Positions 1-62,734 of a stretch of DNA of 62,734 nucleotides are shown piece by piece. The translations under genes were made by a program, and so were the position numbers. Within the stretch, counting starts at the first letter, position 1, and every line of letters begins with the position of its first letter. The stretch is taken from positions 1 through 62,734 of the forward strand of contig JANQMN010000016.1 in assembly GCA_028280065.1 (NCBI GenBank), read 5' to 3'. The notes under the pieces are model-generated. The model was given only the letters and a program-made list of their open reading frames with translations. It made no database searches and was not told where the DNA came from. The stretch is from Hahella sp. Lineage in GTDB: Bacteria; Pseudomonadota; Gammaproteobacteria; Pseudomonadales; Oleiphilaceae.

Positions 1-115
1 TAGCGGCAAAGTTGTTTTTCCAAATTCAAATCATAATATCAGCCACCCTTGATCATACGATGAGCCAAAATATGATCATGCAGGTTCTGTCATAAATGCG
101 ATTTTTATGGCAGTG

Positions 116-505
116 TTAACGTGAGCATTGCTCCCTGTCATAACTACAACGCGCCTCCCTAATGTCATCATGGTGCTTATCAGCCCAGGAAACCAGCCCC
201 CAAACCGACTTTGCCAGGCCTCTCCCGAGTTCCGTCAACTCGTACTCCACCTTGACCGGTACTTGCGGATAAACCGTGCGCTTAACAAAACCATCCCTTT
301 CCAAATCCCTTAATGTCTGGGTTAACATGCGTTGCGAAATTCCCTCAATTCTGGATTTTAGCGAATTGAAGCGATCTGATCCGTCTACCAGGCTGAACAA
401 GATTAATATCGACCATTTATCGCCGATTTGCGCAACTACATTCCGGATGGGGCAATCCTCGGTATTTAGAAAGATTTTTTTCCCCTTTTTATCTTTTGTG
501 CTCAT
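116..505 (-). CDS. HxlR-family transcriptional regulator
   Basis: This 129-residue protein is the usual length for an HxlR winged-helix regulator. It carries the family Cys-Pro pair near the N terminus (EDCPIRNV), the helix run GDKWSILIL, and the recognition segment GISQRMLTQTLRDLERDGFV followed by a wing. It probably binds DNA as a dimer and controls the divergent hydrolase gene that starts at 691. The 185-base gap between them holds two copies of GTAACCAA (534-541 and 601-608), which could be binding sites. An effector cannot be inferred. HxlR members often sense electrophiles or oxidants through the conserved cysteine, which is present here. Confidence 0.88.
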   Translation of the reverse strand: MSTKDKKGKKIFLNTEDCPIRNVVAQIGDKWSILILFSLVDGSDRFNSLKSRIEGISQRMLTQTLRDLERDGFVKRTVYPQVPVKVEYELTELGRGLAKSVWGLVSWADKHHDDIREARCSYDREQCSR

Positions 506-533
506 TTACTTCTATCTCGCAGGTTATCAAAAG

Positions 534-608
534 GTAACCAAGGCAGATCATACTGCCTTCTTGCAGTGCAATATCTAACTGCGTATCTTAGTATATATTA
601 GTAACCAA
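534..608. promoter_or_regulatory. Divergent regulatory region with repeated GTAACCAA
   Basis: The octamer GTAACCAA occurs at 534-541 and again at 601-608, inside the intergenic space shared by the HxlR gene and the alpha/beta hydrolase gene. The first copy sits within the palindrome GGTAACC. The placement suggests operator sites for the HxlR protein. This is inference from position and repetition only. Confidence 0.3.
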
Positions 609-690
609 CACTACTAAAAACTACAATTTGCTTCTCGATGTTCTGCGTTGAGGAACATATTTACAGAACATTCCAGATAAAGGTACAGCT

Positions 691-1647
691 ATGGCTCACC
701 CCCTACTCAACAAGGCGCTGGAAGAATATGCATCTCGCAAACCCGAACCAGCCGTTGACCTGTTCAAACCACAATTTGAAAAAATTGGAAAGTTTGACAT
801 CAGATACGTCCGGCAGGAGAAACGGAACGCTCCCACATTGGTTTTGCTCAATGGTCTACCGCAAAGCATCAGAATGTGGGAAAGCGCATGGGAAAAGCTT
901 TCCCGTAGCTTTGACATCCTGGCATTCGACATCCCGGGATTTGGTTTATCCAAAGCGGCAGAAAGCGACATGTCGCCAAGATACCTAAGCAAAGTGGTAA
1001 TTCAGGTTCTCGATCATTTTGGCATCGAAAGAACGCACCTCGTTGGGCCGGACGTTGGCGCGCCTATTACGTTGGCAACAGCGATTGAACACCCTGACCG
1101 TCTCGAGAGTATCAATATTTTTGACGGGCCGGGTAACTATCCGCCCAAGATGTCACCCATTCTCATGGCAGTGATCAAGTCAGGTTTTGTAAGGTGGCTG
1201 GCCAAAGGGTTGAACAAAAAATCCGTGATGGAAACCAATTTTAAAACGGCGGTTAAAGATGGCTACCACCATTATCGCCCGACAAAACGTGCAATTAGAG
1301 AATATTATGAGATCACCCATGATGAGCAAGCCCATCGATGTGCTATCGCCTTCTTTGGTTCTTATGCCAACGACCTCTCCTGGATTCAAGAGCGACTGGA
1401 GAAACTCAATATTCCGACGCTGATTACTTGGGGCAAGCAAGATCCGTTCGTGTTTGTCAGCAATGCGGAATATTTATCCACAAAGATCCCGTTAAATAAA
1501 CTCGTTGTCTTTGATAATGCCTCCCACTTCTCTTCCGAAGACGCTGGAGCGGAATATGTAGGCGCCATCACCCGCTGGTGTCTGCGCGAATACGACCAGA
1601 TACAAAAGGATATCCAAATTTTGAAGAGATTCGGTGTGGCGTCCTAA
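691..1647 (+). CDS. Alpha/beta hydrolase with Asp nucleophile (epoxide hydrolase / dehalogenase-like)
   Basis: This 318-residue alpha/beta-fold hydrolase shows an oxyanion-hole segment NGLPQS near residue 50 in the place of the usual HGxP. The nucleophile elbow is VGPDVGAP, where the central residue is Asp rather than Ser. An acid candidate lies in WGKQDPFV and the catalytic His in DNASHFSS. An Asp nucleophile is the hallmark of haloalkane dehalogenases and epoxide hydrolases, so the enzyme likely opens an epoxide or removes a halide rather than acting as an esterase. The substrate is unknown. There is no signal peptide, so it is cytoplasmic. It is divergent from the HxlR regulator, its probable controller. 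Confidence 0.8.
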   Translation: MAHPLLNKALEEYASRKPEPAVDLFKPQFEKIGKFDIRYVRQEKRNAPTLVLLNGLPQSIRMWESAWEKLSRSFDILAFDIPGFGLSKAAESDMSPRYLSKVVIQVLDHFGIERTHLVGPDVGAPITLATAIEHPDRLESINIFDGPGNYPPKMSPILMAVIKSGFVRWLAKGLNKKSVMETNFKTAVKDGYHHYRPTKRAIREYYEITHDEQAHRCAIAFFGSYANDLSWIQERLEKLNIPTLITWGKQDPFVFVSNAEYLSTKIPLNKLVVFDNASHFSSEDAGAEYVGAITRWCLREYDQIQKDIQILKRFGVAS

Positions 1648-1815
1648 CTACCTAATGTTCATCCTGGAACGGCGGATGTTAACTTGGTTTAAAACTCCGC
1701 TTACCAAAAGACCGTGAATTGAACTAAACGCATGGAAAAAACTTGAGACTACTTGCCATTCGCATATTAATCTTTAGGTCATTTTTTAACCTTCCTACTC
1801 CGCTGTGCCGGGTTG

Positions 1816-2022
1816 ATGTATTTTGACGCAGGCCATTATCCCGCCGCTATAGAGAGCATTCAAAAGGTAATCGTAATTGATAGCCGTAGGGCATCTCTGT
1901 GGTCGATCTTAGCCGAGTCCTATTATCGACTTGGCGATAGAGGCAATGCAGCTAGTGCATGCGCGAAAGCGCAGGCTATAGACCATGAAAAAGACTGCAA
2001 AAAGTACCTGAGCGCTATTTAG
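1816..2022 (+). CDS. Short TPR-repeat protein or fragment
   Basis: The 68 codons encode about one and a half tetratricopeptide repeats: the pattern AGHYPAAIESIQKVIVID is followed by a helix pair with LAESYYRLGDRGNAASACAKA. It ends with a Cys-Lys-Lys-Tyr tail. An alternative TTG start lies one codon upstream. No clear ribosome-binding site precedes it. It could be a small genuine TPR adaptor or the C-terminal remnant of a longer TPR protein, and the lack of translation signals and the nearby LysR remnant make decay plausible. Confidence 0.4.
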   Translation: MYFDAGHYPAAIESIQKVIVIDSRRASLWSILAESYYRLGDRGNAASACAKAQAIDHEKDCKKYLSAI

Positions 2023-2117
2023 GTTACATCCAAAAGCAGTATCTTCGATAATGCATTTAAGGCGAAAGTGAATGGTCTCAGAAACTCTGAGACCATGATG
2101 GTTAGTACATAGTTCTC

Positions 2118-2432
2118 ATGGGATTTCTCCTTTCATCTGTTGCCAAAGCCTCCCGAAATCTGGGTTTGTCGACTTCCGCGACCAGCAAAGCGATCAGCAT
2201 TGCCGGTGCGGGAATCAGCCAAATGCCTGGCTTCATGGCCAGTGCAGCTCTCCTTGACGGCTCGCTACAGGAAGTCCTGCAGGAGTTTCGGCCACCCGAC
2301 ATCCCGTTTACGGCGATCTATCTCGATCGCCGCCTGGTGTCATCTCGCATTCGGGCTTTCATGGATTTTCTGATCGAAATTACGCAACCGCATCCCGGTC
2401 CATCAGGAACTTCGAATTTCCAGAACTGCTGA
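2118..2432 (+). pseudogene. LysR-type regulator remnant with internal deletion
   Basis: The 104-codon frame joins two ends of a LysR-type regulator. The first 27 codons match the helix-turn-helix region (SSVAKASRNLGLSTSATSKAIS). They run directly into a typical C-terminal part of the effector domain: GAGISQMPGFMA, then LLDGSLQEVLQEFRPP, then a DRRLVSSRIRAFMDFLIE-like end. About 200 residues of a normal roughly 300-residue LysR are missing between them, including the rest of the wing, the linker helix and the first effector subdomain. It cannot be a working regulator and overlaps the 3' end of the cyclase gene on the other strand. Confidence 0.75.
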
Positions 2433-3611
2433 ATTTTCAAAATTCAGTTTTTTGCTGACCACTTGGTTTCTTCCATTCGATTTAGCTTCATAGAGAGCTT
2501 TATCAGCGGCTTCGATAACAGTGTTTTCCGAAAATTCCCTGTCCGGCGCCATATTTGCAATACCAATACTCACTGTAAAGCCCAGTGTCCCTTCAGAATA
2601 ATCAAGTCTGGTTTTTTCTGCTTCAGACCTTATTTTTTCAGCAATATTAACTGATTGCTCGTCGGTGGTTCCTGGCAGTATAACGGCAAACTCCTCGCCG
2701 CCATATCGCGCAACGACATCGTTTTCCCTTTTTGAAATACTGGATAAGAGTTTCGCAAACACTTTAAGACAATTATCCCCGGTGAGATGGCCATATTGAT
2801 CATTAATAGATTTAAAGTGGTCAATATCGATGAGAAGAAGAGATATCGGCAATTTGTAGCGGCTGGCATTTTTGAGCTCAATGTGAAACCTTTTATCAAA
2901 ATGAACTCTGTTTTTTAAGCCAGTCAACCCATCCATTGTGTTGAGTTCCTCAAGCTTGGCGGAATACTGCTTGGCATCAAAGGCATTTCTAAGGCTTTCC
3001 CAATATTCGTTATGCTGGGTTTTTACAACTGAGTACATGCCAAACCAATAGATGAAAAAAATCAAACCGAGGACATAGTCGATTTCCGCTGAGTAAAACA
3101 GAATGGTAGTTCCTGCGGGTATTATCAATGCACTGATTAATAAAATGCCCAGCATTTTATTGGGAGCCAGGGAAGAGCCTCCGCCACCGGCCAATCCGGC
3201 TGTCGCAACAAGGATGACGAAAGAAATTTGTTGGTAAATAGGATTAATCAAAGTGACTGCACAAAGAATTCCCCAAACCAGGGCTGACGTTATGATCAAC
3301 GGGTAGAAACAGCACTTCCAGAGAAACGGTTCTTTCTCATAAATCAGATCAAAGTTCTTGATCATGACCGTTCTTGCAATCGCCAATACGATTAAAAACA
3401 CCGATATCCAAAAGCACTCTACCGGGGCAGTCTCCCAAAACTTATAGGGGGTGATGATAGTGAACCAGATCACAAGGTAGATGAATGCTCCGGTAGAGGA
3501 CCTTTTTGCCAGGTCCTTTTCTGCCTGATATTGCATATCCTTAGTGTTTTCAGTTGCTGCAACGTCAGACATTACTTTCTTACTATTCTTTGACAGGAAC
3601 TTGGAAGACAA
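2403..3611 (-). CDS. Membrane-anchored diguanylate cyclase (GGDEF)
   Basis: This 402-residue protein has a hydrophobic N-terminal half with about five or six membrane segments (residues roughly 45-200), then a GGDEF domain from about 225. The active site reads RYGGEEF, so the signature is intact. An RxxD inhibitory site (REND) sits five residues before it, which is the normal spacing for product feedback inhibition. It should make cyclic di-GMP from two GTP at the inner membrane in response to an unknown signal. A second in-frame ATG lies 13 codons in (3572) and either start is possible. The gene is alone on its strand. Confidence 0.9.
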   Translation of the reverse strand: MSSKFLSKNSKKVMSDVAATENTKDMQYQAEKDLAKRSSTGAFIYLVIWFTIITPYKFWETAPVECFWISVFLIVLAIARTVMIKNFDLIYEKEPFLWKCCFYPLIITSALVWGILCAVTLINPIYQQISFVILVATAGLAGGGGSSLAPNKMLGILLISALIIPAGTTILFYSAEIDYVLGLIFFIYWFGMYSVVKTQHNEYWESLRNAFDAKQYSAKLEELNTMDGLTGLKNRVHFDKRFHIELKNASRYKLPISLLLIDIDHFKSINDQYGHLTGDNCLKVFAKLLSSISKRENDVVARYGGEEFAVILPGTTDEQSVNIAEKIRSEAEKTRLDYSEGTLGFTVSIGIANMAPDREFSENTVIEAADKALYEAKSNGRNQVVSKKLNFENSAVLEIRSS

Positions 3612-3838
3612 GATTCAGAGTCAGTGAGTGAAGAGGTGCCGAAACTGAAAACCGTATGACGGCCCAGTGCCATTTCCCCGTTTGGCGTACCTTGTTTCTC
3701 GTAAAATCAATAGTAATTACAAGCTTCCGATATCATAGTTTTTGATTGGGTGAAGAATCCAGTTTCTATTCCGACCATACCAGCGCCTTTCCACTGGACC
3801 GAATTGGAGGCGAACGGGACTGGAACAGTTCATAAGAG

Positions 3839-5338
3839 TTATGTTTGCGCGACCTGGCCACCTACAAACTCCCTGGCATCGTCCCGAAACTGCTTATTTA
3901 CTTCCGGCCAAGAGTAAAACATATGGCCGCCGTCATACAGAATTTCAGTAATGCGGGAGCGCACAGATTCGTTGAAGTTAATTTGTTGCAAAATACGTTT
4001 CGATGCAAAATAGGGCGTTACCGTATCAAACTTACCGTGAACGATTAGCGCTCGCTGATGATGATAGGCTGTCATCCCGGCACGAAAATCATCCGCGGCA
4101 GATGAGAGTTCATACAGATCCCATTTTCGTTCGTCGTCTTTCCAGGTTTTACAAGCCTCCATGTTGAGAATGTTGTACTCCAAGTCCGTTTTTATCCCCA
4201 TTTCTTCGAAAAACCAACGGTGAACGATATTGTGAAACCGGTGAAAATCCGAAAACATGGACTCTTCGATGGCTTCCTCATTGTTGGTGCGGTGCGGAAA
4301 GGGGTCGAGACTGTATTGGCTGCCATCGTAGATATCGGTGACATGATGATCCGCTTTCTTTAGCAGACGCGAGTAGTCAGAGAGGGAAATTCTACCGTTG
4401 GAGCGGCTGACAAAATCTACTTCCAACCCCAACATATCTGCTGTAATTTCAACAGTCTTCCCACGCTGTTCCGGGTTCAACATGTTGCCCGCCAGCAGCA
4501 TTTGCGCATAGTCGCCGACGGCAAATTTTTCAGCCTGATCCAAGACAGTTTTCATGGGTGTCTCAGCCTCAAAGTGCCTGCCCAAGCCATAGCGATGCGC
4601 GGCAGCGGCATAAGTGGGCAACAGATTCACCCACTGGGAGGTACTGTAGTCAGATCCGGAAGCATCGCGAAACTGCCAGATGGGGGAAATGCTGATAATG
4701 CCCGACATTCCCAATCCGTATTCCCGGTTCAGGAGTTTGGCCAAGCGGCAAGCCCGATAACCACCATAACTTTCTCCGGCATAATAGAGCGGTCGGGACC
4801 AGAGTTTCTGCTGCCGGAGAAAACGCCGCATAAACTGTCCGATCGTTTCGAGATCCTTTTTAATCGACCAGTAAGGATTTTTTTCGTCTTCTTTGTCTTT
4901 GGCTGATGCCTTCTTTTGATCGTCGATATCCGTTTTCGGCTTGATAATGTGGCTGAAACCAGTACCTACCGGATCGATAAACACCAGATCGGCAAAGGCC
5001 AGCCAGCTTTCCGGATTGTCCAGAATATCCCGACTATCAACGTCCCACTTACCTTCGCTTGTCCGTCCGATGCCTACAGGACCGATACTCGCAAAATGCA
5101 GGAAGACAGATGCCGAGCCCGGACCACCGTTCATGCAAAAAACAACGGGGCGTTTGCTATCCGCCTCCTGTGCCAGATAGGCCGTGAAAAAGACCTTGGC
5201 TTGCGCTTCGTTTTTTTCAAAGATATCGAGCCAATCAGCAATGACTTGGGTTTTTATCTGTTGCTGGCCGACGGTAAATTCCTTTGTTACCGTCGCTCCT
5301 ACGTGCTCGCTTTCTGGTTTTTGTTCTGCTTCGCTCAT
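3839..5338 (-). CDS. S10-family serine carboxypeptidase-like protein
   Basis: The 499-residue protein has all landmarks of peptidase family S10. These are an NGGPGSASVF oxyanion motif near residues 70-79, the nucleophile Ser190 in AGESYGGY, an Asp near 438 in HGKFDTVTPY and a His near 472 in YDGGHMFYSW. It should release C-terminal amino acids from peptides. No signal peptide is visible, so unlike eukaryotic vacuolar members it is probably cytoplasmic, as is usual for bacterial homologues. A charged Lys/Asp/Glu stretch at about 140-165 looks like an inserted loop. It stands alone between two intergenic regions. Confidence 0.88.
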   Translation of the reverse strand: MSEAEQKPESEHVGATVTKEFTVGQQQIKTQVIADWLDIFEKNEAQAKVFFTAYLAQEADSKRPVVFCMNGGPGSASVFLHFASIGPVGIGRTSEGKWDVDSRDILDNPESWLAFADLVFIDPVGTGFSHIIKPKTDIDDQKKASAKDKEDEKNPYWSIKKDLETIGQFMRRFLRQQKLWSRPLYYAGESYGGYRACRLAKLLNREYGLGMSGIISISPIWQFRDASGSDYSTSQWVNLLPTYAAAAHRYGLGRHFEAETPMKTVLDQAEKFAVGDYAQMLLAGNMLNPEQRGKTVEITADMLGLEVDFVSRSNGRISLSDYSRLLKKADHHVTDIYDGSQYSLDPFPHRTNNEEAIEESMFSDFHRFHNIVHRWFFEEMGIKTDLEYNILNMEACKTWKDDERKWDLYELSSAADDFRAGMTAYHHQRALIVHGKFDTVTPYFASKRILQQINFNESVRSRITEILYDGGHMFYSWPEVNKQFRDDAREFVGGQVAQT

Positions 5339-5464
5339 GCCGACTCTCTACCGGTGATCAAAATAAGTACTATGATGGTGAATATATAAAACATAGATGG
5401 CAAACAAAACGTCAATTATTTGCTAATCTGAATACTGTAAACCAACTGGCATGAGGTAAACACC

Positions 5465-5668
5465 ATGGATCTAGACAAGCCCAGAAACCTCGACCCCAAC
5501 ATTCTGCTCGGCATTATCAACGACAAACTCCGCCACGAATGCATGAGCATTGAAGATTTATTGCTCGAAATCGAGTTGGAAAGAGAAGAGCTGGATTCGA
5601 TTCTGGCAGGTGTCGGTTACCACTATAACGGCTCGACCAACCAGTACACGTCTGAACCTATATCCTGA
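5465..5668 (+). CDS. DUF4250-like small protein
   Basis: This 67-residue acidic protein has the layout of the DUF4250 family: DPNILLGIINDKLRHE at the N terminus, a central helix SIEDLLLEIELEREEL and a Gly-Tyr-His-Tyr ending with NQY. A good ribosome-binding site (GAGGT) lies eight bases before the ATG. The function of the family is unknown. It may be a small helix-turn-helix-like fold. It is divergent from the S10 peptidase gene. Confidence 0.72.
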   Translation: MDLDKPRNLDPNILLGIINDKLRHECMSIEDLLLEIELEREELDSILAGVGYHYNGSTNQYTSEPIS

Positions 5669-5776
5669 TATTCCTTTGGTTCATCGAGTAGACCGGCCAA
5701 GTAAATAACTCATTACTCCGGAAGAAGTCAAAATGGGCAGCTACCCCCGGTGTCAGCGGAAGTGCCGAATAAGAAG

Positions 5777-6103
5777 TTAGTGCGTCCTTAGCAAGCGCTG
5801 CTCATCCACAACCATCTGCCAGACACCATCCACTTGATGCGGGGGTTCGGCGACGTCGAACCTGGTTGTCATAAAGAAGAAACCGACTTCAAAATCATCA
5901 CCAATAAACTGCGTCAGCGGCGCATCGATAGAGGTGGCAACGCCGCCTTTATTTCGCCGGTAAGAAACCCTCCCACCCCTGCTAATAATGAGCAACATTT
6001 CCGCATTTTCCCAACGTCCGACATAAGATAACCTCGACTCTTCGATAGGCTCTGCACAGCCTGCCAGCAATACGAAACAGCAGGCGAAAAATAGAAGCTT
6101 CAT
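5777..6103 (-). CDS. Small hypothetical lipoprotein
   Basis: The start was placed at the internal ATG at 6103 because it gives a classic lipoprotein signal: a basic start, a hydrophobic run and the lipobox LLAGC, with Cys at residue 15. The mature part of about 93 residues contains a WENAEMLLIISRGGRVSYRR segment resembling small beta-sheet proteins that report a difference from a baseline. No function is recognised. It is likely anchored in the outer membrane. Confidence 0.65.
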   Translation of the reverse strand: MKLLFFACCFVLLAGCAEPIEESRLSYVGRWENAEMLLIISRGGRVSYRRNKGGVATSIDAPLTQFIGDDFEVGFFFMTTRFDVAEPPHQVDGVWQMVVDEQRLLRTH

Positions 6104-6218
6104 GTTCAGCACCAAATCGTTCCTCGGTTGTTTTCGAGTGCAGTTCAAACAATTGTTTTAGACGGAATAGAGCTTTTGAGCACATTCAAATGACAGTTTA
6201 CGCTCGGTTATTTGCAAA

Positions 6219-6563
6219 TCAGCGCTTTCTCTTGCTTTTCGGAGGCAATGATTCAATAAAGGCTACACAGGTGCCTAACCATTCATGCAGGTCGGCATCA
6301 CGCTCAATTCCCTCCGCAGCCACATATACCATCCCTTTCATGGCACGCCCGGTAAAATCCATTTCCCGTGCATGGGGTTTCTGCAAACATGCCTGATAGT
6401 TCTCCGGCCCTACCCGCGCCATCAGTGTCGTATCGAGAATGCCACAACACATGTGATTGGACACCATGAAACAGAGTCCACCAAACATCTTTTTTACTTC
6501 CACATCTTGACGACCAATAAAGAAGTCTTTGATTCTGTCCGCCAGCTGATTGTCGTATGCCAT
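6219..6563 (-). CDS. TfoX/Sxy N-terminal domain protein
   Basis: The protein of about 114 residues matches the TfoX N-terminal domain: MFGGLCFMVSNHMCCGI near residues 28-44, then LMARVGPENY, the motif FTGRAMKGMVYV and a final helix LHEWLGTCVAFIESLP. The start at 6563 (MAYDNQ) fits the family. Upstream in-frame codons exist, but the peptide they add has no family match. Stand-alone TfoX-N proteins are common and have no proven role. The C-terminal domain needed for competence control is absent. The C terminus is a basic KSKRKR tail. Confidence 0.8.
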   Translation of the reverse strand: MAYDNQLADRIKDFFIGRQDVEVKKMFGGLCFMVSNHMCCGILDTTLMARVGPENYQACLQKPHAREMDFTGRAMKGMVYVAAEGIERDADLHEWLGTCVAFIESLPPKSKRKR

Positions 6564-6814
6564 TTCCGGCTCCATCCTCGAAAGAAGTATTACTGCCACT
6601 TTGGTGAGTATTAAAGCATCACTTTCTGAAAAATAGAAAGCGGAGGGAAGTTAGGGAGTGTGGTCGCAATTGCGAACTAGATAAAACAACAGCCGGAAGA
6701 AGTATAAAAACCAAAGGCCAGCGTGAGTAGATCAGCTCAATGAAAGATTGAAGCGACTCTCGATAAGGAGAACTTCGCTTCAAGCCTACAAACTATCGCT
6801 TTTGCAGCTTTGAA

Positions 6815-7402
6815 TTAGTCCAGAGAAATGACGCCGACAGAATCAAGAACTCCTGCTACGACCAAAGCCCAAACTAACGTCCCCAATGCAATCCAAATGT
6901 AATTAGCAGCTGTAAATGTGCTATTCGTTGTACCCTCCGGATCCCCCTGACTGATGTTCACTGCACCCTGTACATTGACGAATACCCAAGCCGTCATGGG
7001 AAAAGTCACAACGGCGATCAGATAGGCAAAATCGCCAATAACTGTAGAGGCGAAGCGATCGCCAACGTTGGAAAGAATGGTTAATAAAACGTAAAGCGTC
7101 GCCCAGACGCTTGGAGACCAGACAAACCCAGGACTCTTCTCCTGGACGGCAGTATCAACCTTGCCAAATAGAGAGTGGGCAAAGAATATGCTAAACAAAC
7201 TCCTGGGTACCGGCCAGAGATTGATGCCTTTACTGGATCTGTAGTAACTCCAATTAGTATAGAACCAGTAGAGTTCATAGAGTCCCGCCGTCGCGATATA
7301 AAGGACTATTAATTTGGTTTTGGAGACCACGTAAAATTGATTAGCCACTTCCGCCGAGTCAATTAGCTCAGACTCGGGAGCCCTGTAGATACTGCTTTCC
7401 AT
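6815..7402 (-). CDS. Hypothetical four-helix inner-membrane protein
   Basis: The 195-residue protein begins with a soluble stretch containing YRAPESEL, then FYVVSKTKLIVLYIATAGLYELYWFY, and has about four membrane segments (roughly 32-50, 100-120, 128-150 and 170-190). The start at 7402 was chosen because an AAGGTG Shine-Dalgarno sits seven bases upstream. The arrangement of an N-terminal proline-rich motif followed by a helix ending in a Tyr-Trp-Phe-Tyr cluster recurs in uncharacterised bacterial membrane proteins. No catalytic motif is visible. Confidence 0.6.
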   Translation of the reverse strand: MESSIYRAPESELIDSAEVANQFYVVSKTKLIVLYIATAGLYELYWFYTNWSYYRSSKGINLWPVPRSLFSIFFAHSLFGKVDTAVQEKSPGFVWSPSVWATLYVLLTILSNVGDRFASTVIGDFAYLIAVVTFPMTAWVFVNVQGAVNISQGDPEGTTNSTFTAANYIWIALGTLVWALVVAGVLDSVGVISLD

Positions 7403-7713
7403 AAATTTCACCTTGAACTGTGATGTTTGTCTTTCCCATCTAACGGCATAGGATTGCCAGGAAACTGCTTAAGCAAACGTTGAACTTTCTGATATTGCAT
7501 TTTTCAGCAAAAAAGGAGGAAGAATCTGTCAATTGATACACAGGCGGTAGAAAAGAGATCTTTCCGTGACCGACGGCCAATCCTTGCTGAAGCGTTCATT
7601 GTGCTGCATGAGCACTCGGTCGTTAATTGATCAACATCAGAAAACGCTACATCTCATCGGGATAGAAGTCCTTCCTGAGAACAAGAACCAGTGTTCTGTA
7701 CTCAAAAACTAAA
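7403..7713. other. Intergenic region without a gene
   Basis: No credible coding frame is seen in these 311 bases. The region should hold the promoter of the membrane protein gene read toward lower coordinates. A short inverted repeat AGAAC-CAGT-GTTCT lies near 7685. The slipin terminator follows at 7714. Confidence 0.5.
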
Positions 7714-7744
7714 ACATCACTCCCCGAAAAACGGGAAGTGATGT
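7714..7744 (-). terminator. Rho-independent terminator of the slipin unit
   Basis: On the minus strand an inverted repeat pairs ACATCACT with AGTGATGT and continues inward into a CCCG/CGGG stem with one mismatch, around a T-rich loop. It is followed by TTTAGTTTTT. It begins four bases after the slipin stop codon and marks the end of the tRNA-like/slipin transcription unit. Confidence 0.8.
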
Positions 7745-7747
7745 GCT

Positions 7748-8872
7748 TCAAGTCAGTAATTTCGAAAGATTTAGCACCTGATCCAAACCTCCGACTACTT
7801 GGATTTTTTCGATCCGTTCGGAAATTTTTTCCAGCGCTTCAAGTTCTTTTAGCCGCAGCAACACCGGGTTGTTTTCCATCAGTTTCGCGGTGTTATGCAG
7901 TGACCGGGTCGCGGAAGTTTCTTCCCGCCGTTTGATCACATTGGCTTCCGCGGCTTTCTGCGCCTGCACTACCTGGTTCAGGATATCCTTCATGTCGCCG
8001 GGAAGGATAATATCCCGCACCCCGACAGATTCCAGCTTCACACCGATCACCCGCAGTTGCGTCTGTGCAGTCTCGGATACCATCCGGCCGATGACCTGCT
8101 TGTCCTCCAACAAGGCATCCAGTGTTCTGGTGCCGACGGCTTCCCGCAATGCGAGCTGCAAAACACGATAGATGTGTTCATTACCTTTTCGCACCTTAGT
8201 GATAAAGGTTTCTGCATCCTGAATATGGAAGCTGGCATTCAGATTCAGCCGGATGCTGACCCGGTCTTTGGTCAGAATCTCCTGACCGGTGATTTCCTCG
8301 TTTTGCAGACGGGTATCCACCTGCTCCACCTGAACCACGCGGTTGAATGCCCAGAACCCGTACCTTCCTGGAGCGAGGGTTTCAATCAACTTACCGTCCT
8401 GAAAGCGCAGTCCGACATGCTCTGCAGGCACGATGGAATGTACAACAAAGGTTTTGTTAAGCTGCCTGTCAAATCCCAAGTGCATTACTTCGCTTAGCAA
8501 GGCATCCGGCAGCCGAACCTGCTTAGTCAAATCCACCAGTGTTACCTGCCACTCGCCGGCATCCTTCCAGTAGAAGCGTTCTTCATCCGGTGCCATAATT
8601 CTATGCAGGCGCGCGTTAAGAGTAACCAGGGCGACTTCATGGGCGCTGGTTTTTACCACCATTAGCTGTTCATTCAATGCTGGGTGCTGCGACAACACTT
8701 TCGCTTTGCTATGAAAAAACTCGCCACCTGAGATATCGAACACCTCAGTATCAAACTGACGCCGCAGATACCGAAACTTATAACGACCAGGTTGTAAAAC
8801 ACGAGTCAGTTGCCGATCTTTATACAGCAGGACCCGTTCATGATCCGCTACTTTACAATCCAATAGAAACAT
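7748..8872 (-). CDS. Slipin / SPFH (band 7) protein of the RNA-repair locus
   Basis: The 374-residue protein has an SPFH domain from about 145 to 300 with the typical run QEILTKDRVSIRLNLNASFHI and LGVRDIILPG-like text (GVRDIILPGDMKDIL), followed by an Ala/Glu-rich helix (QAQKAAEANVIKRREETSA). Unlike ordinary slipins it has no N-terminal membrane helix. Instead the motif EHVGL-GKLIETLAPGRYGFW is preceded by a second, similar module near the N terminus (ERVLLYKDRQLTRVLQPGRYKF), so the first 140 residues look like a degenerate duplication. An AAAGGAG site lies eight bases before the ATG. Slipins are, to my knowledge, recurrent partners in RtcR-controlled loci, where their biochemical role is unknown. 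Here the gene is last in a minus-strand unit with two tRNA-like elements and a sigma-54-type promoter. Confidence 0.88.
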   Translation of the reverse strand: MFLLDCKVADHERVLLYKDRQLTRVLQPGRYKFRYLRRQFDTEVFDISGGEFFHSKAKVLSQHPALNEQLMVVKTSAHEVALVTLNARLHRIMAPDEERFYWKDAGEWQVTLVDLTKQVRLPDALLSEVMHLGFDRQLNKTFVVHSIVPAEHVGLRFQDGKLIETLAPGRYGFWAFNRVVQVEQVDTRLQNEEITGQEILTKDRVSIRLNLNASFHIQDAETFITKVRKGNEHIYRVLQLALREAVGTRTLDALLEDKQVIGRMVSETAQTQLRVIGVKLESVGVRDIILPGDMKDILNQVVQAQKAAEANVIKRREETSATRSLHNTAKLMENNPVLLRLKELEALEKISERIEKIQVVGGLDQVLNLSKLLT

Positions 8873-8884
8873 ATTTACTACTCC

Positions 8885-9118
8885 TTTTAAAAAGTCGCAG
8901 CCCTCAACATTCTGATTGAGACCAAAACTTGGTTTGATTCGGAACTTCCGCGGGCAGGTAGTAAAACGGAGAACAATCTCTATCGTTTCCCTGCTGGCGG
9001 AGGCTCAGCGCCAAATCCAGCGGTTTTGGTACAACAACCGTCCTGGCGGAATCCTTAGCCAACTATAAAGTGGCCGGATTCACGGGCTGCTGGTTGTACA
9101 ATAAGCCTTGGAAGGGCT
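8885..9118 (-). ncRNA. Structured RNA leader between tRNA-Lys-like gene and slipin
   Basis: Read on the minus strand, this segment folds into nested stems. ACAACC (9097-9092) can pair with GGTTGT (9039-9034). Inside it GAATCC (9081-9076) pairs with GGATTC (9054-9049). Inside that GCCACT-TTAT-AGT-T-GGC forms a hairpin. Further toward the slipin gene, TGGCG/CGCCA and ACCAA/TTGGT stems follow. No open frame of note is present. The length and stacked pairing suggest a structured RNA or processed leader, loosely recalling bacterial Y RNAs. No Ro60/Rsr gene is in the window and I do not claim homology. Confidence 0.45.
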
Positions 9119-9120
9119 TT

Positions 9121-9197
9121 TGGTTTCCGGAATGGGAGTTGAACCCATAACCCGTCGATTAAAAGTCGACTGCTCTACCCGATTGAGCTATCCAGAA
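9121..9197 (-). tRNA. tRNA-Lys(UUU)-like gene in the RNA-repair locus
   Basis: The 77-base element folds as a full cloverleaf. A seven-pair acceptor stem joins TTCTGGA with TCCGGAA. The D stem is GCTC/GAGC, and the anticodon stem GTCGA/TCGAC encloses loop CTTTTAA (anticodon TTT). The T arm is ATGGG-TTCAACT-CCCAT. It has discriminator A and an encoded CCA. U33, A37, the GG of the D loop and the T-loop consensus are present. The first pair is U1-A72, unusual because most elongator tRNAs begin with G. It is not in a normal tRNA operon. It lies 324 bases upstream of a slipin gene and abuts a Phe-like element, downstream of a sigma-54-type promoter. It could be a functional inducible tRNA or a decoy. 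Confidence 0.78.
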
Positions 9198-9264
9198 CTT
9201 GAGCAGGATTCGAACCCGCAACAACTGATTTTCAGTCAGTGCTCTACCATTGAGCTATCAAGTG
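9197..9264 (-). tRNA. tRNA-Phe(GAA)-like element, degenerate
   Basis: This cloverleaf has an acceptor stem of six pairs (ACTTGA/TCAAGT), a D arm GCTC-AATGGTA-GAGC and an anticodon stem ACTGA/TCAGT around loop CTGAAAA (anticodon GAA). The T arm is GCGGG-TTCGAAT-CCTGC. It departs from a working tRNA. The first acceptor pair would be C-T, no base is left between the D and anticodon stems, and the next base is T instead of discriminator A. No CCA follows, because its last base is also the first base of the Lys-like element. A normal tRNA-Phe exists at 37791, so this copy is extra and probably specialised or decayed. Confidence 0.68.
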
Positions 9265-9369
9265 GTGAACCGGCATTACTGCCCTATCTTCGGTACACCC
9301 TGCTTCAACGAAGAGGCGCCGGATCGGGAGATAACCGATACCGCTGAAGATAATGTTCAGAATAGTATT

Positions 9370-9385
9370 AACAATTCCTATGCCA
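9370..9385 (-). promoter_or_regulatory. Sigma-54-type promoter for tRNA-like/slipin unit
   Basis: Read on the minus strand the sequence is TGGCATAGGAATTGTT. Compared with the sigma-54 consensus TGGCACG-N4-TTGC(A/T), the -24 part TGGCA and the TTG of the -12 part match with the correct spacing, and the last bases differ (GT instead of GC). Transcription would start near 9358 and run through both tRNA-like elements into slipin. The rtcB promoter has the same variant form. Confidence 0.62.
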
Positions 9386-9496
9386 GTATCTAAAAAATCT
9401 GACAATAAAATATTCAACCCTTTGTATTTATTAATTAATTCAGCAAACATTAACTAATGGAAGGTTTCTAATCCAAATAGTGCTATGATCTCTCCA

Positions 9497-9520
9497 GATT
9501 AAGGTTGATCGGATTAGATA
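9497..9520 (+). promoter_or_regulatory. Candidate RtcR binding element upstream of rtcR
   Basis: The 24 bases ending two bases before the rtcR start contain the core TTGATCGGATTAGATA. An inverted copy with 22 of 24 aligned bases identical and one four-base gap lies at 11171-11198 upstream of rtcB. A partial inverted match, TCTAATCC, lies at 9467-9474. The element is about 110-135 bases upstream of the divergent sigma-54-type promoter and overlaps the expected 5' end of rtcR mRNA, so it could serve as an activator site and an autoregulatory site. Confidence 0.55.
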
Positions 9521-9521
9521 A

Positions 9522-11150
9522 ATGAAAAATGTCGCCGTTGGCTTGTTAGGAACCAAACTGGATAACCGAGGGAAATCCGAAAAACGCTGGCGCAAATGGC
9601 GGCCGACTGTCAGCCTTTGTGGTCATACAGAACTACCGGTAGAAAGATTTGAACTTCTCCATGAAACTCGGGACCGCAACCTGGCAGAAAAAATTGTTCA
9701 GGATATCCAGCAGATCTCACCGGAAACCGAAGTTTGTTTACACCCGATTCGAGTACGTGATCCCTGGGATTTTCAAGAGATGTATGGGGCGCTATTGGAT
9801 TTCTGCCTGGACTATTCCTTCAAGCCTGAACATGAGCAATACCTATTACATATTACCACCGGGACACATGTCGCCCAGATCTGTTGGTTTCTACTTTGTG
9901 AAGCACACTATGTTCCTGGAAAACTGTTGCAAACATCGCCACCGAATTCGGAAACACAAGGTGAAGGTTTAGGCAGCTATCAGATTATCGATCTCGACCT
10001 ATCCAAATATGATCGATTGGCGTCCCGCTTCGAACGCCAGGTCGAAGACAACCTGAGTTTTCTCAAAAGCGGAATTGCCACCAGGAACGAAGCGTTTAAC
10101 CGTATGATCGATCAGATGGAGCATGTCGCCTATCGCTCCGACGCCCCGGTTCTTATTACCGGCCCCACTGGTGCGGGCAAATCGCAATTAGCCAAAAGGC
10201 TCTACGAATTAAAGAGGCATCGTGGCTTAGTCAAAGGAGATTTCGTCCCGGTAAACTGCGCCACTCTTAGGGGTGACAGCGCAATGTCCTCGTTATTTGG
10301 CCATGTTAGAGGCGCTTTTACCGGAGCACAAACCAAGCGGGATGGTCTGCTTAGCAAAGCCAATACCGGTGTTTTGTTTTTGGACGAGATAGGTGAACTC
10401 GGTGCAGACGAGCAAGCCATGCTGCTGCATGCTATTGAAGAACATCGATTCTATCCTGTGGGATCTGATGCGACGGTGTCCAGCCGATTTCAATTAATCG
10501 CAGGCACCAATCGCGATCTACAACAGGACGTTGTCGACGGCAGATTCCGCGAAGACCTGCTGGCGCGCATCAATATGTGGACCTACCGGTTGCCCGGTCT
10601 GGCCGAGCGGAAGGAAGACTTAGAACCAAACATCGACTATGAACTTCTGCTCTTGCAGAAACAACAGGGGCATCAAGTTGCTTTTAATCAAGTCGCCCGA
10701 AAAAAGTACCTAGCTTTTGCCAGCTCCGATCAGGCCTTGTGGACAGGTAATTTCCGCGACCTGAATGCTTCTATCCAACGCATGGCAACCCTTGCCACCG
10801 GCGGAAGAATCACGGAGGAGGACGTACGGGAGGAGTTAGCCACCCTGCTTCAGCGCTGGGAACCTCATTCAGACCCGCAAACTCGCAAATCACCGGGTTT
10901 TAAGGTAGATCTCACCTGTTACTTCTCGGATGAGGAGCTGGAAGAAATCGATCTGTTTGATCAGATGCAACTTTCCCATGTCATTGCTATCTGCGTGGAA
11001 AGTTCAAACCTCTCCGAGGCGGGACGGCGCTTATTCGACAAATCCCGCTTGCGTAAGTCTTCCTCAAACGACGGACATCGGTTACGCCAGTATCTGGGAA
11101 AATTTGGTTTAACCCTGGAGAAGCTTAAGGAACTAAGGAATGCGAATTAG
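9522..11150 (+). CDS. rtcR: RtcR, sigma-54-dependent activator of RNA repair
   Basis: The 542-residue protein starts with the RtcR-specific CARF-like sensor domain (about residues 1-180, with MKNVAVGLLGTKLD and the segment HEQYLLHITTGTHVAQI). It continues with a bacterial enhancer-binding AAA+ domain: Walker A GPTGAGKS at about 214-221, the sigma-54 contact loop GAFTGA at about 264-269 and Walker B VLFLDEIGEL near 294. A C-terminal helix-turn-helix (LSEAGRRLFDKSR) ends it. Published work on Salmonella showed the CARF domain binds 5' tRNA halves ending in cyclic phosphate and then activates sigma-54 promoters. Here it sits between two candidate sigma-54 units, rtcB and the tRNA-like/slipin unit. 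Confidence 0.96.
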   Translation: MKNVAVGLLGTKLDNRGKSEKRWRKWRPTVSLCGHTELPVERFELLHETRDRNLAEKIVQDIQQISPETEVCLHPIRVRDPWDFQEMYGALLDFCLDYSFKPEHEQYLLHITTGTHVAQICWFLLCEAHYVPGKLLQTSPPNSETQGEGLGSYQIIDLDLSKYDRLASRFERQVEDNLSFLKSGIATRNEAFNRMIDQMEHVAYRSDAPVLITGPTGAGKSQLAKRLYELKRHRGLVKGDFVPVNCATLRGDSAMSSLFGHVRGAFTGAQTKRDGLLSKANTGVLFLDEIGELGADEQAMLLHAIEEHRFYPVGSDATVSSRFQLIAGTNRDLQQDVVDGRFREDLLARINMWTYRLPGLAERKEDLEPNIDYELLLLQKQQGHQVAFNQVARKKYLAFASSDQALWTGNFRDLNASIQRMATLATGGRITEEDVREELATLLQRWEPHSDPQTRKSPGFKVDLTCYFSDEELEEIDLFDQMQLSHVIAICVESSNLSEAGRRLFDKSRLRKSSSNDGHRLRQYLGKFGLTLEKLKELRNAN

Positions 11151-11170
11151 ATAAACTTGACTTCGAAATT

Positions 11171-11198
11171 TATCCAATCCGATCAAACAACCCTAATC
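11171..11198 (-). promoter_or_regulatory. Candidate RtcR upstream activating site of rtcB
   Basis: The complement of this stretch contains the core TTGATCGGATTGGATA, which matches the element before rtcR (9497-9520) except for two bases and a four-base insertion, in the opposite orientation. It lies about 52-79 bases upstream of the -24 box of the rtcB promoter, a normal distance for an enhancer-binding protein. The function is inferred from the repeat and its position. Confidence 0.55.
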
Positions 11199-11249
11199 AC
11201 AGCAAGCCAAATTCATGAATTTCTTATATAATTCATAAGGTTACAAAGT

Positions 11250-11265
11250 TGGCATCATAATTGGT
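11250..11265 (+). promoter_or_regulatory. Sigma-54-type promoter of rtcB
   Basis: The sequence TGGCATCATAATTGGT has the -24 TGGCA and the -12 TTG at correct spacing for sigma-54. It agrees with the divergent promoter at 9370-9385 in 12 of 16 positions. It ends 38 bases before the rtcB start codon, leaving a short leader. Confidence 0.62.
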
Positions 11266-11303
11266 AAGTAAGTGCTGAAAAACACCACATTGAGAAAGAT
11301 ACG

Positions 11304-12524
11304 ATGAACTATCAGGTAACAAACGTCGAACAAGGCGTTCCCATCAAGTCCTGGACTATTGGCGTGAACTTTGAAGATCAGGCGCGCCAGCAATTGAAAA
11401 ATATCGCCGGTCTACCCTTTATTCACAAATGGGTAGCCGCGATGCCGGACGTGCATTTGGGAAAAGGCGCAACCATAGGATCGGTTATTCCCACAGTAGA
11501 CGCGATTATCCCCGCCGCTGTCGGTGTTGATATCGGCTGCGGAATGATGGCCGCGAGAACAGATTTGAATGCGCTGGATCTGCCGGATAATTTGCATGGT
11601 ATTCGAACCGCAATCGAAAAAGCGGTTCCACACGGACGTTCAACCGGACGCGGTAGACGAGATATCGGATCTTGGGGTCACGCTCCTGAGTTAGTACAGG
11701 ATAAGTGGAAATCCAAGTTACAGACAGATTTTGAGCTGCTTTGCGAAAAGCATCCTGTGTTAAAAAACACCAACAATCTGAATCATTTGGGTACGCTCGG
11801 CACCGGCAATCACTTTATCGAACTTTGCTTGGATGAAAAGGACCGAGTCTGGGTGATGCTGCACTCCGGATCTCGAGGCGTAGGAAACCGCATTGGTACT
11901 TACTTCATCGAAAAAGCCAAAGAAGATATGCAGCGTTGGCATATTCATTTACCGGATAAGGATCTGGCATATTTTCCTGAGGGAACGAATCATTTCAACG
12001 ATTATGTGGAAGCAGTGGAATGGGCTCAACACTTTGCCCGCATCAACCGGGAGATCATGATGCAAAATACCCTGAACGCGCTATCAGCAGAAATGAATCG
12101 ATCATTACATGCGGATCTTGAAGCGGTCAATTGTCATCATAATTATGTGCAACGGGAATGGCACTACAATAAGGAAGTCTGGTTAACCAGAAAAGGCGCG
12201 GTGAGTGCACAGCTTGGCCAGATGGGCATCATCCCGGGAAGCATGGGAACCCGTTCCTACATCGTCCGCGGCCTGGGTAATCAGGAGTCCTTCTGCTCTT
12301 GTAGTCATGGCGCGGGAAGGGTGATGTCCCGCACCGAGGCCAAGAAAAAAGTCAGCCTGGCTGAACATATTGCCGCCACCGCGCATGTGGAGTGCCGTAA
12401 AGATAAGGACGTCGTCGATGAAACACCATCTGCATACAAAGATATTGATGCGGTCATGGAAGCGCAGAAGGACTTGGTTGAAGTTGTTCATCAGCTTCGT
12501 CAGGTGGTTTGTGTGAAGGGGTAG
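11304..12524 (+). CDS. rtcB: RNA ligase RtcB
   Basis: RtcB joins RNA 3'-phosphate or 2',3'-cyclic phosphate ends to 5'-OH ends using GTP and Mn2+, through a His-GMP intermediate. The 406-residue protein has the metal and catalytic residues: Cys79 in GVDIGCGM, His170 in GTGNHFIE, His187 in LHSGSRG, the CHHNY motif near 277-281, and the guanylylated His335 in CSCSHGAGR. The length is that of the Escherichia coli enzyme (408). It has its own sigma-54-type promoter and is the only gene of its unit. The usual partner cyclase rtcA and an archease are absent from the window. Confidence 0.97.
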   Translation: MNYQVTNVEQGVPIKSWTIGVNFEDQARQQLKNIAGLPFIHKWVAAMPDVHLGKGATIGSVIPTVDAIIPAAVGVDIGCGMMAARTDLNALDLPDNLHGIRTAIEKAVPHGRSTGRGRRDIGSWGHAPELVQDKWKSKLQTDFELLCEKHPVLKNTNNLNHLGTLGTGNHFIELCLDEKDRVWVMLHSGSRGVGNRIGTYFIEKAKEDMQRWHIHLPDKDLAYFPEGTNHFNDYVEAVEWAQHFARINREIMMQNTLNALSAEMNRSLHADLEAVNCHHNYVQREWHYNKEVWLTRKGAVSAQLGQMGIIPGSMGTRSYIVRGLGNQESFCSCSHGAGRVMSRTEAKKKVSLAEHIAATAHVECRKDKDVVDETPSAYKDIDAVMEAQKDLVEVVHQLRQVVCVKG

Positions 12525-12610
12525 GCTATTCTATCCCTTCATCATTTCTTCAACTTTTACTTTGGGTTAGAGATTCTATGGAAGAATCACAAAATACAGT
12601 AAGAAAAAGG

Positions 12611-12658
12611 GCTAACGAGATAAAGCCATACCGGTGAAAAAACCTTACACTCGTTAGC
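12611..12658 (+). other. Long-loop inverted repeat after rtcB
   Basis: A perfect nine-base inverted repeat, GCTAACGAG (12611-12619) and CTCGTTAGC (12650-12658), encloses 30 bases between rtcB and trmL. It could end the rtcB transcript or mark a small structured RNA. There is only a weak T run after it. Confidence 0.4.
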
Positions 12659-12680
12659 TTTCAAACTGTTTATCTTCACT

Positions 12681-13145
12681 ATGCTGCATATTGTCTTATT
12701 CCAACCTGAGATCCCGCCCAATACCGGCAATGTGATTCGCCTCGCGGCTAACACGGGCTTTCAACTGCACTTGATCGAACCGCTCGGCTTTATTTGGGAC
12801 GATAGGCGTCTGATGCGGGCGGGTCTGGATTATCATGAATATTCGAGTGTGCAACAGCATGCCGATTTACCGGCTTATCTGGCAACTGCGAAACCCACTC
12901 GGCTGTTGGCGCTGTCCACAAGGGGCCGACACTATTATCACGAACTCCAGTTTCAATCAGGCGATGCGTTGCTTTTTGGACCGGAAACCAGGGGACTTCC
13001 GCAAAACTTGTTGGATGAATTGCCGGCGGAGCAATGTTTGCGCATCCCCATGTTGGCCAACAGCCGCAGTTTGAATCTCTCTAACACGGTAGCGCTGGTT
13101 GCCTATGAGGCCTGGCGGCAACTGGGTTTTGAAGGGGGGATTTAA
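12681..13145 (+). CDS. trmL: tRNA (cytidine/uridine-34 2'-O)-methyltransferase TrmL
   Basis: This 154-residue SPOUT-class methyltransferase has the TrmL start [20 protein letters not shown], the knot-forming motif [14 protein letters not shown] near 93-106 and the cofactor loop [19 protein letters not shown] near 121-140. It methylates the 2'-O of the wobble nucleotide in tRNA-Leu isoacceptors. In Pseudomonas trmL is, as I recall, beside secB. Here about 9.9 kb separates the two. Its place just after rtcB puts two tRNA-acting genes side by side, though this may reflect insertion at a backbone junction. Confidence 0.93.
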
Positions 13146-13325
13146 CCTACGAAAACCTCGTAACGATCTCTTTTTATCAATCTTCCAATATGTCACAGTT
13201 CGCAAGCAAATTGGCGCAATTAGAATTAACTGTGGCGCAGTTTGCTAGTGTAACTCGCCGTTAATGCCCCTATCATAGACTTCATTGCAGTACAGATATT
13301 TCGATTTTTTCAGCGAGGTAAGACA

Positions 13326-14393
13326 ATGGCATTTATTAACAAAGAAGCGCCGGTAATGGTTACAGGCGCAACCGGTTATGTTGCAGGATGGTTGGTTAAG
13401 AAACTTTTGGACGAAGGCTATACTGTCCATGCGCCTGTCAGGGATCCGAACAATCCGGAAAAACTTAAGTATCTGAACCAGTTAGCCGATAATGCGCCCG
13501 GCAGTATCAAGTATTTCAAAGCCGATTTGCTCGACCAAGGTTCCTATGCAGAGGCGATCCAGGGCTGTGAACTGGTATTCCACACGGCATCGCCTTTTAC
13601 CGTGGATGTGAAAGATCCGGTTAAAGAACTTATTGATCCTGCCAAACTCGGCACGCGAAATGTGTTGGAAGAGGCAAACAAGACCGAATCCGTAAAACGC
13701 GTGGTATTGACCAGTAGCTGCGCAGCAATTTACGGCGACAACAAAGATCTGGAACATACCGAGAATGGCGTATTTACGGAGAAGCACTGGAACTCAAGTT
13801 CATCCGCTGACCACCAGCCCTACTCTTATTCGAAAACAGTCGCGGAAAAGGAAGCCTGGGATATTGCAGGCAAACAAAGCCGTTGGGATTTGGTCGTGAT
13901 TAACCCTTCGCTGGTTATTGGCCCAGGTATCAACCCCTACGCAACCTCTGAAAGCTTCAACCTGATCAAGCAATTCGGTGATGGTTCCATGCGAACCGGT
14001 GTGCCTAATTGGGGAATGGGAGCGGTGGATGTGCGAGACCTGGCGGATGCCCACTTTAAAGCGGGGACATTGGAAGAAGCCACGGGCCGGCACATTATTT
14101 CGGCACACAATACCGACTTCCCTAGTCTGGCAAAAACTCTGTTACCCAAATTCGGTAAGCAATTCCCTATTCCCAAAGGGGCTGTGCCTAAATTTATGGC
14201 TTGGCTGGTAGGACCGATGTTAACCAAGGGGTTGACCCGCAAAATGGTTTCGCTAAATGTCAACTACCCCTGGCGCGCCGACAATAGTAAAAGCATCAAG
14301 GAATTGGGAATCAACTACCGGCCGTTGGAAGAATCGATGGTGGATTTCTTTCAGCAAATAATTGACGCCGGTCTGCTACAATCCAAAGGTTAG
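13326..14393 (+). CDS. NAD(P)-dependent reductase of the dihydroflavonol reductase-like SDR group
   Basis: The 355-residue extended short-chain dehydrogenase has the cofactor motif VTGATGYVAGWLVKKLL at residues 9-25, a TSSCAAIYG segment supplying the active Ser, and the YSYSKTVAEKEAW motif with catalytic Tyr and Lys. The profile matches 4-dihydroflavonol-reductase-like and cinnamoyl-CoA-reductase-like enzymes, which reduce carbonyl groups with NADPH. The substrate in bacteria is generally unknown. A GCGAGG site precedes the ATG. It is six bases upstream of the AraC-type regulator gene and probably co-transcribed with it. Confidence 0.82.
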   Translation: MAFINKEAPVMVTGATGYVAGWLVKKLLDEGYTVHAPVRDPNNPEKLKYLNQLADNAPGSIKYFKADLLDQGSYAEAIQGCELVFHTASPFTVDVKDPVKELIDPAKLGTRNVLEEANKTESVKRVVLTSSCAAIYGDNKDLEHTENGVFTEKHWNSSSSADHQPYSYSKTVAEKEAWDIAGKQSRWDLVVINPSLVIGPGINPYATSESFNLIKQFGDGSMRTGVPNWGMGAVDVRDLADAHFKAGTLEEATGRHIISAHNTDFPSLAKTLLPKFGKQFPIPKGAVPKFMAWLVGPMLTKGLTRKMVSLNVNYPWRADNSKSIKELGINYRPLEESMVDFFQQIIDAGLLQSKG

Positions 14394-14399
14394 AAGCAG

Positions 14400-15410
14400 A
14401 TGGGTCGGAGAATGCAAAACACCAGTCGATTTGTCGTTGAGCCGACTTGGCAGGTCATATTGAAAGATGTCGGCATCGAAGCTCGCGAAGTGCTGATTCG
14501 AGCAAGGCTTCCCTCCGACCTGTTTTCCCGTAAAAATGCGACGTTAAGCGCTGCTGAGTATTTTCGGTTATGGGATGCGCTCGACACCACTTTCGGAGAT
14601 GAGTCATTTCCATTGCAGTTGGGTCAATCGATGTCGGTGGAGTCCTTCAGCCCGCCGATTTTCGCCGCGCTTTGCAGCGGTAATCTGAATGCGGCAATGA
14701 CCCGACTCAGTCAGTTCAAGAAGTTGGTCGGTCCAATGCGATTAGATATCGGCATTTCTGAAGACTCAACTTCTTTACGGGTGGACTGTCTTTATCAGGA
14801 GCATCCGGTACCCGCCTCTTTAACGGCAACGGAGTTGGTTTTTCTGGTGCACCTGGTGCGCATCGCCACTAGGGAACATGTTGTGCCTTTAGCTGTTTCG
14901 AGCAATGTCCACCTTGTCATTAGCGATGCCTATCGTGGATTTTTTGGCATTCAACCAACGGCGGCCGCCACCAATCTAGTCGTGTTTTCCGCAGCAGACG
15001 CCAAGAAACCCTTCTTAACCCATAATGAAGCGATGTGGCAGTATTTTGAACCGGAATTTCGTCAACGTTTATCCCAGTTACATCCCGAAGCAGGATTTAG
15101 CAGCCGGGTGAAAAGCGCTCTCTTAGAACTGTTGCCTTCCGGAAAGCACGGCGTAGACGATGTCGCCACCGCGCTGAATGTCAGTCGCCGTACCTTACAG
15201 CGAAGACTGAGTAACGAAGCCACCAGTTTCCAGGAAGTGCTGAATACAACACGAGAAGGCTTGGCAAAGCATTATCTCGCCAAGTCCGATTACTCCGGTG
15301 CGCAAATCTCTTTTTTATTGGGATTTGATGATCCGAACTCCTTCTTTCGCGCTTTTCAAAACTGGACGGGCACGACTCCCGAACGGCTCCGCGCGAACAT
15401 GGCCCTCTGA
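14400..15410 (+). CDS. AraC-family transcriptional regulator (OruR/Arabinose-binding N-domain type)
   Basis: This 336-residue regulator has a long N-terminal ligand domain (about 20-200) of the type found in OruR/ArgR-like AraC proteins, and a C-terminal AraC DNA-binding domain from about 240. The latter includes VDDVATALNVSRRTLQRRLSNE and the second helix pair ISFLLGFDDPNSFFRAFQNW. It starts six bases after the reductase stop and is likely an autoregulated partner of that gene. The effector is unknown. Confidence 0.88.
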   Translation: MGRRMQNTSRFVVEPTWQVILKDVGIEAREVLIRARLPSDLFSRKNATLSAAEYFRLWDALDTTFGDESFPLQLGQSMSVESFSPPIFAALCSGNLNAAMTRLSQFKKLVGPMRLDIGISEDSTSLRVDCLYQEHPVPASLTATELVFLVHLVRIATREHVVPLAVSSNVHLVISDAYRGFFGIQPTAAATNLVVFSAADAKKPFLTHNEAMWQYFEPEFRQRLSQLHPEAGFSSRVKSALLELLPSGKHGVDDVATALNVSRRTLQRRLSNEATSFQEVLNTTREGLAKHYLAKSDYSGAQISFLLGFDDPNSFFRAFQNWTGTTPERLRANMAL

Positions 15411-15474
15411 GCGGCTGGCCTATCGGCCAGGAGATCGTTACACTGCGGGCTTTAAAGGAAACTGTCGGAAGACC

Positions 15475-16137
15475 ATGGCATCCTATCCTTATCAAGCGGT
15501 TATTTTTGACTGTGACGGCGTATTGGTCGACACGGAGAAGCTAAGCAATCAAGCCTGGCAGGAGAATTTGGCTCCGCAGGGATTACACCTCAGCCATCAA
15601 GAACTTCATCACCACTTTACCGGCTACACGACGGAAGCCAATATGGAAAAAGCCGAGGAGCTTCTGGGAAGACCGTTACCGGAGGGCTTCTTGAGCAAAG
15701 TGCGAGATCACTTTTGGCGGCATGTAAATCAACATTTGCCGCTCATTCCAGGCGTTGAACAAGCGTTGGAAGCTATTCCCGTGCCCAAGGCTACCGCCAC
15801 CAACGCCCACCGGCGGGAACTGGACTTGAAACTGAATAAGTCCAAGTTAGGCCGATTCTTTTTACATAGCGTTTGTGTAGACGAAGTGCAGAAACCAAAA
15901 CCGGCGCCGGAGATTTATTTACGGGCCGCCAGTCTTCTCAAGGTCGAGCCTTCCGCATGTGCCGTTGTGGAAGATTCTCCGGCAGGCATCCAGGCAGCCG
16001 CCGCCGCCGGCATGCGGGTGTACGGCTTTTGTCGGGACATGGAGGCTGAAAAACAAGTTAGGGCAGGCGCACATTTTACCTTTGATGACATGCGGGAACT
16101 TCCTGCCTTGCTCTTGGCACAAGAAACCTATGTTTAA
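15475..16137 (+). CDS. HAD-superfamily phosphatase/phosphoglucomutase-like
   Basis: The 220-residue protein has the four HAD motifs: FDCDGVLVDTE near the N terminus with the nucleophile Asp, a Thr/Asn motif ATATNAH, Lys in VQKPKPAPEIY, and VVEDSPAGIQAAAAAGM with the metal Asp residues. The helical cap between motifs one and two places it with beta-phosphoglucomutase-like or phosphoglycolate phosphatase-like enzymes. The start at 15475 is used because the in-frame upstream extension is the AraC gene in another frame. It overlaps the convergent CBS gene by four bases. Confidence 0.85.
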   Translation: MASYPYQAVIFDCDGVLVDTEKLSNQAWQENLAPQGLHLSHQELHHHFTGYTTEANMEKAEELLGRPLPEGFLSKVRDHFWRHVNQHLPLIPGVEQALEAIPVPKATATNAHRRELDLKLNKSKLGRFFLHSVCVDEVQKPKPAPEIYLRAASLLKVEPSACAVVEDSPAGIQAAAAAGMRVYGFCRDMEAEKQVRAGAHFTFDDMRELPALLLAQETYV

Positions 16138-16532
16138 TCCTCAAGCAGACCTTTCAACACCAATTCCCGATAACTGACCACGCCGATGACATCGTCCTTG
16201 TCTTTCACGGGCGCTACTGAAAGTCCGAATCGATCAAATAGGCGCGCGCAATAACGCACATCCAAACCGGGTTCCACGGTAACCACGGGCTTGGCCATAA
16301 TCTCATAGAGGTTAATTCGATCGGGCGAGTGATTTTTAGCAAGCACTTTTTTTGCAATGTCGGAAAGCAGAACAATTCCATGAGCGTCATTTTCATGGCG
16401 CTTCTTAACAATCACGACATCCGCATTGTTGGCACGCATGGAATCCAAAGCCTGCGTAACGGTTGCAATTCCGTCCATTTCCAAAAACTTGTTCTCCATT
16501 ACATCTCGTGCTAACACCACTTTCTTGCTCAT
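16134..16532 (-). CDS. Two-CBS-domain protein
   Basis: The 132-residue protein is a tandem CBS pair: VTQALDSMRANNADVVIVKK followed by GIVLLSDIAKKVL, then VRYCARLFDRFGLSVAPVKDK and GVVSYRELVLKGLL. CBS pairs bind adenine nucleotides and report energy or second-messenger state. It overlaps the upstream PII-like gene by one base (TAATG), so translation is probably coupled. Together they look like the regulatory half of the DUF1538 transport cluster. Confidence 0.85.
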   Translation of the reverse strand: MSKKVVLARDVMENKFLEMDGIATVTQALDSMRANNADVVIVKKRHENDAHGIVLLSDIAKKVLAKNHSPDRINLYEIMAKPVVTVEPGLDVRYCARLFDRFGLSVAPVKDKDDVIGVVSYRELVLKGLLED

Positions 16533-16882
16533 TAGAATAAGTTCTCCACATCATCGGAAAGTTTTTGTGCCTGATGGCTAATTCCCACAGCGTCTTCAAC
16601 ATCAAGCTGGAAGGCGATTCCAGTACCTGGTTTCGCGTCAAATTGCCCTGCCCGACCGATTTCTTCCAAAATCTGGCGGCTTAAATGTTCCTCTACCAGA
16701 AACAGTAAAACATCACGTTGCGTTTCCAGGGACAATCCAAAGAACGTCTTGGTTTTCTGCAATCCTTCACCCCGGGCATTGTTGATCACGGTCGCTCCCG
16801 TCGCCCCCGCCTCGCGCGCAGCGCGCATAACGGCGTTGGTCTTATCATCCTCGACAAAAACGACAATCATTTTAAAGTGCAT
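16532..16882 (-). CDS. PII-like signal protein
   Basis: The 116-residue protein has a PII-like ferredoxin fold pattern: KMIVVFVEDDKTNAVMRAAREAGATGATVI, then TFFGLSLETQRDVLLFLVEE and a helix LEEIGRAGQFDAKPGTGIAF. The T-loop tyrosine of classical GlnB is not seen, so it is a PII-like protein of the transporter-associated type rather than a nitrogen regulator. It lies 52 bases after a DUF1538 gene and overlaps the CBS gene. Confidence 0.78.
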   Translation of the reverse strand: MHFKMIVVFVEDDKTNAVMRAAREAGATGATVINNARGEGLQKTKTFFGLSLETQRDVLLFLVEEHLSRQILEEIGRAGQFDAKPGTGIAFQLDVEDAVGISHQAQKLSDDVENLF

Positions 16883-16934
16883 GGTGAATCATCTCCTACG
16901 GATAATGAGTGATAACAAAAATCGGCTAACACGC

Positions 16935-17726
16935 CTATTCACTCGCTTTTCGCATTTTCCATCTTGCCCAGAATTCGCTCAACTGAGCGTAGGCCATAAC
17001 CGACATTATTGGAAAAAGGCTGGCAAAGGCAATCAAACCAAATCCATCTATCAATGGATTCCGGCCAGGGACAGTTTCCGACAGTCCCAATCCCAAAGCG
17101 GCTACCAATGGAACAGTGACTGTCGAGGTCGTTACTCCGCCTGAATCGTAGGCGAGGGGAATTATCAATTTCGGCGCCAGTGAGGTTTGGAGAACAACGA
17201 CAACGTAGCCGACAATGATGTACCAGTGTATCGGATCGCCCACTACGATGCGGTAGGAGCCGAGAGATATCCCCACAGCGACGCCGATGGCGACTGCGAT
17301 CCTCAATCCCCAAACGCCGATGGCGCCACCGGAAACCTCGTTCGCCTTGATAGCAACAGCAATCAGAGAAGGCTCCGCTATGGTTGTGCTAAATCCGATA
17401 AGAAACGCGAACAGATACACCCAACCATAGTCTTTCCAGTCGATGCCGGAGACCATGGTTCCAGCGGCCTCCGCACCGTATATGAAAGCGGGATCGGTCA
17501 GCTGTTCCGCCATGAGGCGGCCCAAAGGGAACAGGCACCACTCTAAGCCAAGCAGAAAAAGCGAAAGCCCCACCAACACCCATATGAATCCGGATAATAT
17601 TTGTGGCAGCTTGGGGGGAATTCTGCGAATAACAGCAAACTGGAACCCAAATATAATGGCGGCAATCGGCAATACATCAGTAACGGTTCCGGCGATGACA
17701 CTGAAAATTTCTTGCAGGATATTCAT
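16935..17726 (-). CDS. DUF1538 membrane protein, second subunit
   Basis: This 263-residue protein has about seven membrane segments and the DUF1538 landmark motifs [36 protein letters not shown] and [22 protein letters not shown]. It overlaps its upstream DUF1538 partner by four bases (ATGA), showing a two-subunit system. A paired DUF1538 system from a halophile (UmpAB) was reported, as I recall, to act as a Na+(Li+, K+)/H+ antiporter, so cation/proton exchange is the best guess. The PII-like and CBS genes that follow may gate it. Confidence 0.82.
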
Positions 17727-18460
17727 TGCACCACCATGCCGAACGCCATGACAAAAATCATCGGAGTCAGGGATGCGAAGGCAATCAATCCGAAACCGTC
17801 AATCATCGGATTTCTATCGGCAATCGCCGAGGCCAACCCAACACCTAACGCCGTCACCAAGGGCACGGTAATCGTCGAGGTGGTAACGCCACCGGAATCG
17901 TAGGCTATTCCGATAATTTCCTTGGGCGCAAAGGCGGTCATGACGACTACCAATACGTAGCCTCCTATGATCAGCCATTGGATTGGCCAGCCACGCAGTA
18001 TACGCAAGACTCCGATAACGATGGCCAAGCCGACCGAGAACGCAACGGTATAACGCAGGCCGGTAGCATAGCCCTGCCGCGCAGCTTCGGTGTTTTGTAT
18101 GGCATCCGCTTCGGCGGCCACCTGAGCCGCCTCAGCGGCGACCGCAATGAGCGCAGGCTCGGCGACTGTCGTACCAAAACCAAGGGAAAAGGCGAAAATC
18201 AGCAGCCACATAATGCTGCCCTTGCGGGCAAAGGAATGGGCTAGAGATTCACCGATCGGAAATAATCCCTGTTCCAAGCCGTGGATAAAAAAGGTTAACC
18301 CAAGCAAAACAAACGCGACCCCGACCAGGAGTCTGCCAACGTCGGGAAGTGGTTGTTGTAAAACGAAAAATTGAAAGAAAATCACTACCAATAAAATAGG
18401 CAACAAATCCCGCACGCTACCCAGTAATGATTTCAGAAGCTTTTGCAGCGTGTTAAGCAA
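17723..18460 (-). CDS. DUF1538 membrane protein, first subunit
   Basis: The 245-residue protein carries the same three motifs as the next gene: [40 protein letters not shown] and [22 protein letters not shown]. It is the first gene of a four-gene minus-strand unit with the second DUF1538 gene, the PII-like gene and the CBS gene. The two subunits share the conserved SGGVTTST signature, presumably lining a transport path. It is probably one half of a hetero-oligomeric cation/proton antiporter. Confidence 0.82.
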
Positions 18461-18730
18461 ATGTGCTCCTTATTATGATTTTCCTTGCACTGCTTTTAGA
18501 TAACTATTTGAAGTCTACCAACTCACTAAAGCATTTATCTGAAAAACGTCAAGTTTCCGGCAATTGGCAGCGGTAAAGAAAAGACATATAAAGCCAGCAG
18601 ATTGTTACAATACTGTGAAATTTTTGAACATTGAATGTACTATACTGATTAGTCCAACATGCCCCAAAAATAACAAACAGGCAAATCGTTTGTAGATCCG
18701 CAAACGGTTTTCGGTACGAGAAATGTTGTT

Positions 18731-19609
18731 ATGATCTATTTCCGATTTGTCAGAGTGTTTCTAACTTCACTCACTATCTTCTTGCCGTTGCTGTCCAACG
18801 CAATGGATATCGTTCGCCACCCACCACCAGAAAACCGTACCGACGTCCGTTCTCATTATTATATAGACATGATGCGGCTGGCCCTCGATAAAACGGTCGA
18901 ACTTTACGGCCCCTATAAGCAAGAAGCCTACGCCCACGTTATGCCGCAATCCAGGTCCATCGCCAGTTTACGCCAAGGCCGCCATATCAACATCTTATGG
19001 ACCATGACTTCCATGGAACGGGAAGAACAATTGCTACCGGTACGTATTCCGCTACTAAAGGGGCTTCTCGGCTATCGGATATTTATCATTCGCCAAGGTG
19101 ACCAAGCTCGGTTTAACCGGGTAGCCTCGGTTGACGACTTACGCCTGCTGCAGGCCGGACAAGGTCATGATTGGCCGGATACTTCCATACTCGAAGCCAA
19201 CGGTTTTTCGGTAATTGGCAGCTCTAGTTATGAGGGGCTGTTCCAAATGCTGGCAAATAACCGTTTCGACTATTTTCCGCGAGGCGCACATGAGCCTTGG
19301 GCGGAAGTTATTACCTATGGTAATGGTGAACTGACGATTGAAAAGAACTTTGCCATTCAATATCATTCCCCCAGCTTCTTTTTTGTAAATAAAGACGACA
19401 AGTACCTGGCGGAACGCATAGAAGTCGGGCTTCGGCTGGCCATTGAAGACGGTTCGTTCGACCACCTTCTGCATACCCACCAGGTCACCAGCGATATCTT
19501 TAAAAGCGCCAATCTCTCGAATCGAACAATCTTCCGCATCAAAAACCCTTTGTTGACGGAAGAAACGAAAAATGTCATCTGGGAGAAAGAGCTATGGTAT
19601 CAGCCTTGA
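18731..19609 (+). CDS. Orphan periplasmic substrate-binding-like protein (PBP type 2)
   Basis: The 292-residue protein has a signal peptide cleaved after LLSNA near residue 24, followed by a type 2 periplasmic-binding fold. It is paralogous to the protein at 29969. Both share GHDWPDT, a preceding PV/AIRIP-x-x-KGL-x-G-RI segment, an FPR motif before a Glu-Trp-Glu stretch and an F/Y-FVN segment. No permease or ATPase is nearby. Such orphan proteins in marine bacteria may act as sensors or as uptake partners encoded elsewhere. The ligand is unknown. Confidence 0.72.
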   Translation: MIYFRFVRVFLTSLTIFLPLLSNAMDIVRHPPPENRTDVRSHYYIDMMRLALDKTVELYGPYKQEAYAHVMPQSRSIASLRQGRHINILWTMTSMEREEQLLPVRIPLLKGLLGYRIFIIRQGDQARFNRVASVDDLRLLQAGQGHDWPDTSILEANGFSVIGSSSYEGLFQMLANNRFDYFPRGAHEPWAEVITYGNGELTIEKNFAIQYHSPSFFFVNKDDKYLAERIEVGLRLAIEDGSFDHLLHTHQVTSDIFKSANLSNRTIFRIKNPLLTEETKNVIWEKELWYQP

Positions 19610-19677
19610 GCGGGGTAATCCTGACCGGTCGCTGACGGCAAGGAAGCAGCCTTTCCGGGACAAGGAGTTCGCGATAT

Positions 19678-20274
19678 ATGCTTAAAGCAATCTGGCTTAG
19701 AGTGCAAATATTGTTTTGGCTGGCAGTTGCCATGATTGTCATCCATGGAATCAACGAGGCACTCAATTTCCACTTCTTGATATATGGGATCTACCCAGGT
19801 AACGAAGCCACGCTGCTGCACGTTTTCAGCGCGCCTTTTTTACACGGCAGCATCCCCCATTTAATGAATAACCTTGTCGGTTTTGCCATATTTGGCTGGC
19901 TGTGCCTGATGCGTGGCATTGCCGCCTTCATATTGGCCAGCCTGGTCATCATCGTGATAAGCGGATTAATGATTTGGCTGTTTGGCCGTCCCGCCTGGCA
20001 TATCGGAGCAAGCGGCTGGATCTTTGGGCTTTGGAGTTTGAGTATCGCCATGGCTTGGTTTGACCGCCGACTCCTCAACATCCTGCTTGCCATCGGCGTT
20101 GTATTTCTTTACGGTGGAATGATCTATGGGGTGTTGCCGGAAGACCCAAGGGTTTCCTGGGAAGCTCACCTGTTTGGCGCCATCGCAGGGGTCCTTGCCG
20201 CGTGGTTGGTCGCTCTACTAAATACCGCAAAAAAGCGGCGCATAAAGCGCAAGGGTTCCAGGTTCCTTGAATAA
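19678..20274 (+). CDS. Rhomboid-family intramembrane serine protease
   Basis: The 198-residue protein has about six membrane helices and all key rhomboid residues. These are the HGSIPHLMNNLVGF segment with the H-x-x-x-N pair in helix 2, the catalytic Ser in GASGWIFG near residue 110, and the catalytic His in WEAHLFGAIAGV. It cuts membrane proteins within the bilayer. It is short, with no N-terminal cytosolic domain, and ends in a basic KKRRIKRKG tail. Spacing to the next gene is 33 bases, so they may be co-transcribed. Confidence 0.88.
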   Translation: MLKAIWLRVQILFWLAVAMIVIHGINEALNFHFLIYGIYPGNEATLLHVFSAPFLHGSIPHLMNNLVGFAIFGWLCLMRGIAAFILASLVIIVISGLMIWLFGRPAWHIGASGWIFGLWSLSIAMAWFDRRLLNILLAIGVVFLYGGMIYGVLPEDPRVSWEAHLFGAIAGVLAAWLVALLNTAKKRRIKRKGSRFLE

Positions 20275-20307
20275 CAGCGCCCGATCTCTCTGTTGACGGA
20301 TAAAACA

Positions 20308-21438
20308 ATGCAAAACAAACTGGAAGATGGTTCATTTTTATTTTTGCTCGTTATCGTTTCCTGCGCATTCGGAGCCATTATTCTGCCCTTCTTCTCGGCC
20401 ATTTTTTGGGCGGCTTTGCTGGCCATCCTGTTTAATCCGCTGCATCGATATCTGCATCAACGCCTTGGGCATAGAGCAAACACCAACGCTTTGCTCACAT
20501 TGTTGGCAAGCTTGCTGATTGTGGTTATCCCCCTATCGATAATATTGACTATGCTGGGTATCGAAGGAGCGCTTTTTTACCAACGTGTAAGTACCGGCGA
20601 AATCCAACTGCAAGCCTGGTTCGACAAAATCAAGACAGCGATTCCGATGGTTCAAACGCTGGCGGAACGGTTCGAAATCGACCTGGCCAATATCAAAGAG
20701 CTACTTTCCAAAGCCGCGCTTACCGGAAGTAAGTATTTTGCGACCCAGGCATTCAGCGTCGGCCAGCAATACCTGGTATTTGCCATCAACTTTATCTTGA
20801 TGCTTTACCTGACTTTCTTCTTTTTGCGGGACGGCCACAACCTGATCGAACTATTAATTCGCGCCTTGCCTCTAGGCGATACCAGAGAGCGTCACCTGTT
20901 TCAAAAGTTTGCGGAAGTGTCCAGGGCGGTGGTTAAAGGCAATCTGGTCGTTGCAATAGTCCAAGGCTCTCTGGGCGGTTTGATCTTCTGGATACTGGGA
21001 ATTGAAGGCGCCATGCTCTGGGGAGTCATCATGGTTGTCCTTTCCCTGTTGCCGGCTGTCGGTTCAGCCCTGATATGGGCGCCGGCTGCCATCTATTTGT
21101 TTATTACCGGGGCAGTGGTAAAAGGCGTTGTACTGTTACTGTTCGGCTTTTTCGTTATCGGTCTTGTAGATAATATCTTGCGCCCAATTCTTGTCGGGCG
21201 GGATACGAAAATACCAGATTACATGGTGTTATTATCCACAATCGGCGGAATTGCTTTGTTCGGCCTCAATGGCTTCGTTATCGGTCCGGTACTTGCCGCT
21301 TTGTTCTTGGCTTTCTGGCAAATATTTATTGATGAATTTAATACGCCGCCCTTTACCGATGCGGAACAAACTAATGCCACACTTGAGAAAACGGAAGAAG
21401 CGAAGACTCCAAAAGAAGTAAAACCCTCTCAGGATTGA
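20308..21438 (+). CDS. AI-2E family (PerM/TqsA-like) transporter
   Basis: The 376-residue protein has about eight membrane helices with the family motifs FAINFILMLYLTFFFLRDG, QGSLGGLIFWILGI and the C-terminal DNILRPILVGRDTKIPDYMVLLSTIGGI. The start at ATG 20308 is preferred over an upstream in-frame TTG at 20293. The C terminus is a charged tail rich in Lys and Glu. Members include the AI-2 exporter TqsA and Na+/H+ antiporters, so the substrate cannot be assigned. Confidence 0.85.
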   Translation: MQNKLEDGSFLFLLVIVSCAFGAIILPFFSAIFWAALLAILFNPLHRYLHQRLGHRANTNALLTLLASLLIVVIPLSIILTMLGIEGALFYQRVSTGEIQLQAWFDKIKTAIPMVQTLAERFEIDLANIKELLSKAALTGSKYFATQAFSVGQQYLVFAINFILMLYLTFFFLRDGHNLIELLIRALPLGDTRERHLFQKFAEVSRAVVKGNLVVAIVQGSLGGLIFWILGIEGAMLWGVIMVVLSLLPAVGSALIWAPAAIYLFITGAVVKGVVLLLFGFFVIGLVDNILRPILVGRDTKIPDYMVLLSTIGGIALFGLNGFVIGPVLAALFLAFWQIFIDEFNTPPFTDAEQTNATLEKTEEAKTPKEVKPSQD

Positions 21439-21468
21439 TAGTTTTTGCAGTGATTTAGGTAGGAGAGG

Positions 21469-21732
21469 TTATTCCAGCGACAACCCGCTCAGATCGAAGC
21501 GCGTGCTTTCAATTTCACACTTCGCACCGGTTTTTTCGATAGCCGCCTTATATTTCTTCGCTTGATCCTTCGTCATATCTTCTTTGATCGTTTTAGGAAC
21601 GGCTTTGAACAGTGCCTTTGCCTTTTCCTGAGGTATTTTGAACAGAGCGGCAAATTCCTGCTCTATATAGTACTCCCCCTTATCAGATCCATACCCTTTG
21701 AGTATTACCCGAAACTTTTCTTCCTCGACCAT
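21469..21732 (-). CDS. Small protein with L7/L12 C-terminal-like domain
   Basis: The 87-residue protein contains KFRVILKGYG, a helix EFAALFKIPQEKAKALFKAVP and the ending AIEKTGAKCEIE. This is the beta-alpha-alpha-beta-alpha-beta pattern of the ribosomal L7/L12 C-terminal fold, as found in other small bacterial proteins. No function is known. It stands alone between convergent genes. Confidence 0.55.
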   Translation of the reverse strand: MVEEEKFRVILKGYGSDKGEYYIEQEFAALFKIPQEKAKALFKAVPKTIKEDMTKDQAKKYKAAIEKTGAKCEIESTRFDLSGLSLE

Positions 21733-21840
21733 GGTGTTATATTTCCCGTTAAAAATTACATGTTCTTGTAAGCCTAGTATTCCGGCAAGTTAATCTCAAC
21801 CAGGCAATTACAGATCACCATCAGACATATATGCGGTTAA

Positions 21841-22782
21841 TCAAGTAAACAGCGCTCCGACGCTTTCACCAGTATGAATACGCTTTATCGCTTCTGCAAA
21901 CAATGGCGCTATAGATAAACAAGTAAGCTTATCCAGGTTTTTCTGCTCAGGAATATGGCAGGTGTTTGTCACCACCACGGATTCCACTGCCGCTTCCCTG
22001 AGGCGATCAATTGCCGGGCCGCATAGTACCGGATGCACAGCCCCTGCATGCACCGAATGTGCGCCTGCTTGTACAAGGGTATTAATAGTTGCAACCAAGG
22101 TTCCTCCGGTGGCAATTTCGTCTTCAAAAATCACCGCATCCCGCCCCTTTACTTCGCCGACGACAAAACCTTGTTTCACTTTGGTATCGCTGACTCGCCG
22201 CTTATCGATGATAGCCATGGGAATATTCATTCGTTCCGAAAAACGGCCAACCCGCTTAGCCCCGCCTGCATCTGTCGCCACGGCCACCATATTGGACAAG
22301 TCGTAACCTGCCTTGAAATGTTTAGCAATGGTGGGAATTGCCGTCAGATGATCCACCGGAATGTTAAAGAAACCATGCACCTGGTCTGCATGTAAATCCA
22401 TGGTCAAAACCCTATTTGCGCCGGCCGTCTGAATCAAATCGGCGATTAAACGCCCGGCAATGGAGATTCTCGGTGCGTCCTTTTTATCCGATCTTGCATA
22501 GGAGTAATAGGGAATCACCGCCGTTATGCGCTTTGCCGAGGCGCTACGCATAGCGTCAAGCATGATCAACAGCTCCATGATGTGTTCGCTGACCGGCTCG
22601 GTAAACGGCTGTATAACAAACACGTCTCGTTCCCGCACGTTTTCTTGAATCTGGACGAATTGGTTATCGTTGGAAAATCGTCCTATCTCGACCGGAGCAA
22701 CCGGAATACCCAAATGATCACATATTTTTTGCGCTAAAACGGGATTGGCGTTGCCGGAAAAAACTTTCAAGGCGTCTTTCAT
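21841..22782 (-). CDS. prs: Divergent ribose-phosphate pyrophosphokinase
   Basis: The 313-residue protein aligns along the whole PRPP synthetase family: FSGNANPVLAQKI, the flexible-loop region YYSYARSDKKDAPRISIAGRL, DLHADQVHGFFNIPVDHL and the PRPP-binding loop. That loop reads IFEDEIATGGTL where classical enzymes have VDDMIDTGGTL, and the second nucleotide site reads ATDAGGAKR instead of SPDxGGxxR. These changes mark a separate branch. It is not beside ispE or pth, the usual neighbours of the housekeeping prs in gammaproteobacteria, so a second copy elsewhere is likely. It should transfer pyrophosphate from ATP to ribose-5-phosphate. Confidence 0.85.
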   Translation of the reverse strand: MKDALKVFSGNANPVLAQKICDHLGIPVAPVEIGRFSNDNQFVQIQENVRERDVFVIQPFTEPVSEHIMELLIMLDAMRSASAKRITAVIPYYSYARSDKKDAPRISIAGRLIADLIQTAGANRVLTMDLHADQVHGFFNIPVDHLTAIPTIAKHFKAGYDLSNMVAVATDAGGAKRVGRFSERMNIPMAIIDKRRVSDTKVKQGFVVGEVKGRDAVIFEDEIATGGTLVATINTLVQAGAHSVHAGAVHPVLCGPAIDRLREAAVESVVVTNTCHIPEQKNLDKLTCLSIAPLFAEAIKRIHTGESVGALFT

Positions 22783-22980
22783 GAGGGTGTCCTGGTTGAA
22801 AATAGAAGTTCGGCGGCTTTTGCTACAAAGAAGGAGTTGTATAGTACAAAAAAAGGAGAAAAAAATAATGACCTGGATCGCCGATACTTTACATACTTTT
22901 TGCCCCGTTGCCGGCGCATGCGGCGAACATGCGCGCTAGGCGAACAAGCTATGCGAAAGAGCCGCACCGGGCTACTCTTT

Positions 22981-23011
22981 CGCTCGAGTGCTTAACCAAA
23001 GCACCCGAGCG
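22981..23011 (-). terminator. Hairpin downstream of secB
   Basis: CGCTCG-A-GTGCTT and AAGCAC-C-CGAGCG form an 12-pair stem with one internal mismatch around a four-base loop, seven bases after the secB stop on the minus strand. There is no T run, so it may act as a transcript end-stabiliser or a weak terminator. Confidence 0.5.
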
Positions 23012-23018
23012 GATCAAC

Positions 23019-23504
23019 TTAATGTTTAGCTTCTTCAGCAGGGGCTGCCGCATTAGCTTTTTCCTGTTGGCGACGTACCGCCTCCGCGTAAATTGCGTCA
23101 AAATTAACAGGCTGCAGCATCAGCGCCGGGAAGCTGCCTTTTACCACCATGCTATCGATGGTTTCGCGGGCGTATGGGAAAAGCAGATTAGGGCAAAAAG
23201 CCCCTAAGGTATGAGCGGTCTGCTGTGGATTGAGACCTTCCACCAGAAAAATACCGCCTTGCTGAATTTCAACGATAAACGCCGATTGATCTTCAATTTT
23301 TGCCGATACAGTCAAAGTCAAGGTGACTTCCCACTGGTTGGGAGAAAGTTGCTTGTTTTCGGTATTAAGGTCCATGTTCACCTGCGGCTTCCATTCCTTT
23401 TGGAATACTTCCGGCGCATTGGGCGATTCAAAAGAGATATCTTTGAGATAGATACGTTGCACGGCAAATGTAGGTTGCTTGGGTGCGTTTGCTTCTTCAG
23501 CCAT
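23019..23504 (-). CDS. secB: Protein-export chaperone SecB
   Basis: The 161-residue acidic protein has the SecB start FAVQRIYLKDISFESPNAP, the core NPQQTAHTLGAFCPNLLFPYARE near 108-130 and VKGSFPALMLQPVNFDAIY near the C terminus. SecB is a tetrameric cytosolic chaperone that keeps precursors unfolded and hands them to SecA. It is last in the minus-strand unit with the rhodanese and glutaredoxin genes. Confidence 0.96.
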   Translation of the reverse strand: MAEEANAPKQPTFAVQRIYLKDISFESPNAPEVFQKEWKPQVNMDLNTENKQLSPNQWEVTLTLTVSAKIEDQSAFIVEIQQGGIFLVEGLNPQQTAHTLGAFCPNLLFPYARETIDSMVVKGSFPALMLQPVNFDAIYAEAVRRQQEKANAAAPAEEAKH

Positions 23505-23580
23505 CGGATTACCTTTTCTTTGTAATGTATGATCTTATCTTGTGTTTTAAGAGTTCGTGTCAGCCGGAACAACTATGCAT

Positions 23581-23850
23581 TCAGCGTTCAGCCAATAGCA
23601 CATCTAACTGTTGTCGCGCCTCCAAGGCGTACAACTCATCGCAGCCACCAATATGCTGACCGCCAATCCATATTTGCGGCACGGTATTTCGGCCGCTCCT
23701 TTGTCGCATTTCTGCCCGCTTTTCGGGGGCAAAGTCCACCCGGATCTCATCAAACTCCACCTGTTTAGCATTCAGCAAATGCTTCGCCCGGATGCAAAAC
23801 GGGCAAAATCGGGTGGTGTAGATTTTGACAGGCGGATGCGACTGACTCAT
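23581..23850 (-). CDS. grxC: Glutaredoxin (GrxC type)
   Basis: The 89-residue protein has the dithiol active site CPFC at residues 16-19 after IYTTRF, the cis-Pro segment NTVPQIWIGG and the GGCDEL glutathione-binding loop. It reduces disulfides with glutathione. Its position between the rhodanese gene and secB matches the order I know from Pseudomonas and enteric bacteria. Confidence 0.95.
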   Translation of the reverse strand: MSQSHPPVKIYTTRFCPFCIRAKHLLNAKQVEFDEIRVDFAPEKRAEMRQRSGRNTVPQIWIGGQHIGGCDELYALEARQQLDVLLAER

Positions 23851-23920
23851 GAATACTTCTTCTCTGATACTTTATCAGCGATAGCGCGAGGCAAACTTGT
23901 TAGTTGACCTTTGGGCAAAA

Positions 23921-24349
23921 TTACTTTTTAGCCACAGGTAAATTGGCACTTCGCCATTCAACCATGCCCCCCGACAGGCGTTTAACATTTTTAAAGCCTG
24001 CCGCCGCCAGCGTTTTAACCGCCATCCCGGAATGTTGTCCCATCTTATCGGCAATGATTAACTCTTTATCCTTATATTTTTCCAACTCGGATGAGCGTTC
24101 TTTCAGCTTGTTAAAAGGAATATTAATCGCGCCCAAAATCGTGCCTTCGGATACTTCTTTTTTTTCCCTGACATCCACCACAACCCCGGTCTCCCGGTTC
24201 AGCAGCATGACAACTTGCTGCGGAGTCAATGCCTTTCCGGCACGTTGCCGCTCAGTAAATATCAGCGCGCCTAATAATCCGACAAAGAGGGAACTGAGAA
24301 TCCAGTGGTTAGCGACAAAGGTAAAAAACTTCTCCATGAGCTGTTCCAA
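23921..24349 (-). CDS. YibN-like membrane rhodanese lacking the catalytic Cys
   Basis: The 142-residue protein has one N-terminal membrane helix (about 10-30) and a rhodanese domain with VVDVREKKEVSEGTILGAINIP, typical of the fold. At the active loop, where sulfurtransferases have Cys followed by five loop residues, the sequence reads IIADKMGQHSGMA, and the whole protein contains no Cys. It therefore cannot carry a persulfide. It probably binds a partner or phosphate-like ligand near the membrane and the secretion machinery. It heads the unit with grxC and secB. Confidence 0.82.
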   Translation of the reverse strand: MEQLMEKFFTFVANHWILSSLFVGLLGALIFTERQRAGKALTPQQVVMLLNRETGVVVDVREKKEVSEGTILGAINIPFNKLKERSSELEKYKDKELIIADKMGQHSGMAVKTLAAAGFKNVKRLSGGMVEWRSANLPVAKK

Positions 24350-24706
24350 TACTAAAAATGGGGGGCATTATACACGCCTGAATCTCGTTCCTAAAGCTGG
24401 AGTGCACGGTTTTTAAAGGGAGCATGCGGCCGATAATCAAGCCGCTATCGAATCGACTTTGTGCCGACTCTAATACCGATGGCTAATCGAAGGCGTATTC
24501 AAAACGCACTGATTATTTCTTACACTGCAGCAATGGTATGAATCAGAGCGTGAACTAAACTGTAACGGCAGGTCGGTGAAAACATGCTCTGTGACAGATA
24601 ACCGCTTAAAACTTGGTGGCAATTACAATATGCAGCCGCCAGAATCGGGACAAGAACTTAGAAAACGGCTAATATGTTGTAAATTTCCAACATTCGGTGA
24701 ACCAAT
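24350..24706. other. Divergent intergenic region with no gene
   Basis: These 357 bases separate the divergent rhodanese and gpmI genes. I see no credible coding frame, no strong hairpin and no repeat. The region must hold the two divergent promoters. Confidence 0.5.
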
Positions 24707-26251
24707 ATGACTGAATCACAAACTCCAACAGCTCTGCTGATACTTGATGGCTGGGGCTATCGCCAGGAAAAGGACTCCAATGCAATTGCCCAGGCAGAAA
24801 CCCCTTTCTGGGATCAAATGGTCCAAAACCAACCAAACACTTTGATTCATACATCCGGAATGGCAGTTGGGCTTCCGGATGGTCAAATGGGAAATTCCGA
24901 AGTCGGTCACATGAACCTTGGCGCCGGCCGCGTGGTTTACCAAAATTTTACCCGCATTAACAAGGATATCGAAGACGGCGTATTTGCCAAAAACCCTGTA
25001 ATCATATCGGCAATTGACAAGGCCATCGAAGCCAATGGCGCGGTGCACCTATTTGGCTTGATGTCGCCAGGCGGTGTTCATAGCCATGAAGAGCAAATAT
25101 TCGCCGCTTGCCAGGTCGCCAGCGAACGCGGAGCTAAAGAAGTTTATGTTCATGCCTTTCTGGACGGTAGGGATACCCCACCACGCAGCGCCGCGCCTTC
25201 GTTGAAAAAAGCCGACAAGCTTCTGGCTGAATTGGATTGCGGCAGGGTTGCCAGCATCTGTGGTCGCTACTACGCAATGGACCGCGACAATCGTTGGGAC
25301 CGTGTTCAGACAGCCTATGACATGCTGACGGCAGGAAAATCCAAGTATAAGGCCAATTCCGCCATTGAAGCTTTGCAGGCTGCTTACGAAAGAGAAGAAA
25401 ACGACGAGTTCGTCAAACCGACGGTGGTCCAAGCCGAAGGCCAGCCTTCCGGCCTGATAAAAGATGGGGATTCCGTAATTTTTATGAATTTTCGTCCCGA
25501 CCGGGCGCGCGAGCTAACCCGCGCTTTTGTCGATCAGGATTTCTCAGGCTTTACCCGCGAAACAACACCAAAACTTGCTGACTTTGTGATGTTGACCGAG
25601 TATGCGGCGGACATCAAAGCCTCCTGCGCTTATCCACCGGAGAAGCTGGTCAATGGCATGGGTGAATATATGGAAACCCTGAAAAAAACCCAGCTCCGTA
25701 TCGCCGAAACCGAAAAATACGCACATGTGACATTTTTCTTCAGTGGCGGCCGCGAAAAAGAGTTTGAAGGTGAAAAGCGCGTGCTTATCCCTTCGCCGGA
25801 TGTCGCCACTTATGATCTGAAACCGGAAATGAGCGCACCGGAAGTCACGGAAAAGCTGGTGGAAGCCATCAAATCCCGGGAATTCGACCTGATTGTATGT
25901 AACTACGCAAATGGTGACATGGTTGGCCACACGGGCGTCTATGACGCCGCCGTAAAAGCGGCGGAAACAGTCGACAACTGCCTAAAACAGATTACCGCCG
26001 CGCTCAATGAAGTGGGCGGACAATGTTTGATCACCGCTGACCACGGCAACGCGGAACAGATGGTAGACGAAAACGGCCATCCCCACACCCAACACACAAC
26101 CGGCCCTGTGCCCCTGATTTATGTAGGCCCCAGGAAACTTGCATTAAAGGCCGACGGCTCCCTGTGTGATATCGCCCCATCATTACTGGATTTGATGGGC
26201 TTGGAGAAGCCGGCAGAAATGACCGGACACACCCTAATCCAAGACGCTTGA
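24707..26251 (+). CDS. gpmI: 2,3-bisphosphoglycerate-independent phosphoglycerate mutase
   Basis: The 514-residue enzyme interconverts 3- and 2-phosphoglycerate in glycolysis using two Mn2+ ions. It starts with [11 protein letters not shown], has the catalytic Ser in [19 protein letters not shown] near residue 65, the phosphotransferase-domain motifs [14 protein letters not shown] and [15 protein letters not shown], and the metal sites [12 protein letters not shown] and [11 protein letters not shown] near the C terminus. The length is normal. It begins the plus-strand unit that continues with envC after a terminator. Confidence 0.97.
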
Positions 26252-26276
26252 TTCGGGCGATGAATCCAACAATATC

Positions 26277-26300
26277 AAGGGCGCGCATGCGCCCTTTTTT
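26277..26300 (+). terminator. Rho-independent terminator after gpmI
   Basis: AAGGGCGC-GCAT-GCGCCCTT is an eight-pair hairpin followed directly by a run of T. It begins 26 bases after the gpmI stop and separates gpmI from the envC unit. Confidence 0.92.
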
Positions 26301-26479
26301 GACTACAACGCCCACTTCTCGAAACTCGTCAAGACTTCAGTAAATCTTGCGAAACGGCCTTTCAGCAGGACGATCACTGCAAATTAAACCTCCGCAAGAG
26401 TTTACCTTTTAGGGTGCAACTCCCTTATAATTTTCATTTATCTGACGGCTTATGCCCTAAATAGACCTTGAAGGACCTA

Positions 26480-27670
26480 ATGCAGCCTGCTGCTATGCGG
26501 TATTTCCTCTCGACCCACTGTCTCTTTCGTTTGTTGAGTCTACTCCTGGCATTGTCTTTGACAGCGCCCACTGCGTTTGCGGAGGACCAATGGCAGGATC
26601 AAGAAACCCAGGAAAAACAACTCAAACAACTTAAACAAAACATAAGCAAGATCAAAAATTGGATAGCGTCCGCGGAAGGAGAGCAATCACAACTTGAAAA
26701 GGACTTAAAAGCCGCGGAAACCCAAATTCATAGCAAAGTAGTCGCGATCCGCTCATTACAAAGGAAAATTGGTGCGGCAGAAAAGCAAATCAAGCAATTA
26801 GAAGCCCAAGAAAGCAACCAATTGAACGCCCTACAGCAGCAACAGGATCTCCTCTCGCAACAGGTGCGCACCTCCTACGCCATGGGTCGGGAGCAGGGAG
26901 TAAAACTGCTGTTAAATGCCGAAGATCCACTAACCCTCCAGCGCCTGATGGGGTATTACCGCTATCTGAACGACGCCAGGGGCCAGCTAATCAACCGCTA
27001 CCGTGACATTATCACCGATTTGAAAGCAACCAGATCGGCCATTCTGGTTAAAAACCAAGAGCTCATTTCAGCACGTAACGATTTGGCCACAACCCGGGAT
27101 GCGCTCGAAGCCAGCCGCCAAAAGCGCAGCACTGCATTGGCCAGCTTAAAACGTGATCTCAAGTCCAAGCAAAATCAATTGCAACGCATGCGGCAAAATC
27201 AGCGTCACCTTGAATCACTGGTGGTTGAAGTGGAAAAAACCATCGCCAGTTTGGAAATAAAGCAGGACGCCAGACCATTTGGGAAACTGCGCGGTAAGTT
27301 GCTGTGGCCGACCAACGGCAATCTGATAAGAAGTTTTGGCTCGTCGGATGGCCAGTTCCGCTCCCCGGGAGTCTTCTTCAGGACACCCGAGAACGAACCG
27401 GTCAATGCAGTTCACCACGGGCGGGTGGTATTCGCCGACTGGCTGAGAGGTTTTGGCTTGCTGATGATAATTGACCATGGAGACAACTATATGAGTCTCT
27501 ACGGCTTCAACGAGGCGTTGTTGAAAGAAGCGGGGGACTGGGTGGACAGCGGCGAATTAATTGCCAGCGCCGGAAACAGCGGTGGTCAGAGCCAAACCGG
27601 TCTATACTTTGAAATACGGCACGAAGGTAAGCCGAGCAATCCTGTACGATGGCTGAAAAAATCTCGATGA
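26480..27670 (+). CDS. envC: Murein hydrolase activator EnvC
   Basis: The protein of about 396 residues has a signal sequence (ending at TAFA near residue 33), two long coiled-coil stretches (about 40-110 and 165-245) rich in Gln, Lys and Glu, and a C-terminal LytM-like domain. That domain has degenerate motifs (VVFADWLRGFGLLMIIDHG and LYFEIRHEG). EnvC activates the amidases AmiA/AmiB at the septum and does not cut peptidoglycan itself. An ATG at 26495 is an alternative start. The stop overlaps possible early starts of the next gene. Confidence 0.93.
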   Translation: MQPAAMRYFLSTHCLFRLLSLLLALSLTAPTAFAEDQWQDQETQEKQLKQLKQNISKIKNWIASAEGEQSQLEKDLKAAETQIHSKVVAIRSLQRKIGAAEKQIKQLEAQESNQLNALQQQQDLLSQQVRTSYAMGREQGVKLLLNAEDPLTLQRLMGYYRYLNDARGQLINRYRDIITDLKATRSAILVKNQELISARNDLATTRDALEASRQKRSTALASLKRDLKSKQNQLQRMRQNQRHLESLVVEVEKTIASLEIKQDARPFGKLRGKLLWPTNGNLIRSFGSSDGQFRSPGVFFRTPENEPVNAVHHGRVVFADWLRGFGLLMIIDHGDNYMSLYGFNEALLKEAGDWVDSGELIASAGNSGGQSQTGLYFEIRHEGKPSNPVRWLKKSR

Positions 27671-27708
27671 TGCCTTACCTGAAACCGAATAACCGAAAGG
27701 AAACCATT

Positions 27709-29031
27709 GTGGTATTTGTACAAAAATTGAAATGGGTTGCCTTTGCATTTCTGGCAACCGCCCTAGTTCAACCGGCTTTTGCCGCTGATCCGTCTGAGGA
27801 GCCCGTTACGGAGCAAACCGCCGCGGACCAAAGCAACGGGTTACCACTGGAGGACCTGCGGAAATTTGCCGATGTATTTGACCGGATCAAAAAAGCCTAT
27901 GTCGAAGATGTCGATGATTCGGTGCTACTGAACAACGCCATCCGCGGTATGCTAGCCGGCCTCGATCCCCATTCTTCCTACCTGGAACCTTCAGCGTTCG
28001 ATGACCTGCAAGAAACCACGTCCGGCGAATTCGGCGGCCTTGGTATCGAAGTCGGCATGGAAGGCGGATTCATTAAAGTGATTACCCCGATAGACGACAC
28101 GCCCGCCAAGAAAGCAGGCATTGATGCCGGCGACCTCATTATCAAATTGGGCGATCGTACGGTCAAAGGCATGTCACTTCAAGAAGCGGTCAATCTGATG
28201 CGGGGTAAGCCTGGCACATCCATCCGGTTGACAGTGGTTAAAAGGAATTCTGATTCACCGGTCGAAATTGATGTCGTGCGAGATGTTATTCGTGTCACCA
28301 GTGTCAAAAACATGAAGCTCGACGAAGGCTATGGTTACATCCGTGTCACTCAATTTCAGGCCCAAACCGGAGCGGACTTTATTCGGGCAATCGAACTGCT
28401 TAAGGAAAAAAACACCGATGGATTGAAAGGCATGGTCATTGACCTGCGAAACAACCCTGGAGGCGTATTGCAAGCGGCGGTCGAAGTAGCCGATGCGGTT
28501 TTGGAGGAAGGACTGATTGTCTACACAGAAGGCCGCATCAAGAGTTCGCGTCTGCGTTTTACCGCCACTCCCGGCGATGAAACCGACGGAATCCCGATAG
28601 TCGTTTTAATCAATGGCGGCTCCGCCTCCGCTTCGGAAATTGTCGCCGGGGCTTTGCAAGACCAATCGCGCGCGATTATTTTAGGCACGGAAAGTTTTGG
28701 CAAGGGCAGCGTGCAAACGGTACTGCCCTTGGACGAAGCCTATGGGCTAAAACTCACCACTGCCCGCTATTACACGCCCAATGGGCGATCTATACAGGCA
28801 TTGGGAATCAAGCCGGATATTCGGGTGCAAAGGGCGACCGTGCAGGAAGAAGCTTCCGCGCCCATTTTTAAAGAGGCGGACTTGTCAGGACATCTCTCAA
28901 ATGAAAACGGCGAGAATGGCGACTCTCAGGAAAACAGCCTAAACCAGGAACTGCTCAGCCGGGACTTTCAGCTGCGTGAAGCACTGAACCTGCTGAAGGG
29001 GCTGAACATCATGGCGACCCGCAAAGGATAG
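27709..29031 (+). CDS. ctpA: C-terminal processing protease (S41, CtpA)
   Basis: The GTG at 27709 is chosen as start because AAAGGA sits seven bases upstream and the product then begins with a clean signal peptide ending in PAFA. In-frame ATGs at 27649, 27667 and 27670 overlap envC. The 440-residue protein has a PDZ domain (about 75-155) with GGLGIEV and a peptidase domain with the catalytic Ser in INGGSASASEIVAGAL and Lys in SFGKGSVQT. It trims or degrades periplasmic proteins such as peptidoglycan enzymes. The order envC-ctpA-deacetylase is conserved in related bacteria. Confidence 0.93.
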   Translation: MVFVQKLKWVAFAFLATALVQPAFAADPSEEPVTEQTAADQSNGLPLEDLRKFADVFDRIKKAYVEDVDDSVLLNNAIRGMLAGLDPHSSYLEPSAFDDLQETTSGEFGGLGIEVGMEGGFIKVITPIDDTPAKKAGIDAGDLIIKLGDRTVKGMSLQEAVNLMRGKPGTSIRLTVVKRNSDSPVEIDVVRDVIRVTSVKNMKLDEGYGYIRVTQFQAQTGADFIRAIELLKEKNTDGLKGMVIDLRNNPGGVLQAAVEVADAVLEEGLIVYTEGRIKSSRLRFTATPGDETDGIPIVVLINGGSASASEIVAGALQDQSRAIILGTESFGKGSVQTVLPLDEAYGLKLTTARYYTPNGRSIQALGIKPDIRVQRATVQEEASAPIFKEADLSGHLSNENGENGDSQENSLNQELLSRDFQLREALNLLKGLNIMATRKG

Positions 29032-29047
29032 GCACAGGGAATTTATC

Positions 29048-29911
29048 TTGCAGCGACTTATCCGGACGATAGGATTAAGGAAAGTTTCAGGGCTACGGGC
29101 ATTGATCGGAGCAGTAGCCCTTTGCTTAACCAATATAAGTCTGGCAGAGGTTACCCACCCTACTATTGCAATCATCATTGACGACTTAGGCAACCATAAG
29201 GCATTGGGAGACCGTCTGATAGAAATACCCGCGCCGTTGACATTAGCTTTTCTGCCGATGCGCCTCCACACCAAACAACAAGCCCGGCGCGCCTATTTAA
29301 TGGGCAAAGAGGTGATGTTGCATGCGCCAATGGAGAATCTCCATAACATCCCCTTGGGTGCTGCCGGTTTAACCAGCAGAATGAACAGCATGGAAATGAC
29401 GATCACTTTTCGGCGGGCCATCCGCTCGGTGCCCTTCGCGAGTGGGGTCAACAATCATATGGGCAGCCTGCTAACCCAAGACCATTCGGCAATGGGAACA
29501 CTGATGCGAGAGTTGCGAGACTACCCGCTTTATTTCGTCGATAGCCGCACCACTCCAAAATCGATCGCCTACAAGGTTGCAAAGCGGCACAACATTCCAA
29601 CCTTGGGTCGCGATATTTTCCTCGACAACGATATAAACAGCCGCTATATCCACAGACAATTTCGAAAGCTGATTAAGGTGGCAAAAACCAACGGCACAGC
29701 CATCGCAATTGGGCACCCTTATCTAAAAACCGTGCGTTACCTGGAACGGGTACTGCCAACGTTAGGCAAGGAGGGCATATCGGTAGCCACGGTTAAAGGT
29801 ATATGGGCCATTCGCCATAACGCAAAAGAGATGTTCGCCAACCGGGAATCTCCCCGCGCGCCCCTCATATCCAGCACCGGCGCCTCAAAACAGCAGGCCG
29901 GATTTAACTGA
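29048..29911 (+). CDS. Divergent polysaccharide deacetylase (YibQ-like)
   Basis: The 287-residue protein starts at TTG with an AGGGA site upstream, and carries a signal sequence ending at SLAE. The domain begins IAIIIDDLGNHKALGDRL with the paired Asp typical of the divergent polysaccharide deacetylase family, followed by LHAPMENL, the conserved GVNNHMGS motif near 140 and YFVDSRTT. It likely acts on an envelope polysaccharide. It follows ctpA by 16 bases and belongs to the same unit. Confidence 0.88.
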   Translation: MQRLIRTIGLRKVSGLRALIGAVALCLTNISLAEVTHPTIAIIIDDLGNHKALGDRLIEIPAPLTLAFLPMRLHTKQQARRAYLMGKEVMLHAPMENLHNIPLGAAGLTSRMNSMEMTITFRRAIRSVPFASGVNNHMGSLLTQDHSAMGTLMRELRDYPLYFVDSRTTPKSIAYKVAKRHNIPTLGRDIFLDNDINSRYIHRQFRKLIKVAKTNGTAIAIGHPYLKTVRYLERVLPTLGKEGISVATVKGIWAIRHNAKEMFANRESPRAPLISSTGASKQQAGFN

Positions 29912-29968
29912 ACACCGTGAAAAACAGCTTTTCCTAGAAGCACTCCTACAACACTGGTGGGTAACATC

Positions 29969-30835
29969 ATGAAACAATTGGCTTCATTTTTAGCTTTACT
30001 GACAGCAATTGCACCTATAATCGCCTTTGCTTCGAATCATGAAAGTTATGTCCGCTACCCACGTCCGGAAACTGAATTCGACCGTCGGACAGACTATCCG
30101 CTCAGACTGTTGCAACTGTCGCTGGATAAGGCGGGAAGCCACGCAATATTGGTTCCTACCTCACAAATAATGCCGCAGGGCAGAGCCCTGACCCAGCTTC
30201 GATTCGGGGTTGATGTCGATGTAGTATGGTCCATGACATCCAGGCAAAGAGAATCGAACTTGCAAGCCATTCGAGTTCCGATTTACAAAGGCTTGATCGG
30301 TTGGCGGATTTTTCTAGCCCATCAGCAGGACCTTGAAAAGTTCAACACGGAAATGTCCCTCGCCGACTTGCGAAAATTTCAACTAATCCAGGGCCATGAC
30401 TGGCCGGATACCGAGATTCTTCGGGCCAATGGATTCGAGGTGCTGGGCACACCCAACTACAAATCAATTTTTGGCATGCTAAGCAAAAGAAGGGTGGATC
30501 TGTTCCCTCGCTCAATTGTCGAAATATGGTCAGAGGCGGAAACCCACAAAGCCGGGGGCATTGTTGTCGAGCCAACCAAGCTTCTGATTTATCCCACCGC
30601 GTTTTATTATTTCGTCAATCCAAGTAATGTCTCCCTTGCCATCAGCATTGAAAAAGGCCTGACAACGGCTCTTGCAGATGGGAGCTATGACAAGCTTTTC
30701 TTTGAGTATCATCAGGAAATAATAGATAAAGCAAAATTAGAAAGCCGCCAGATTTTTCGCCTGAACAATCCGCTGTTACCGCTGGAAACACCGTTGAATA
30801 AAGACGAAATGTGGTTTTCGTTGGAAAATGAGTAA
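29969..30835 (+). CDS. Orphan periplasmic substrate-binding-like protein, paralogue of the 18731 gene
   Basis: The protein of about 288 residues has a signal peptide ending at IAFAS and shares the GHDWPDT motif, MPQGRALTQLR and the KGLIGWRIF segment with the gene at 18731 across its length. The ATG at 29969 is preferred over a GTG at 29957 as it gives a compact signal peptide. No transport genes are adjacent. It follows the deacetylase gene and is convergent with a third binding-protein gene. The ligand is unknown. Confidence 0.72.
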   Translation: MKQLASFLALLTAIAPIIAFASNHESYVRYPRPETEFDRRTDYPLRLLQLSLDKAGSHAILVPTSQIMPQGRALTQLRFGVDVDVVWSMTSRQRESNLQAIRVPIYKGLIGWRIFLAHQQDLEKFNTEMSLADLRKFQLIQGHDWPDTEILRANGFEVLGTPNYKSIFGMLSKRRVDLFPRSIVEIWSEAETHKAGGIVVEPTKLLIYPTAFYYFVNPSNVSLAISIEKGLTTALADGSYDKLFFEYHQEIIDKAKLESRQIFRLNNPLLPLETPLNKDEMWFSLENE

Positions 30836-30857
30836 TACGCATTCAACTTGAAAATGC

Positions 30858-31694
30858 CTAATAATAACTTTCATACAGGTTCAGCGTGAACCCTTCCTCT
30901 GCCATGTCCTTTAAAGCGTTGGCGAACTCATAAGCTTTTGAGTCTTCTGTCAACTTAGTCGAAAAGTTATCGGGACTGTTCGGCATATCGGAATCGTAGA
31001 GTTCGTTGAGCACTTCGGAAAAATGCTTCGAACTCCTGGAAAACCCAAGGTACAACGGTTTCACCCCGCCACAGCAGTCATAATGGACTTTCAGGCCGGG
31101 TTGGGCGTTTACCAATGCATACTCTATCGAAGATCTGTTATAGATAAAAAAATCCGCACGCTTCAACTGGATCATTTTTATGGCCCGAGATACCGACATT
31201 TCCGATACCTTCAGGACGCTCATACCATAGCTCGCGGCATTCCAGTCCGGACTACCCAAGGGGACGATAAGCTTCTTACCGGTTAGTTGGGAAAGATGGC
31301 TGATATCCGGAATATCGACTCTCGATAGGCCTACGTCTCCGCCCGGCAAGCCATTCACGATATAAAATACATAATTCGCTCGTTCGTCGGTAAAGTTAAA
31401 ACCGGGGTAAAAATCTACTTCTCCGGTTTCCAGGAGGTGTAACAAACGCTTTTTGGGCTTTCTGACAATCTTTATCTGACAAACAATTCGGTTTACTGCC
31501 TCCGAGTACAGGTCAAAATAGAGACCTCCGTTATCGGGAGCCTTCCCGATAAGCGGTGGACGGCTATTGGTCCGATATCCCATGGTAAGTGTGCATCCCA
31601 ACGCATCACCCAGGACAAACGCAGATGCCCCTAAGATCATTATCGATAACAGAAAGATACGGCGAAGCCTGATAAATCTAAATGGGGTTTTCAC
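30858..31694 (-). CDS. Periplasmic substrate-binding-like protein (SBP family 3 type)
   Basis: The 278-residue protein has a signal segment (about 10-32) and a type 2 binding fold typical of family 3 solute-binding proteins: LTMGYRTNSRPPLIG at the start of the mature part, YFDLYSEAVNRIVCQ, DFYPGFNFTDERANYVF and SQLTGKKLIVPLGS. It differs from the other two orphan binding proteins but belongs to the same fold. It stands alone, convergent with the paralogue at 29969. Confidence 0.72.
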   Translation of the reverse strand: MKTPFRFIRLRRIFLLSIMILGASAFVLGDALGCTLTMGYRTNSRPPLIGKAPDNGGLYFDLYSEAVNRIVCQIKIVRKPKKRLLHLLETGEVDFYPGFNFTDERANYVFYIVNGLPGGDVGLSRVDIPDISHLSQLTGKKLIVPLGSPDWNAASYGMSVLKVSEMSVSRAIKMIQLKRADFFIYNRSSIEYALVNAQPGLKVHYDCCGGVKPLYLGFSRSSKHFSEVLNELYDSDMPNSPDNFSTKLTEDSKAYEFANALKDMAEEGFTLNLYESYY

Positions 31695-31993
31695 TGTAAT
31701 TTTGCGCCCACAAAATTAGTCGTTACGCTATCAAAATGGGCTGTAAACCTGTAATCGTCAAGATTTTAACGGCATTAAGGCGCTCTTTTCGCAATTGTCT
31801 TGCAATTTAAAATGGAAGCGGGCAGGTATCATTTCGAGTATTCGGCACGGAAATATATTTTAATCCGGCTGTTTTCCAGGAATTGATTCGGCATACCACG
31901 AGAATTCAAACCGAGCCCTGGTATTCCACCCTAACGTTTGCCATACCTGCATGAAAAGCGGTACTGCAAGCACTATAGCCGGTAATGCAAGCA
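31695..31993. other. Intergenic region with short tandem repeat at its end
   Basis: No gene is seen. Near the end the unit GCAAGCACTATAG occurs twice, 21 bases apart (about 31967 and 31988), running into the 3' end of the DUF2244 gene, and the second copy is followed by an inverted CTATAGATAG. The region carries the promoter of the binding-protein gene on the minus strand. Confidence 0.45.
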
Positions 31994-32482
31994 CTATAGA
32001 TAGTGCCGCCGGTAATGGGAAACCAGTGATCGAAGATTGGTTACCAGGCTATTCTTTTCCCTTTCGGTTAAGAACTTTCCAATGAGAATCCGCTGATTCC
32101 GACAGCTAAAAGCTATTTGCCTGCCATGGCTTTGCGATTCTGCTATTTCTACTCGCGTATGGAGACGCTGCCAGCGGAACTGTTTCTCCGGTTCGGAAAT
32201 ACCTTCCTGCACAATAACCTCATACGGCGTGAGTTCAATCACCTGTCGGGTAGCGCAGTATCTACTGACGGAACGGAGTGCGAAATAAAGCAGTAAAAGT
32301 TCAAGACCGGAAAAGAACAAAACAATCGGCGCACCATTTAGCAGGCAAGTAATCGCAATAGCCAGGGAAAGCAATGCAATGGCTTGAAGAAACTTTTTGT
32401 TCCCAGACCAACCAGCAGAATTATTCGGCGCTAATATAATCTGCGCACAGGCGTCGTTTTCACCGGCATTTACTTGCAGCAT
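31994..32482 (-). CDS. DUF2244 integral membrane protein
   Basis: The 162-residue protein has two membrane helices (about 30-50 and 52-72), as in the DUF2244 family, with the conserved VIELTPYEVIV segment and a W-x-R-L motif (RWQRLHTRVEI) in the soluble part. The function is unknown. The gene is downstream of the his genes on the same strand, with 196 bases and an inverted repeat in between. Confidence 0.75.
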   Translation of the reverse strand: MLQVNAGENDACAQIILAPNNSAGWSGNKKFLQAIALLSLAIAITCLLNGAPIVLFFSGLELLLLYFALRSVSRYCATRQVIELTPYEVIVQEGISEPEKQFRWQRLHTRVEIAESQSHGRQIAFSCRNQRILIGKFLTEREKNSLVTNLRSLVSHYRRHYL

Positions 32483-32608
32483 AGTCAGCAGACCCGCAGC
32501 AAACTATTGGTATTGTTGTTCTGTCAGTTTAGGCAAGAGGTAGCAAAAAATATAGCCGGAGAGTGATCAAACCGTTGTCGGTTAACATTTACACCTACCC
32601 ATGAGTTC

Positions 32609-32638
32609 AGATCGTGACTCGCTTTGCTCGCACGATCT
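32609..32638 (-). terminator. Inverted repeat after hisF
   Basis: AGATCGTG and CACGATCT form an eight-base perfect inverted repeat around 14 bases, 40 bases after the hisF stop. It may end the his transcript. No T run follows, so the call is weak. Confidence 0.4.
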
Positions 32639-32678
32639 AAGCTTATTCGTTAGAGATTGACCGCTGCTAAACAAAAAT

Positions 32679-33452
32679 TTAGAAACGAACCTCAACCCCC
32701 TGCGCAGCCATAAACTGCTTTGCTTCGGGAATACTATGCTGACCAAAGTGGAAAATGCTAGCTGCCAAAACGGCGTCCGCACCGCCTTCTTTTACCCCAT
32801 CAACCAGATGCTGGAGTTCGCCGACTCCGCCCGATGCAATAACCGGAACCGGAACGGCATCGCTGATTGCTCGGGTCAGATCCAAATCAAAGCCAATCTT
32901 GGTACCATCCCGGTCCATGCTGGTCAACAGGATTTCGCCAGCGCCAAGACTAATCATTCTCCGAGCCCACTCGATTGCATCGAGTCCTGTAGGTTTTCGC
33001 CCACCATGGGTAAAAATCTCCCAACGCTTTGGTTCTTCCGGAGCCGACACCTGCTTGGCATCGATCGCTACGACGATACACTGGCTCCCGAAACGGGCCG
33101 CAGCCTCACCGACAAACTCCGGATTAAATACTGCGGCGGTATTGATACTGACTTTATCGGCACCGGCATTCAACATGGTGCGGATATCTTCCAATTTCCG
33201 AATGCCGCCCCCCACTGTTAGCGGGATAAACACCTGACTGGCCATTCTTTCGACAGTATGAACGGTGGTTTCCCGGTCTTCATGACTGGCGGTAATGTCC
33301 AGAAAAGTAATTTCGTCGGCGCCTTGTTCGTCATAGCGTTTGGCCACTTCAACCGGGTCACCCGCATCCTTGATATCGACAAATTGTACGCCCTTTACCA
33401 CCCTTCCCTTATCAACATCCAAGCAAGGAATGATGCGTTTCGCTAATCCCAT
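32679..33452 (-). CDS. hisF: Imidazole glycerol phosphate synthase cyclase subunit HisF
   Basis: This 257-residue (beta/alpha)8 barrel has the catalytic Asp11 in [16 protein letters not shown] and a second Asp in [11 protein letters not shown] near 130, with phosphate loops [11 protein letters not shown] and [13 protein letters not shown]. With HisH it converts PRFAR and ammonia to imidazole glycerol phosphate and AICAR, step five of histidine synthesis. It is the last his gene, 17 bases after hisA. Confidence 0.97.
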
Positions 33453-33469
33453 GACAAACTTCCCCTATC

Positions 33470-34198
33470 CTATTGATCGCAGAATTCCTGCGCGAGACGG
33501 ACATCCAAGGTCCCTTCGTAAATAGCGCGTCCGGTGATCGCACCGATTATGCCCGCACCGGCAACCGCTTTAAGCTTTTGAATATCGTCCATATTGGTCA
33601 CGCCGCCGGAGGCTATGACCGGTATCCCCGCCCCTCTTGCCAAACTTGCCGTAGCCTCGACGTTAACGCCCTGCATCATGCCATCCCGGCTGATATCCGT
33701 GTAGACAATTGAGCTTACACCGGCATCTTTGAATCTCACTGCTAAATCCACTGCTTGGACAGAACTGACTTCCGCCCAACCTTCAGTCGCCACCAAACCG
33801 TCTTTGGCATCGATACCGACGATAATGTGGCCTTGGAACTCTTCGCAAGCCTGCTCAACAAACTCGGGTTCCTTTACTGCCTTAGTGCCGATAATCACGT
33901 AACTGACTCCGGCTTTAAGATAATGTTCAATTGTATCGAAGTCCCGAATCCCTCCGCCAATTTGAATCGGCAATTGCGGATATTGCTTGGCAATCTCGGT
34001 GACGATTTCGCCATTGATGGGCTTACCCTCGAATGCGCCATTCAGGTCGACAAGGTGCAAACGTCTCGCCCCTTGTTCAACCCATTTGCCGGCCATTGCC
34101 ACGGGGTCGTCAGAAAACACGGTCGAATCATCCATTCGGCCTTGTTTTAGACGCACGCACTTACCATCTTTTAAATCTATCGCGGGAATAATTAGCAT
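33470..34198 (-). CDS. hisA: ProFAR isomerase HisA
   Basis: This 242-residue barrel enzyme opens the ribose ring of ProFAR to give PRFAR. It has the catalytic base Asp8 in [15 protein letters not shown], the acid Asp in [14 protein letters not shown] near 170, and the phosphate-binding loops [12 protein letters not shown] and [13 protein letters not shown]. It sits between hisH and hisF in the conserved order. Confidence 0.97.
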
Positions 34199-34235
34199 TG
34201 CTTATGTACTACGAATAATTGATTGTTGTTTGGAT

Positions 34236-34892
34236 TTACAACTTACCGTCCCAATGGGCAAAGTTCTTCAACAGTTCCAATCCTGCGTGCTGGCTCTTTT
34301 CCGGGTGAAACTGCACGGCGAAAAGATTGTCGCGATAAACAGCGGCGGCAAAGTCCACGCCGTAGTGGCAAGAACCTCCAACCAGTTCCGGGTGATCCAC
34401 CGTCACGTAATAGGAGTGCACAAAATAAAAACGGTCTTCATCCTTTATACCCTGCCATAACGGGTGATCTATATCCTGTTTCACCTGGTTCCAGCCCATG
34501 TGAGGCACTTTCAGCCTTTCACCGTTTTCCTGCAAATCGTTACCGAAAAACTTGACCTCGCCCGGCATCAGATCGAGACATTCCACTCCCTGGTTTTCTT
34601 CACTGTGGCGCATCAAGGATTGCATACCGACACAGATACCCAATAAAGGCCTGCCGGAAGCTGCTACATCCCTGACAAGCCGGTCGAACTGTAGTCTTCG
34701 GATTTCTGCCATACAGTCCCGAATTGCACCGACACCTGGGAATACCACTCGATCGGCGTGCTCAATTTCATCGATATCTGCGGAGACGATAATCCGGGTA
34801 TCCGGAGCGACATGCTCCAAAGCTTTTGATACCGAATGCAAATTTCCCATACCGTAGTCGACGACGGCAATCGTCGGTTTAATGGAACTCAT
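34236..34892 (-). CDS. hisH: Imidazole glycerol phosphate synthase glutaminase subunit HisH
   Basis: This 218-residue class I glutamine amidotransferase supplies ammonia to HisF. The nucleophile Cys is in [11 protein letters not shown] near residue 85, the His/Glu pair is in [13 protein letters not shown] near 195, and the start [13 protein letters not shown] is typical. It lies 37 bases upstream of hisA. Confidence 0.97.
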
Positions 34893-34934
34893 AAGTTGGT
34901 ATCTCTGTAACTGGTGTATTTAGGCGGCAAAGTT

Positions 34935-35528
34935 TTAAAGCGCACCCTTGGTAGATGGCATGATGCCCGACATACGCGGGTCAAGCTCCAGTGCCATCCG
35001 CAAGGCTCTACCGAACGCTTTGAAGATCGTCTCAATCTGATGGTGCGTATTACGCCCGCGCAGATTATCAATATGCAGAGTTACCTGGGCATGGTTCACA
35101 AAGCCTTGAAAAAATTCATAGAACAGGTCGACATCGAAATTGCCTACAACCGCACGGGTAAATTCCACGTGCATTTCCAGACCAGGACGGCCGGAAAAAT
35201 CGATAACAACTCGGGATAAAGCCTCGTCCAGCGGGACATAGGCGTGGCCATAACGGCGAATCCCCTTCTTATCACCAACAGCCTTGGTAAATGCCTGACC
35301 CAACGTAATGCCGATATCTTCCACGGTGTGGTGATCGTCGATATGCACATCCCCCTTGGCGTGAATATCCAGATCAATCAAACCGTGCCGGGCAACCTGA
35401 TCCAGCATATGTTCCAAAAAGGGTACGCCGGTATCGAAATTGGCGGCCCCCGTTCCATCCAGGTTCACCTTGCATTTGATTTGGGTTTCAAGGGTATCCC
35501 GACTTACCTCGGCTTTACGTTCTGTCAT
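34935..35528 (-). CDS. hisB: Imidazoleglycerol-phosphate dehydratase HisB
   Basis: The 197-residue monofunctional enzyme dehydrates imidazole glycerol phosphate with Mn2+. The metal-binding repeats are [15 protein letters not shown] and [13 protein letters not shown] in the first half, with matching motifs in the second. The start at 35528 (MTERKAEV) is chosen over an upstream in-frame codon, because the extra 24 residues have no family match. No histidinol-phosphatase domain is fused, unlike in enteric bacteria. It is first in the hisB-hisH-hisA-hisF set. Confidence 0.96.
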
Positions 35529-35609
35529 TAAGTTTCCTGTCGCGCCATTACTTTGCAGCGGGGCATTATAACGATTCCTGCCGGTTCGGCCTACTTGCAA
35601 ATATTGCCG

Positions 35610-36074
35610 TCATGATTCCAGAGCGGTTTTGAGGTTTTCGACATAGGTGTCGACCAATGCGTTGAACTCGTGCTTAACCACTGGGCTGATAGCGAGTTTC
35701 AATAATCCCGGTAACGGCAAACTCAAGGTGCCTTTGGTATTGAACTTACACTGAACGCCGCCATCCGTCTCCGCCAGATGCCAGCTACCTTCGACGACAC
35801 CGTTACCTTCGCTTTTCACTGGCGTCCACAATATGCTGCCGTCCTCTTTCGAGCTCGTATACTTACAAGCATAAATAGTCTGAATCGCATGTTTGTCGAT
35901 ACCGATCTTCTTCATTTCCCAGCGATAGATGTTCTCGCCTAAATCTGTCAGCTGTTCAACTCTGGGAAAATGGCTCGCAGATCTGGGTACATCCGCCAGT
36001 AGTTCAAAAACCGTATCCAAGTCAGTCGAAATGGTAAAAGTTCGGCTAATTTCAATGCTCACGCTGACTGCCAC
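35610..36074 (-). CDS. SRPBCC (START-like) family protein
   Basis: The 154-residue protein has the helix-grip pattern: a beta strand with ISRTFTISTDLDTVFELLAD, a W-E-M-K-K strand, SWHLAETDGGVQCKFNTKGTL and a long C-terminal helix ending in VDTYVENLKTAL. Such proteins bind hydrophobic ligands or lipids in a cavity. The function is unknown. It lies 81 bases upstream of hisB on the same strand. Confidence 0.7.
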   Translation of the reverse strand: MAVSVSIEISRTFTISTDLDTVFELLADVPRSASHFPRVEQLTDLGENIYRWEMKKIGIDKHAIQTIYACKYTSSKEDGSILWTPVKSEGNGVVEGSWHLAETDGGVQCKFNTKGTLSLPLPGLLKLAISPVVKHEFNALVDTYVENLKTALES

Positions 36075-36242
36075 GGTTGTCTCCTATGTTAAAGGTCATA
36101 ATAGGTGCGAAGCGATTCTACCGTCTACCGCATAACATCTTTGTGAGAACTGGAGGCTTCGCAGGGCCGTTTCAGCGGGGTAGACGTATAACGGACTGAT
36201 AGTGTAGTTTGCAACGCTCCATCGCTGAAGTCTACTTATACC

Positions 36243-37337
36243 ATGGTCAGTCTTAGTAATCCCAAGCCTGAAAACTTCGATTTTGCGGAACGACTTTTAA
36301 CTTGGTTTGATCAATTCGGGCGTCATGACCTTCCCTGGCAGCATCCTAGAACGCCCTACCGCGTTTGGTTGTCTGAAATCATGCTCCAGCAAACCCAGGT
36401 CAATGCGGTCATTCCCTATTTCGAACAATTCTTAAGGGCATTCCCGAACCTGGAGAGCCTGGCCAACGCGGAGCTCGACCAGGTACTCAAACATTGGGCC
36501 GGATTGGGCTACTATGCCCGAGCGCGTAATCTGCACCGAGCGGCCCGCATAATCGCCAGAGATTTTAATGGACAAATGCCTTCATCGCATGACGAATTAC
36601 TCGCCTTACCCGGCATCGGTCGCTCCACGGCAGGAGCCATCCGGGCTCAGGCTTTCGACCAACGAGGCGTTATCCTGGATGGTAACGTTAAACGGGTGCT
36701 AACGCGTTATGCCGGAGTTTCCGGCTGGCCTGGTCTTCCAGCGGTCGAACAAAAGCTTTGGCAGCTAGCGGAGGCATACACCCCCCAGCATCGCCTGGCG
36801 GATTATAGCCAGGCAATCATGGATCTTGGCGCTACGGTTTGTAAACGCACCAGACCTGTCTGCCAAAGCTGCCCCGTGCAAAGCCGGTGCGTAGCTTTTC
36901 AAGAGAATAGAGTCTCAGAGCTCCCCGGCAGTAAGCCTAAGAAAAAATTGCCCACTCATGAGCGCTATATTGTCTTGATTGTCGATGCGCAAGACCGCTT
37001 GTATTTAGAAAGACGAGTAGCCACAGGAATTTGGGGAGGATTATGGAGTCTGCCCGAAAGCGCGCAAAACTGCTCGTTCGATGAGGCTTGGTCGGAGCTT
37101 CAGAGCCGATTCCAACAGCGTCTGGCAGCGCCTTCACCACTGCAACCGATCAAACACACTTTTTCCCATTACCACCTGGTGATGAAACCACTACTGTGCA
37201 AACTTTCCAACTCACAAACAGTGGTTGCAGAGGAAAATGGTCTATGGACCACCTTACCCATAGAACATCTGGGTATGCCTGCTCCGATTGAAAAGTTCCT
37301 GGCAAAAAATCCACTGCACCAACCCAGTCTCGTTTGA
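36243..37337 (+). CDS. mutY: A/G-specific adenine glycosylase MutY
   Basis: The 364-residue DNA-repair enzyme removes A opposite 8-oxoguanine. It shows [20 protein letters not shown] with the catalytic Glu, the helix-hairpin-helix [14 protein letters not shown], the catalytic Asp in [13 protein letters not shown], and an iron-sulfur loop Cys-x6-Cys-x2-Cys-x5-Cys near 200-216. A C-terminal NUDIX-like domain recognises 8-oxoguanine. It is followed closely by yggX, as in Pseudomonas and enteric bacteria. Confidence 0.97.
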
Positions 37338-37381
37338 TTTATACTTGGCGAAATTCACCACCCCCACTTCGGAATAAAACT

Positions 37382-37654
37382 ATGAGCAATACTGTTTTCT
37401 GCAAAAAATACCAAGAAGAACTGGAAGCCTTGGCAGTTCCACCAATGCCCGGCGCCAAGGGCAAAGAGCTGATGGAAACAGTATCGAAAAAAGCCTGGCA
37501 GGAATGGTTGCAACATCAAACCAGACTAATCAACGAAAAACACCTCAACCTGATGGACCCTGAATCCCGTAAATATCTCTCAGCGCAAATGGATAAGTTT
37601 TTCGCCAATGAATCCGTCGATGAGGCGGAAGGCTACATCCCGCCAACAAAATAA
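37382..37654 (+). CDS. yggX: Fe(2+)-trafficking protein YggX
   Basis: The 90-residue protein has the YggX core: [13 protein letters not shown] with the single conserved Cys, [27 protein letters not shown] and [12 protein letters not shown]. It protects iron-sulfur clusters from oxidative damage, which fits its pairing with the iron-sulfur enzyme MutY. The ATG at 37382 is the family start, and upstream in-frame codons overlap the end of mutY. Confidence 0.96.
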
Positions 37655-37664
37655 AACTTTTGGC

Positions 37665-37693
37665 TTGACACAGAATTTATATCTAGGTTTAAT
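37665..37693 (+). promoter_or_regulatory. Sigma-70 promoter of tRNA-Phe
   Basis: TTGACA (37665-37670) and TTTAAT (37688-37693) are spaced by 17 bases and followed by a GC-rich discriminator (ACGCGCCC), the form expected for a stringently controlled stable-RNA promoter. The start site would be near 37700. Confidence 0.78.
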
Positions 37694-37790
37694 ACGCGCC
37701 CATCGCAGCAAACACCGATTACTGCGAGCAGAGGGCAGTCGCAGGCTGCTGGTGTAGGACAAACACCTTGACCTCATCTGTCCATATGTT

Positions 37791-37866
<76 letters not shown>

Positions 37867-38000
37867 TTTTTCTTTTTTAAAACCAATATCTTATCAACCT
37901 CCTTATTTTCTCCAAATACCTTTTCAGAACTTGAGCACGTTTTATCAATAATTTATTGGTCATTTTCCAGTCAACTAATTTTTTATCCGACAAACAAAAC

Positions 38001-38189
38001 CTAATAAGTCGGGGACTTTGCAGGCTCAATATCGCTGTTTTTTCGCCGATCGGGCAATGGAGTCATACACCCTAAACATAGAATTTCCAGAGTTTCTGTT
38101 TCTTCTAGGGTGTACTCATTGGTGGTGATGCGAAGCCATTCTACACAGCTACTAGATCCACACTTCGGGCAGATCACGTCCTTGTTCAT
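38001..38189 (-). CDS. Small zinc-ribbon protein
   Basis: The 62-residue protein has two Cys pairs, CPKCG at residues 7-11 and CLGC near 38-41, spaced as in a zinc ribbon, with a Ser-Ser-Ser-Cys stretch and an acidic middle. A strong site AAGGGAAG lies just before the ATG. No function is recognised. It sits in the AT-rich accessory stretch after tRNA-Phe. Confidence 0.6.
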   Translation of the reverse strand: MNKDVICPKCGSSSCVEWLRITTNEYTLEETETLEILCLGCMTPLPDRRKNSDIEPAKSPTY

Positions 38190-38200
38190 ATGCTTCCCTT

Positions 38201-38226
38201 AAAAAAAGCCCTCTTATGGGAGGGCT
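38201..38226 (-). terminator. Rho-independent terminator on the minus strand
   Basis: On the minus strand AGCCCTC and GAGGGCT form a seven-pair hairpin followed by seven T residues. It lies upstream of the zinc-ribbon gene and so ends a minus-strand transcript that begins further right, in a stretch where only a coding remnant is seen. Confidence 0.85.
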
Positions 38227-38340
38227 AAAAGAACTTCATTAATGAAACTCATCTTCGTTAGGAGCGTAGTTTAGCGACCGGCTCTTCCTTATCTGTAAGA
38301 GATTTCTCAAAATACTGTGCGATATTTCTTTAGAAATTCG

Positions 38341-38427
38341 CTAGATGCGTTTGAAAAGTTTCTTCAATAGTCTGCGGAGAACTTCTATCTTACTGTACGA
38401 GTACTTCTCCAATACAAAATCATTCAT
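38341..38427 (-). pseudogene. Possible coding remnant in the accessory stretch
   Basis: On the minus strand an open stretch of 47 codons (38481 to 38341) reads like real protein, with RFRIAKAYPVLYYEM followed by a basic helix KIEVLRRLLKKLFKRI. The only ATG gives 28 residues. A terminator 115 bases downstream suggests a transcript once ended there. The family is not recognised. This could be a small basic peptide gene or the tail of a decayed gene. The rest of 38190-38660 holds nothing else that I can see. Confidence 0.25.
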
Positions 38428-38660
38428 CTCGTAGTAAAGCACTGGGTAAGCTTTTGCGATTCTGAATCGTTCAAAAGCGCGAGGTCAAGGATTTGGATCA
38501 CTGATGATGAAAGAGCTGATACTACAAACCATGTTGCGTGCTGCCTAATTCCCGCTAACTTGTGCGATTTATCTTACAAGTTGTTCCAGCATATTCGCAC
38601 ATAAGATTCCTCCGATAGGTGTTAAGATACCGGCCATTCAATTTAGCAGGGGACTGTACA

Positions 38661-39329
38661 ATGCCAGATATCGCAATTCCTATCGTTTTTCCAGATTACT
38701 TAATCGCTGTTAACACGCCCAGGAAACAAATTGACCTTCTCCCAGGCATCGACTGGTTTCCCGATACCATCGTTATTCCTGAGACCAAAAATAAAGTTCC
38801 TGATTTGGGCCATGCAGGAATCCTCTTCATCAATGGCAAAACGGGTACAACTAAGTACTACGAATATGGTCGGTACTCTCCCAATGGTTCTGTGAGAAAA
38901 ATCCCCAATCTTAGGGATGTGCGAATGGGAAGTGATGGTCATCCCTTAAAAGAGACCTTGAGCTATACCCTGAGTATGATTTCAAGCCGGGCAGGCCAAA
39001 ACGGCAGAATTAGCGGTGCCTACATTGAAGCACCTGGTAAGTACCAAGTCATGCTTAACTATGCTGAAACACGCAGAAAAGCGAATAGCAATGCTAACCG
39101 TGAACCTTATGACTTGTTTACCAATAGTTGTAACCATTTTATGAAGGGAGTTTTGGATGCAGCTGGTGTTGATACTCCTAGGATGATCGATCCCAGACCG
39201 AATTCCTATATTGAAGAATTACGAGACATGTATCGTGATCTAGATTACGTAAAAGTGACCCATACGCTTTCGATAGAAAATGCGCCTCTTTCTCTGGCCA
39301 GAATGGTAACTACGCAGGCAGCCGCATGA
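38661..39329 (+). CDS. Papain-like (permuted NlpC/P60-type) amidase, effector-like
   Basis: The 222-residue protein has the two halves of a circularly permuted papain-like site. A His lies in LGHAGILFING, followed by TKYYEYGRYSPNGSVR, and a Cys lies in YDLFTNSCNHFMKGVLDAAG near residue 160. This pattern is that of amidase toxins sent by type VI secretion into the periplasm to cut peptidoglycan. No signal peptide is present, as expected for an injected effector. AGGGGA precedes the ATG. Its stop overlaps the start of a lipoprotein gene (ATGA), the usual layout of toxin and periplasmic immunity. No secretion genes are in the window. Confidence 0.72.
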   Translation: MPDIAIPIVFPDYLIAVNTPRKQIDLLPGIDWFPDTIVIPETKNKVPDLGHAGILFINGKTGTTKYYEYGRYSPNGSVRKIPNLRDVRMGSDGHPLKETLSYTLSMISSRAGQNGRISGAYIEAPGKYQVMLNYAETRRKANSNANREPYDLFTNSCNHFMKGVLDAAGVDTPRMIDPRPNSYIEELRDMYRDLDYVKVTHTLSIENAPLSLARMVTTQAAA

Positions 39330-39682
39330 ACCAACTTCGACTACTCTTAACGTTATTCGTTTTTGCATTAGTAGGATGCATTGAGACAGTGGACCCTATC
39401 GAAAAAGAAGGCCCAGAAGGCACTTGGTGGCTTGGAGGCGTTGATGGCGGCTCATTCGTAAAGGTCGAAGATGATGAAAACAACAGTGACCGGATCTATT
39501 CTGGTGTGGTCTACTACGACAATGAAGAAAGATCCCTTGCCTATAAAGGGAGACTCCGATTGAAGGGCGAGTTTCCATTCGATCCAACGGACAAGGAACA
39601 CTATGAAGTATGGGACGGAGAAAATTTGCACCTTAAAGATGGGGCTTATCTGGAAGTGTTAGATCCGTTTCCAAAGAACTAA
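39326..39682 (+). CDS. Lipoprotein, probable immunity partner of the amidase
   Basis: The 118-residue protein starts with a lipoprotein signal (LFVFALVGC, lipobox Cys near residue 18). The acidic mature part contains GTWWLGGVDGGSFVKV and YSGVVYYDN. The four-base overlap with the amidase gene indicates coupled translation. A membrane-anchored periplasmic protein is what would be needed to block a peptidoglycan amidase. The role is inferred from the context, as the family is not recognised. A hairpin AAGGCCT/AGGCCTT follows at 39681-39699. Confidence 0.6.
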   Translation: MNQLRLLLTLFVFALVGCIETVDPIEKEGPEGTWWLGGVDGGSFVKVEDDENNSDRIYSGVVYYDNEERSLAYKGRLRLKGEFPFDPTDKEHYEVWDGENLHLKDGAYLEVLDPFPKN

Positions 39683-39764
39683 GGCCTAAACCAGGCCTTA
39701 CGAATTAGATTTACTAAAAACCGCTACAGACGAAAACAGACTTTGACACCTAATCAGGTACACG

Positions 39765-40166
39765 ATGAGTCCAGATATATTTAAAGTCGAAACAATTGGG
39801 AACGGCGCCTTATCTGTCATGGCAAAACCTGTTTCTGGCGAATGGATTGAAGATGATTTTCAAGGCATGGCACGCTGGGGAGTTAATACCATTGTTTCCC
39901 TTCTTGAGGGGAACGAGTCTTACGAGGTAGGTTTAGGCAGTGAAAGAGATCTAGCAGAAAGGAATGGAATGGAGTTCGTTTCATATTCGATACCGGACAG
40001 GGGATTGCCGAGTTCGGTAAATGATTTTGCCAAGTTCACGTTCTTTTTGTATAAGGAATGTTCCGCAGGAAAGAATTTAGTGGTTCATTGCCGCGCAGGC
40101 ATTGGACGCACCGGAATTGTAGTTGCCGGCATACTCATACATTACGGATACCAACCTCTACTCTAG
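39765..40166 (+). CDS. Protein tyrosine/dual-specificity phosphatase with frameshifted C terminus
   Basis: The 133 residues hold a complete cysteine-phosphatase P-loop, VVHCRAGIGRTG, and the general-acid loop SIPDRGLP, preceded by the WGVNTIVSLLE segment of the CDC14/DSP-like fold. The frame stops at TAG just after HYGYQP. In the next frame the expected C-terminal helix follows at once (TSTLEAIKHISEKRGVAVLI), up to about 40230. So a one-base change near 40155 has broken or shortened the gene. The catalytic parts remain, so limited activity is possible. Confidence 0.7.
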   Translation: MSPDIFKVETIGNGALSVMAKPVSGEWIEDDFQGMARWGVNTIVSLLEGNESYEVGLGSERDLAERNGMEFVSYSIPDRGLPSSVNDFAKFTFFLYKECSAGKNLVVHCRAGIGRTGIVVAGILIHYGYQPLL

Positions 40167-40335
40167 AAGCCATTAAGCATATTTCTGAAAAGCGAGGAGT
40201 TGCTGTTCTTATAAATGGCAGATATACGGCAACTCAACACCAACGCTATTCACTTAGCATTCAATTGGTTCACTGCATACCTACATATAATGTCTTTTTA
40301 AGTTGGAATTTATCCGTAGAGCATAAGACAATAAT

Positions 40336-40349
40336 TTACCGACCGGTAA
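40336..40349 (+). promoter_or_regulatory. TetR operator upstream of the regulator gene
   Basis: TTACCGACCGGTAA is a perfect palindrome 21 bases before the TetR start. Two related sites with the pattern T-(T/G)-AC-(C/T)-N4-GGTAA occur at 41014-41027 and 41272-41285. This is a consistent set for autoregulation and for control of the exporter. Confidence 0.68.
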
Positions 40350-40370
40350 AAAAGTTATAGACTCACACTT

Positions 40371-40988
40371 ATGAATGTAGGAAGACCACGAAAGACCGAT
40401 CCGGAGCAGGCTCTGGATGCGGCTATGCAAGCATTCTGGGACAAAGGCTACGAGGCAACCTCACTGTCTGACCTGATGTCGGCGACAGGGTTACACAAAG
40501 GTAGTCTGTACCAGACATTTGGCGACAAACACGCGCTTTTTATAGCGTCGCTGAAGCGCTATCTGGAGCAGATTTATCAGTGCCAGAAAGAAGCAATAGC
40601 AGCCGCAGAAACGCCTCTCGATGGTCTATTGATGTCCTTGTTCAGCATGCAGGATAAATACAATGACGGACCCAGCGCACATTGCGGTTGCATGGCGGTA
40701 AATTCGATTATCGAGTTAAGTCCTCATGATGATGAAGTGCGTTCAGTATTAGACAATCACTATCAGCGAATGGTGGGTCTGCTGCAGCAAGTCATTCAAA
40801 ATACAATAGATGCGGGTCAATCAAGTCTTAAACAACCGGTCGAGACCACTTGTATGCTGATGATGACAATCGTGGCCGGTCTGGCAACCATGCGGAAAAG
40901 TTTTATGACAATAGATGAAGCCAAGGGAGCGCTGATTGAACAACTCAGACTTCTTGGTTTTTTTGTGGAAAAAGCATCAGTCATTTAA
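40371..40988 (+). CDS. TetR/AcrR-family repressor
   Basis: The 205-residue protein has the TetR start GRPRKTDPEQALDAAMQAFWDKGYEATSL and the helix-turn-helix SDLMSATGLHKGSLYQTFGDKHALF. This is followed by an all-helical ligand domain with a Cys-Gly-Cys-Met motif (SAHCGCMAVNSI) seen in the AcrR/NemR-like branch. It probably represses itself and the downstream RND exporter through the three matching operators. The inducer is unknown. Confidence 0.9.
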   Translation: MNVGRPRKTDPEQALDAAMQAFWDKGYEATSLSDLMSATGLHKGSLYQTFGDKHALFIASLKRYLEQIYQCQKEAIAAAETPLDGLLMSLFSMQDKYNDGPSAHCGCMAVNSIIELSPHDDEVRSVLDNHYQRMVGLLQQVIQNTIDAGQSSLKQPVETTCMLMMTIVAGLATMRKSFMTIDEAKGALIEQLRLLGFFVEKASVI

Positions 40989-41013
40989 ATCGAAAAAAAA
41001 TTTCGACATTTTT

Positions 41014-41027
41014 TGACTGAACGGTAA
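41014..41027 (+). promoter_or_regulatory. Second TetR operator-like site
   Basis: TGACTGAACGGTAA matches the operator pattern found before the TetR gene and at 41272. It lies 26 bases after the TetR stop codon. Confidence 0.55.
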
Positions 41028-41085
41028 TTTATTTTAAGCCAGAAGATAGGTGCGAATTCATGCGGAGTTCTTGATTATCGGTTCT

Positions 41086-41107
41086 TGCTGACAGCAGGCT
41101 GTCAGCA
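41086..41107 (+). repeat. Perfect nine-base inverted repeat
   Basis: TGCTGACAG and CTGTCAGCA pair perfectly around CAGG. It lies between the TetR gene and the exporter gene, 98 bases after the TetR stop. It lacks a T run. It may end the TetR transcript or be a protein-binding palindrome. Confidence 0.5.
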
Positions 41108-41271
41108 GTCTTGTGAAAAAATTGGCAATAAAGGCGGAGTCAAGTGTCAAAAATGGATGACTTCAACCGTCTATTCAGAAAGAACTGCACAAACATCTTG
41201 CCGTTCCTCGGAGCAAATAAGTCTTGGTTAAAGCAAAAAAGAGATAACACCGCAGTTTTTTAACTAATTAT

Positions 41272-41285
41272 TGACCTTTTGGTAA
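41272..41285 (+). promoter_or_regulatory. TetR operator before the RND gene
   Basis: TGACCTTTTGGTAA lies 39 bases before the RND start codon and fits the same 14-base pattern as the sites at 40336 and 41014. A repressor bound here would block the promoter or the early transcript of the exporter unit. Confidence 0.62.
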
Positions 41286-41324
41286 TAAACAAAAAATACC
41301 CGACATTGGGATTGAGGAGGAAAA

Positions 41325-44300
41325 ATGGGCGGTTACTTCGATAAAATTGACCGGTTTGCGATAGCGTTAACACGGTCTGTCATCCGGTTTCGCTATCTGA
41401 TTGTCCTGTTTGCCCTGTTGACAGCCATCGGCATCGGTTCCGGGGGCAAGCATCTAGAGTTTTCGAATAACTACAGAGTCTTTTTCTCGGATGAAAATCC
41501 GGAGTTGAAGGCCTTTGAAAATCTGCAGGCCACCTATACCAAAAATGACAATTTCCTTTTTGTTATAGAGCCGCCCGGCGGTGAAGTCTTCACCCAGGAA
41601 TCTCTTGAGGCCATTAAACAACTTACCGAAGAAGCCTGGCAAATACCCTACACCATTCGGGTTGATTCACTCAGCAACTTTCAGCACACCTATGGCATTG
41701 ATGACGACTTAATCGTAGAAGACCTGGTGCTGGATACGGAGTCGCTGACTGCTCGGGAACTGGAAACTAAAAATGGAATCGCCCTCAACGAACCCTTACT
41801 CGTTAAGCAACTGCTGACCACAGATAATCAGGTCAGCGCAATTAACGTCACTCTCCAGTATCCGGAGCAAAGTCTACTGGAAGTCCCGGAAGCAGTCGCA
41901 AAAGCCAGAGAACTAAGGGATCAGATAGAAAGCAATTTTCCCGGAACCAAAGTCTGGCTTACCGGCGTCTCGATGTTGAATAACGCGTTCTCTGAAGCCG
42001 GTTTCGGTGACATGGGAACGCTTGTGCCAACCATGTTCCTGGTCATATTGGCCATTACTTTACTTATCTTAAGGTCTTTTACCGCAACCTTTGCCACCCT
42101 TGTCGTCATCATGTTGTCATCGATGGTGGGAATGGGCTTCGCCGGCTTTAGCGGAATCAAACTCACCCCGATTTCCGGATCCGCGCCGATTATTATTCTG
42201 ACCCTGGCAATCGCCGACTCCATACATATTCTGATTAGCCTGCGCACTGCCATGCGCGAAGGCATGGAGAAGACTTCCGCAATTATCGAAGCGATCAGAG
42301 TCAATTTTCTTCCGGTAACCATTACATCGCTGACCACGATCATCGGCTTCCTTGCACTTAACTTTTCCGATTCCCCTCCCTTCTGGCACCTTGGCAACAT
42401 AACATCTGTGGGAATACTGGCAGCCTGGGTATTTTCTCTTACCCTGTTACCGGCGATTGTGAGAATTTTGCCTTACCGGGTAAAACCCCAGGCAGAGCAG
42501 GAGGCAGGTACGCGTTCCATGGATCGCTTAGCCGATTTCGTCACTCGTTATCCTAAACAGCTTATACTTGCCATTGGTACGGCCACCGCCGTTTTCATCA
42601 CATTCATTCCCAGCATTGAGTTCAATGATCAATGGATAGAGTACTTTGACGAACGGATCGAATTCCGGCGGGAATCGGATCAGGCGCTGCAACACTTCGG
42701 CATGTACCCCATTGAGTTTTCCGTGCCGGCGCAAGATTCGGGCGGAGTCAGTGAACCCGAGTACTTAAGAAACCTGGAGAATTTCACCGAATTTCTGCGT
42801 CAGCAGGACAATGTAGTGCATGTCTATTCCATATCGGACATTATGAAACGCCTGAATAAAAATCTTCATGGCGACGATGACAGTTATTATCGTACACCGT
42901 CCGACCGTGAGCTTTCAGCGCAGTACTTGCTGCTTTACGAGCTTTCCCTGCCCTATGGCCTGGACCTGAATGACCGTATAAACATCGATAAATCGGCTAC
43001 CCGGGTAACAGCCACCCTGGGCAATACCTCCACTGCGGATACCAAGGCATTTCTGGAAACAACCAATGCCTGGATTCTTGAAAATTTTCCGGAATACATG
43101 CAGAGCACCAGGCCCACCAGCGCCCAGGTCATGTTTACCTACATCACGGAACGTAACGTCAACAACATGATCGGCGGCACGGTGGCGGCGATTCTGGTGA
43201 TTTCGCTGATTATGGTCATGGCGCTACGCAGCGTCCACCTGGGAATCCTAAGTCTGGTACCCAATGGCTTGCCTATTTTGGCAACCTTTGGAACCTGGGC
43301 ACTTCTGGTTGGCGAGGTCGGTTTTTCGGTGGCCACGGTCGCCTCCATTTCCCTTGGCATCATCGTCGACGATACCGTTCACTTTATGTCCAAGTACGTG
43401 CGTGCTCGCTCCGAAAACGGTTTAACAGCGGAAGATGCGGTGCGCTACGCCTTCCACAACGTCGGCGTTGCCATCCTGGTGAATACCGTCATCCTGTCCA
43501 TCGGATTCCTGGTCCTGACTACGTCCGCATTCAAGGTCAACGCAGACATGGGACTGCTGACCGCCTTGTCCATCGTCTTTGCATTAATCCTCGATTTCCT
43601 GTTCCTGCCCGCGTTACTTATGGTGATGGGGCGCCAACAAGACACTGATATTACCGGAGATAAATCTGTGAAAACCAACCTGCTAACCAAGGCGCAATCC
43701 GCTACAGCAGTGCTGATGATGACCACTGTTGTCGGTCTTGGAGGAATTCTGGCAACACCAGACAGCCTCGCCAGTGTAGAAATCACACCCGTAAGGGGAG
43801 ACTCGCCCGAACAACGCAAAGGCTTTGAAATCGCCGCCTGTTCCGACCGGTCTGATCGCGGCTATGGCGACAACAAAGTGGAGCTGACTATGGTGCTTCG
43901 AAATGCGGCCGGTAAAGAAACCAGCCGTAATCTGGCAATCACGACCTTGGAAGTGACCGATGAAAGCGTCGGTGATAAGAGCTTGGTCGTATTTAACAAA
44001 CCAAGGGATATCGAAGGAACTGCACTGTTATCCCATGCCAAAATTCTGGATCCGGACGATCAGTGGTTATTCCTGCCGGCATTGAAACGCGTGAAGCGGA
44101 TTTCCTCGGCCAACAAATCAGGTCCTTTCGTTGGATCGGAGTTCGCTTTTGAAGATTTTACCGCGACAGAACTCAATAAATACGACTACGAATTCATACG
44201 GGAAGAACAGTGCGGCGATCTCAAATGCGACGTCGTCGCACGCTATCCTCGTTACAAAAACTCCGGCTACACCAGGCAACTGGCGTGGGTGGATCAAACT

Positions 44301-44531
44301 GACCATCAACTCCGCAAAGTCGAATTCTACGACCGTCGCAATGCCCTTTTGAAGACGCTAATACTGAAAGACTATCGCTTGTATCAGGGCCAGTTCTGGC
44401 GCAGCCACCGGCTGGAAATGGTCAATCATCAGACGAACAAGAGCACCGATCTGATATATGGCGAATACCAGTTCAGTGTCGGCTTGAATCAAAACGATTT
44501 TGTTAAGGGTCGGCTCAGCCGTTTACGTTAA
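41325..44531 (+). CDS. RND (MMPL-type) exporter joined in frame to a LolA-like lipoprotein-sorting domain
   Basis: The first 770 or so residues are an MMPL-type RND transporter with two sets of membrane helices, GASAPIIILTLAIADSIHI-like text (SGSAPIIILTLAIADSIHIL) in the first half and SIVDDTVHFM-like text (GIIVDDTVHFMSKYV) in the second. Residues from about 800 to 1068 form an outer-membrane lipoprotein-sorting (LolA-like) domain with EGTALLSHAKILDPDDQWLF and QLAWVDQTDHQLRKVEFYDR. Such proteins are usually separate neighbouring genes. Between them lies a signal-peptide-like stretch beginning at a GTG (43668) with GGAG eight bases upstream, so the second protein may also be made on its own. 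A strong AGGAGG precedes the first start. Confidence 0.85.
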   Translation: MGGYFDKIDRFAIALTRSVIRFRYLIVLFALLTAIGIGSGGKHLEFSNNYRVFFSDENPELKAFENLQATYTKNDNFLFVIEPPGGEVFTQESLEAIKQLTEEAWQIPYTIRVDSLSNFQHTYGIDDDLIVEDLVLDTESLTARELETKNGIALNEPLLVKQLLTTDNQVSAINVTLQYPEQSLLEVPEAVAKARELRDQIESNFPGTKVWLTGVSMLNNAFSEAGFGDMGTLVPTMFLVILAITLLILRSFTATFATLVVIMLSSMVGMGFAGFSGIKLTPISGSAPIIILTLAIADSIHILISLRTAMREGMEKTSAIIEAIRVNFLPVTITSLTTIIGFLALNFSDSPPFWHLGNITSVGILAAWVFSLTLLPAIVRILPYRVKPQAEQEAGTRSMDRLADFVTRYPKQLILAIGTATAVFITFIPSIEFNDQWIEYFDERIEFRRESDQALQHFGMYPIEFSVPAQDSGGVSEPEYLRNLENFTEFLRQQDNVVHVYSISDIMKRLNKNLHGDDDSYYRTPSDRELSAQYLLLYELSLPYGLDLNDRINIDKSATRVTATLGNTSTADTKAFLETTNAWILENFPEYMQSTRPTSAQVMFTYITERNVNNMIGGTVAAILVISLIMVMALRSVHLGILSLVPNGLPILATFGTWALLVGEVGFSVATVASISLGIIVDDTVHFMSKYVRARSENGLTAEDAVRYAFHNVGVAILVNTVILSIGFLVLTTSAFKVNADMGLLTALSIVFALILDFLFLPALLMVMGRQQDTDITGDKSVKTNLLTKAQSATAVLMMTTVVGLGGILATPDSLASVEITPVRGDSPEQRKGFEIAACSDRSDRGYGDNKVELTMVLRNAAGKETSRNLAITTLEVTDESVGDKSLVVFNKPRDIEGTALLSHAKILDPDDQWLFLPALKRVKRISSANKSGPFVGSEFAFEDFTATELNKYDYEFIREEQCGDLKCDVVARYPRYKNSGYTRQLAWVDQTDHQLRKVEFYDRRNALLKTLILKDYRLYQGQFWRSHRLEMVNHQTNKSTDLIYGEYQFSVGLNQNDFVKGRLSRLR
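43668..44531 (+). CDS. Alternative internal reading: secreted LolA-like protein
   Basis: Starting at the internal GTG, the product of 287 residues begins VKTNLLTKAQSATAVLMMT, which has a basic start, a hydrophobic core and a small-residue end near DSLAS, as in a signal peptide. A GGAG motif with eight-base spacing precedes the codon. This would give the expected stand-alone periplasmic sorting protein from the same transcript. Whether the fusion, the short form or both are made cannot be told from sequence. Confidence 0.45.
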   Translation: MKTNLLTKAQSATAVLMMTTVVGLGGILATPDSLASVEITPVRGDSPEQRKGFEIAACSDRSDRGYGDNKVELTMVLRNAAGKETSRNLAITTLEVTDESVGDKSLVVFNKPRDIEGTALLSHAKILDPDDQWLFLPALKRVKRISSANKSGPFVGSEFAFEDFTATELNKYDYEFIREEQCGDLKCDVVARYPRYKNSGYTRQLAWVDQTDHQLRKVEFYDRRNALLKTLILKDYRLYQGQFWRSHRLEMVNHQTNKSTDLIYGEYQFSVGLNQNDFVKGRLSRLR

Positions 44532-44543
44532 TCCGAGGCAGTT

Positions 44544-45772
44544 GTGATTCTGAACATTTCATCCATAAGCTACCGGTTATTGCTTGTAGGGATTTGGCGT
44601 TTTCTGCCGTTGGCGTTCGCGTCGGCAGCAACTCTAGCCAATGATTCGCCCTGGAACTTTTCCGGAAATCTAGGTTTCGAAAGCCGCCATTTTTGGCAGG
44701 AAGCACAGTTTCCGGATCAGGAAGAAGGTATGGAAGCCTCGGTCTTTTTCCAACCGGAAGCACGTTGGAGCAGCGAAGACGGACGCTACCGATTCAATTT
44801 TGTGGGTTTGCAAGGGCTGATTCTCAGGACGCTGAAAGAACACATGCGGATATCCGCGAACTCTATCTGTCTTACGAGTCAGGCAACTGGGATCTGCTGG
44901 CTGGAATCAACAAAGTTTTCTGGGGCGTCGCCGAGTCCAGACATTTGGTTGACGTTATTAATCAGACGGATCTCGTGGAAGATATCGATCAGGAAGACAA
45001 ACTCGGACAGGCTATGATCAACCTCAACATGCAAAAGGACTGGGGGCGCATAGGAATCTATCTGCTGCCCTGGTTTCGGGAACGCACATTTCCAGGCATG
45101 GAGGGGCGTTTGAGGGGACCGCTGCCAGTCGAGAATGATGCAGCGCAATATGAATCCGCAGCGGAGCAACACCACTTGAATGTCGCCTTGCGCTACAGCC
45201 ATTACTTCGGTGACGTCGATATTGGTCTGCATCTGTTTGAAGGTACCAACCGCGAGCCGTTATTTACCTTGAACGACCGGGGACAGTTGTATCCCGAATA
45301 CAAACAGATGACGCAGCTGGGATTGGATTTGCAGTATACCGGCGAGGCTTGGTTGTGGAAGTTGGAGGCCATAGCACGGGATACCGAGGACGATGAATTC
45401 TTAGCCGCTGTAGCGGGCTTCGAGTATACCCGGTTTCAGATAGCGGAAACGGATGCAGACCTGGGTTTGCTGCTTGAATATCAATACGACGGCAGAGATA
45501 CGGATATTCAGTTGACGACTGCGGACAATGATCTGTTTGTGGGGGCTCGCCTGGCCCTAAACGATATAGACGACACCAGCATTCTCGCCGGAGCCGTACA
45601 TGATCTGGAAACTGAAGCCATGTTTTACAACCTTGAGGGGGAAACCCGGATTGCGGAAAACCTCAATGCAGAACTCAGGTTACGGATCTTTTCTGACATC
45701 TCTGACAGCGATCCTCTGTTTCCTTTTCGGAACGATGATTATGTTCAGATAAGGTTAAGCTGGTTTTACTAA
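44544..45772 (+). pseudogene. Outer-membrane protein of the RND unit, one-base frameshift
   Basis: The N-terminal part (GTG start 44544 with GAGG upstream) encodes a signal sequence ending at TLAND and barrel strands such as SGNLGFESRHFW, then leaves frame near 44804. In the next frame the protein resumes with FARADSQDAERTHADIRELYL and continues as a beta-barrel to a terminal aromatic residue (RLSWFY). The change fits loss of one G in the run at 44804-44806. Apart from this the gene looks intact. It resembles the barrel partner commonly encoded beside MMPL-type exporters and sorting proteins. Sequencing error and a true mutation are both possible. Confidence 0.72.
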
Positions 45773-45937
45773 ATTTACCAATTGATAAATTAACCTTCCA
45801 CGATCAATTGCCATGCATCTTTACCGTTATAGGTGATTACCGAAAAGCCCTGATAATTCAGGAACCAAATCAAAACGGGCTGCTCAAAACCAGGTTAAAC
45901 GAATACATGCTGAGAATTATCTGAGAGGCACTTCAGA

Positions 45938-46666
45938 ATGCAAGAACGACTGAACAGAACGACATGTCAAGGTTGGCAACAAATCAGAGACGACGAATCC
46001 CATTTATGTCTTAAATATTACTCAGGGATCGTTACGGTACTGTTAATCACCTGCGTCATTTTTATTACCGCCCTACTTGTCGATGATGCCACCAATCAGT
46101 GGTTCATAAAGGAAAACGGACTGGTTGAAACTCTTTCTGCCATTGGCTATCTGATAGCTGTGGCCATCATGCTAAAAATGGGTAGTTTGGATTACGTCCG
46201 GCAATTCTGGTATTTCCCTTTTTTACTTCTTGCATTTGCTATGCGAGAGATGGATTTCGATAAAAAATTCACGGAAGTCGGGATACTTAAAAGCAAATTC
46301 ATACTCAATCCTCATGATAGCGTTATGACTAAAGTCATCGCACTCGCCATCATCCTGTTCATTCTTTACGCTGCTTTCAATATCGTCCGGTCTCATGTGC
46401 CTGGCTTTCTGGTCCGGGTGCGTTTAAAGATGATGACACCTATCGACTGGAGTGTCGGGCTTGGCGTCGCTTTTCTGTTTATTAGCAAGAGTATTGACGG
46501 ATTAGGCCGTAAACTGGGAGGTTTGGGTATCGAAGTCAGCAAAGAGATGAATGGCATTGCCGCGCATTTGGAAGAATCACTGGAATGGGCTATACCTTTT
46601 CTGTTTATTGTGGCGGTTATCACTTATTTCTCGCAGCAAAAAATGCAACGTAGCGCTATTCATTAG
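45938..46666 (+). CDS. Hypothetical six-helix inner-membrane protein
   Basis: The 242-residue protein has about six membrane helices (near 28-48, 62-80, 88-104, 130-148, 168-186 and 215-232). A conserved-looking segment ENGLVETLSAIGYLIA is followed by REMDFDKKF, which has a cluster of charged residues inside the membrane region. A good GAGAGGC site precedes the ATG. The family is not recognised. The gene is followed by a terminator and is probably monocistronic. Confidence 0.6.
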   Translation: MQERLNRTTCQGWQQIRDDESHLCLKYYSGIVTVLLITCVIFITALLVDDATNQWFIKENGLVETLSAIGYLIAVAIMLKMGSLDYVRQFWYFPFLLLAFAMREMDFDKKFTEVGILKSKFILNPHDSVMTKVIALAIILFILYAAFNIVRSHVPGFLVRVRLKMMTPIDWSVGLGVAFLFISKSIDGLGRKLGGLGIEVSKEMNGIAAHLEESLEWAIPFLFIVAVITYFSQQKMQRSAIH

Positions 46667-46748
46667 CGCTACTTCGTTTTCCCGTTCCATATTGGCACGC
46701 GAGTAGAGCTTCCCTGTTCTTGCCGGCATTCGCTACAGGCAAAAATAA

Positions 46749-46774
46749 AGGCCCTATTGTAATAGGACCTTTTT
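46749..46774 (+). terminator. Rho-independent terminator
   Basis: AGGCCCTAT and ATAGGACCT form a nine-position stem with one mismatch and a four-base loop, followed by a T run. It lies 83 bases after the membrane protein stop. Confidence 0.85.
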
Positions 46775-47016
46775 CACCACCTGATTAAGTGGCTGCGGTT
46801 TAAACAAATTGTTTTAAAATCTTTGATAAGACTTTCCTTCATCAACGATGACAGGGCCAGGTTACGACATACGTAGTACTACCTAACTGACATCTGTCAA
46901 ACTAATGCCAATTTAACGTCTTTTATGTAATTCGTGCAGGCATGGCTACTCCTACCAATCCCTACCAATTGGAAACCGGGAACTGATAAAGGACAGTCTT
47001 AAAGGAGAAAACCCCT

Positions 47017-47091
47017 ATGTTGACAGTGAAACCATATGGCTGTTATGGTCCATTTGCTAGACGCCTATCAATTTACCTTTCCCAACATTAA
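47017..47091 (+). CDS. Possible 24-residue small protein or leader peptide
   Basis: An ATG frame of 24 codons (MLTVKPYGCYGPFARRLS, then six residues) is preceded by AAAGGAG at a good distance. It ends 24 bases before the acetyltransferase start. The strong Shine-Dalgarno compared with the weak one of the next gene suggests it is translated, perhaps as a leader peptide. No homology is recognised. Confidence 0.35.
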   Translation: MLTVKPYGCYGPFARRLSIYLSQH

Positions 47092-47114
47092 CCGAGTGGA
47101 AATTACCAATATCA

Positions 47115-47702
47115 ATGATTAAGACTATTCCGAACATAGCGACGGCCCAACCCGCAGAATATGCCAATGTCATTGAGATTTTGGCCGATGCTTTTCAGAA
47201 TGACCCGATAGTCAGATGGCTGTCAACAAACCAGAATTTCCCTTTCTTCAATTTCCAATCTGTGATTAGGGCATTTACTAAAACGAGTAGCATTCTGATT
47301 GATGAGACCAACTCGGTCGCGGCTCTATATATGCCGCCGGGTAAAAAGATGCCATCGGTGATTAGTTTGCCCGTGGTGGCCAAAGGACTGATTAAGTTCG
47401 GATTGCCCCCCTTGTTCAGGGGTATTCCGCTGCTAACGCAAATGGAAAAACTGCACTACCAACCGGATCACCTATATATTTTTGCCATCGGGAATCGCTC
47501 AGCGGCGCGTGGTCAGGGCTACGGCTCTTTTATGATGAAGCATCTCATTGGTTTAGCCGGACAGTATCCGGTCTATTTGGAGAACAGCAATCCTGCCAAT
47601 AAGCAATTTTACGAGAAGTTTGGATTCAATGAGATTTCTGCTTTCCATGCCCCAAAACACGGCCCGATAATACAGACGATGCTGCGGGAACAAACAGTGT
47701 AA
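47115..47702 (+). CDS. GNAT-family N-acetyltransferase
   Basis: The 195-residue protein has the acetyl-CoA-binding loop ARGQGYGSFMMKHLIGLA near 135-152 and the C-terminal NPANKQFYEKFGFNEIS, the typical GNAT ending. The N-terminal half resembles acetyltransferases with a DPIVRWLS motif. The substrate is unknown. The start codon has a poor ribosome site, so it may be coupled to the short frame upstream. Confidence 0.82.
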   Translation: MIKTIPNIATAQPAEYANVIEILADAFQNDPIVRWLSTNQNFPFFNFQSVIRAFTKTSSILIDETNSVAALYMPPGKKMPSVISLPVVAKGLIKFGLPPLFRGIPLLTQMEKLHYQPDHLYIFAIGNRSAARGQGYGSFMMKHLIGLAGQYPVYLENSNPANKQFYEKFGFNEISAFHAPKHGPIIQTMLREQTV

Positions 47703-47924
47703 ATACCCTATAAGATATTGAGAAAAATCGGATCACGGTGAAGCGGAATACGCACCCAAATCAATTCTCCAATAGTTCACAATACACCAGACTTCCAAAG
47801 CTGAGAATACGTGTTAAGCTCTGTGTATGATTTTCTTTAATACCACCCTCCAAGATCTGCTTTTTAAACGAATAATACGATAGAAAACAGACATTCCACT
47901 TATGCTGTGCAAGGGAGTTTCTTA

Positions 47925-50648
47925 ATGCTTGTCCGCTTTTTAATTCACTATCAAACAAACTGGGGGCAAAAACTGTATGTTTGCGGCTCACTTCCCGAAC
48001 TGGGAAGCTGGAATCCTGACCAAGCCGCAGAAATGCGATATTTACAGGATGGGTACTGGGAACTTGTATTAATCATTCCCGGTGCCGAAGTGCCCGCGTT
48101 TGAATACAAGTATTTTGTGTTGCACGAACAGCACAACTCCAAGGAGTGGGAATGGGGCGAGGACCGACGTTTCCAGCCTGATTTCGGAATAACGCAATTG
48201 CTGTTAACGGATGCCTGGCGACCGGCACAGGACCTCGACAATGTAATGTATTCCTCCGCATTCACCAAGGCTTTGTTAGCCCGACCGGAAAGGAACGGGG
48301 AAGACGGACACCAGGAGCTTTTAAGCAATCATCATCGATTCCAGGTTTATGCGCCGCGCGTCGGTTCAAACCAAGTCGTGTGCATACTTGGCAGCGACCC
48401 CGGGCTTGGGGCGTGGGATCCTTCAAAGGCAGTATTGTTGAACGACAGAAACTACCCCCTCTGGCAGGCGGATGTGTCGCTGAAGGAAGGTTCAGACCAA
48501 ATTCTCTATAAGTATGCGATTTACGACCTGGACAAACAGGCCGTCAGCTTTTGGGAAGAAGGTCAGGATAGAAGCTACCGGCCAATCCGCCAATCAATGG
48601 ACTCCATGTCAGTGGTTACTGACGAAAAATTTCACTATCAAGGTCCATGGAAAGGTGCGGGAGTAGCGATTCCCGTCAGCGCACTGCGAACGGAACAAAG
48701 TTTGGGTGTCGGAGAATTTCTGGATTTGATACCGGCGACAAACTGGGCGCACGCTGCCGGCTTGAAGCTCATTCAGGTGTTACCGGTGAATGATACTGTC
48801 GCCACTCACCAGGCTCATGATTCGTCGCCCTACTCGGCAGTGTCATGTTTCGCCTTGCACATGTTGTACTTGAATCTGGACGATCTGGCCAAAGACGACG
48901 AGGAAATTCTCGCTGAGATTCACAGTCAAAAGGCCAAAATGAACGCCCTGTCAAAGGTCGACTATCTGGCGGTAATGAAAATCAAAGAGGAGTTGAGCCG
49001 CAAGATATTTCTCAAAAACCGCGATGCGATTTTGGCCGATCCAGGATTTCAGGAATTCTTTGAGCAAAACAAGGACTGGCTGGAGCCTTATGGGGCGTTT
49101 GCCTATTTGCGGGACATCAACGGCACCGCAAACTTTAACCGCTGGAAAACCCATAATACTTACGACCAGGCAGAAATCGAAGAATTCGTTAAGCCTGAGC
49201 AGCCCCATTTCGATGACGTTGCCCTCCACTACTTCGTCCAGTTCAATCTTCACCGCCAACTGCTGAGAGCTGCGGAATATGCCCGCACCCATGGCGTCAT
49301 ATTAAAAGGCGATATTCCTATTGGAGTCCGTGGCGAAAGCGTGGATTCCTGGGCGACGCCTGAGCAATTTTACATAATGAATCAAGCCGGCGCGCCGCCG
49401 GATGACTTTTCGCCAATCGGCCAAAATTGGGGATTCCCGACCTACAATTGGGAACACATGGCGCAGAACGATTATTCCTGGTGGCGGGCGCGATTAAAGA
49501 AAATGGCTGCCTACTTCGACGCCTACCGGGTCGATCATATCCTGGGCTTCTTCCGGATTTGGGAGATCCCGGAGGAATCGGTTCAGGGCCTAATGGGCCA
49601 CTTCAACCCTCACTTGCCAATGCAGCGAGGCGAAATCGAAGGATGGGGACTCTGGTTTGATTATGACCGGTTCTGCAAGCCTTACATCCGCCAACATATG
49701 CTGGATGACATTTTTGGCGATCAAGCAGAATCGGTAAAACAGAACTTTCTTGAGGAGTATGCGCCCGGTTGCTTCAATTTGGCGCCTGGATTCGAAACCC
49801 AAAAGCAGATCAAACTGCATTTCATTGAAGATCTCGACTTTCCGAAGAAACTCACAATAGAAGAAATCAAACTACTTAACGGTCTGTACTCATTGGTTTC
49901 CGAGGTCCTCTTTCTCAGATCACCCTTGTCGGATGAAGAAGCCTACAATCCTCGAATCACCCTGCACAATACCTACTCTTACAAGGCATTACTGGATTGG
50001 CAGAAGCATGTAATTAATGAACTATATATCCATTACTACTACAAACGTCATGAGCAATTCTGGGCCGACCAAGGCCGCATCCGTCTGCCGGTGATCAAAG
50101 AGGCGACGGATATGCTGGTTTGCGGTGAGGATCTTGGTATGGTGCCCGATTCCGTACCGGGAGTAATGAATGAAGTCGGCATACTCGGGCTATCTATCGA
50201 AAGTATGCCGAAGAAGCCGACCGAACAATTCGCTCACCCCAAAGACTGTCCTTACCTCTGTGTCTGCTCGACTTCATGCCACGACATGGTGCCTTTGCGC
50301 AGTTGGTGGGAACAGGACAGATCTGTTACGCAAGACTTTTTCCGAAACGTGTTAGGGCGTTGGGATACGGCGCCTTACTACTGCGAACCCTGGGTGGTAA
50401 GGGATATCGTACTGCAACATCTCCACTCTCCGGCTATGTGGGCAATTTTCCCGATCCAGGATTTATTAGCCCTGAGCGATAAGCTGCGTTTAGAAAATCC
50501 GCACGATGAACTGGTTAACATCCCCGGAATAGAACATCACTGGGATTACCGAATGCACATCAGTTTCGATGAACTCAATAAACACACGGAATTTGCCGCA
50601 GCGCTGAAGCAACTGATGGATCAGACCCACCGCAATCTTACCTGCTAA
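47925..50648 (+). CDS. malQ: 4-alpha-glucanotransferase with two CBM20 starch-binding domains (DPE2-like)
   Basis: The protein of about 907 residues starts with two CBM20 domains (about 1-110 and 135-245). Each has the Val-Cys/Ile-x-Gly-Ser-x-P-x-L-G-x-W signature, as in VCGSLPELGSWNP and ILGSDPGLGAWDP. The GH77 catalytic domain follows, with SPYSAVSCFALHMLYL, LKGDIPIGVRG, the nucleophile Asp in FDAYRVDHILGFFR, and the acid/base Glu in VCGEDLGMVPDSV. Amylomaltases of this large type, with CBM20 and a long insertion, resemble plant DPE2, which moves glucose between maltose and glycans. The start at 47925 follows AAGGGAG. No other glycogen genes are near. Confidence 0.9.
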   Translation: MLVRFLIHYQTNWGQKLYVCGSLPELGSWNPDQAAEMRYLQDGYWELVLIIPGAEVPAFEYKYFVLHEQHNSKEWEWGEDRRFQPDFGITQLLLTDAWRPAQDLDNVMYSSAFTKALLARPERNGEDGHQELLSNHHRFQVYAPRVGSNQVVCILGSDPGLGAWDPSKAVLLNDRNYPLWQADVSLKEGSDQILYKYAIYDLDKQAVSFWEEGQDRSYRPIRQSMDSMSVVTDEKFHYQGPWKGAGVAIPVSALRTEQSLGVGEFLDLIPATNWAHAAGLKLIQVLPVNDTVATHQAHDSSPYSAVSCFALHMLYLNLDDLAKDDEEILAEIHSQKAKMNALSKVDYLAVMKIKEELSRKIFLKNRDAILADPGFQEFFEQNKDWLEPYGAFAYLRDINGTANFNRWKTHNTYDQAEIEEFVKPEQPHFDDVALHYFVQFNLHRQLLRAAEYARTHGVILKGDIPIGVRGESVDSWATPEQFYIMNQAGAPPDDFSPIGQNWGFPTYNWEHMAQNDYSWWRARLKKMAAYFDAYRVDHILGFFRIWEIPEESVQGLMGHFNPHLPMQRGEIEGWGLWFDYDRFCKPYIRQHMLDDIFGDQAESVKQNFLEEYAPGCFNLAPGFETQKQIKLHFIEDLDFPKKLTIEEIKLLNGLYSLVSEVLFLRSPLSDEEAYNPRITLHNTYSYKALLDWQKHVINELYIHYYYKRHEQFWADQGRIRLPVIKEATDMLVCGEDLGMVPDSVPGVMNEVGILGLSIESMPKKPTEQFAHPKDCPYLCVCSTSCHDMVPLRSWWEQDRSVTQDFFRNVLGRWDTAPYYCEPWVVRDIVLQHLHSPAMWAIFPIQDLLALSDKLRLENPHDELVNIPGIEHHWDYRMHISFDELNKHTEFAAALKQLMDQTHRNLTC

Positions 50649-50654
50649 ACTAAG

Positions 50655-50676
50655 AGGCCCCGCCGCTGCGGGGCCT
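50655..50676 (+). terminator. GC-rich terminator hairpin
   Basis: AGGCCCCGC and GCGGGGCCT form a perfect nine-pair stem with loop CGCT, seven bases after the malQ stop. The T run is weak, but position and strength support a terminator that serves the plus strand. Confidence 0.75.
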
Positions 50677-50806
50677 AACTTGTCACAAACGAAAAAAAAC
50701 CAATCGGAAGCCGGGTATGCGAACTTGGTGGAAATGCCCCTCCTGATCCTGGCACGCTACCGGTAGATTGCTCTTTCGTCGATAACGCACCTGAATATCC
50801 GGTGGT

Positions 50807-52189
50807 CTACGCCAACCCGAAGATACTGGAAAGAAACACAAAGGCGATGGCAGCCGGGGCGATGATCCTGACCGTGAATCGATAGATTTCAAGGTAGGCG
50901 ATTTTCCAAAGACCACTGCTGGAAAGTTCGTCGGCAATATCCTTCTTCGCCATCTTCCAGCCGGCAAAAAGCGCAATTGCCAAGCCACCAATCGGGAGAA
51001 GTTGATCGGATAGTGTGATAAACCAGTCGAATATATTCATTCCTATCAACTCTCCATTTAGAAGGAATGGCAATTTTAAATCCGCAAGGCTTCCGTTGCC
51101 CTGAGACAGTATTGCACCAACAATAGTGATCGCCACGCCAACGGTAAAAGTGGAAGCCGTTCGCGACCAACTAAATTCGTCGTCTAAATAAGCGACCACA
51201 ACTTCCAAAATGGAAATGGCCGAGGTAATCGCCGCAACGGCGAGAAGAGCAAAAAACAATATCGCGAATACCGAGCCAAAGGCCATCTGTCCGAAAACGT
51301 TTGGCAAAGTGATAAATACCAATCCAGGCCCTGCGGAAGGCTCTATTCCAAACGCAAACACCGCTGGAAAAATCGCCAGGCCCGCAATCAATGCAATAGC
51401 GGTATCGGCAATGGATACCTGTAAAGCGGTAGCCCCCAGATTTTCTTTTTTCTGAATATAAGAACCATAGGTAATCATGGCACCCATACCCAAAGAAAGA
51501 CTAAAGAAAGCATGCCCTAAGGCAGCCAAAATAGCTTCAACATTCAACTTACTGAAATCCGGCGAAAACAGAAATTGCATGCCCTGTTTGGCTCCGTCCA
51601 GCGTGACCGACCGAATTGCCAGAATGACAAGTATCACCAGCAATAAAGGCATCAGGATCTTCGAATAGCGTTCGATGCCGTTTTTTATCCCGCCTAATAC
51701 CACTGCAATGGTTGCAGCCATGAAGAGTACTTGCCAAAAGATAGGTTGCCAGGGATTACTGATGAATCCGCCAAACACAGCACCTAACTGCTCTGCCGAA
51801 AGACCTTGCAAACCGCCTGAAATCGCGAGATAAAGGTAATGCAACGTCCATCCCGCCACAACCCCGTAAAAGGACAGAATAATAAAAGCCGCAGTGATGC
51901 CGAGCCACCCGGTAAAAAACCAAGGTGTTCCGGGCGCCAGCGTTTTGAAAGATCCAACGGCATCTTTTTGCGCCCGCCGACCAATGACAAACTCGCTCAA
52001 CATTACCGGCACGCCGATTAAGGCGATGCAAAAAAGATACACCAGGATGAAAGCAGCGCCGCCATTTTCTCCTGTGATATAGGGAAACTTCCAAATGTTT
52101 CCAAGACCGATTGCCGAGCCTGCGGCGGCGGCGATAATTCCCAATCGCGAAGAAAATCCATCGCGTACAGTCTGTGTCTGATTCGACAA
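50807..52189 (-). CDS. Neurotransmitter:sodium symporter family transporter
   Basis: The 460-residue protein has the NSS hallmarks: GFSSRLGIIAAAAGSAIGLGNIWKFPYITGENGGAAF at the N terminus (the unwound helix 1 that binds Na+ and substrate), then GVPVMLSEFVIGRRA. It has about eleven to twelve helices, typical of bacterial MhsT/LeuT-like members. It should import an amino acid together with Na+, which suits a marine lifestyle. Monocistronic. Confidence 0.92.
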   Translation of the reverse strand: MSNQTQTVRDGFSSRLGIIAAAAGSAIGLGNIWKFPYITGENGGAAFILVYLFCIALIGVPVMLSEFVIGRRAQKDAVGSFKTLAPGTPWFFTGWLGITAAFIILSFYGVVAGWTLHYLYLAISGGLQGLSAEQLGAVFGGFISNPWQPIFWQVLFMAATIAVVLGGIKNGIERYSKILMPLLLVILVILAIRSVTLDGAKQGMQFLFSPDFSKLNVEAILAALGHAFFSLSLGMGAMITYGSYIQKKENLGATALQVSIADTAIALIAGLAIFPAVFAFGIEPSAGPGLVFITLPNVFGQMAFGSVFAILFFALLAVAAITSAISILEVVVAYLDDEFSWSRTASTFTVGVAITIVGAILSQGNGSLADLKLPFLLNGELIGMNIFDWFITLSDQLLPIGGLAIALFAGWKMAKKDIADELSSSGLWKIAYLEIYRFTVRIIAPAAIAFVFLSSIFGLA

Positions 52190-52408
52190 GGTATAACTCC
52201 TAAAGAACAGCAGGTTAATTAAAAGCTGGCGATTCTAACCGTTCTCAGGCAGAAGTAAATTGACTTAATCCCTTATTTGCTTTGAAGCCTGATCAATTTG
52301 GCTAGATTAAGATCCGCACAAGCAGATTCAGGCCAGGAAAGTCCATTCTTAAGAACTCGGGATTGGCAGCCAAATCCTATCAAGCTTCCGCTAGCTTTAT
52401 CCTTTAAC

Positions 52409-53014
52409 TTATTCTGACTCTAATTTTTCACATATCGCCTCGTCCGGTTCCGCTATGCGCATCAAACTGGCAGGCAACATGGGTAACATATCAAATATGA
52501 GATGAATTCGGTCTTCATCTCCGTCGTTGAATGCTTCATGGAATTGCTTGTTATCAAACCACCAAAGCTCACCCTCCTTCATACGAACCTCTTCATTGCC
52601 TGCTTTTAACCAAGAACCAAATCTCGATTTCAAAACCAGATGGTATCGATTTCTTATTTTGTAGTATTCACCTCTGTCCGTATGCGGATAGACCCGCTTC
52701 CCCGCCGGAAGGCAAACAATTTTTGCGCGCCCCAAAGTAGATTCTTCCCGCACCGCAAAATCTTGTAGAAATTCACAAAACAATGGAAACTTTTGACTAC
52801 CGGTTGTCCACCGGCTTTCATGAACATCAAAGCGTTTTTTATTGCCCATGGCAGACTTTCTTAATCCACGTAAGGGAATCGCCAAAGCCTCCCGTTGTAC
52901 TTTGATTTTTTGTTGCCTGCCGGTGGCATCGCCCCACGCATTTTTAGTGGAGGCTATTTGGGTAAGAAACGGTACTGGATCAATACCTTCCTTTAGGCAT
53001 TTAAAGTTCTTCAT
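52409..53014 (-). CDS. Aspartyl/asparaginyl beta-hydroxylase family dioxygenase
   Basis: The 201-residue protein has the double-stranded beta-helix iron site: YPHTDRGEYYKIRNRYHLVL with the first His and a following Asp, and a distal His in RIHLIFD, together with WFDNKQFHEAFNDGD. It should use Fe(2+) and 2-oxoglutarate to hydroxylate Asp or Asn side chains, or a lipid as LpxO does. The N-terminal part of about 70 residues is basic and not recognised. It is encoded beside a lipoprotein and the acidic-repeat protease, and these repeats lack Asn and hold few Asp, so a link is only speculation. Confidence 0.8.
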   Translation of the reverse strand: MKNFKCLKEGIDPVPFLTQIASTKNAWGDATGRQQKIKVQREALAIPLRGLRKSAMGNKKRFDVHESRWTTGSQKFPLFCEFLQDFAVREESTLGRAKIVCLPAGKRVYPHTDRGEYYKIRNRYHLVLKSRFGSWLKAGNEEVRMKEGELWWFDNKQFHEAFNDGDEDRIHLIFDMLPMLPASLMRIAEPDEAICEKLESE

Positions 53015-53039
53015 AAAATTAACCCCTGACTTACAAAAA

Positions 53040-53855
53040 TTAGGATTCCAAGTTAACTTTGCTATGTAACTTCATATAGATATCTACAGATGGCTGGCCA
53101 TTGGGTTCGCCCAATGGTTCCACGACGCATGGCCCATAATCAATTTGCAAAGTGTGACTGATATGCACCAATGTGGCTGCCTCGACAATGCGCCGCTGGG
53201 CAAACTGAGGGCCTTCATTGGCCTCGCTGCTAAAGCCAAAATCGAAACGACGCGAGCCGTCTTCAATACGCAAATTATAATCCTGTCCGCTTTCTTTGAC
53301 GGTCAACGCTATCGCGCTGCTGTGTACAACCTTGCCGTCAATAGTGCTGACGAAATCACCGGCAATGACCGACCATTCATCGCGATCAAACCAGCCAAAT
53401 CTATCTAAAATGCCGCCGTTTAAATTATCAAAACCGATATTTTTGCTGTTAACGCCAATTTGAGAGTCGTCTTGTGTCCAGGCACCGCTGATTTCAATGT
53501 GATCGGGTTTTGAACGTTGTTTTTTCGGAGGTCGCTTGGTGATAGAAGTAACTTTGTCAGTTTCAAGCTTGCCAATGGCAGTATGGAACCACCAAGCAGC
53601 ACCCTTACTTAAGCGACGTTCTTTAAATCGAGTTGGCACCGTTTCGTCTTCAATGTCTCGAATATACACTTCGATTGGCGTGACATCGGCAGCCTCAATT
53701 TTCTCGCCCAGGCAGGCTAATATCCCCGAATATTCGGTCATTACCTGATTCACCGGGCTTTCATACTGACTCACTCGAGGATTGGTTTGCAGAGTGTGGC
53801 AACCGCTCAGCATTACTGTGGAGCTAACGACCGTAAAGATGCTCGTTTTAAACAT
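53040..53855 (-). CDS. Hypothetical lipoprotein, possibly CsgG-like
   Basis: With the start at 53855 the 271-residue protein has a lipobox VMLSGC and a mature part containing DVTPIEVYIRDIEDETVPTRF, RRLSKGAAWWFHTAIGKLET and later QRRIVEAATLVHISHTLQI. The order of these segments recalls CsgG/HfaB-like lipoproteins that form export pores, but I am not sure of homology. It is divergent from the barrel protein at 54010. Confidence 0.55.
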   Translation of the reverse strand: MFKTSIFTVVSSTVMLSGCHTLQTNPRVSQYESPVNQVMTEYSGILACLGEKIEAADVTPIEVYIRDIEDETVPTRFKERRLSKGAAWWFHTAIGKLETDKVTSITKRPPKKQRSKPDHIEISGAWTQDDSQIGVNSKNIGFDNLNGGILDRFGWFDRDEWSVIAGDFVSTIDGKVVHSSAIALTVKESGQDYNLRIEDGSRRFDFGFSSEANEGPQFAQRRIVEAATLVHISHTLQIDYGPCVVEPLGEPNGQPSVDIYMKLHSKVNLES

Positions 53856-54009
53856 GATTTTACCTTGCACCTATTTCCAATGACTTCTCTTACTTAACTA
53901 ACGGAGCCACCCGTGAATTTATTCCCAATGATTAAAGATTTTTTTCAGGTTGTTTCGTATAGATGCAAGGTGATAACTACTTAAGAAAAATGCTTGAAGG
54001 AGACGGGCA

Positions 54010-54918
54010 ATGAAGAAGCAAGTATTAGTAGGCTTATGCGCAGCAGCATTACCCCTTACAGGACAGGCGACTGACTCAAAATGGAATACCGATTTTGCTG
54101 TCGGCCTCGAATATGGTTATGACGACAACGTGATAGTCGACGAAATTGACCTCGCTTCTTCTAGTGGTGACGACTTTTTTCGCTTTCGCGGAAAAGGGGA
54201 TGTTGAATTTTCCCCAAACGAAAAAGATGAGTTTTCTGCGGGAATCTCCTTCAGCGAACTCCAATATAACGGCAATGATCAATTTGACTTACGCACCATA
54301 TTAGCCAGCGCCGGTTACAAAAGAAAAATCAATAAATACACCTTAGGATTTGACATTCACCATGCAGATGCCGAACTGGGCGGAGATGGTTTTTTAACAC
54401 TGACACAGATTTCACCCTCAGTGTCGACTTTTATCAATCGACAACATTTTCTTCGGGGCGCATACACTTACATCCATAAAGATCTAGATTCAACCAATGT
54501 TCGAGATGCAGATAGCGATGAATTTTCCCTCGACTATTATTACTTCAAAAATGGACTAACCCAGTATTTTATAGTCAGCGGCAAACTGCGTTTTGATGAT
54601 GCTGACGACGACGAACTTGATTATTGGTCTTATCAACTAAGAAGCGCCTATAAACAGCGTTACCATATTTTCGAACAAAAAAACCAACTAACCATTGAAT
54701 TTCGCTACAGAGACCGTGATTACGATGAAATCGTCAATTCAACCATCAATGACTTCAGGCGTGACAAGAGAACGACATTCTCAATAGAGAATAGCTGGCG
54801 AGCAACTGATAATCTGGATGTTATTCTGGAATACGAATATGTAGATAACGAATCAAGTCTCGACTCTTTTGATTTTGATGAAAACGCCTATTCTATAGCG
54901 CTTAATTATGATTTTTAG
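54010..54918 (+). CDS. Outer-membrane beta-barrel protein
   Basis: The 302-residue protein has a signal peptide ending at GQATD. A series of alternating strands follows (LEYGYDDNVIV, TLGFDIHHADAEL, RGAYTYIHKDL, LTIEFRYRDRDY, LDVILEYEYVDNES), ending in a terminal Phe (ALNYDF), the outer-membrane sorting signal. It is rich in Asp. AAGGAG precedes the ATG. It resembles the surface-lipoprotein-modifier or porin-like barrels, but no exact family is claimed. Confidence 0.75.
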   Translation: MKKQVLVGLCAAALPLTGQATDSKWNTDFAVGLEYGYDDNVIVDEIDLASSSGDDFFRFRGKGDVEFSPNEKDEFSAGISFSELQYNGNDQFDLRTILASAGYKRKINKYTLGFDIHHADAELGGDGFLTLTQISPSVSTFINRQHFLRGAYTYIHKDLDSTNVRDADSDEFSLDYYYFKNGLTQYFIVSGKLRFDDADDDELDYWSYQLRSAYKQRYHIFEQKNQLTIEFRYRDRDYDEIVNSTINDFRRDKRTTFSIENSWRATDNLDVILEYEYVDNESSLDSFDFDENAYSIALNYDF

Positions 54919-54922
54919 CGAG

Positions 54923-56839
54923 CTACGGACTGACCGTATAGCCGATAGGTAGGGCACCAATTCCAAATACGCTATCTCTGCCCGGCTCACCCAAGTCTAA
55001 TAGATTAACAGACAAGTTATCCAAATCCTGTGCAGATTGTATTCGGCCTAGTTGCTTTTGAAACAGGATATATGCGCTTACAAAGGGCGTAGCAAAGGAG
55101 GTACCGCTCATCTGTTGAAACCCTTGATCATATGCTGCTGAATACACATTGACTCCAAAAGCCGAAACATCTACGTGTTCACCACGAACGGCCCGGCGAT
55201 AGATTCTGTTTTGCTCGGTAATGGCTGTAACGCCAACCACACAATCATAAGCCGCTGGAAACATTGCCGGCGCATTCGGGCCATTATTCCCCACAGCTGC
55301 GACGATCGTGATACCGCGCTCACAATAGTTGCTGATAGCAGTTTGCAAAATATCATTGGGCGGACCTGCCAAACTCAAATTTATCACCCTAACACCTTGA
55401 TTGACTTGCCAGTCTAAAGCGAGAACAAGACTCTGAGTGGTGGTAATGGATAACTGCTGTCCTGATGAAAAAAATACCGATGATGAAAATAACTCAGCAT
55501 TTTCCAGTAAGCCTTGATAACTATCTAAACTGCCAACCAGGATGGAGGCGACCGCTGTACCGTGTGCATTTGAATTTTGCAGCTCGGGACGCTCTTCAAA
55601 CCCCTGTTGTTGGATATTTGCATCCACTAAAACCGGGTGTTGCAGGTTAATTCTGGTATCAATAATGCCAATCTTTGTACTTGACGCGATAGCTGGCAAT
55701 TTCAGCACTTGGCGTGGCGTCAGTTTTCTGTTTGCAGAGTCGTTTGCCGGGCTTGTGGTGTTGGCTATATCGTATACATGATTGAAATCGATGGTCCTAT
55801 TTTGATTGGAAAGCCCTTCAACCAAGGCTTTCCCGTTGTTATTAAAAGTAAAGCTAGCGGGGGCCTCTACCCTTAGTAGCTCTTTATTTAGTGAACTTAA
55901 GAGTTCTCTACTAACAATGCTCAATCCCTGAGAAAGCAACTCGGTGTCATTGAGATCAGTTAAAATCAACCAATCCGTGGTGAAGATCCGGTAGTTGTCG
56001 TAATCAATTTGATAGTCAATTTTATCCTCTAGTGCTTGGATAGAAATTGAGTCAGCAACCACCTGTTCAACATCTTTATTCTCCAGCTCATCGTCCCAAT
56101 CGTCTTCTAACTTCTCATCGGTTTCATCTTCTACTTTTTCATCAAATTCAGCTTCACCTTCATCTTCAATATAACCGTCAACACTATCTTCAACGCTGTC
56201 TTCCAGTTCTTCGCCAACTTCCAGCTCGATTTCCTCTTCGACTTTAGCTTCGATGTCTTCTCCAACTTCCGCTTCGATATCTTCCTCCACTTCAGCTTCG
56301 ATGTCCTCTTCCACTTCGGCTTCTATGTCTTTCTCAACCTCAGATTCGATATCTTCTTCAACGTCACCTTCTATATCTTCCTCGACCTCTGCTTCAATGC
56401 CTTCTTCCACTTCGGCTTCGATATCTTCCTCGACCTCTGCTTCGATGCCTTCTTCCACTTCAGCTTCGATATCTTCTTCGACTTCCGCTTCGATATCTTC
56501 CTCGACTTCGGCTTCTATATCTTTCTCCACCTCAGCTTCGATATCCTCTTCAACTTCAGCTTCGACATCTTCTTCAACTTCAGTTTCGATATCTTCCTCC
56601 ACTTGGGCTTCGACATCTTCTTCAACTTCGGCCTCAACCTCGCTTTCTACTTCATCATCAATATCGCCTTCAAAATCATCAGCTATCGCAACTAATGAAA
56701 GTATCGGATCAGCTTGATTAAAGCCATGAAATGCACTTGCATCCGACACAGTTAGATGAAGACCAACTGCTATCGCCAATGCGGTTTTTTTTCCTATACT
56801 TTCAGACACGTAACCGCCTTTAAGAAACTTATTTAACAT
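54923..56839 (-). CDS. Secreted subtilisin-like protease with acidic octapeptide repeat domain
   Basis: The 638-residue protein has an N-terminal signal segment (GLHLTVSDASA), an acidic repeat domain (about 65-218) and an S8 protease domain. The triad is Asp394 in KIGIIDTRINLQHP, His426 in NAHGTAVASILVG and Ser581 in SGTSFATPFVSAY, with oxyanion Asn in AAVGNNGPN. A GTG at 56809 with AAAGGCGG before it is an alternative start giving a tighter signal peptide. It starts only 26 bases from the divergent ECF sigma gene. The acidic domain should be highly negative and extended, perhaps a Ca2+- or cation-binding stalk or propeptide. Confidence 0.85.
   Translation of the reverse strand: MLNKFLKGGYVSESIGKKTALAIAVGLHLTVSDASAFHGFNQADPILSLVAIADDFEGDIDDEVESEVEAEVEEDVEAQVEEDIETEVEEDVEAEVEEDIEAEVEKDIEAEVEEDIEAEVEEDIEAEVEEGIEAEVEEDIEAEVEEGIEAEVEEDIEGDVEEDIESEVEKDIEAEVEEDIEAEVEEDIEAEVGEDIEAKVEEEIELEVGEELEDSVEDSVDGYIEDEGEAEFDEKVEDETDEKLEDDWDDELENKDVEQVVADSISIQALEDKIDYQIDYDNYRIFTTDWLILTDLNDTELLSQGLSIVSRELLSSLNKELLRVEAPASFTFNNNGKALVEGLSNQNRTIDFNHVYDIANTTSPANDSANRKLTPRQVLKLPAIASSTKIGIIDTRINLQHPVLVDANIQQQGFEERPELQNSNAHGTAVASILVGSLDSYQGLLENAELFSSSVFFSSGQQLSITTTQSLVLALDWQVNQGVRVINLSLAGPPNDILQTAISNYCERGITIVAAVGNNGPNAPAMFPAAYDCVVGVTAITEQNRIYRRAVRGEHVDVSAFGVNVYSAAYDQGFQQMSGTSFATPFVSAYILFQKQLGRIQSAQDLDNLSVNLLDLGEPGRDSVFGIGALPIGYTVSP
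56186..56647 (-). repeat. 24-base tandem repeats coding EAEVEEDI
   Basis: About 18 copies of an eight-codon unit (consensus EAEVEEDI, with variants such as EAEVEEGI, EGDVEEDI, ESEVEKDI and EAKVEEEI) run in the protease gene. The period is 24 bases. The middle units are nearly identical, while the ends vary, as in a repeat array that expands by slippage or recombination. The complementary strand reads as a false Ser-rich frame. Confidence 0.93.
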
Positions 56840-56865
56840 GAAAGATTACGAACATTATTAAAAAC

Positions 56866-57411
56866 TTGCTCTTTTTTGGGAATAAATCGACATTGGAAAA
56901 CGTTACCAAGTTGAAGAACGCTAAAGCGAAAAAAGGAGCAAAGCAAATTCACAGTGTAATTCTAGATAATCTTCAACCACTCAGACGCTTTGCTTATTCA
57001 TTGACGAACGATATGCATGATGCTGATGATCTATTGCAAAAAGTCATTGAGAAGCTTTTAAAGAAGCCAGTGCCGGCTGATATAGCGCCTCTACCCTGGA
57101 TGTTTAAGGTTTGCAAAAACGCATGGATTGACGAAATCAGATCACGAAATGTTCGCCTGGTCGCATCTGAAACAGAACTCGAAACCCTGGCTGACAATAA
57201 AGACGTTGTCGAACAATATCTTATGCATCGAGATCTACAAAAAGCGGTGCAAGCTTTACCGGATAACTACAGAACGGTGATTTCTATGGTGGTAATAGGG
57301 GGAATGAGTTATTCAGAAACGGCTGAGGCACTGGAAATTCCCATAGGTACGGTCATGAGCAGAATAGCAAGAGCAAGAAAACAACTTGCCGAGACCTTTC
57401 ATAATACTTGA
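56866..57411 (+). CDS. ECF-type RNA polymerase sigma factor
   Basis: The product of about 181 residues has a region 2 stretch PLRRFAYSLTNDMHDADDLLQKVIEKLL and a region 4 helix-turn-helix YRTVISMVVIGGMSYSETAEALEIPIGTVMSRIARARKQL. The first 25 residues depend on a TTG start and may be shorter (TTG at 56893 is an alternative). It is followed nine bases later by an anti-sigma gene. It probably transcribes this cluster, including the divergent protease. Confidence 0.86.
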   Translation: MLFFGNKSTLENVTKLKNAKAKKGAKQIHSVILDNLQPLRRFAYSLTNDMHDADDLLQKVIEKLLKKPVPADIAPLPWMFKVCKNAWIDEIRSRNVRLVASETELETLADNKDVVEQYLMHRDLQKAVQALPDNYRTVISMVVIGGMSYSETAEALEIPIGTVMSRIARARKQLAETFHNT

Positions 57412-57420
57412 GACATTTGT

Positions 57421-58110
57421 ATGTATAAAAATGACGAAGAATTGATTTCAGCCTATCTGGATAACGAACTTGATGAAAAGGAAAGAAAGCAAGTTGAAGA
57501 TCGCTTAGGCAAAGATGAAGCCTTTGCGACTGCCTTTGCCAGTTTCGAAATGCAAGATTCATCACTTATAAAAGCATATTCAAAAATAGACAACAAACCA
57601 CTCTCTCCTGAACTGGATGCCCTGGTGCAAAGTCTAAAAGCGCCGCAAGAAACACCAACCAGCAAAAAGTCATCCGGTTGGAAAACGCTGCTGCCTATAG
57701 CAGCGTCCATTGCAATGGTGGCAGTATTGGCACCTTTCTTTATTTACCAAGAGCAAACGCCAGTAATTACACAGCTCGATGCATTAAACACAATTCCTTC
57801 CGGGCAAACCATTACCATAAAAAATGAACAGCGACTCTTCCTCTCTATGAGTTTTAAAGACAGCGCTCAACGCTGGTGCAGGGAGTATTTCGTTGATAGA
57901 GGAAATCAATCCTCTCATGAAATTGCTTGTAAATCCGGCAATCAATGGCAAACTGAAATTAGTGTCGATGCTGAGTTTCCGGACGCTAATCAATTTATGC
58001 CCGCCTCGTCTAACACAGCACTAATTGATAGCTGGATAGATAGCAATATAGAGGGTGATGTATTGAGTATTGAGCAGGAGAACGCATTAGTTCCTACAAC
58101 TGATAGATAG
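57421..58110 (+). CDS. Membrane anti-sigma factor
   Basis: The 229-residue protein begins with a cytoplasmic anti-sigma domain (ELISAYLDNELDEKERKQVEDRL), has one membrane helix (about 86-105, TLLPIAASIAMVAVLAPFF) and a periplasmic domain of about 120 residues. The zinc His-Cys-Cys motif is not present. It should hold the ECF sigma factor inactive until an envelope signal releases it. Confidence 0.85.
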   Translation: MYKNDEELISAYLDNELDEKERKQVEDRLGKDEAFATAFASFEMQDSSLIKAYSKIDNKPLSPELDALVQSLKAPQETPTSKKSSGWKTLLPIAASIAMVAVLAPFFIYQEQTPVITQLDALNTIPSGQTITIKNEQRLFLSMSFKDSAQRWCREYFVDRGNQSSHEIACKSGNQWQTEISVDAEFPDANQFMPASSNTALIDSWIDSNIEGDVLSIEQENALVPTTDR

Positions 58111-58156
58111 AGTTTATCGCAATGTTTGAACATAGGCTCAGCCTCCTATTATCCTT

Positions 58157-59683
58157 ATGACCAAGTCGAAAAAGATAGTTACAACTCTTTTCCTTGCTCT
58201 TGTTCTTGCGACCCTTATTGGGTACTGGTTTTATTCGACAAAAGACCAAAGAGAGTTTTCGAGAGTTGCTTACCAGGACCATTGTGCAAGTTGTCACGGT
58301 CTGGATCTAAGGGGTAGCAGTCGAGCCGGTGATTTACTTGCTGCGTCATTACAACACGGAGATGACACCACATCTTTAATGCGCAGCATCAGCAAATTAG
58401 ACGCCCACCAAAACATTATCTGGCCTGAAGGCTTCCCTCACACAGGTACAAAAGCATTGGCGTTGTTTGTCTCGGAGCAACGTCAACAATATCCGACGAT
58501 TCCAGATTCATATCAGTTTCATTTCAAACCCAAAACGGTCGATTCACAGCATTACCGATTTCAGGTGGAGACATTTAGCGAACTAAAGAGCAGACCATAT
58601 TCAATAGCAACTCTATCGGACGGGAGAATTTTAGTCAGCGAGAAAGTTCGCGGTCTTTCTATCGTTGAGGCTAATGGACTTCAGGGCGATCTGGTTGACG
58701 GTATCCCAAAAATCTACGACAAGTTTATTGATGCAGATGGTTCCTACCTGGGTTGGGGTCATTCCCTTGAAGTGGCTTTGCATCCGGATTATGAAAAAAA
58801 TGGCTGGATTTACCTCTCTTATGCTGACCGCTGTCAGCTAGATTGCGGCTCTGTAATACCCCAATCTATGGTCAAGGTTATTCGTGGTCGCATAGTGAAC
58901 AATCAATGGGTAGATGAACAGACTATCTGGTCCGTGCATACGGATTACTACACGGTAGTACCCGATGCCGTCGCTGGTGGTCGTCTGGCCTTTGATAAGA
59001 ACGGATTTATTTATATCACCGTTGGCGGCAAATCGTTTTACAAAAACTTGCACATCATGGATACGCCTTACGGGAAAATTCATCGTGTCAAAGACGACGG
59101 AAGTATCCCACAAGATAATCCCTTTTGGGTTCCCAAAGAACAGCGCCAAGCATCATCAACACGACAAACCGTCTGGAGCTATGGACATAGAACCACCCAG
59201 GGATTGGAAGGCCACCCTGTGACTGGGGAAATCTGGGGGTCTGAAATGGGCCCACGCGGAGGCGATGAAGTGAATAAAATAATAAGGCAGGGTAATTATG
59301 GTTGGCCCCTGTATACAAATGGTCTGGACTATGATTCTACGGAAATAACAATTGGAGAAGATCTTGGACTGGATTTTCCGATTGAAGAGACTGAATTACC
59401 GGTAGTGGATTTCACCCCAGCTCCCGCTTTGTCGAACTTGACGTTCCATCAAGGTGATCAATTCCCACTATGGCAAAACGATATGCTGATTGGCAGCCTG
59501 AAGGCAATGACCCTTTACCGGTTGCGTATCGATAACGGCGCTCTGATTGAGAAAGAAACATTGGTGACGCAACTGGGACGTATCCGAGATATTGAAATGG
59601 GTGCTGATGGTCTGGTTTATATTGCCCTCGAACATGGTGATACCGGATCATTAGTTCGGCTGGTGCCTGTAGACTACAACTAA
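58157..59683 (+). CDS. Cytochrome c / PQQ-dependent aldose sugar dehydrogenase-like fusion
   Basis: The 508-residue protein has a membrane anchor (about 8-26), a small cytochrome c domain with the haem motif CASCH near residue 43, and a six-blade soluble-glucose-dehydrogenase-like propeller. The latter has YSIATLSDGRILVSEK, GWIYLSYADR and the active region WSYGHRTTQGLEGHPVTGEIWGSEMGPRGGDEVN. Such enzymes oxidise sugars in the periplasm with PQQ, and the fused haem would pass electrons on. It is 46 bases after the anti-sigma gene and may be in the same unit. Confidence 0.86.
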   Translation: MTKSKKIVTTLFLALVLATLIGYWFYSTKDQREFSRVAYQDHCASCHGLDLRGSSRAGDLLAASLQHGDDTTSLMRSISKLDAHQNIIWPEGFPHTGTKALALFVSEQRQQYPTIPDSYQFHFKPKTVDSQHYRFQVETFSELKSRPYSIATLSDGRILVSEKVRGLSIVEANGLQGDLVDGIPKIYDKFIDADGSYLGWGHSLEVALHPDYEKNGWIYLSYADRCQLDCGSVIPQSMVKVIRGRIVNNQWVDEQTIWSVHTDYYTVVPDAVAGGRLAFDKNGFIYITVGGKSFYKNLHIMDTPYGKIHRVKDDGSIPQDNPFWVPKEQRQASSTRQTVWSYGHRTTQGLEGHPVTGEIWGSEMGPRGGDEVNKIIRQGNYGWPLYTNGLDYDSTEITIGEDLGLDFPIEETELPVVDFTPAPALSNLTFHQGDQFPLWQNDMLIGSLKAMTLYRLRIDNGALIEKETLVTQLGRIRDIEMGADGLVYIALEHGDTGSLVRLVPVDYN

Positions 59684-59968
59684 GTCGTGAGCGGCAGCTA
59701 CACTCATGCTGTATTGGAAAGAGTCCTGTGTTGTCAGAATGCCTCGGTTATCTGGGGTGTATACAGCTATGTTTAAAAGAAAGTTAAAGCTTGATGGCAA
59801 CATACTATCGCTACACTAATCACTACTCAACTGTGTGTTAATGATCTAGGTAATAAATAGCCCCCCGCTGTCAGGACAATTAGATTTAAAAAAAATAAAA
59901 TATGTCGGGAATAAACATGATTCTTCTCCCGTTAACAGTTCGAATACACTGTTTAAAGGAACCAAAAG

Positions 59969-61009
59969 ATGAATCATATCATTCCAACCAACACTAAGTT
60001 CGCTTTCACTACAAGACGTGTAAACCACTCGGATATCGCAAATATCGAAGCAGATTTCACCAAGGCTGCCAGCGGTGATCTGGTGCTCGCGCAAGTGCAT
60101 AGAATTGGTAGTCACAAACGCATACAGCTGGCAAGCGGTCGCAATAGTGAGCTTCATGTAGGCGACCCTGTCGTACTTTGTTGTGGTGCCCGCTATGCAC
60201 CTGATCAATTTGAAGGGATTGCTGTAGTGGAAAACGAGCAATGCGACATGCTCGCCGCCGGCGGGGTTATCGGTCAGATGCGTGAAAAACATGGGGTGAT
60301 GAAGCATCCTACCCAGTTGCGGCCCATTGGATTGCTCACCGATAACTGTTCTCAAGTCATTAATATTCAACGCTATGCACTGCCATTTCAGCATTACAGC
60401 AAAAAAATGCCGGTCATTGCCGTGACGGGCGCTGCCATGAACTCTGGTAAAACCACTGCGGCATTTAGCTTGGTAAATGGTCTGGCTAAATCAGGACTTG
60501 CGGTGGCTGCCATTAAGATCACTGGAACAGGCGCTTTTGGTGATTTCAATGCCTTTCTTGATGCAGGCGCTTTCTCGGTTACTGATTTTACAGACGCAGG
60601 CATGGTAACCACTTATAAACAACCCACCCAACGTATTCTAAAAGGCGCTGAATCATTGCTGGCCAATGCACAAGCCTTGGGGGCAGATGTTGCGGTAGTA
60701 GAACTTGGTGATGGCGTTCTACAAGAAGAAACCGCAAATATACTTTCTACGCCCTTATTTAACTCATGGCTACAAGGCGTTATGTTTGCGGCCCCTGATG
60801 CATTGAGTGCGTTGGCCGGTACCGATTATTTAGCGAAGATGCGTTTACCACTGATTGCAATTTCAGGGTTGCTTACACGTTCTCCGCTGTTGTGCAAGGA
60901 GTTCGCAAAATTCAGCGAAACTCGTGTATTGGATAAGAACGAACTTGCCGATAAGGAAACCGCCTTAGCGTTGCTCCACAATCAGCAAACATTAAGGAAC
61001 GTGGCCTAA
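59969..61009 (+). CDS. DUF1611-like P-loop protein paired with an ABC transporter
   Basis: The 346-residue protein has an N-terminal beta-rich domain of about 145 residues and a P-loop domain. The latter has Walker A GAAMNSGKTTAAF near 150, AAIKITGTGAFGDFNAFLDAGA and VAVVELGDGVLQEETA near 240. The second part resembles the DUF1611 group of P-loop proteins. The gene has an AAAGGA site before ATG and is followed five bases later by an ABC transporter gene, so the two are one unit. The joint role is unknown. Confidence 0.6.
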   Translation: MNHIIPTNTKFAFTTRRVNHSDIANIEADFTKAASGDLVLAQVHRIGSHKRIQLASGRNSELHVGDPVVLCCGARYAPDQFEGIAVVENEQCDMLAAGGVIGQMREKHGVMKHPTQLRPIGLLTDNCSQVINIQRYALPFQHYSKKMPVIAVTGAAMNSGKTTAAFSLVNGLAKSGLAVAAIKITGTGAFGDFNAFLDAGAFSVTDFTDAGMVTTYKQPTQRILKGAESLLANAQALGADVAVVELGDGVLQEETANILSTPLFNSWLQGVMFAAPDALSALAGTDYLAKMRLPLIAISGLLTRSPLLCKEFAKFSETRVLDKNELADKETALALLHNQQTLRNVA

Positions 61010-61014
61010 TTACC

Positions 61015-62667
61015 ATGTTGTTCAAGAAAATTGCGCTGCCGCCGGTTTTCTCCCAAGACCGGCGCTTAATGTTGCTCGGGATTGTGTTTTGCGCTCTTCT
61101 ACAAGGTGGGTTGGCTATAGTGATCGCCTTTCAAACTCGAGAAGTCTTTGCAGCCTTTAGCTCCCACCAAGGCGTACCTTCGTTCCCGCTGGTGATAATA
61201 CTTACCGCCGGTTTGCTAATTTTGGTTTTACGCGTATTCGAGCTAGCACTAGGCGACATGCTTGGTTACGACTATGTAAAAACGTTACGTGTAAAACTTT
61301 TTAACCACATATCCAGGCTTTCTACCGATAACTTGCAAAAACACAAACAGGGCAGCTTGCAAATTCGTTTTGTTGGCGATTTATCGGCAATGCAAAATTG
61401 GGTAGGTCAAGCCATCCCAGGGTTAATATCCGCGATTATCCTCATGCCCGGATTGCTTTACTTGCTCTATTGGCTGCATCCAACCATGGCTATGGTTGGA
61501 ATTTTATTGACGATTGCTTGCATATTAATCATGCATATCTTGGCATCAGGATTAAAAGACGTTCATCAAGATGTCAGAAGCAAACGCGGCGGGCTAGCAA
61601 GTTTTGTCAGTGCAAGATTAACCAAGGCTCCCCTCCTTAGAGTGATGGGATTGCGCGCAAAGCTATGCGATCAAATCTTACTCAAATCCAATAAGTTGCA
61701 AAGATCGGCAGTGAAAAAAAGTGTGATCGTTAACAGCTTCAAAGGAGTTCCGGATATGTTTCTACAGGCACTCTATCTAAGCTGCATTATTTTAGCGTTT
61801 CATTTTCAATTAAGTGCTGCTGAGGCCGCAGTAATCTTGGCAGTCATCGCTATTTTTCACCAACCATTTAAAAACGTTGCCGACTTTTGGGATAAACGAA
61901 ACGCTTATCTGGTTTCAAGAAACAAGTGTATTCAGTTGTTATCTACACGGACTGTGTCAAGGGGTAGGAAAACGAATATGAAGCAAGCTGAAATCGATAA
62001 CGTCCGCATAAAAGCAAAACAGTTAGTACTAAATAATATCGCTCTTCCAGATACTGATATTAGTGCTAGCGAGCACAGCTTGATATCCGGGCCTAATGGC
62101 AGCGGAAAATCCGCCTTTTTAAAGACCCTACTTGGAATAAATGCGCCGCAAAGAGGCAACCTCTTTATCGATGATGCTCCGGCTGCTTTGCTTACCGAAA
62201 CTTCTCGAAGGCGTCTGTTCGCATTTATCGGCGATGACACGCCTATCTATTCCGCTTCCTTGAAAAACAACTTACTGTTAGGGGTATCAAGGAGAACAGA
62301 TACGGCTGTGGTTGATCGGGCAATTAGCCACTTTGGATTATCCGTATTGGTCGAGCGGCTAGGCGGCTTAAAGGGACAGGTAAACGAAAACGGTAATAAT
62401 TTATCAAAGAGCGAGATTGCCAGAATTGCCTGCTGCAGAGCCTGGCTGTCAAGCGCCAGGTTTATTCTAATTGACGATATTGATTCCTTAGTGGCTATTG
62501 CCGACGAGTATGCGGTCAATCATTTGCTCAGTAAAGCAAATACCTGTGTCATCGCTTGCAGCAAGCACCAAAAAAAATGGCAGCCAATGTTTAGTAACGT
62601 CTATTCGCTTTCGCCACCAATGGTTCCAAAAAAGAAGGTCACTGAACTGCGACAGCAACATTGCTGA
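61015..62667 (+). CDS. ABC transporter, fused permease and degenerate ATPase
   Basis: The 550-residue half-transporter has about six membrane helices (about 20-300) and an ATPase domain. Walker A GPNGSGKSAFLKTLLG is intact. The signature is LSKSE rather than LSGGQ. Walker B reads FILIDDIDS, where the catalytic Glu after the Asp is replaced by Asp. Such changes suggest slow hydrolysis or a gating role. It follows the DUF1611-like gene by five bases, and no further gene follows inside the window. The substrate is unknown. Confidence 0.72.
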   Translation: MLFKKIALPPVFSQDRRLMLLGIVFCALLQGGLAIVIAFQTREVFAAFSSHQGVPSFPLVIILTAGLLILVLRVFELALGDMLGYDYVKTLRVKLFNHISRLSTDNLQKHKQGSLQIRFVGDLSAMQNWVGQAIPGLISAIILMPGLLYLLYWLHPTMAMVGILLTIACILIMHILASGLKDVHQDVRSKRGGLASFVSARLTKAPLLRVMGLRAKLCDQILLKSNKLQRSAVKKSVIVNSFKGVPDMFLQALYLSCIILAFHFQLSAAEAAVILAVIAIFHQPFKNVADFWDKRNAYLVSRNKCIQLLSTRTVSRGRKTNMKQAEIDNVRIKAKQLVLNNIALPDTDISASEHSLISGPNGSGKSAFLKTLLGINAPQRGNLFIDDAPAALLTETSRRRLFAFIGDDTPIYSASLKNNLLLGVSRRTDTAVVDRAISHFGLSVLVERLGGLKGQVNENGNNLSKSEIARIACCRAWLSSARFILIDDIDSLVAIADEYAVNHLLSKANTCVIACSKHQKKWQPMFSNVYSLSPPMVPKKKVTELRQQHC

Positions 62668-62694
62668 GTCTGAAACGCGAAAACTAAAAGTAAA

Positions 62695-62713
62695 AAGCCT
62701 ATATGGCAGGCTT
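62695..62713 (-). terminator. Minus-strand terminator at the window edge
   Basis: AAGCCT and AGGCTT pair around seven bases, and on the minus strand the stem is followed by TTTTTACTTTT. It would end a gene lying beyond the right edge, convergent with the ABC transporter. Confidence 0.6.
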
Positions 62714-62734
62714 AGGACGAAGCTTTCACAGCAT

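What the first reader, a model, noticed from the sequence alone, without database searches (positions are those of the whole stretch)
7714..12524. Split RNA-repair locus in which RtcR seems to control both RtcB and a tRNA-like/slipin unit
RtcR lies between rtcB (plus) and a minus-strand unit with two tRNA-like elements and a slipin. Both outer units carry sigma-54-type promoters of the same variant form (TGGCAT-N5-TTG-x-T), and RtcR has the GAFTGA loop needed to fire them. rtcA is absent, although it was reported to be needed for the signal in Salmonella, so the inducing tRNA halves would have to arise with cyclic phosphate ends directly, as many ribonucleases leave. The arrangement suggests a damage response that both mends RNA and makes new tRNA-like molecules.
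Basis: partly seen in the sequence, partly recalled or inferred. Interest (0 to 1): 0.86.

Follow-up and report, generated by a model that had tools for sequence, protein, structure and literature searches.

The report
RNA-repair locus with tRNA-mimic RNA
A bacterial switch that senses broken tRNAs appears to turn on both an RNA-mending enzyme and a structured RNA carrying tRNA look-alikes, whose anticodon loops change unusually fast between some species, as expected of decoys rather than working tRNAs.

Summary
rtcR lies between rtcB and a minus-strand unit of two overlapping tRNA-like elements plus a Band_7/SPFH gene. Both units have sigma-54-type sites and a shared 17-base upstream repeat. 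RtcA has no match in the whole genome. The linkage is conserved: 86 of 88 SPFH loci examined have a tRNA-like element upstream; RtcR is in 13 of 16 SPFH genomes of the order but 6 of 178 others.

Corrections and additions. The SPFH protein shows no membrane segment. Most tRNA-like elements look unfit for decoding: 12 of 78 encode CCA, 30 of 69 have A34. They sit in a longer structured RNA; Rfam scans showed only tRNA beside the SPFH gene. In Pseudomonas the anticodon loops differ by 36% per pair, the rest of the mimics by 1.2%, fourfold sites by 14%. I favour a damage-induced decoy or bait RNA held by the SPFH protein, with moderate confidence. From memory, Burroughs and Aravind (2016) already linked SPFH to a 'novel tRNA-like molecule'; the paper was not held. 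Loop hypervariability and the extra RNA domains may be new.

The parts
7748..8872 (-).
   Evidence: PF01145 E 7.8e-27; AlphaFold2 mean pLDDT 82, pTM 0.60; hydropathy; Foldseek best to stomatin, weaker to major vault protein
8873..9120 (-). Structured 3' part of the RNA, between the mimics and the SPFH start
   Evidence: fold z -6.1 against 20 dinucleotide shuffles; z below -2 in 57 of the 71 loci folded; alignment z -9.1 in 13 Pseudomonas loci
9121..9197 (-). tRNA-Lys(UUU)-like module, SPFH-proximal, CCA encoded
   Evidence: ARAGORN, Rfam tRNA 67.7 bits; its 7-base loop is identical to that of the genome's other tRNA-Lys
9195..9264 (-). tRNA-Phe(GAA)-like module: no CCA, position 1:72 unpaired, 3' end shared with the next module
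   Evidence: ARAGORN; Rfam tRNA 56.0 bits; the only one of 34 distinct tRNA sequences read from 30 of 42 places in this genome without CCA
9265..9360 (-). 5' leader with hairpins; possible, weak counterpart of the GGUGC / GUAUGCC element of relatives
   Evidence: model R1 9.7 bits, E 0.01 in a 681-base search; a better R1 match (17.9 bits) in the same search lies on 9106-9179, the 3' half of the Lys-like module, so this assignment is unsure
9370..9385 (-). Sigma-54-type promoter of the mimic/SPFH unit, start expected near 9359
   Evidence: 18 of 20, shuffle p 0.01
9505..9521 (-). Shared upstream repeat, proposed RtcR site 1; an inverted 8-mer partner lies at 9467-9474
   Evidence: 7 of 2000 shuffles reach the score; inverted 8-mers
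9522..11150 (+). RtcR, CARF-type sensor plus sigma-54 activator
   Evidence: NF038308 797.5 bits, PF06956 E 5.6e-83
11170..11186 (+). Shared upstream repeat, proposed RtcR site 2
11250..11265 (+). Sigma-54-type promoter of rtcB
   Evidence: 18 of 20, 0 of 200 shuffles
11304..12524 (+). RtcB RNA ligase
   Evidence: PF01139 E 7e-134

Best explanation
This is a split RtcR regulon for RNA damage. Shown by sequence and comparison: RtcR sits between two units with sigma-54-type sites and a shared upstream repeat; one unit makes RtcB, the other a structured RNA with tRNA mimics followed by an SPFH protein; the mimics as a family look poorly suited to decoding and, in Pseudomonas, have hypervariable anticodon loops. 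Inferred: when RNases cut tRNA anticodon loops, 5' halves with cyclic phosphate activate RtcR; the cell then makes RtcB to mend RNA and a mimic RNA that serves as decoy or bait for the loop-cutting nuclease, held by an SPFH oligomer. Cut mimics could be resealed by RtcB and could feed more halves to RtcR. In this window the two loops copy those of the genome's own tRNA-Lys and tRNA-Phe.
For: Linkage: each of the 16 SPFH genes (E below 1e-50) found in 194 genomes of the order has a tRNA-like element upstream; in the wider set 81 of 88 loci by ARAGORN plus 5 of the 7 others by Rfam. RtcR is in 13 of 16 SPFH genomes and 6 of 178 others, Fisher p 2e-13, kinship not corrected. Sigma-54-type site at shuffle p 0.05 or less in 24 of 26 mimic-first regions (the window's included), 16 of 16 rtcB-first and 3 of 4 SPFH-first. 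Mimics: CCA in 12 of 78, 1:72 unpaired in 44 of 78, and among the 69 with a 7-base loop U33 in 37 and A34 in 30, 27 of them not ACG. Other tRNAs within 6 kb on the same strand of the named loci: CCA 83 of 94, 1:72 unpaired 2 of 94, U33 89 of 94, A34 other than ACG 0 of 94. Loops: 45 pairs of 10 distinct Pseudomonas loci differ by 35.6% in 18 loop columns (closing pairs included), 1.2% in the other 128, 13.8% at fourfold sites of the SPFH gene; at least 5 and 8 loop changes on the tree. Passages of Hughes et al. [quoted passage not shown]
Against: No nuclease is named and no binding was tested. YrlA in Salmonella was not cut by the RecA-dependent nuclease (passages). Of 31 named SPFH loci without RtcR in the stretch I checked 16 genomes, and 14 of these have no RtcR, so the mimic/SPFH pair can occur without it. 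rtcB is missing from the stretch in L032, L035, L036 and in L042, L050, L055, all with RtcR. Some related pairs keep the loop while the body changes (L054/L059: 10 body changes, 0 loop; L032/L035/L036 likewise). Fourfold sites in GC-rich genomes may underestimate neutral change, and gaps were counted as differences, so relaxed constraint is not excluded. The window's Lys-like copy has CCA, U33 and a paired acceptor. The upstream repeat is not shared in sequence with other genomes (8-base core in 3 of 47 regions, two of them the window's).
Confidence: 0.42

Rival explanations
1. Scaffold reading: the RNA is to the SPFH protein what Y RNA is to Rsr/Ro60. The tRNA-like part captures tRNA-handling enzymes or broken tRNAs and the 3' rod binds the SPFH oligomer, which brings RtcB or a degradation enzyme to its substrate.
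For: One RtcR locus in the order, L023, carries a TROVE/Ro60-type protein with two YrlA RNAs and no SPFH match (the NCBIfam Rsr model gives 97.8 bits, below its cut-off of 900); no match to that protein was seen in the 76 named SPFH loci. The 3' part folds well in 57 of 71 loci and the 5' two-hairpin element covaries (7 of 14 pairs). The SPFH/mimic pair occurs without RtcR.
Against: A pure scaffold does not explain why the anticodon loop differs more than fourfold sites. Protein binding is untested; YrlA was not matched in the window or in the 13 SPFH loci scanned.
Confidence: 0.27
2. Replacement tRNAs: the induced elements are working tRNAs that restore decoding after anticodon cleavage, as proposed for inducible tRNA operons.
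For: Arrays of mostly ordinary tRNAs occur in related loci (17 in L054, 13 in L059, 12 each in L103 and L109), and an RtcR gene in L040 stands divergent from six tRNAs with a sigma-54-type site between, score 19 of 20, not shuffle-tested. The window's Lys-like copy has CCA and a normal loop. Anabaena TrcR represses a tRNA operon together with rtcB and a slipin gene (passages seen).
Against: Elements directly upstream of SPFH: CCA 12 of 78, A34 in 30 of 69, loops of 6 or 8 bases in 9 of 78, anticodon TTA in 3; tandem copies overlap or touch and have CCA in 0 of 15. The Phe-like copy here lacks CCA and the 1:72 pair.
Confidence: 0.18
3. Cis-acting leader: the tRNA-like fold is only a processing or sensing element of the SPFH mRNA, cut by RNase P or binding a tRNA-handling protein to set SPFH expression.
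For: It precedes the SPFH gene on the same strand within about 700 bases in 86 of 88 loci, and the leader is structured.
Against: The number of mimics varies from one to three, and other tRNAs or rtcB and rtcA can lie in the same direction before them; a cis leader would not need a hypervariable anticodon loop.
Confidence: 0.1
4. tRNA remnants left by mobile-element insertion, linked to SPFH by descent only.
For: tRNA genes are common insertion sites (general knowledge).
Against: A remnant would hardly be kept in 86 of 88 loci with a near-invariant body in Pseudomonas.
Confidence: 0.02

Closest known systems
RtcR-controlled rsr-yrlBA-rtcBA operon of Salmonella (Hughes et al. 2020, PMC7790460, passages seen)
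   Same: RtcR with CARF-type sensor, RtcB, and a noncoding RNA with a tRNA-like part in the regulon
   Different: Here no RtcA in the genome and no YrlA match in the window; the tRNA mimics are paired with an SPFH gene and the regulon is split on both sides of rtcR
SPFH/Band-7 with a 'novel tRNA-like molecule' in RNA-repair systems (Burroughs and Aravind 2016, doi 10.1093/nar/gkw722; recalled from its abstract, not held)
   Same: Very probably the same association
   Different: I cannot say which of the features here (loop hypervariability, overlapping tandem mimics, 5' and 3' RNA domains, genomes without RtcR) it described
Pseudomonas aeruginosa PaFlo8 (PA14_60630), SPFH gene in the rtc locus (PMC13086221, one passage seen)
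   Same: SPFH gene embedded among rtcA, rtcB and rtcR
   Different: The word tRNA was not found in that paper's main text
Anabaena TrcR regulon: rtcB, slipin alr0740 and the trn tRNA operon (PMC10272220, passages seen)
   Same: Same three kinds of output under one stress regulator
   Different: A repressor of another family, scattered genes, a long array of tRNAs; whether alr0740 is of this SPFH family was not tested

Membership tests
RtcR | Full-length match above the curated NF038308 cut-off, CARF-type N-terminus and sigma-54 activator domain with GAFTGA | tested here: met
RtcR | Activated by 5' tRNA halves with cyclic phosphate | not testable with these tools
   reported by others for Salmonella (passages)
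RtcBA RNA-repair operon | rtcA present with rtcB | tested here: not met
   no PF01137 match in the whole genome
Slipin / stomatin-type membrane SPFH protein | SPFH domain | tested here: met
   PF01145 E 7.8e-27
Slipin / stomatin-type membrane SPFH protein | N-terminal membrane segment (recalled definition) | tested here: not met
   best 19-residue hydropathy means 0.96-1.22 in the 5 proteins tested; no dedicated membrane predictor was run
Functional tRNA | CCA encoded as in the genome's other tRNAs | tested here: inconclusive
   Lys-like yes, Phe-like no; family 12 of 78
Functional tRNA | Paired acceptor end and separable from its neighbour | tested here: not met
   Phe-like: 1:72 unpaired and 3 bases shared with Lys-like; the Lys-like acceptor is fully paired
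YrlA Y RNA | Match to RF02553 at gathering score | tested here: not met
   none in the window or in 13 SPFH loci scanned; two in L023
Major vault protein | Vault fold and sequence family | tested here: inconclusive
   Foldseek E 2.7e-11 but TM-scores about 0.2-0.5 and rmsd 16-21; no vault Pfam match listed at E up to 10
Sigma-54-dependent unit | -24/-12 site upstream of each unit | tested here: met
   by a simple score; transcript starts not testable here

The most novel reading that the evidence does not exclude
The locus is an RNA-level bait system. A conserved RNA chassis displays interchangeable anticodon hairpins that diversify in an arms race with anticodon nucleases of phages, rivals or the cell's own toxins; a vault-like soluble SPFH assembly carries it; cleavage is reported to RtcR and mended by RtcB. 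The chassis (two-hairpin 5' domain, tandem tRNA mimics, 3' rod) is an uncatalogued RNA family, and the SPFH/RNA pair is an autonomous module that RtcR has been added to in many lineages.
Probability: 0.27. Interest if true: 0.9.

Novelty: new variant of a known kind. Interest (0 to 1): 0.7.

Why it matters
What the tRNA-like RNAs of bacterial RNA-repair operons do is, as far as I know, open. Loops that differ more than fourfold sites in an otherwise nearly frozen RNA point to the anticodon loop as the business end and make the decoy idea directly testable. The locus also offers an RtcR system in a genome without RtcA.

Tried and rejected
Considered and rejected: chance tRNA-like folds (86 of 88 loci); tRNA genes as insertion scars; YrlA (no RF02553 match); classic membrane slipin. 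Vault membership was left open because the structural match is weak.

An RtcR site shared across genomes was looked for and not found: the window's 8-base core occurs in 3 of 47 regions, two of them its own, although L030, the closest SPFH relative found, has a different repeat shared by its two units (2 of 2000 shuffles).

A strict pattern for the 5' motif found 16 of 88 loci (0.1 expected from shuffles), which led to the covariance model R1. R1 hits 46 of 88 SPFH sources at E 0.01 or less, 16 of them its training set, and 0 of 8 RtcR stretches without SPFH. In the window its best match (17.9 bits) falls on the 3' half of the Lys-like module, not on the leader (9.7 bits); its first hairpin resembles a tRNA T arm, so R1 may partly score T arms. 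In 194 whole genomes R1 gives 7 matches at E 0.01 or less: 3 lie upstream of SPFH genes (G122, G170, G007) and 4 do not (G021, G027, G084, G193) and look like chance.

Rows dropped before counts: four loci fetched twice (L041, L053, L067, L104). For one search: L062, L093, L100, L107 (unusual modules), and L042, L045, L051, L060, L092, L105 without an ARAGORN module, leaving 78 of 88. For one search: 71 of those 78, by leader length 150-520 and no N. For the loop rates: L131 (deletion) and L132 (exchanged module 1); with them 15 of 18 loop columns and 26 of 128 others vary, without them 14 and 7. L133 has only one module and is not in the tree, which has 4 well-supported of 10 inner branches. 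L042 and L051 remain without a recognised mimic; L051 has an R1 match.

Full report
What is there. The window holds rtcR (9522-11150 +) with rtcB (11304-12524 +) downstream and, divergent from rtcR, a minus-strand unit with a tRNA-Phe-like element (9195-9264), a tRNA-Lys-like element (9121-9197) and a Band_7/SPFH gene (7748-8872). RtcR scores 797.5 bits on the curated RtcR model, cut-off 650. The whole genome (98.07% complete) has one RpoN and no RtcA match.

Regulation. Sigma-54-type sites stand in front of both units (9370-9385 -, 11250-11265 +); 1% and 0% of 200 dinucleotide shuffles reach their scores. TTATCYAATCCGATCAA occurs upstream of both, in the same orientation relative to its target (9505-9521 and 11170-11186); 7 of 2000 shuffled pairs of regions do as well, and the core AATCCGATC occurs only at these two places in the window. 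L030, the closest SPFH relative found, also has a repeat shared by its two units, with another sequence (2 of 2000 shuffles). Among regions with rtcR directly upstream, a sigma-54-type site at shuffle p 0.05 or less is present in 24 of 26 where a mimic comes first (the window's unit included), 16 of 16 where rtcB comes first and 3 of 4 where the SPFH gene comes first. RtcR control of both outputs is thus well supported by sequence; no transcript was seen.

Conservation. RtcR (PF06956) is in 19 of 194 genomes of the order, at 20 places; 12 of the 20, the window included, have the SPFH gene within the stretch fetched. The SPFH family (E below 1e-50) is in 16 of the same 194, and each of the 16 has a tRNA-like element upstream. 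RtcR is in 13 of those 16 and in 6 of the other 178 (Fisher p 2e-13; related genomes are not independent). With 12 loci of the order (window included) and without four duplicates, 88 loci were examined. ARAGORN finds a tRNA-like element within 700 bases upstream on the same strand in 81 of 88, and Rfam's tRNA model finds one in 5 of the 7 others (L045, L060, L092, L100, L105): 86 of 88. From the 42 tRNA matches in this 6.68-Mb genome, chance would put one in a given 700-base same-strand stretch about 0.2% of the time (my arithmetic). The record titles of the kept loci are of gamma- and betaproteobacteria, by my knowledge of the names. Of the 76 distinct named loci, 45 have RtcR, 48 RtcB and 35 RtcA in the stretch (contig ends cut some). 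Arrangements vary: mimic and SPFH divergent from rtcR, or rtcB, rtcA, mimic and SPFH in one direction. Of the 31 named loci without RtcR in the stretch I checked 16 genomes: 14 have no RtcR match (their completeness is not told). The SPFH/mimic pair therefore looks like the stable core and RtcR a frequent controller.

The mimics are mostly unlike working tRNAs. Of 78 SPFH-proximal elements (10 of 88 loci left out, see Tried and rejected), 12 encode CCA, 44 have an unpaired 1:72 position and 69 have a 7-base loop; of these 69, 37 have U33 and 30 have A34, 27 of them not ACG. In the named loci, proximal elements have CCA in 10 of 69, touching upstream copies in 0 of 15, and other tRNAs within 6 kb on the same strand in 83 of 94; U33 is in 33 of 61, 5 of 9 and 89 of 94 of the 7-base loops; A34 other than ACG in 20, 0 and 0. 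In the window the Phe-like element lacks CCA and the 1:72 pair and shares three bases with the Lys-like one. Among 34 distinct tRNA sequences read from 30 of 42 places in this genome it is the only one without CCA. The Lys-like element has CCA, U33 and a paired acceptor, so it could be a working tRNA. Both window loops are identical to those of the genome's ordinary tRNA-Lys(UUU) and tRNA-Phe(GAA).

Hypervariable anticodon loops. For 10 distinct loci (L131 with a deletion and L132 with an exchanged module left out), the 18 loop columns of the two modules, closing pairs included, differ on average by 35.6% per pair, the other 128 columns by 1.2%, and fourfold sites of the SPFH gene by 13.8% (45 pairs). 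With L131 and L132 included, 15 of 18 loop columns and 26 of 128 others vary at all; without them 14 and 7. On a tree of the SPFH gene (4 of 10 inner branches well supported) at least 5 changes are needed for the proximal loop (12 rows) and 8 for the upstream loop (11 rows); each of the three well-supported sister pairs differs in at least one loop. As a control in the same genus, the tRNA-Arg loop is the same in 17 of 17 loci and the tRNA-His loop in 9 of 10. In the wider set some pairs with identical or near-identical bodies differ in the loop (L050/L055, L076/L083, L094/L097) and others do not (L057/L058, L065/L075, L032/L035/L036, L054/L059). This suits diversifying selection or fast exchange of loops; relaxed constraint is not excluded, because fourfold sites in GC-rich genomes are constrained and gaps were counted as differences.

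A longer structured RNA. In 13 Pseudomonas loci the alignment between the sigma-54 site and the SPFH start folds better than column shuffles: 5' part z -2.4, mimics z -5.4, 3' part z -9.1. The 3' part folds with z below -2 in 57 of 71 loci; in the window z is -6.1 (20 shuffles each). Upstream of the mimics a two-hairpin element with GGUGC and GUAUGCC recurs; on 16 loci, 7 of 14 pairs show changes on both sides that keep the pair. A model of it (R1) hits 46 of 88 SPFH sources at E 0.01 or less (30 outside its training set), each time upstream of the SPFH gene on its strand, and 0 of 8 RtcR stretches without SPFH. In the window its best match (17.9 bits, E 2e-5 in 681 bases) lies on the 3' half of the Lys-like module and only the second (9.7 bits, E 0.01) on the leader; a genome scan did not list the window's genome and gave 3 matches at SPFH genes and 4 elsewhere in 194 genomes. 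So the element is real in relatives but unproved here. Rfam scans at gathering scores of the window, 13 SPFH loci and L023 gave, beside the SPFH genes, only tRNA; YrlA was found only in L023, which has a TROVE/Ro60-type protein and no SPFH match.

The protein. It has an SPFH domain, small beta units before it and a helical tail, no visible membrane segment, and its predicted fold matches stomatin best (E 4e-15), with matches to major vault protein at E 3e-11 and poor superposition. A ring or cage is an inference.

Mechanism. Reported by others (passages of PMC7790460): RtcR binds 5' tRNA halves ending in cyclic phosphate, and rtcA matters in a truA but not in a ruvA background of Salmonella. 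Inferred here: damage to anticodon loops induces RtcB and the mimic/SPFH unit; the mimic displays an anticodon hairpin as decoy or bait. The scaffold reading is the main rival; replacement tRNAs are likely in the related loci that carry ordinary arrays and possible for the window's Lys-like copy.

What is known. Two held papers place such genes together: P. aeruginosa PaFlo8, an SPFH gene in the rtc locus (PMC13086221, one passage), and the Anabaena TrcR regulon with rtcB, a slipin gene and a tRNA operon (PMC10272220, passages). From memory only, the abstract of Burroughs and Aravind 2016 names SPFH/Band-7 modules with a novel tRNA-like molecule as cognate RNA; the paper is not held. In eight library searches I saw no listing about hypervariable loops or the 5' and 3' RNA domains, but the library lacks most subscription papers. 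I therefore file this as a new variant of a known kind.

Noticed in passing
L054 9971-13682, L059 9573-13384, L103 2405-4406, L109 940-4317: Arrays of 12 to 17 tRNAs, mostly ordinary with CCA, beside the SPFH/mimic unit: candidate damage-induced replacement tRNA operons.
   Followed up: partly
L040 8716-12216: A second RtcR in genome G151 stands divergent from six tRNA genes, with a TGGCACGAGCCCTGCA sigma-54-type site between; no SPFH match in the 20-kb stretch.
   Followed up: partly
L023 3750-9736: RtcR locus with a TROVE/Ro60-type protein and two YrlA RNAs in place of the SPFH/mimic unit, plus RtcB, RtcA-like and RlaP (PF10127) genes.
   Followed up: partly
window 12681-13145: A TrmL-type gene (TIGR00185, 201.8 bits, cut-off 190.6), methylase of the wobble base by its name, starts 157 bases after rtcB; no match to it was printed for the 19 order stretches.
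   Followed up: partly
L121-L132, first 15 bases of the 3' part: A small hairpin TGCC-(7 bases, partly variable)-GGCA directly after the proximal mimic looks like a further variable loop.
   Followed up: no
5' element (alignment A3), hairpin 1: The first hairpin, with UUCAA-type loop, resembles a tRNA T arm; the R1 model also scores the T-arm half of the window's Lys-like module. The 5' domain may itself derive from a tRNA.
   Followed up: no
L032, L035, L036 SPFH genes: The SPFH protein is 512 aa with extra N-terminal sequence that looks like further beta repeats.
   Followed up: partly
L043 4298-5513: rtcB aligns in three overlapping pieces, suggesting frame breaks in the record.
   Followed up: no
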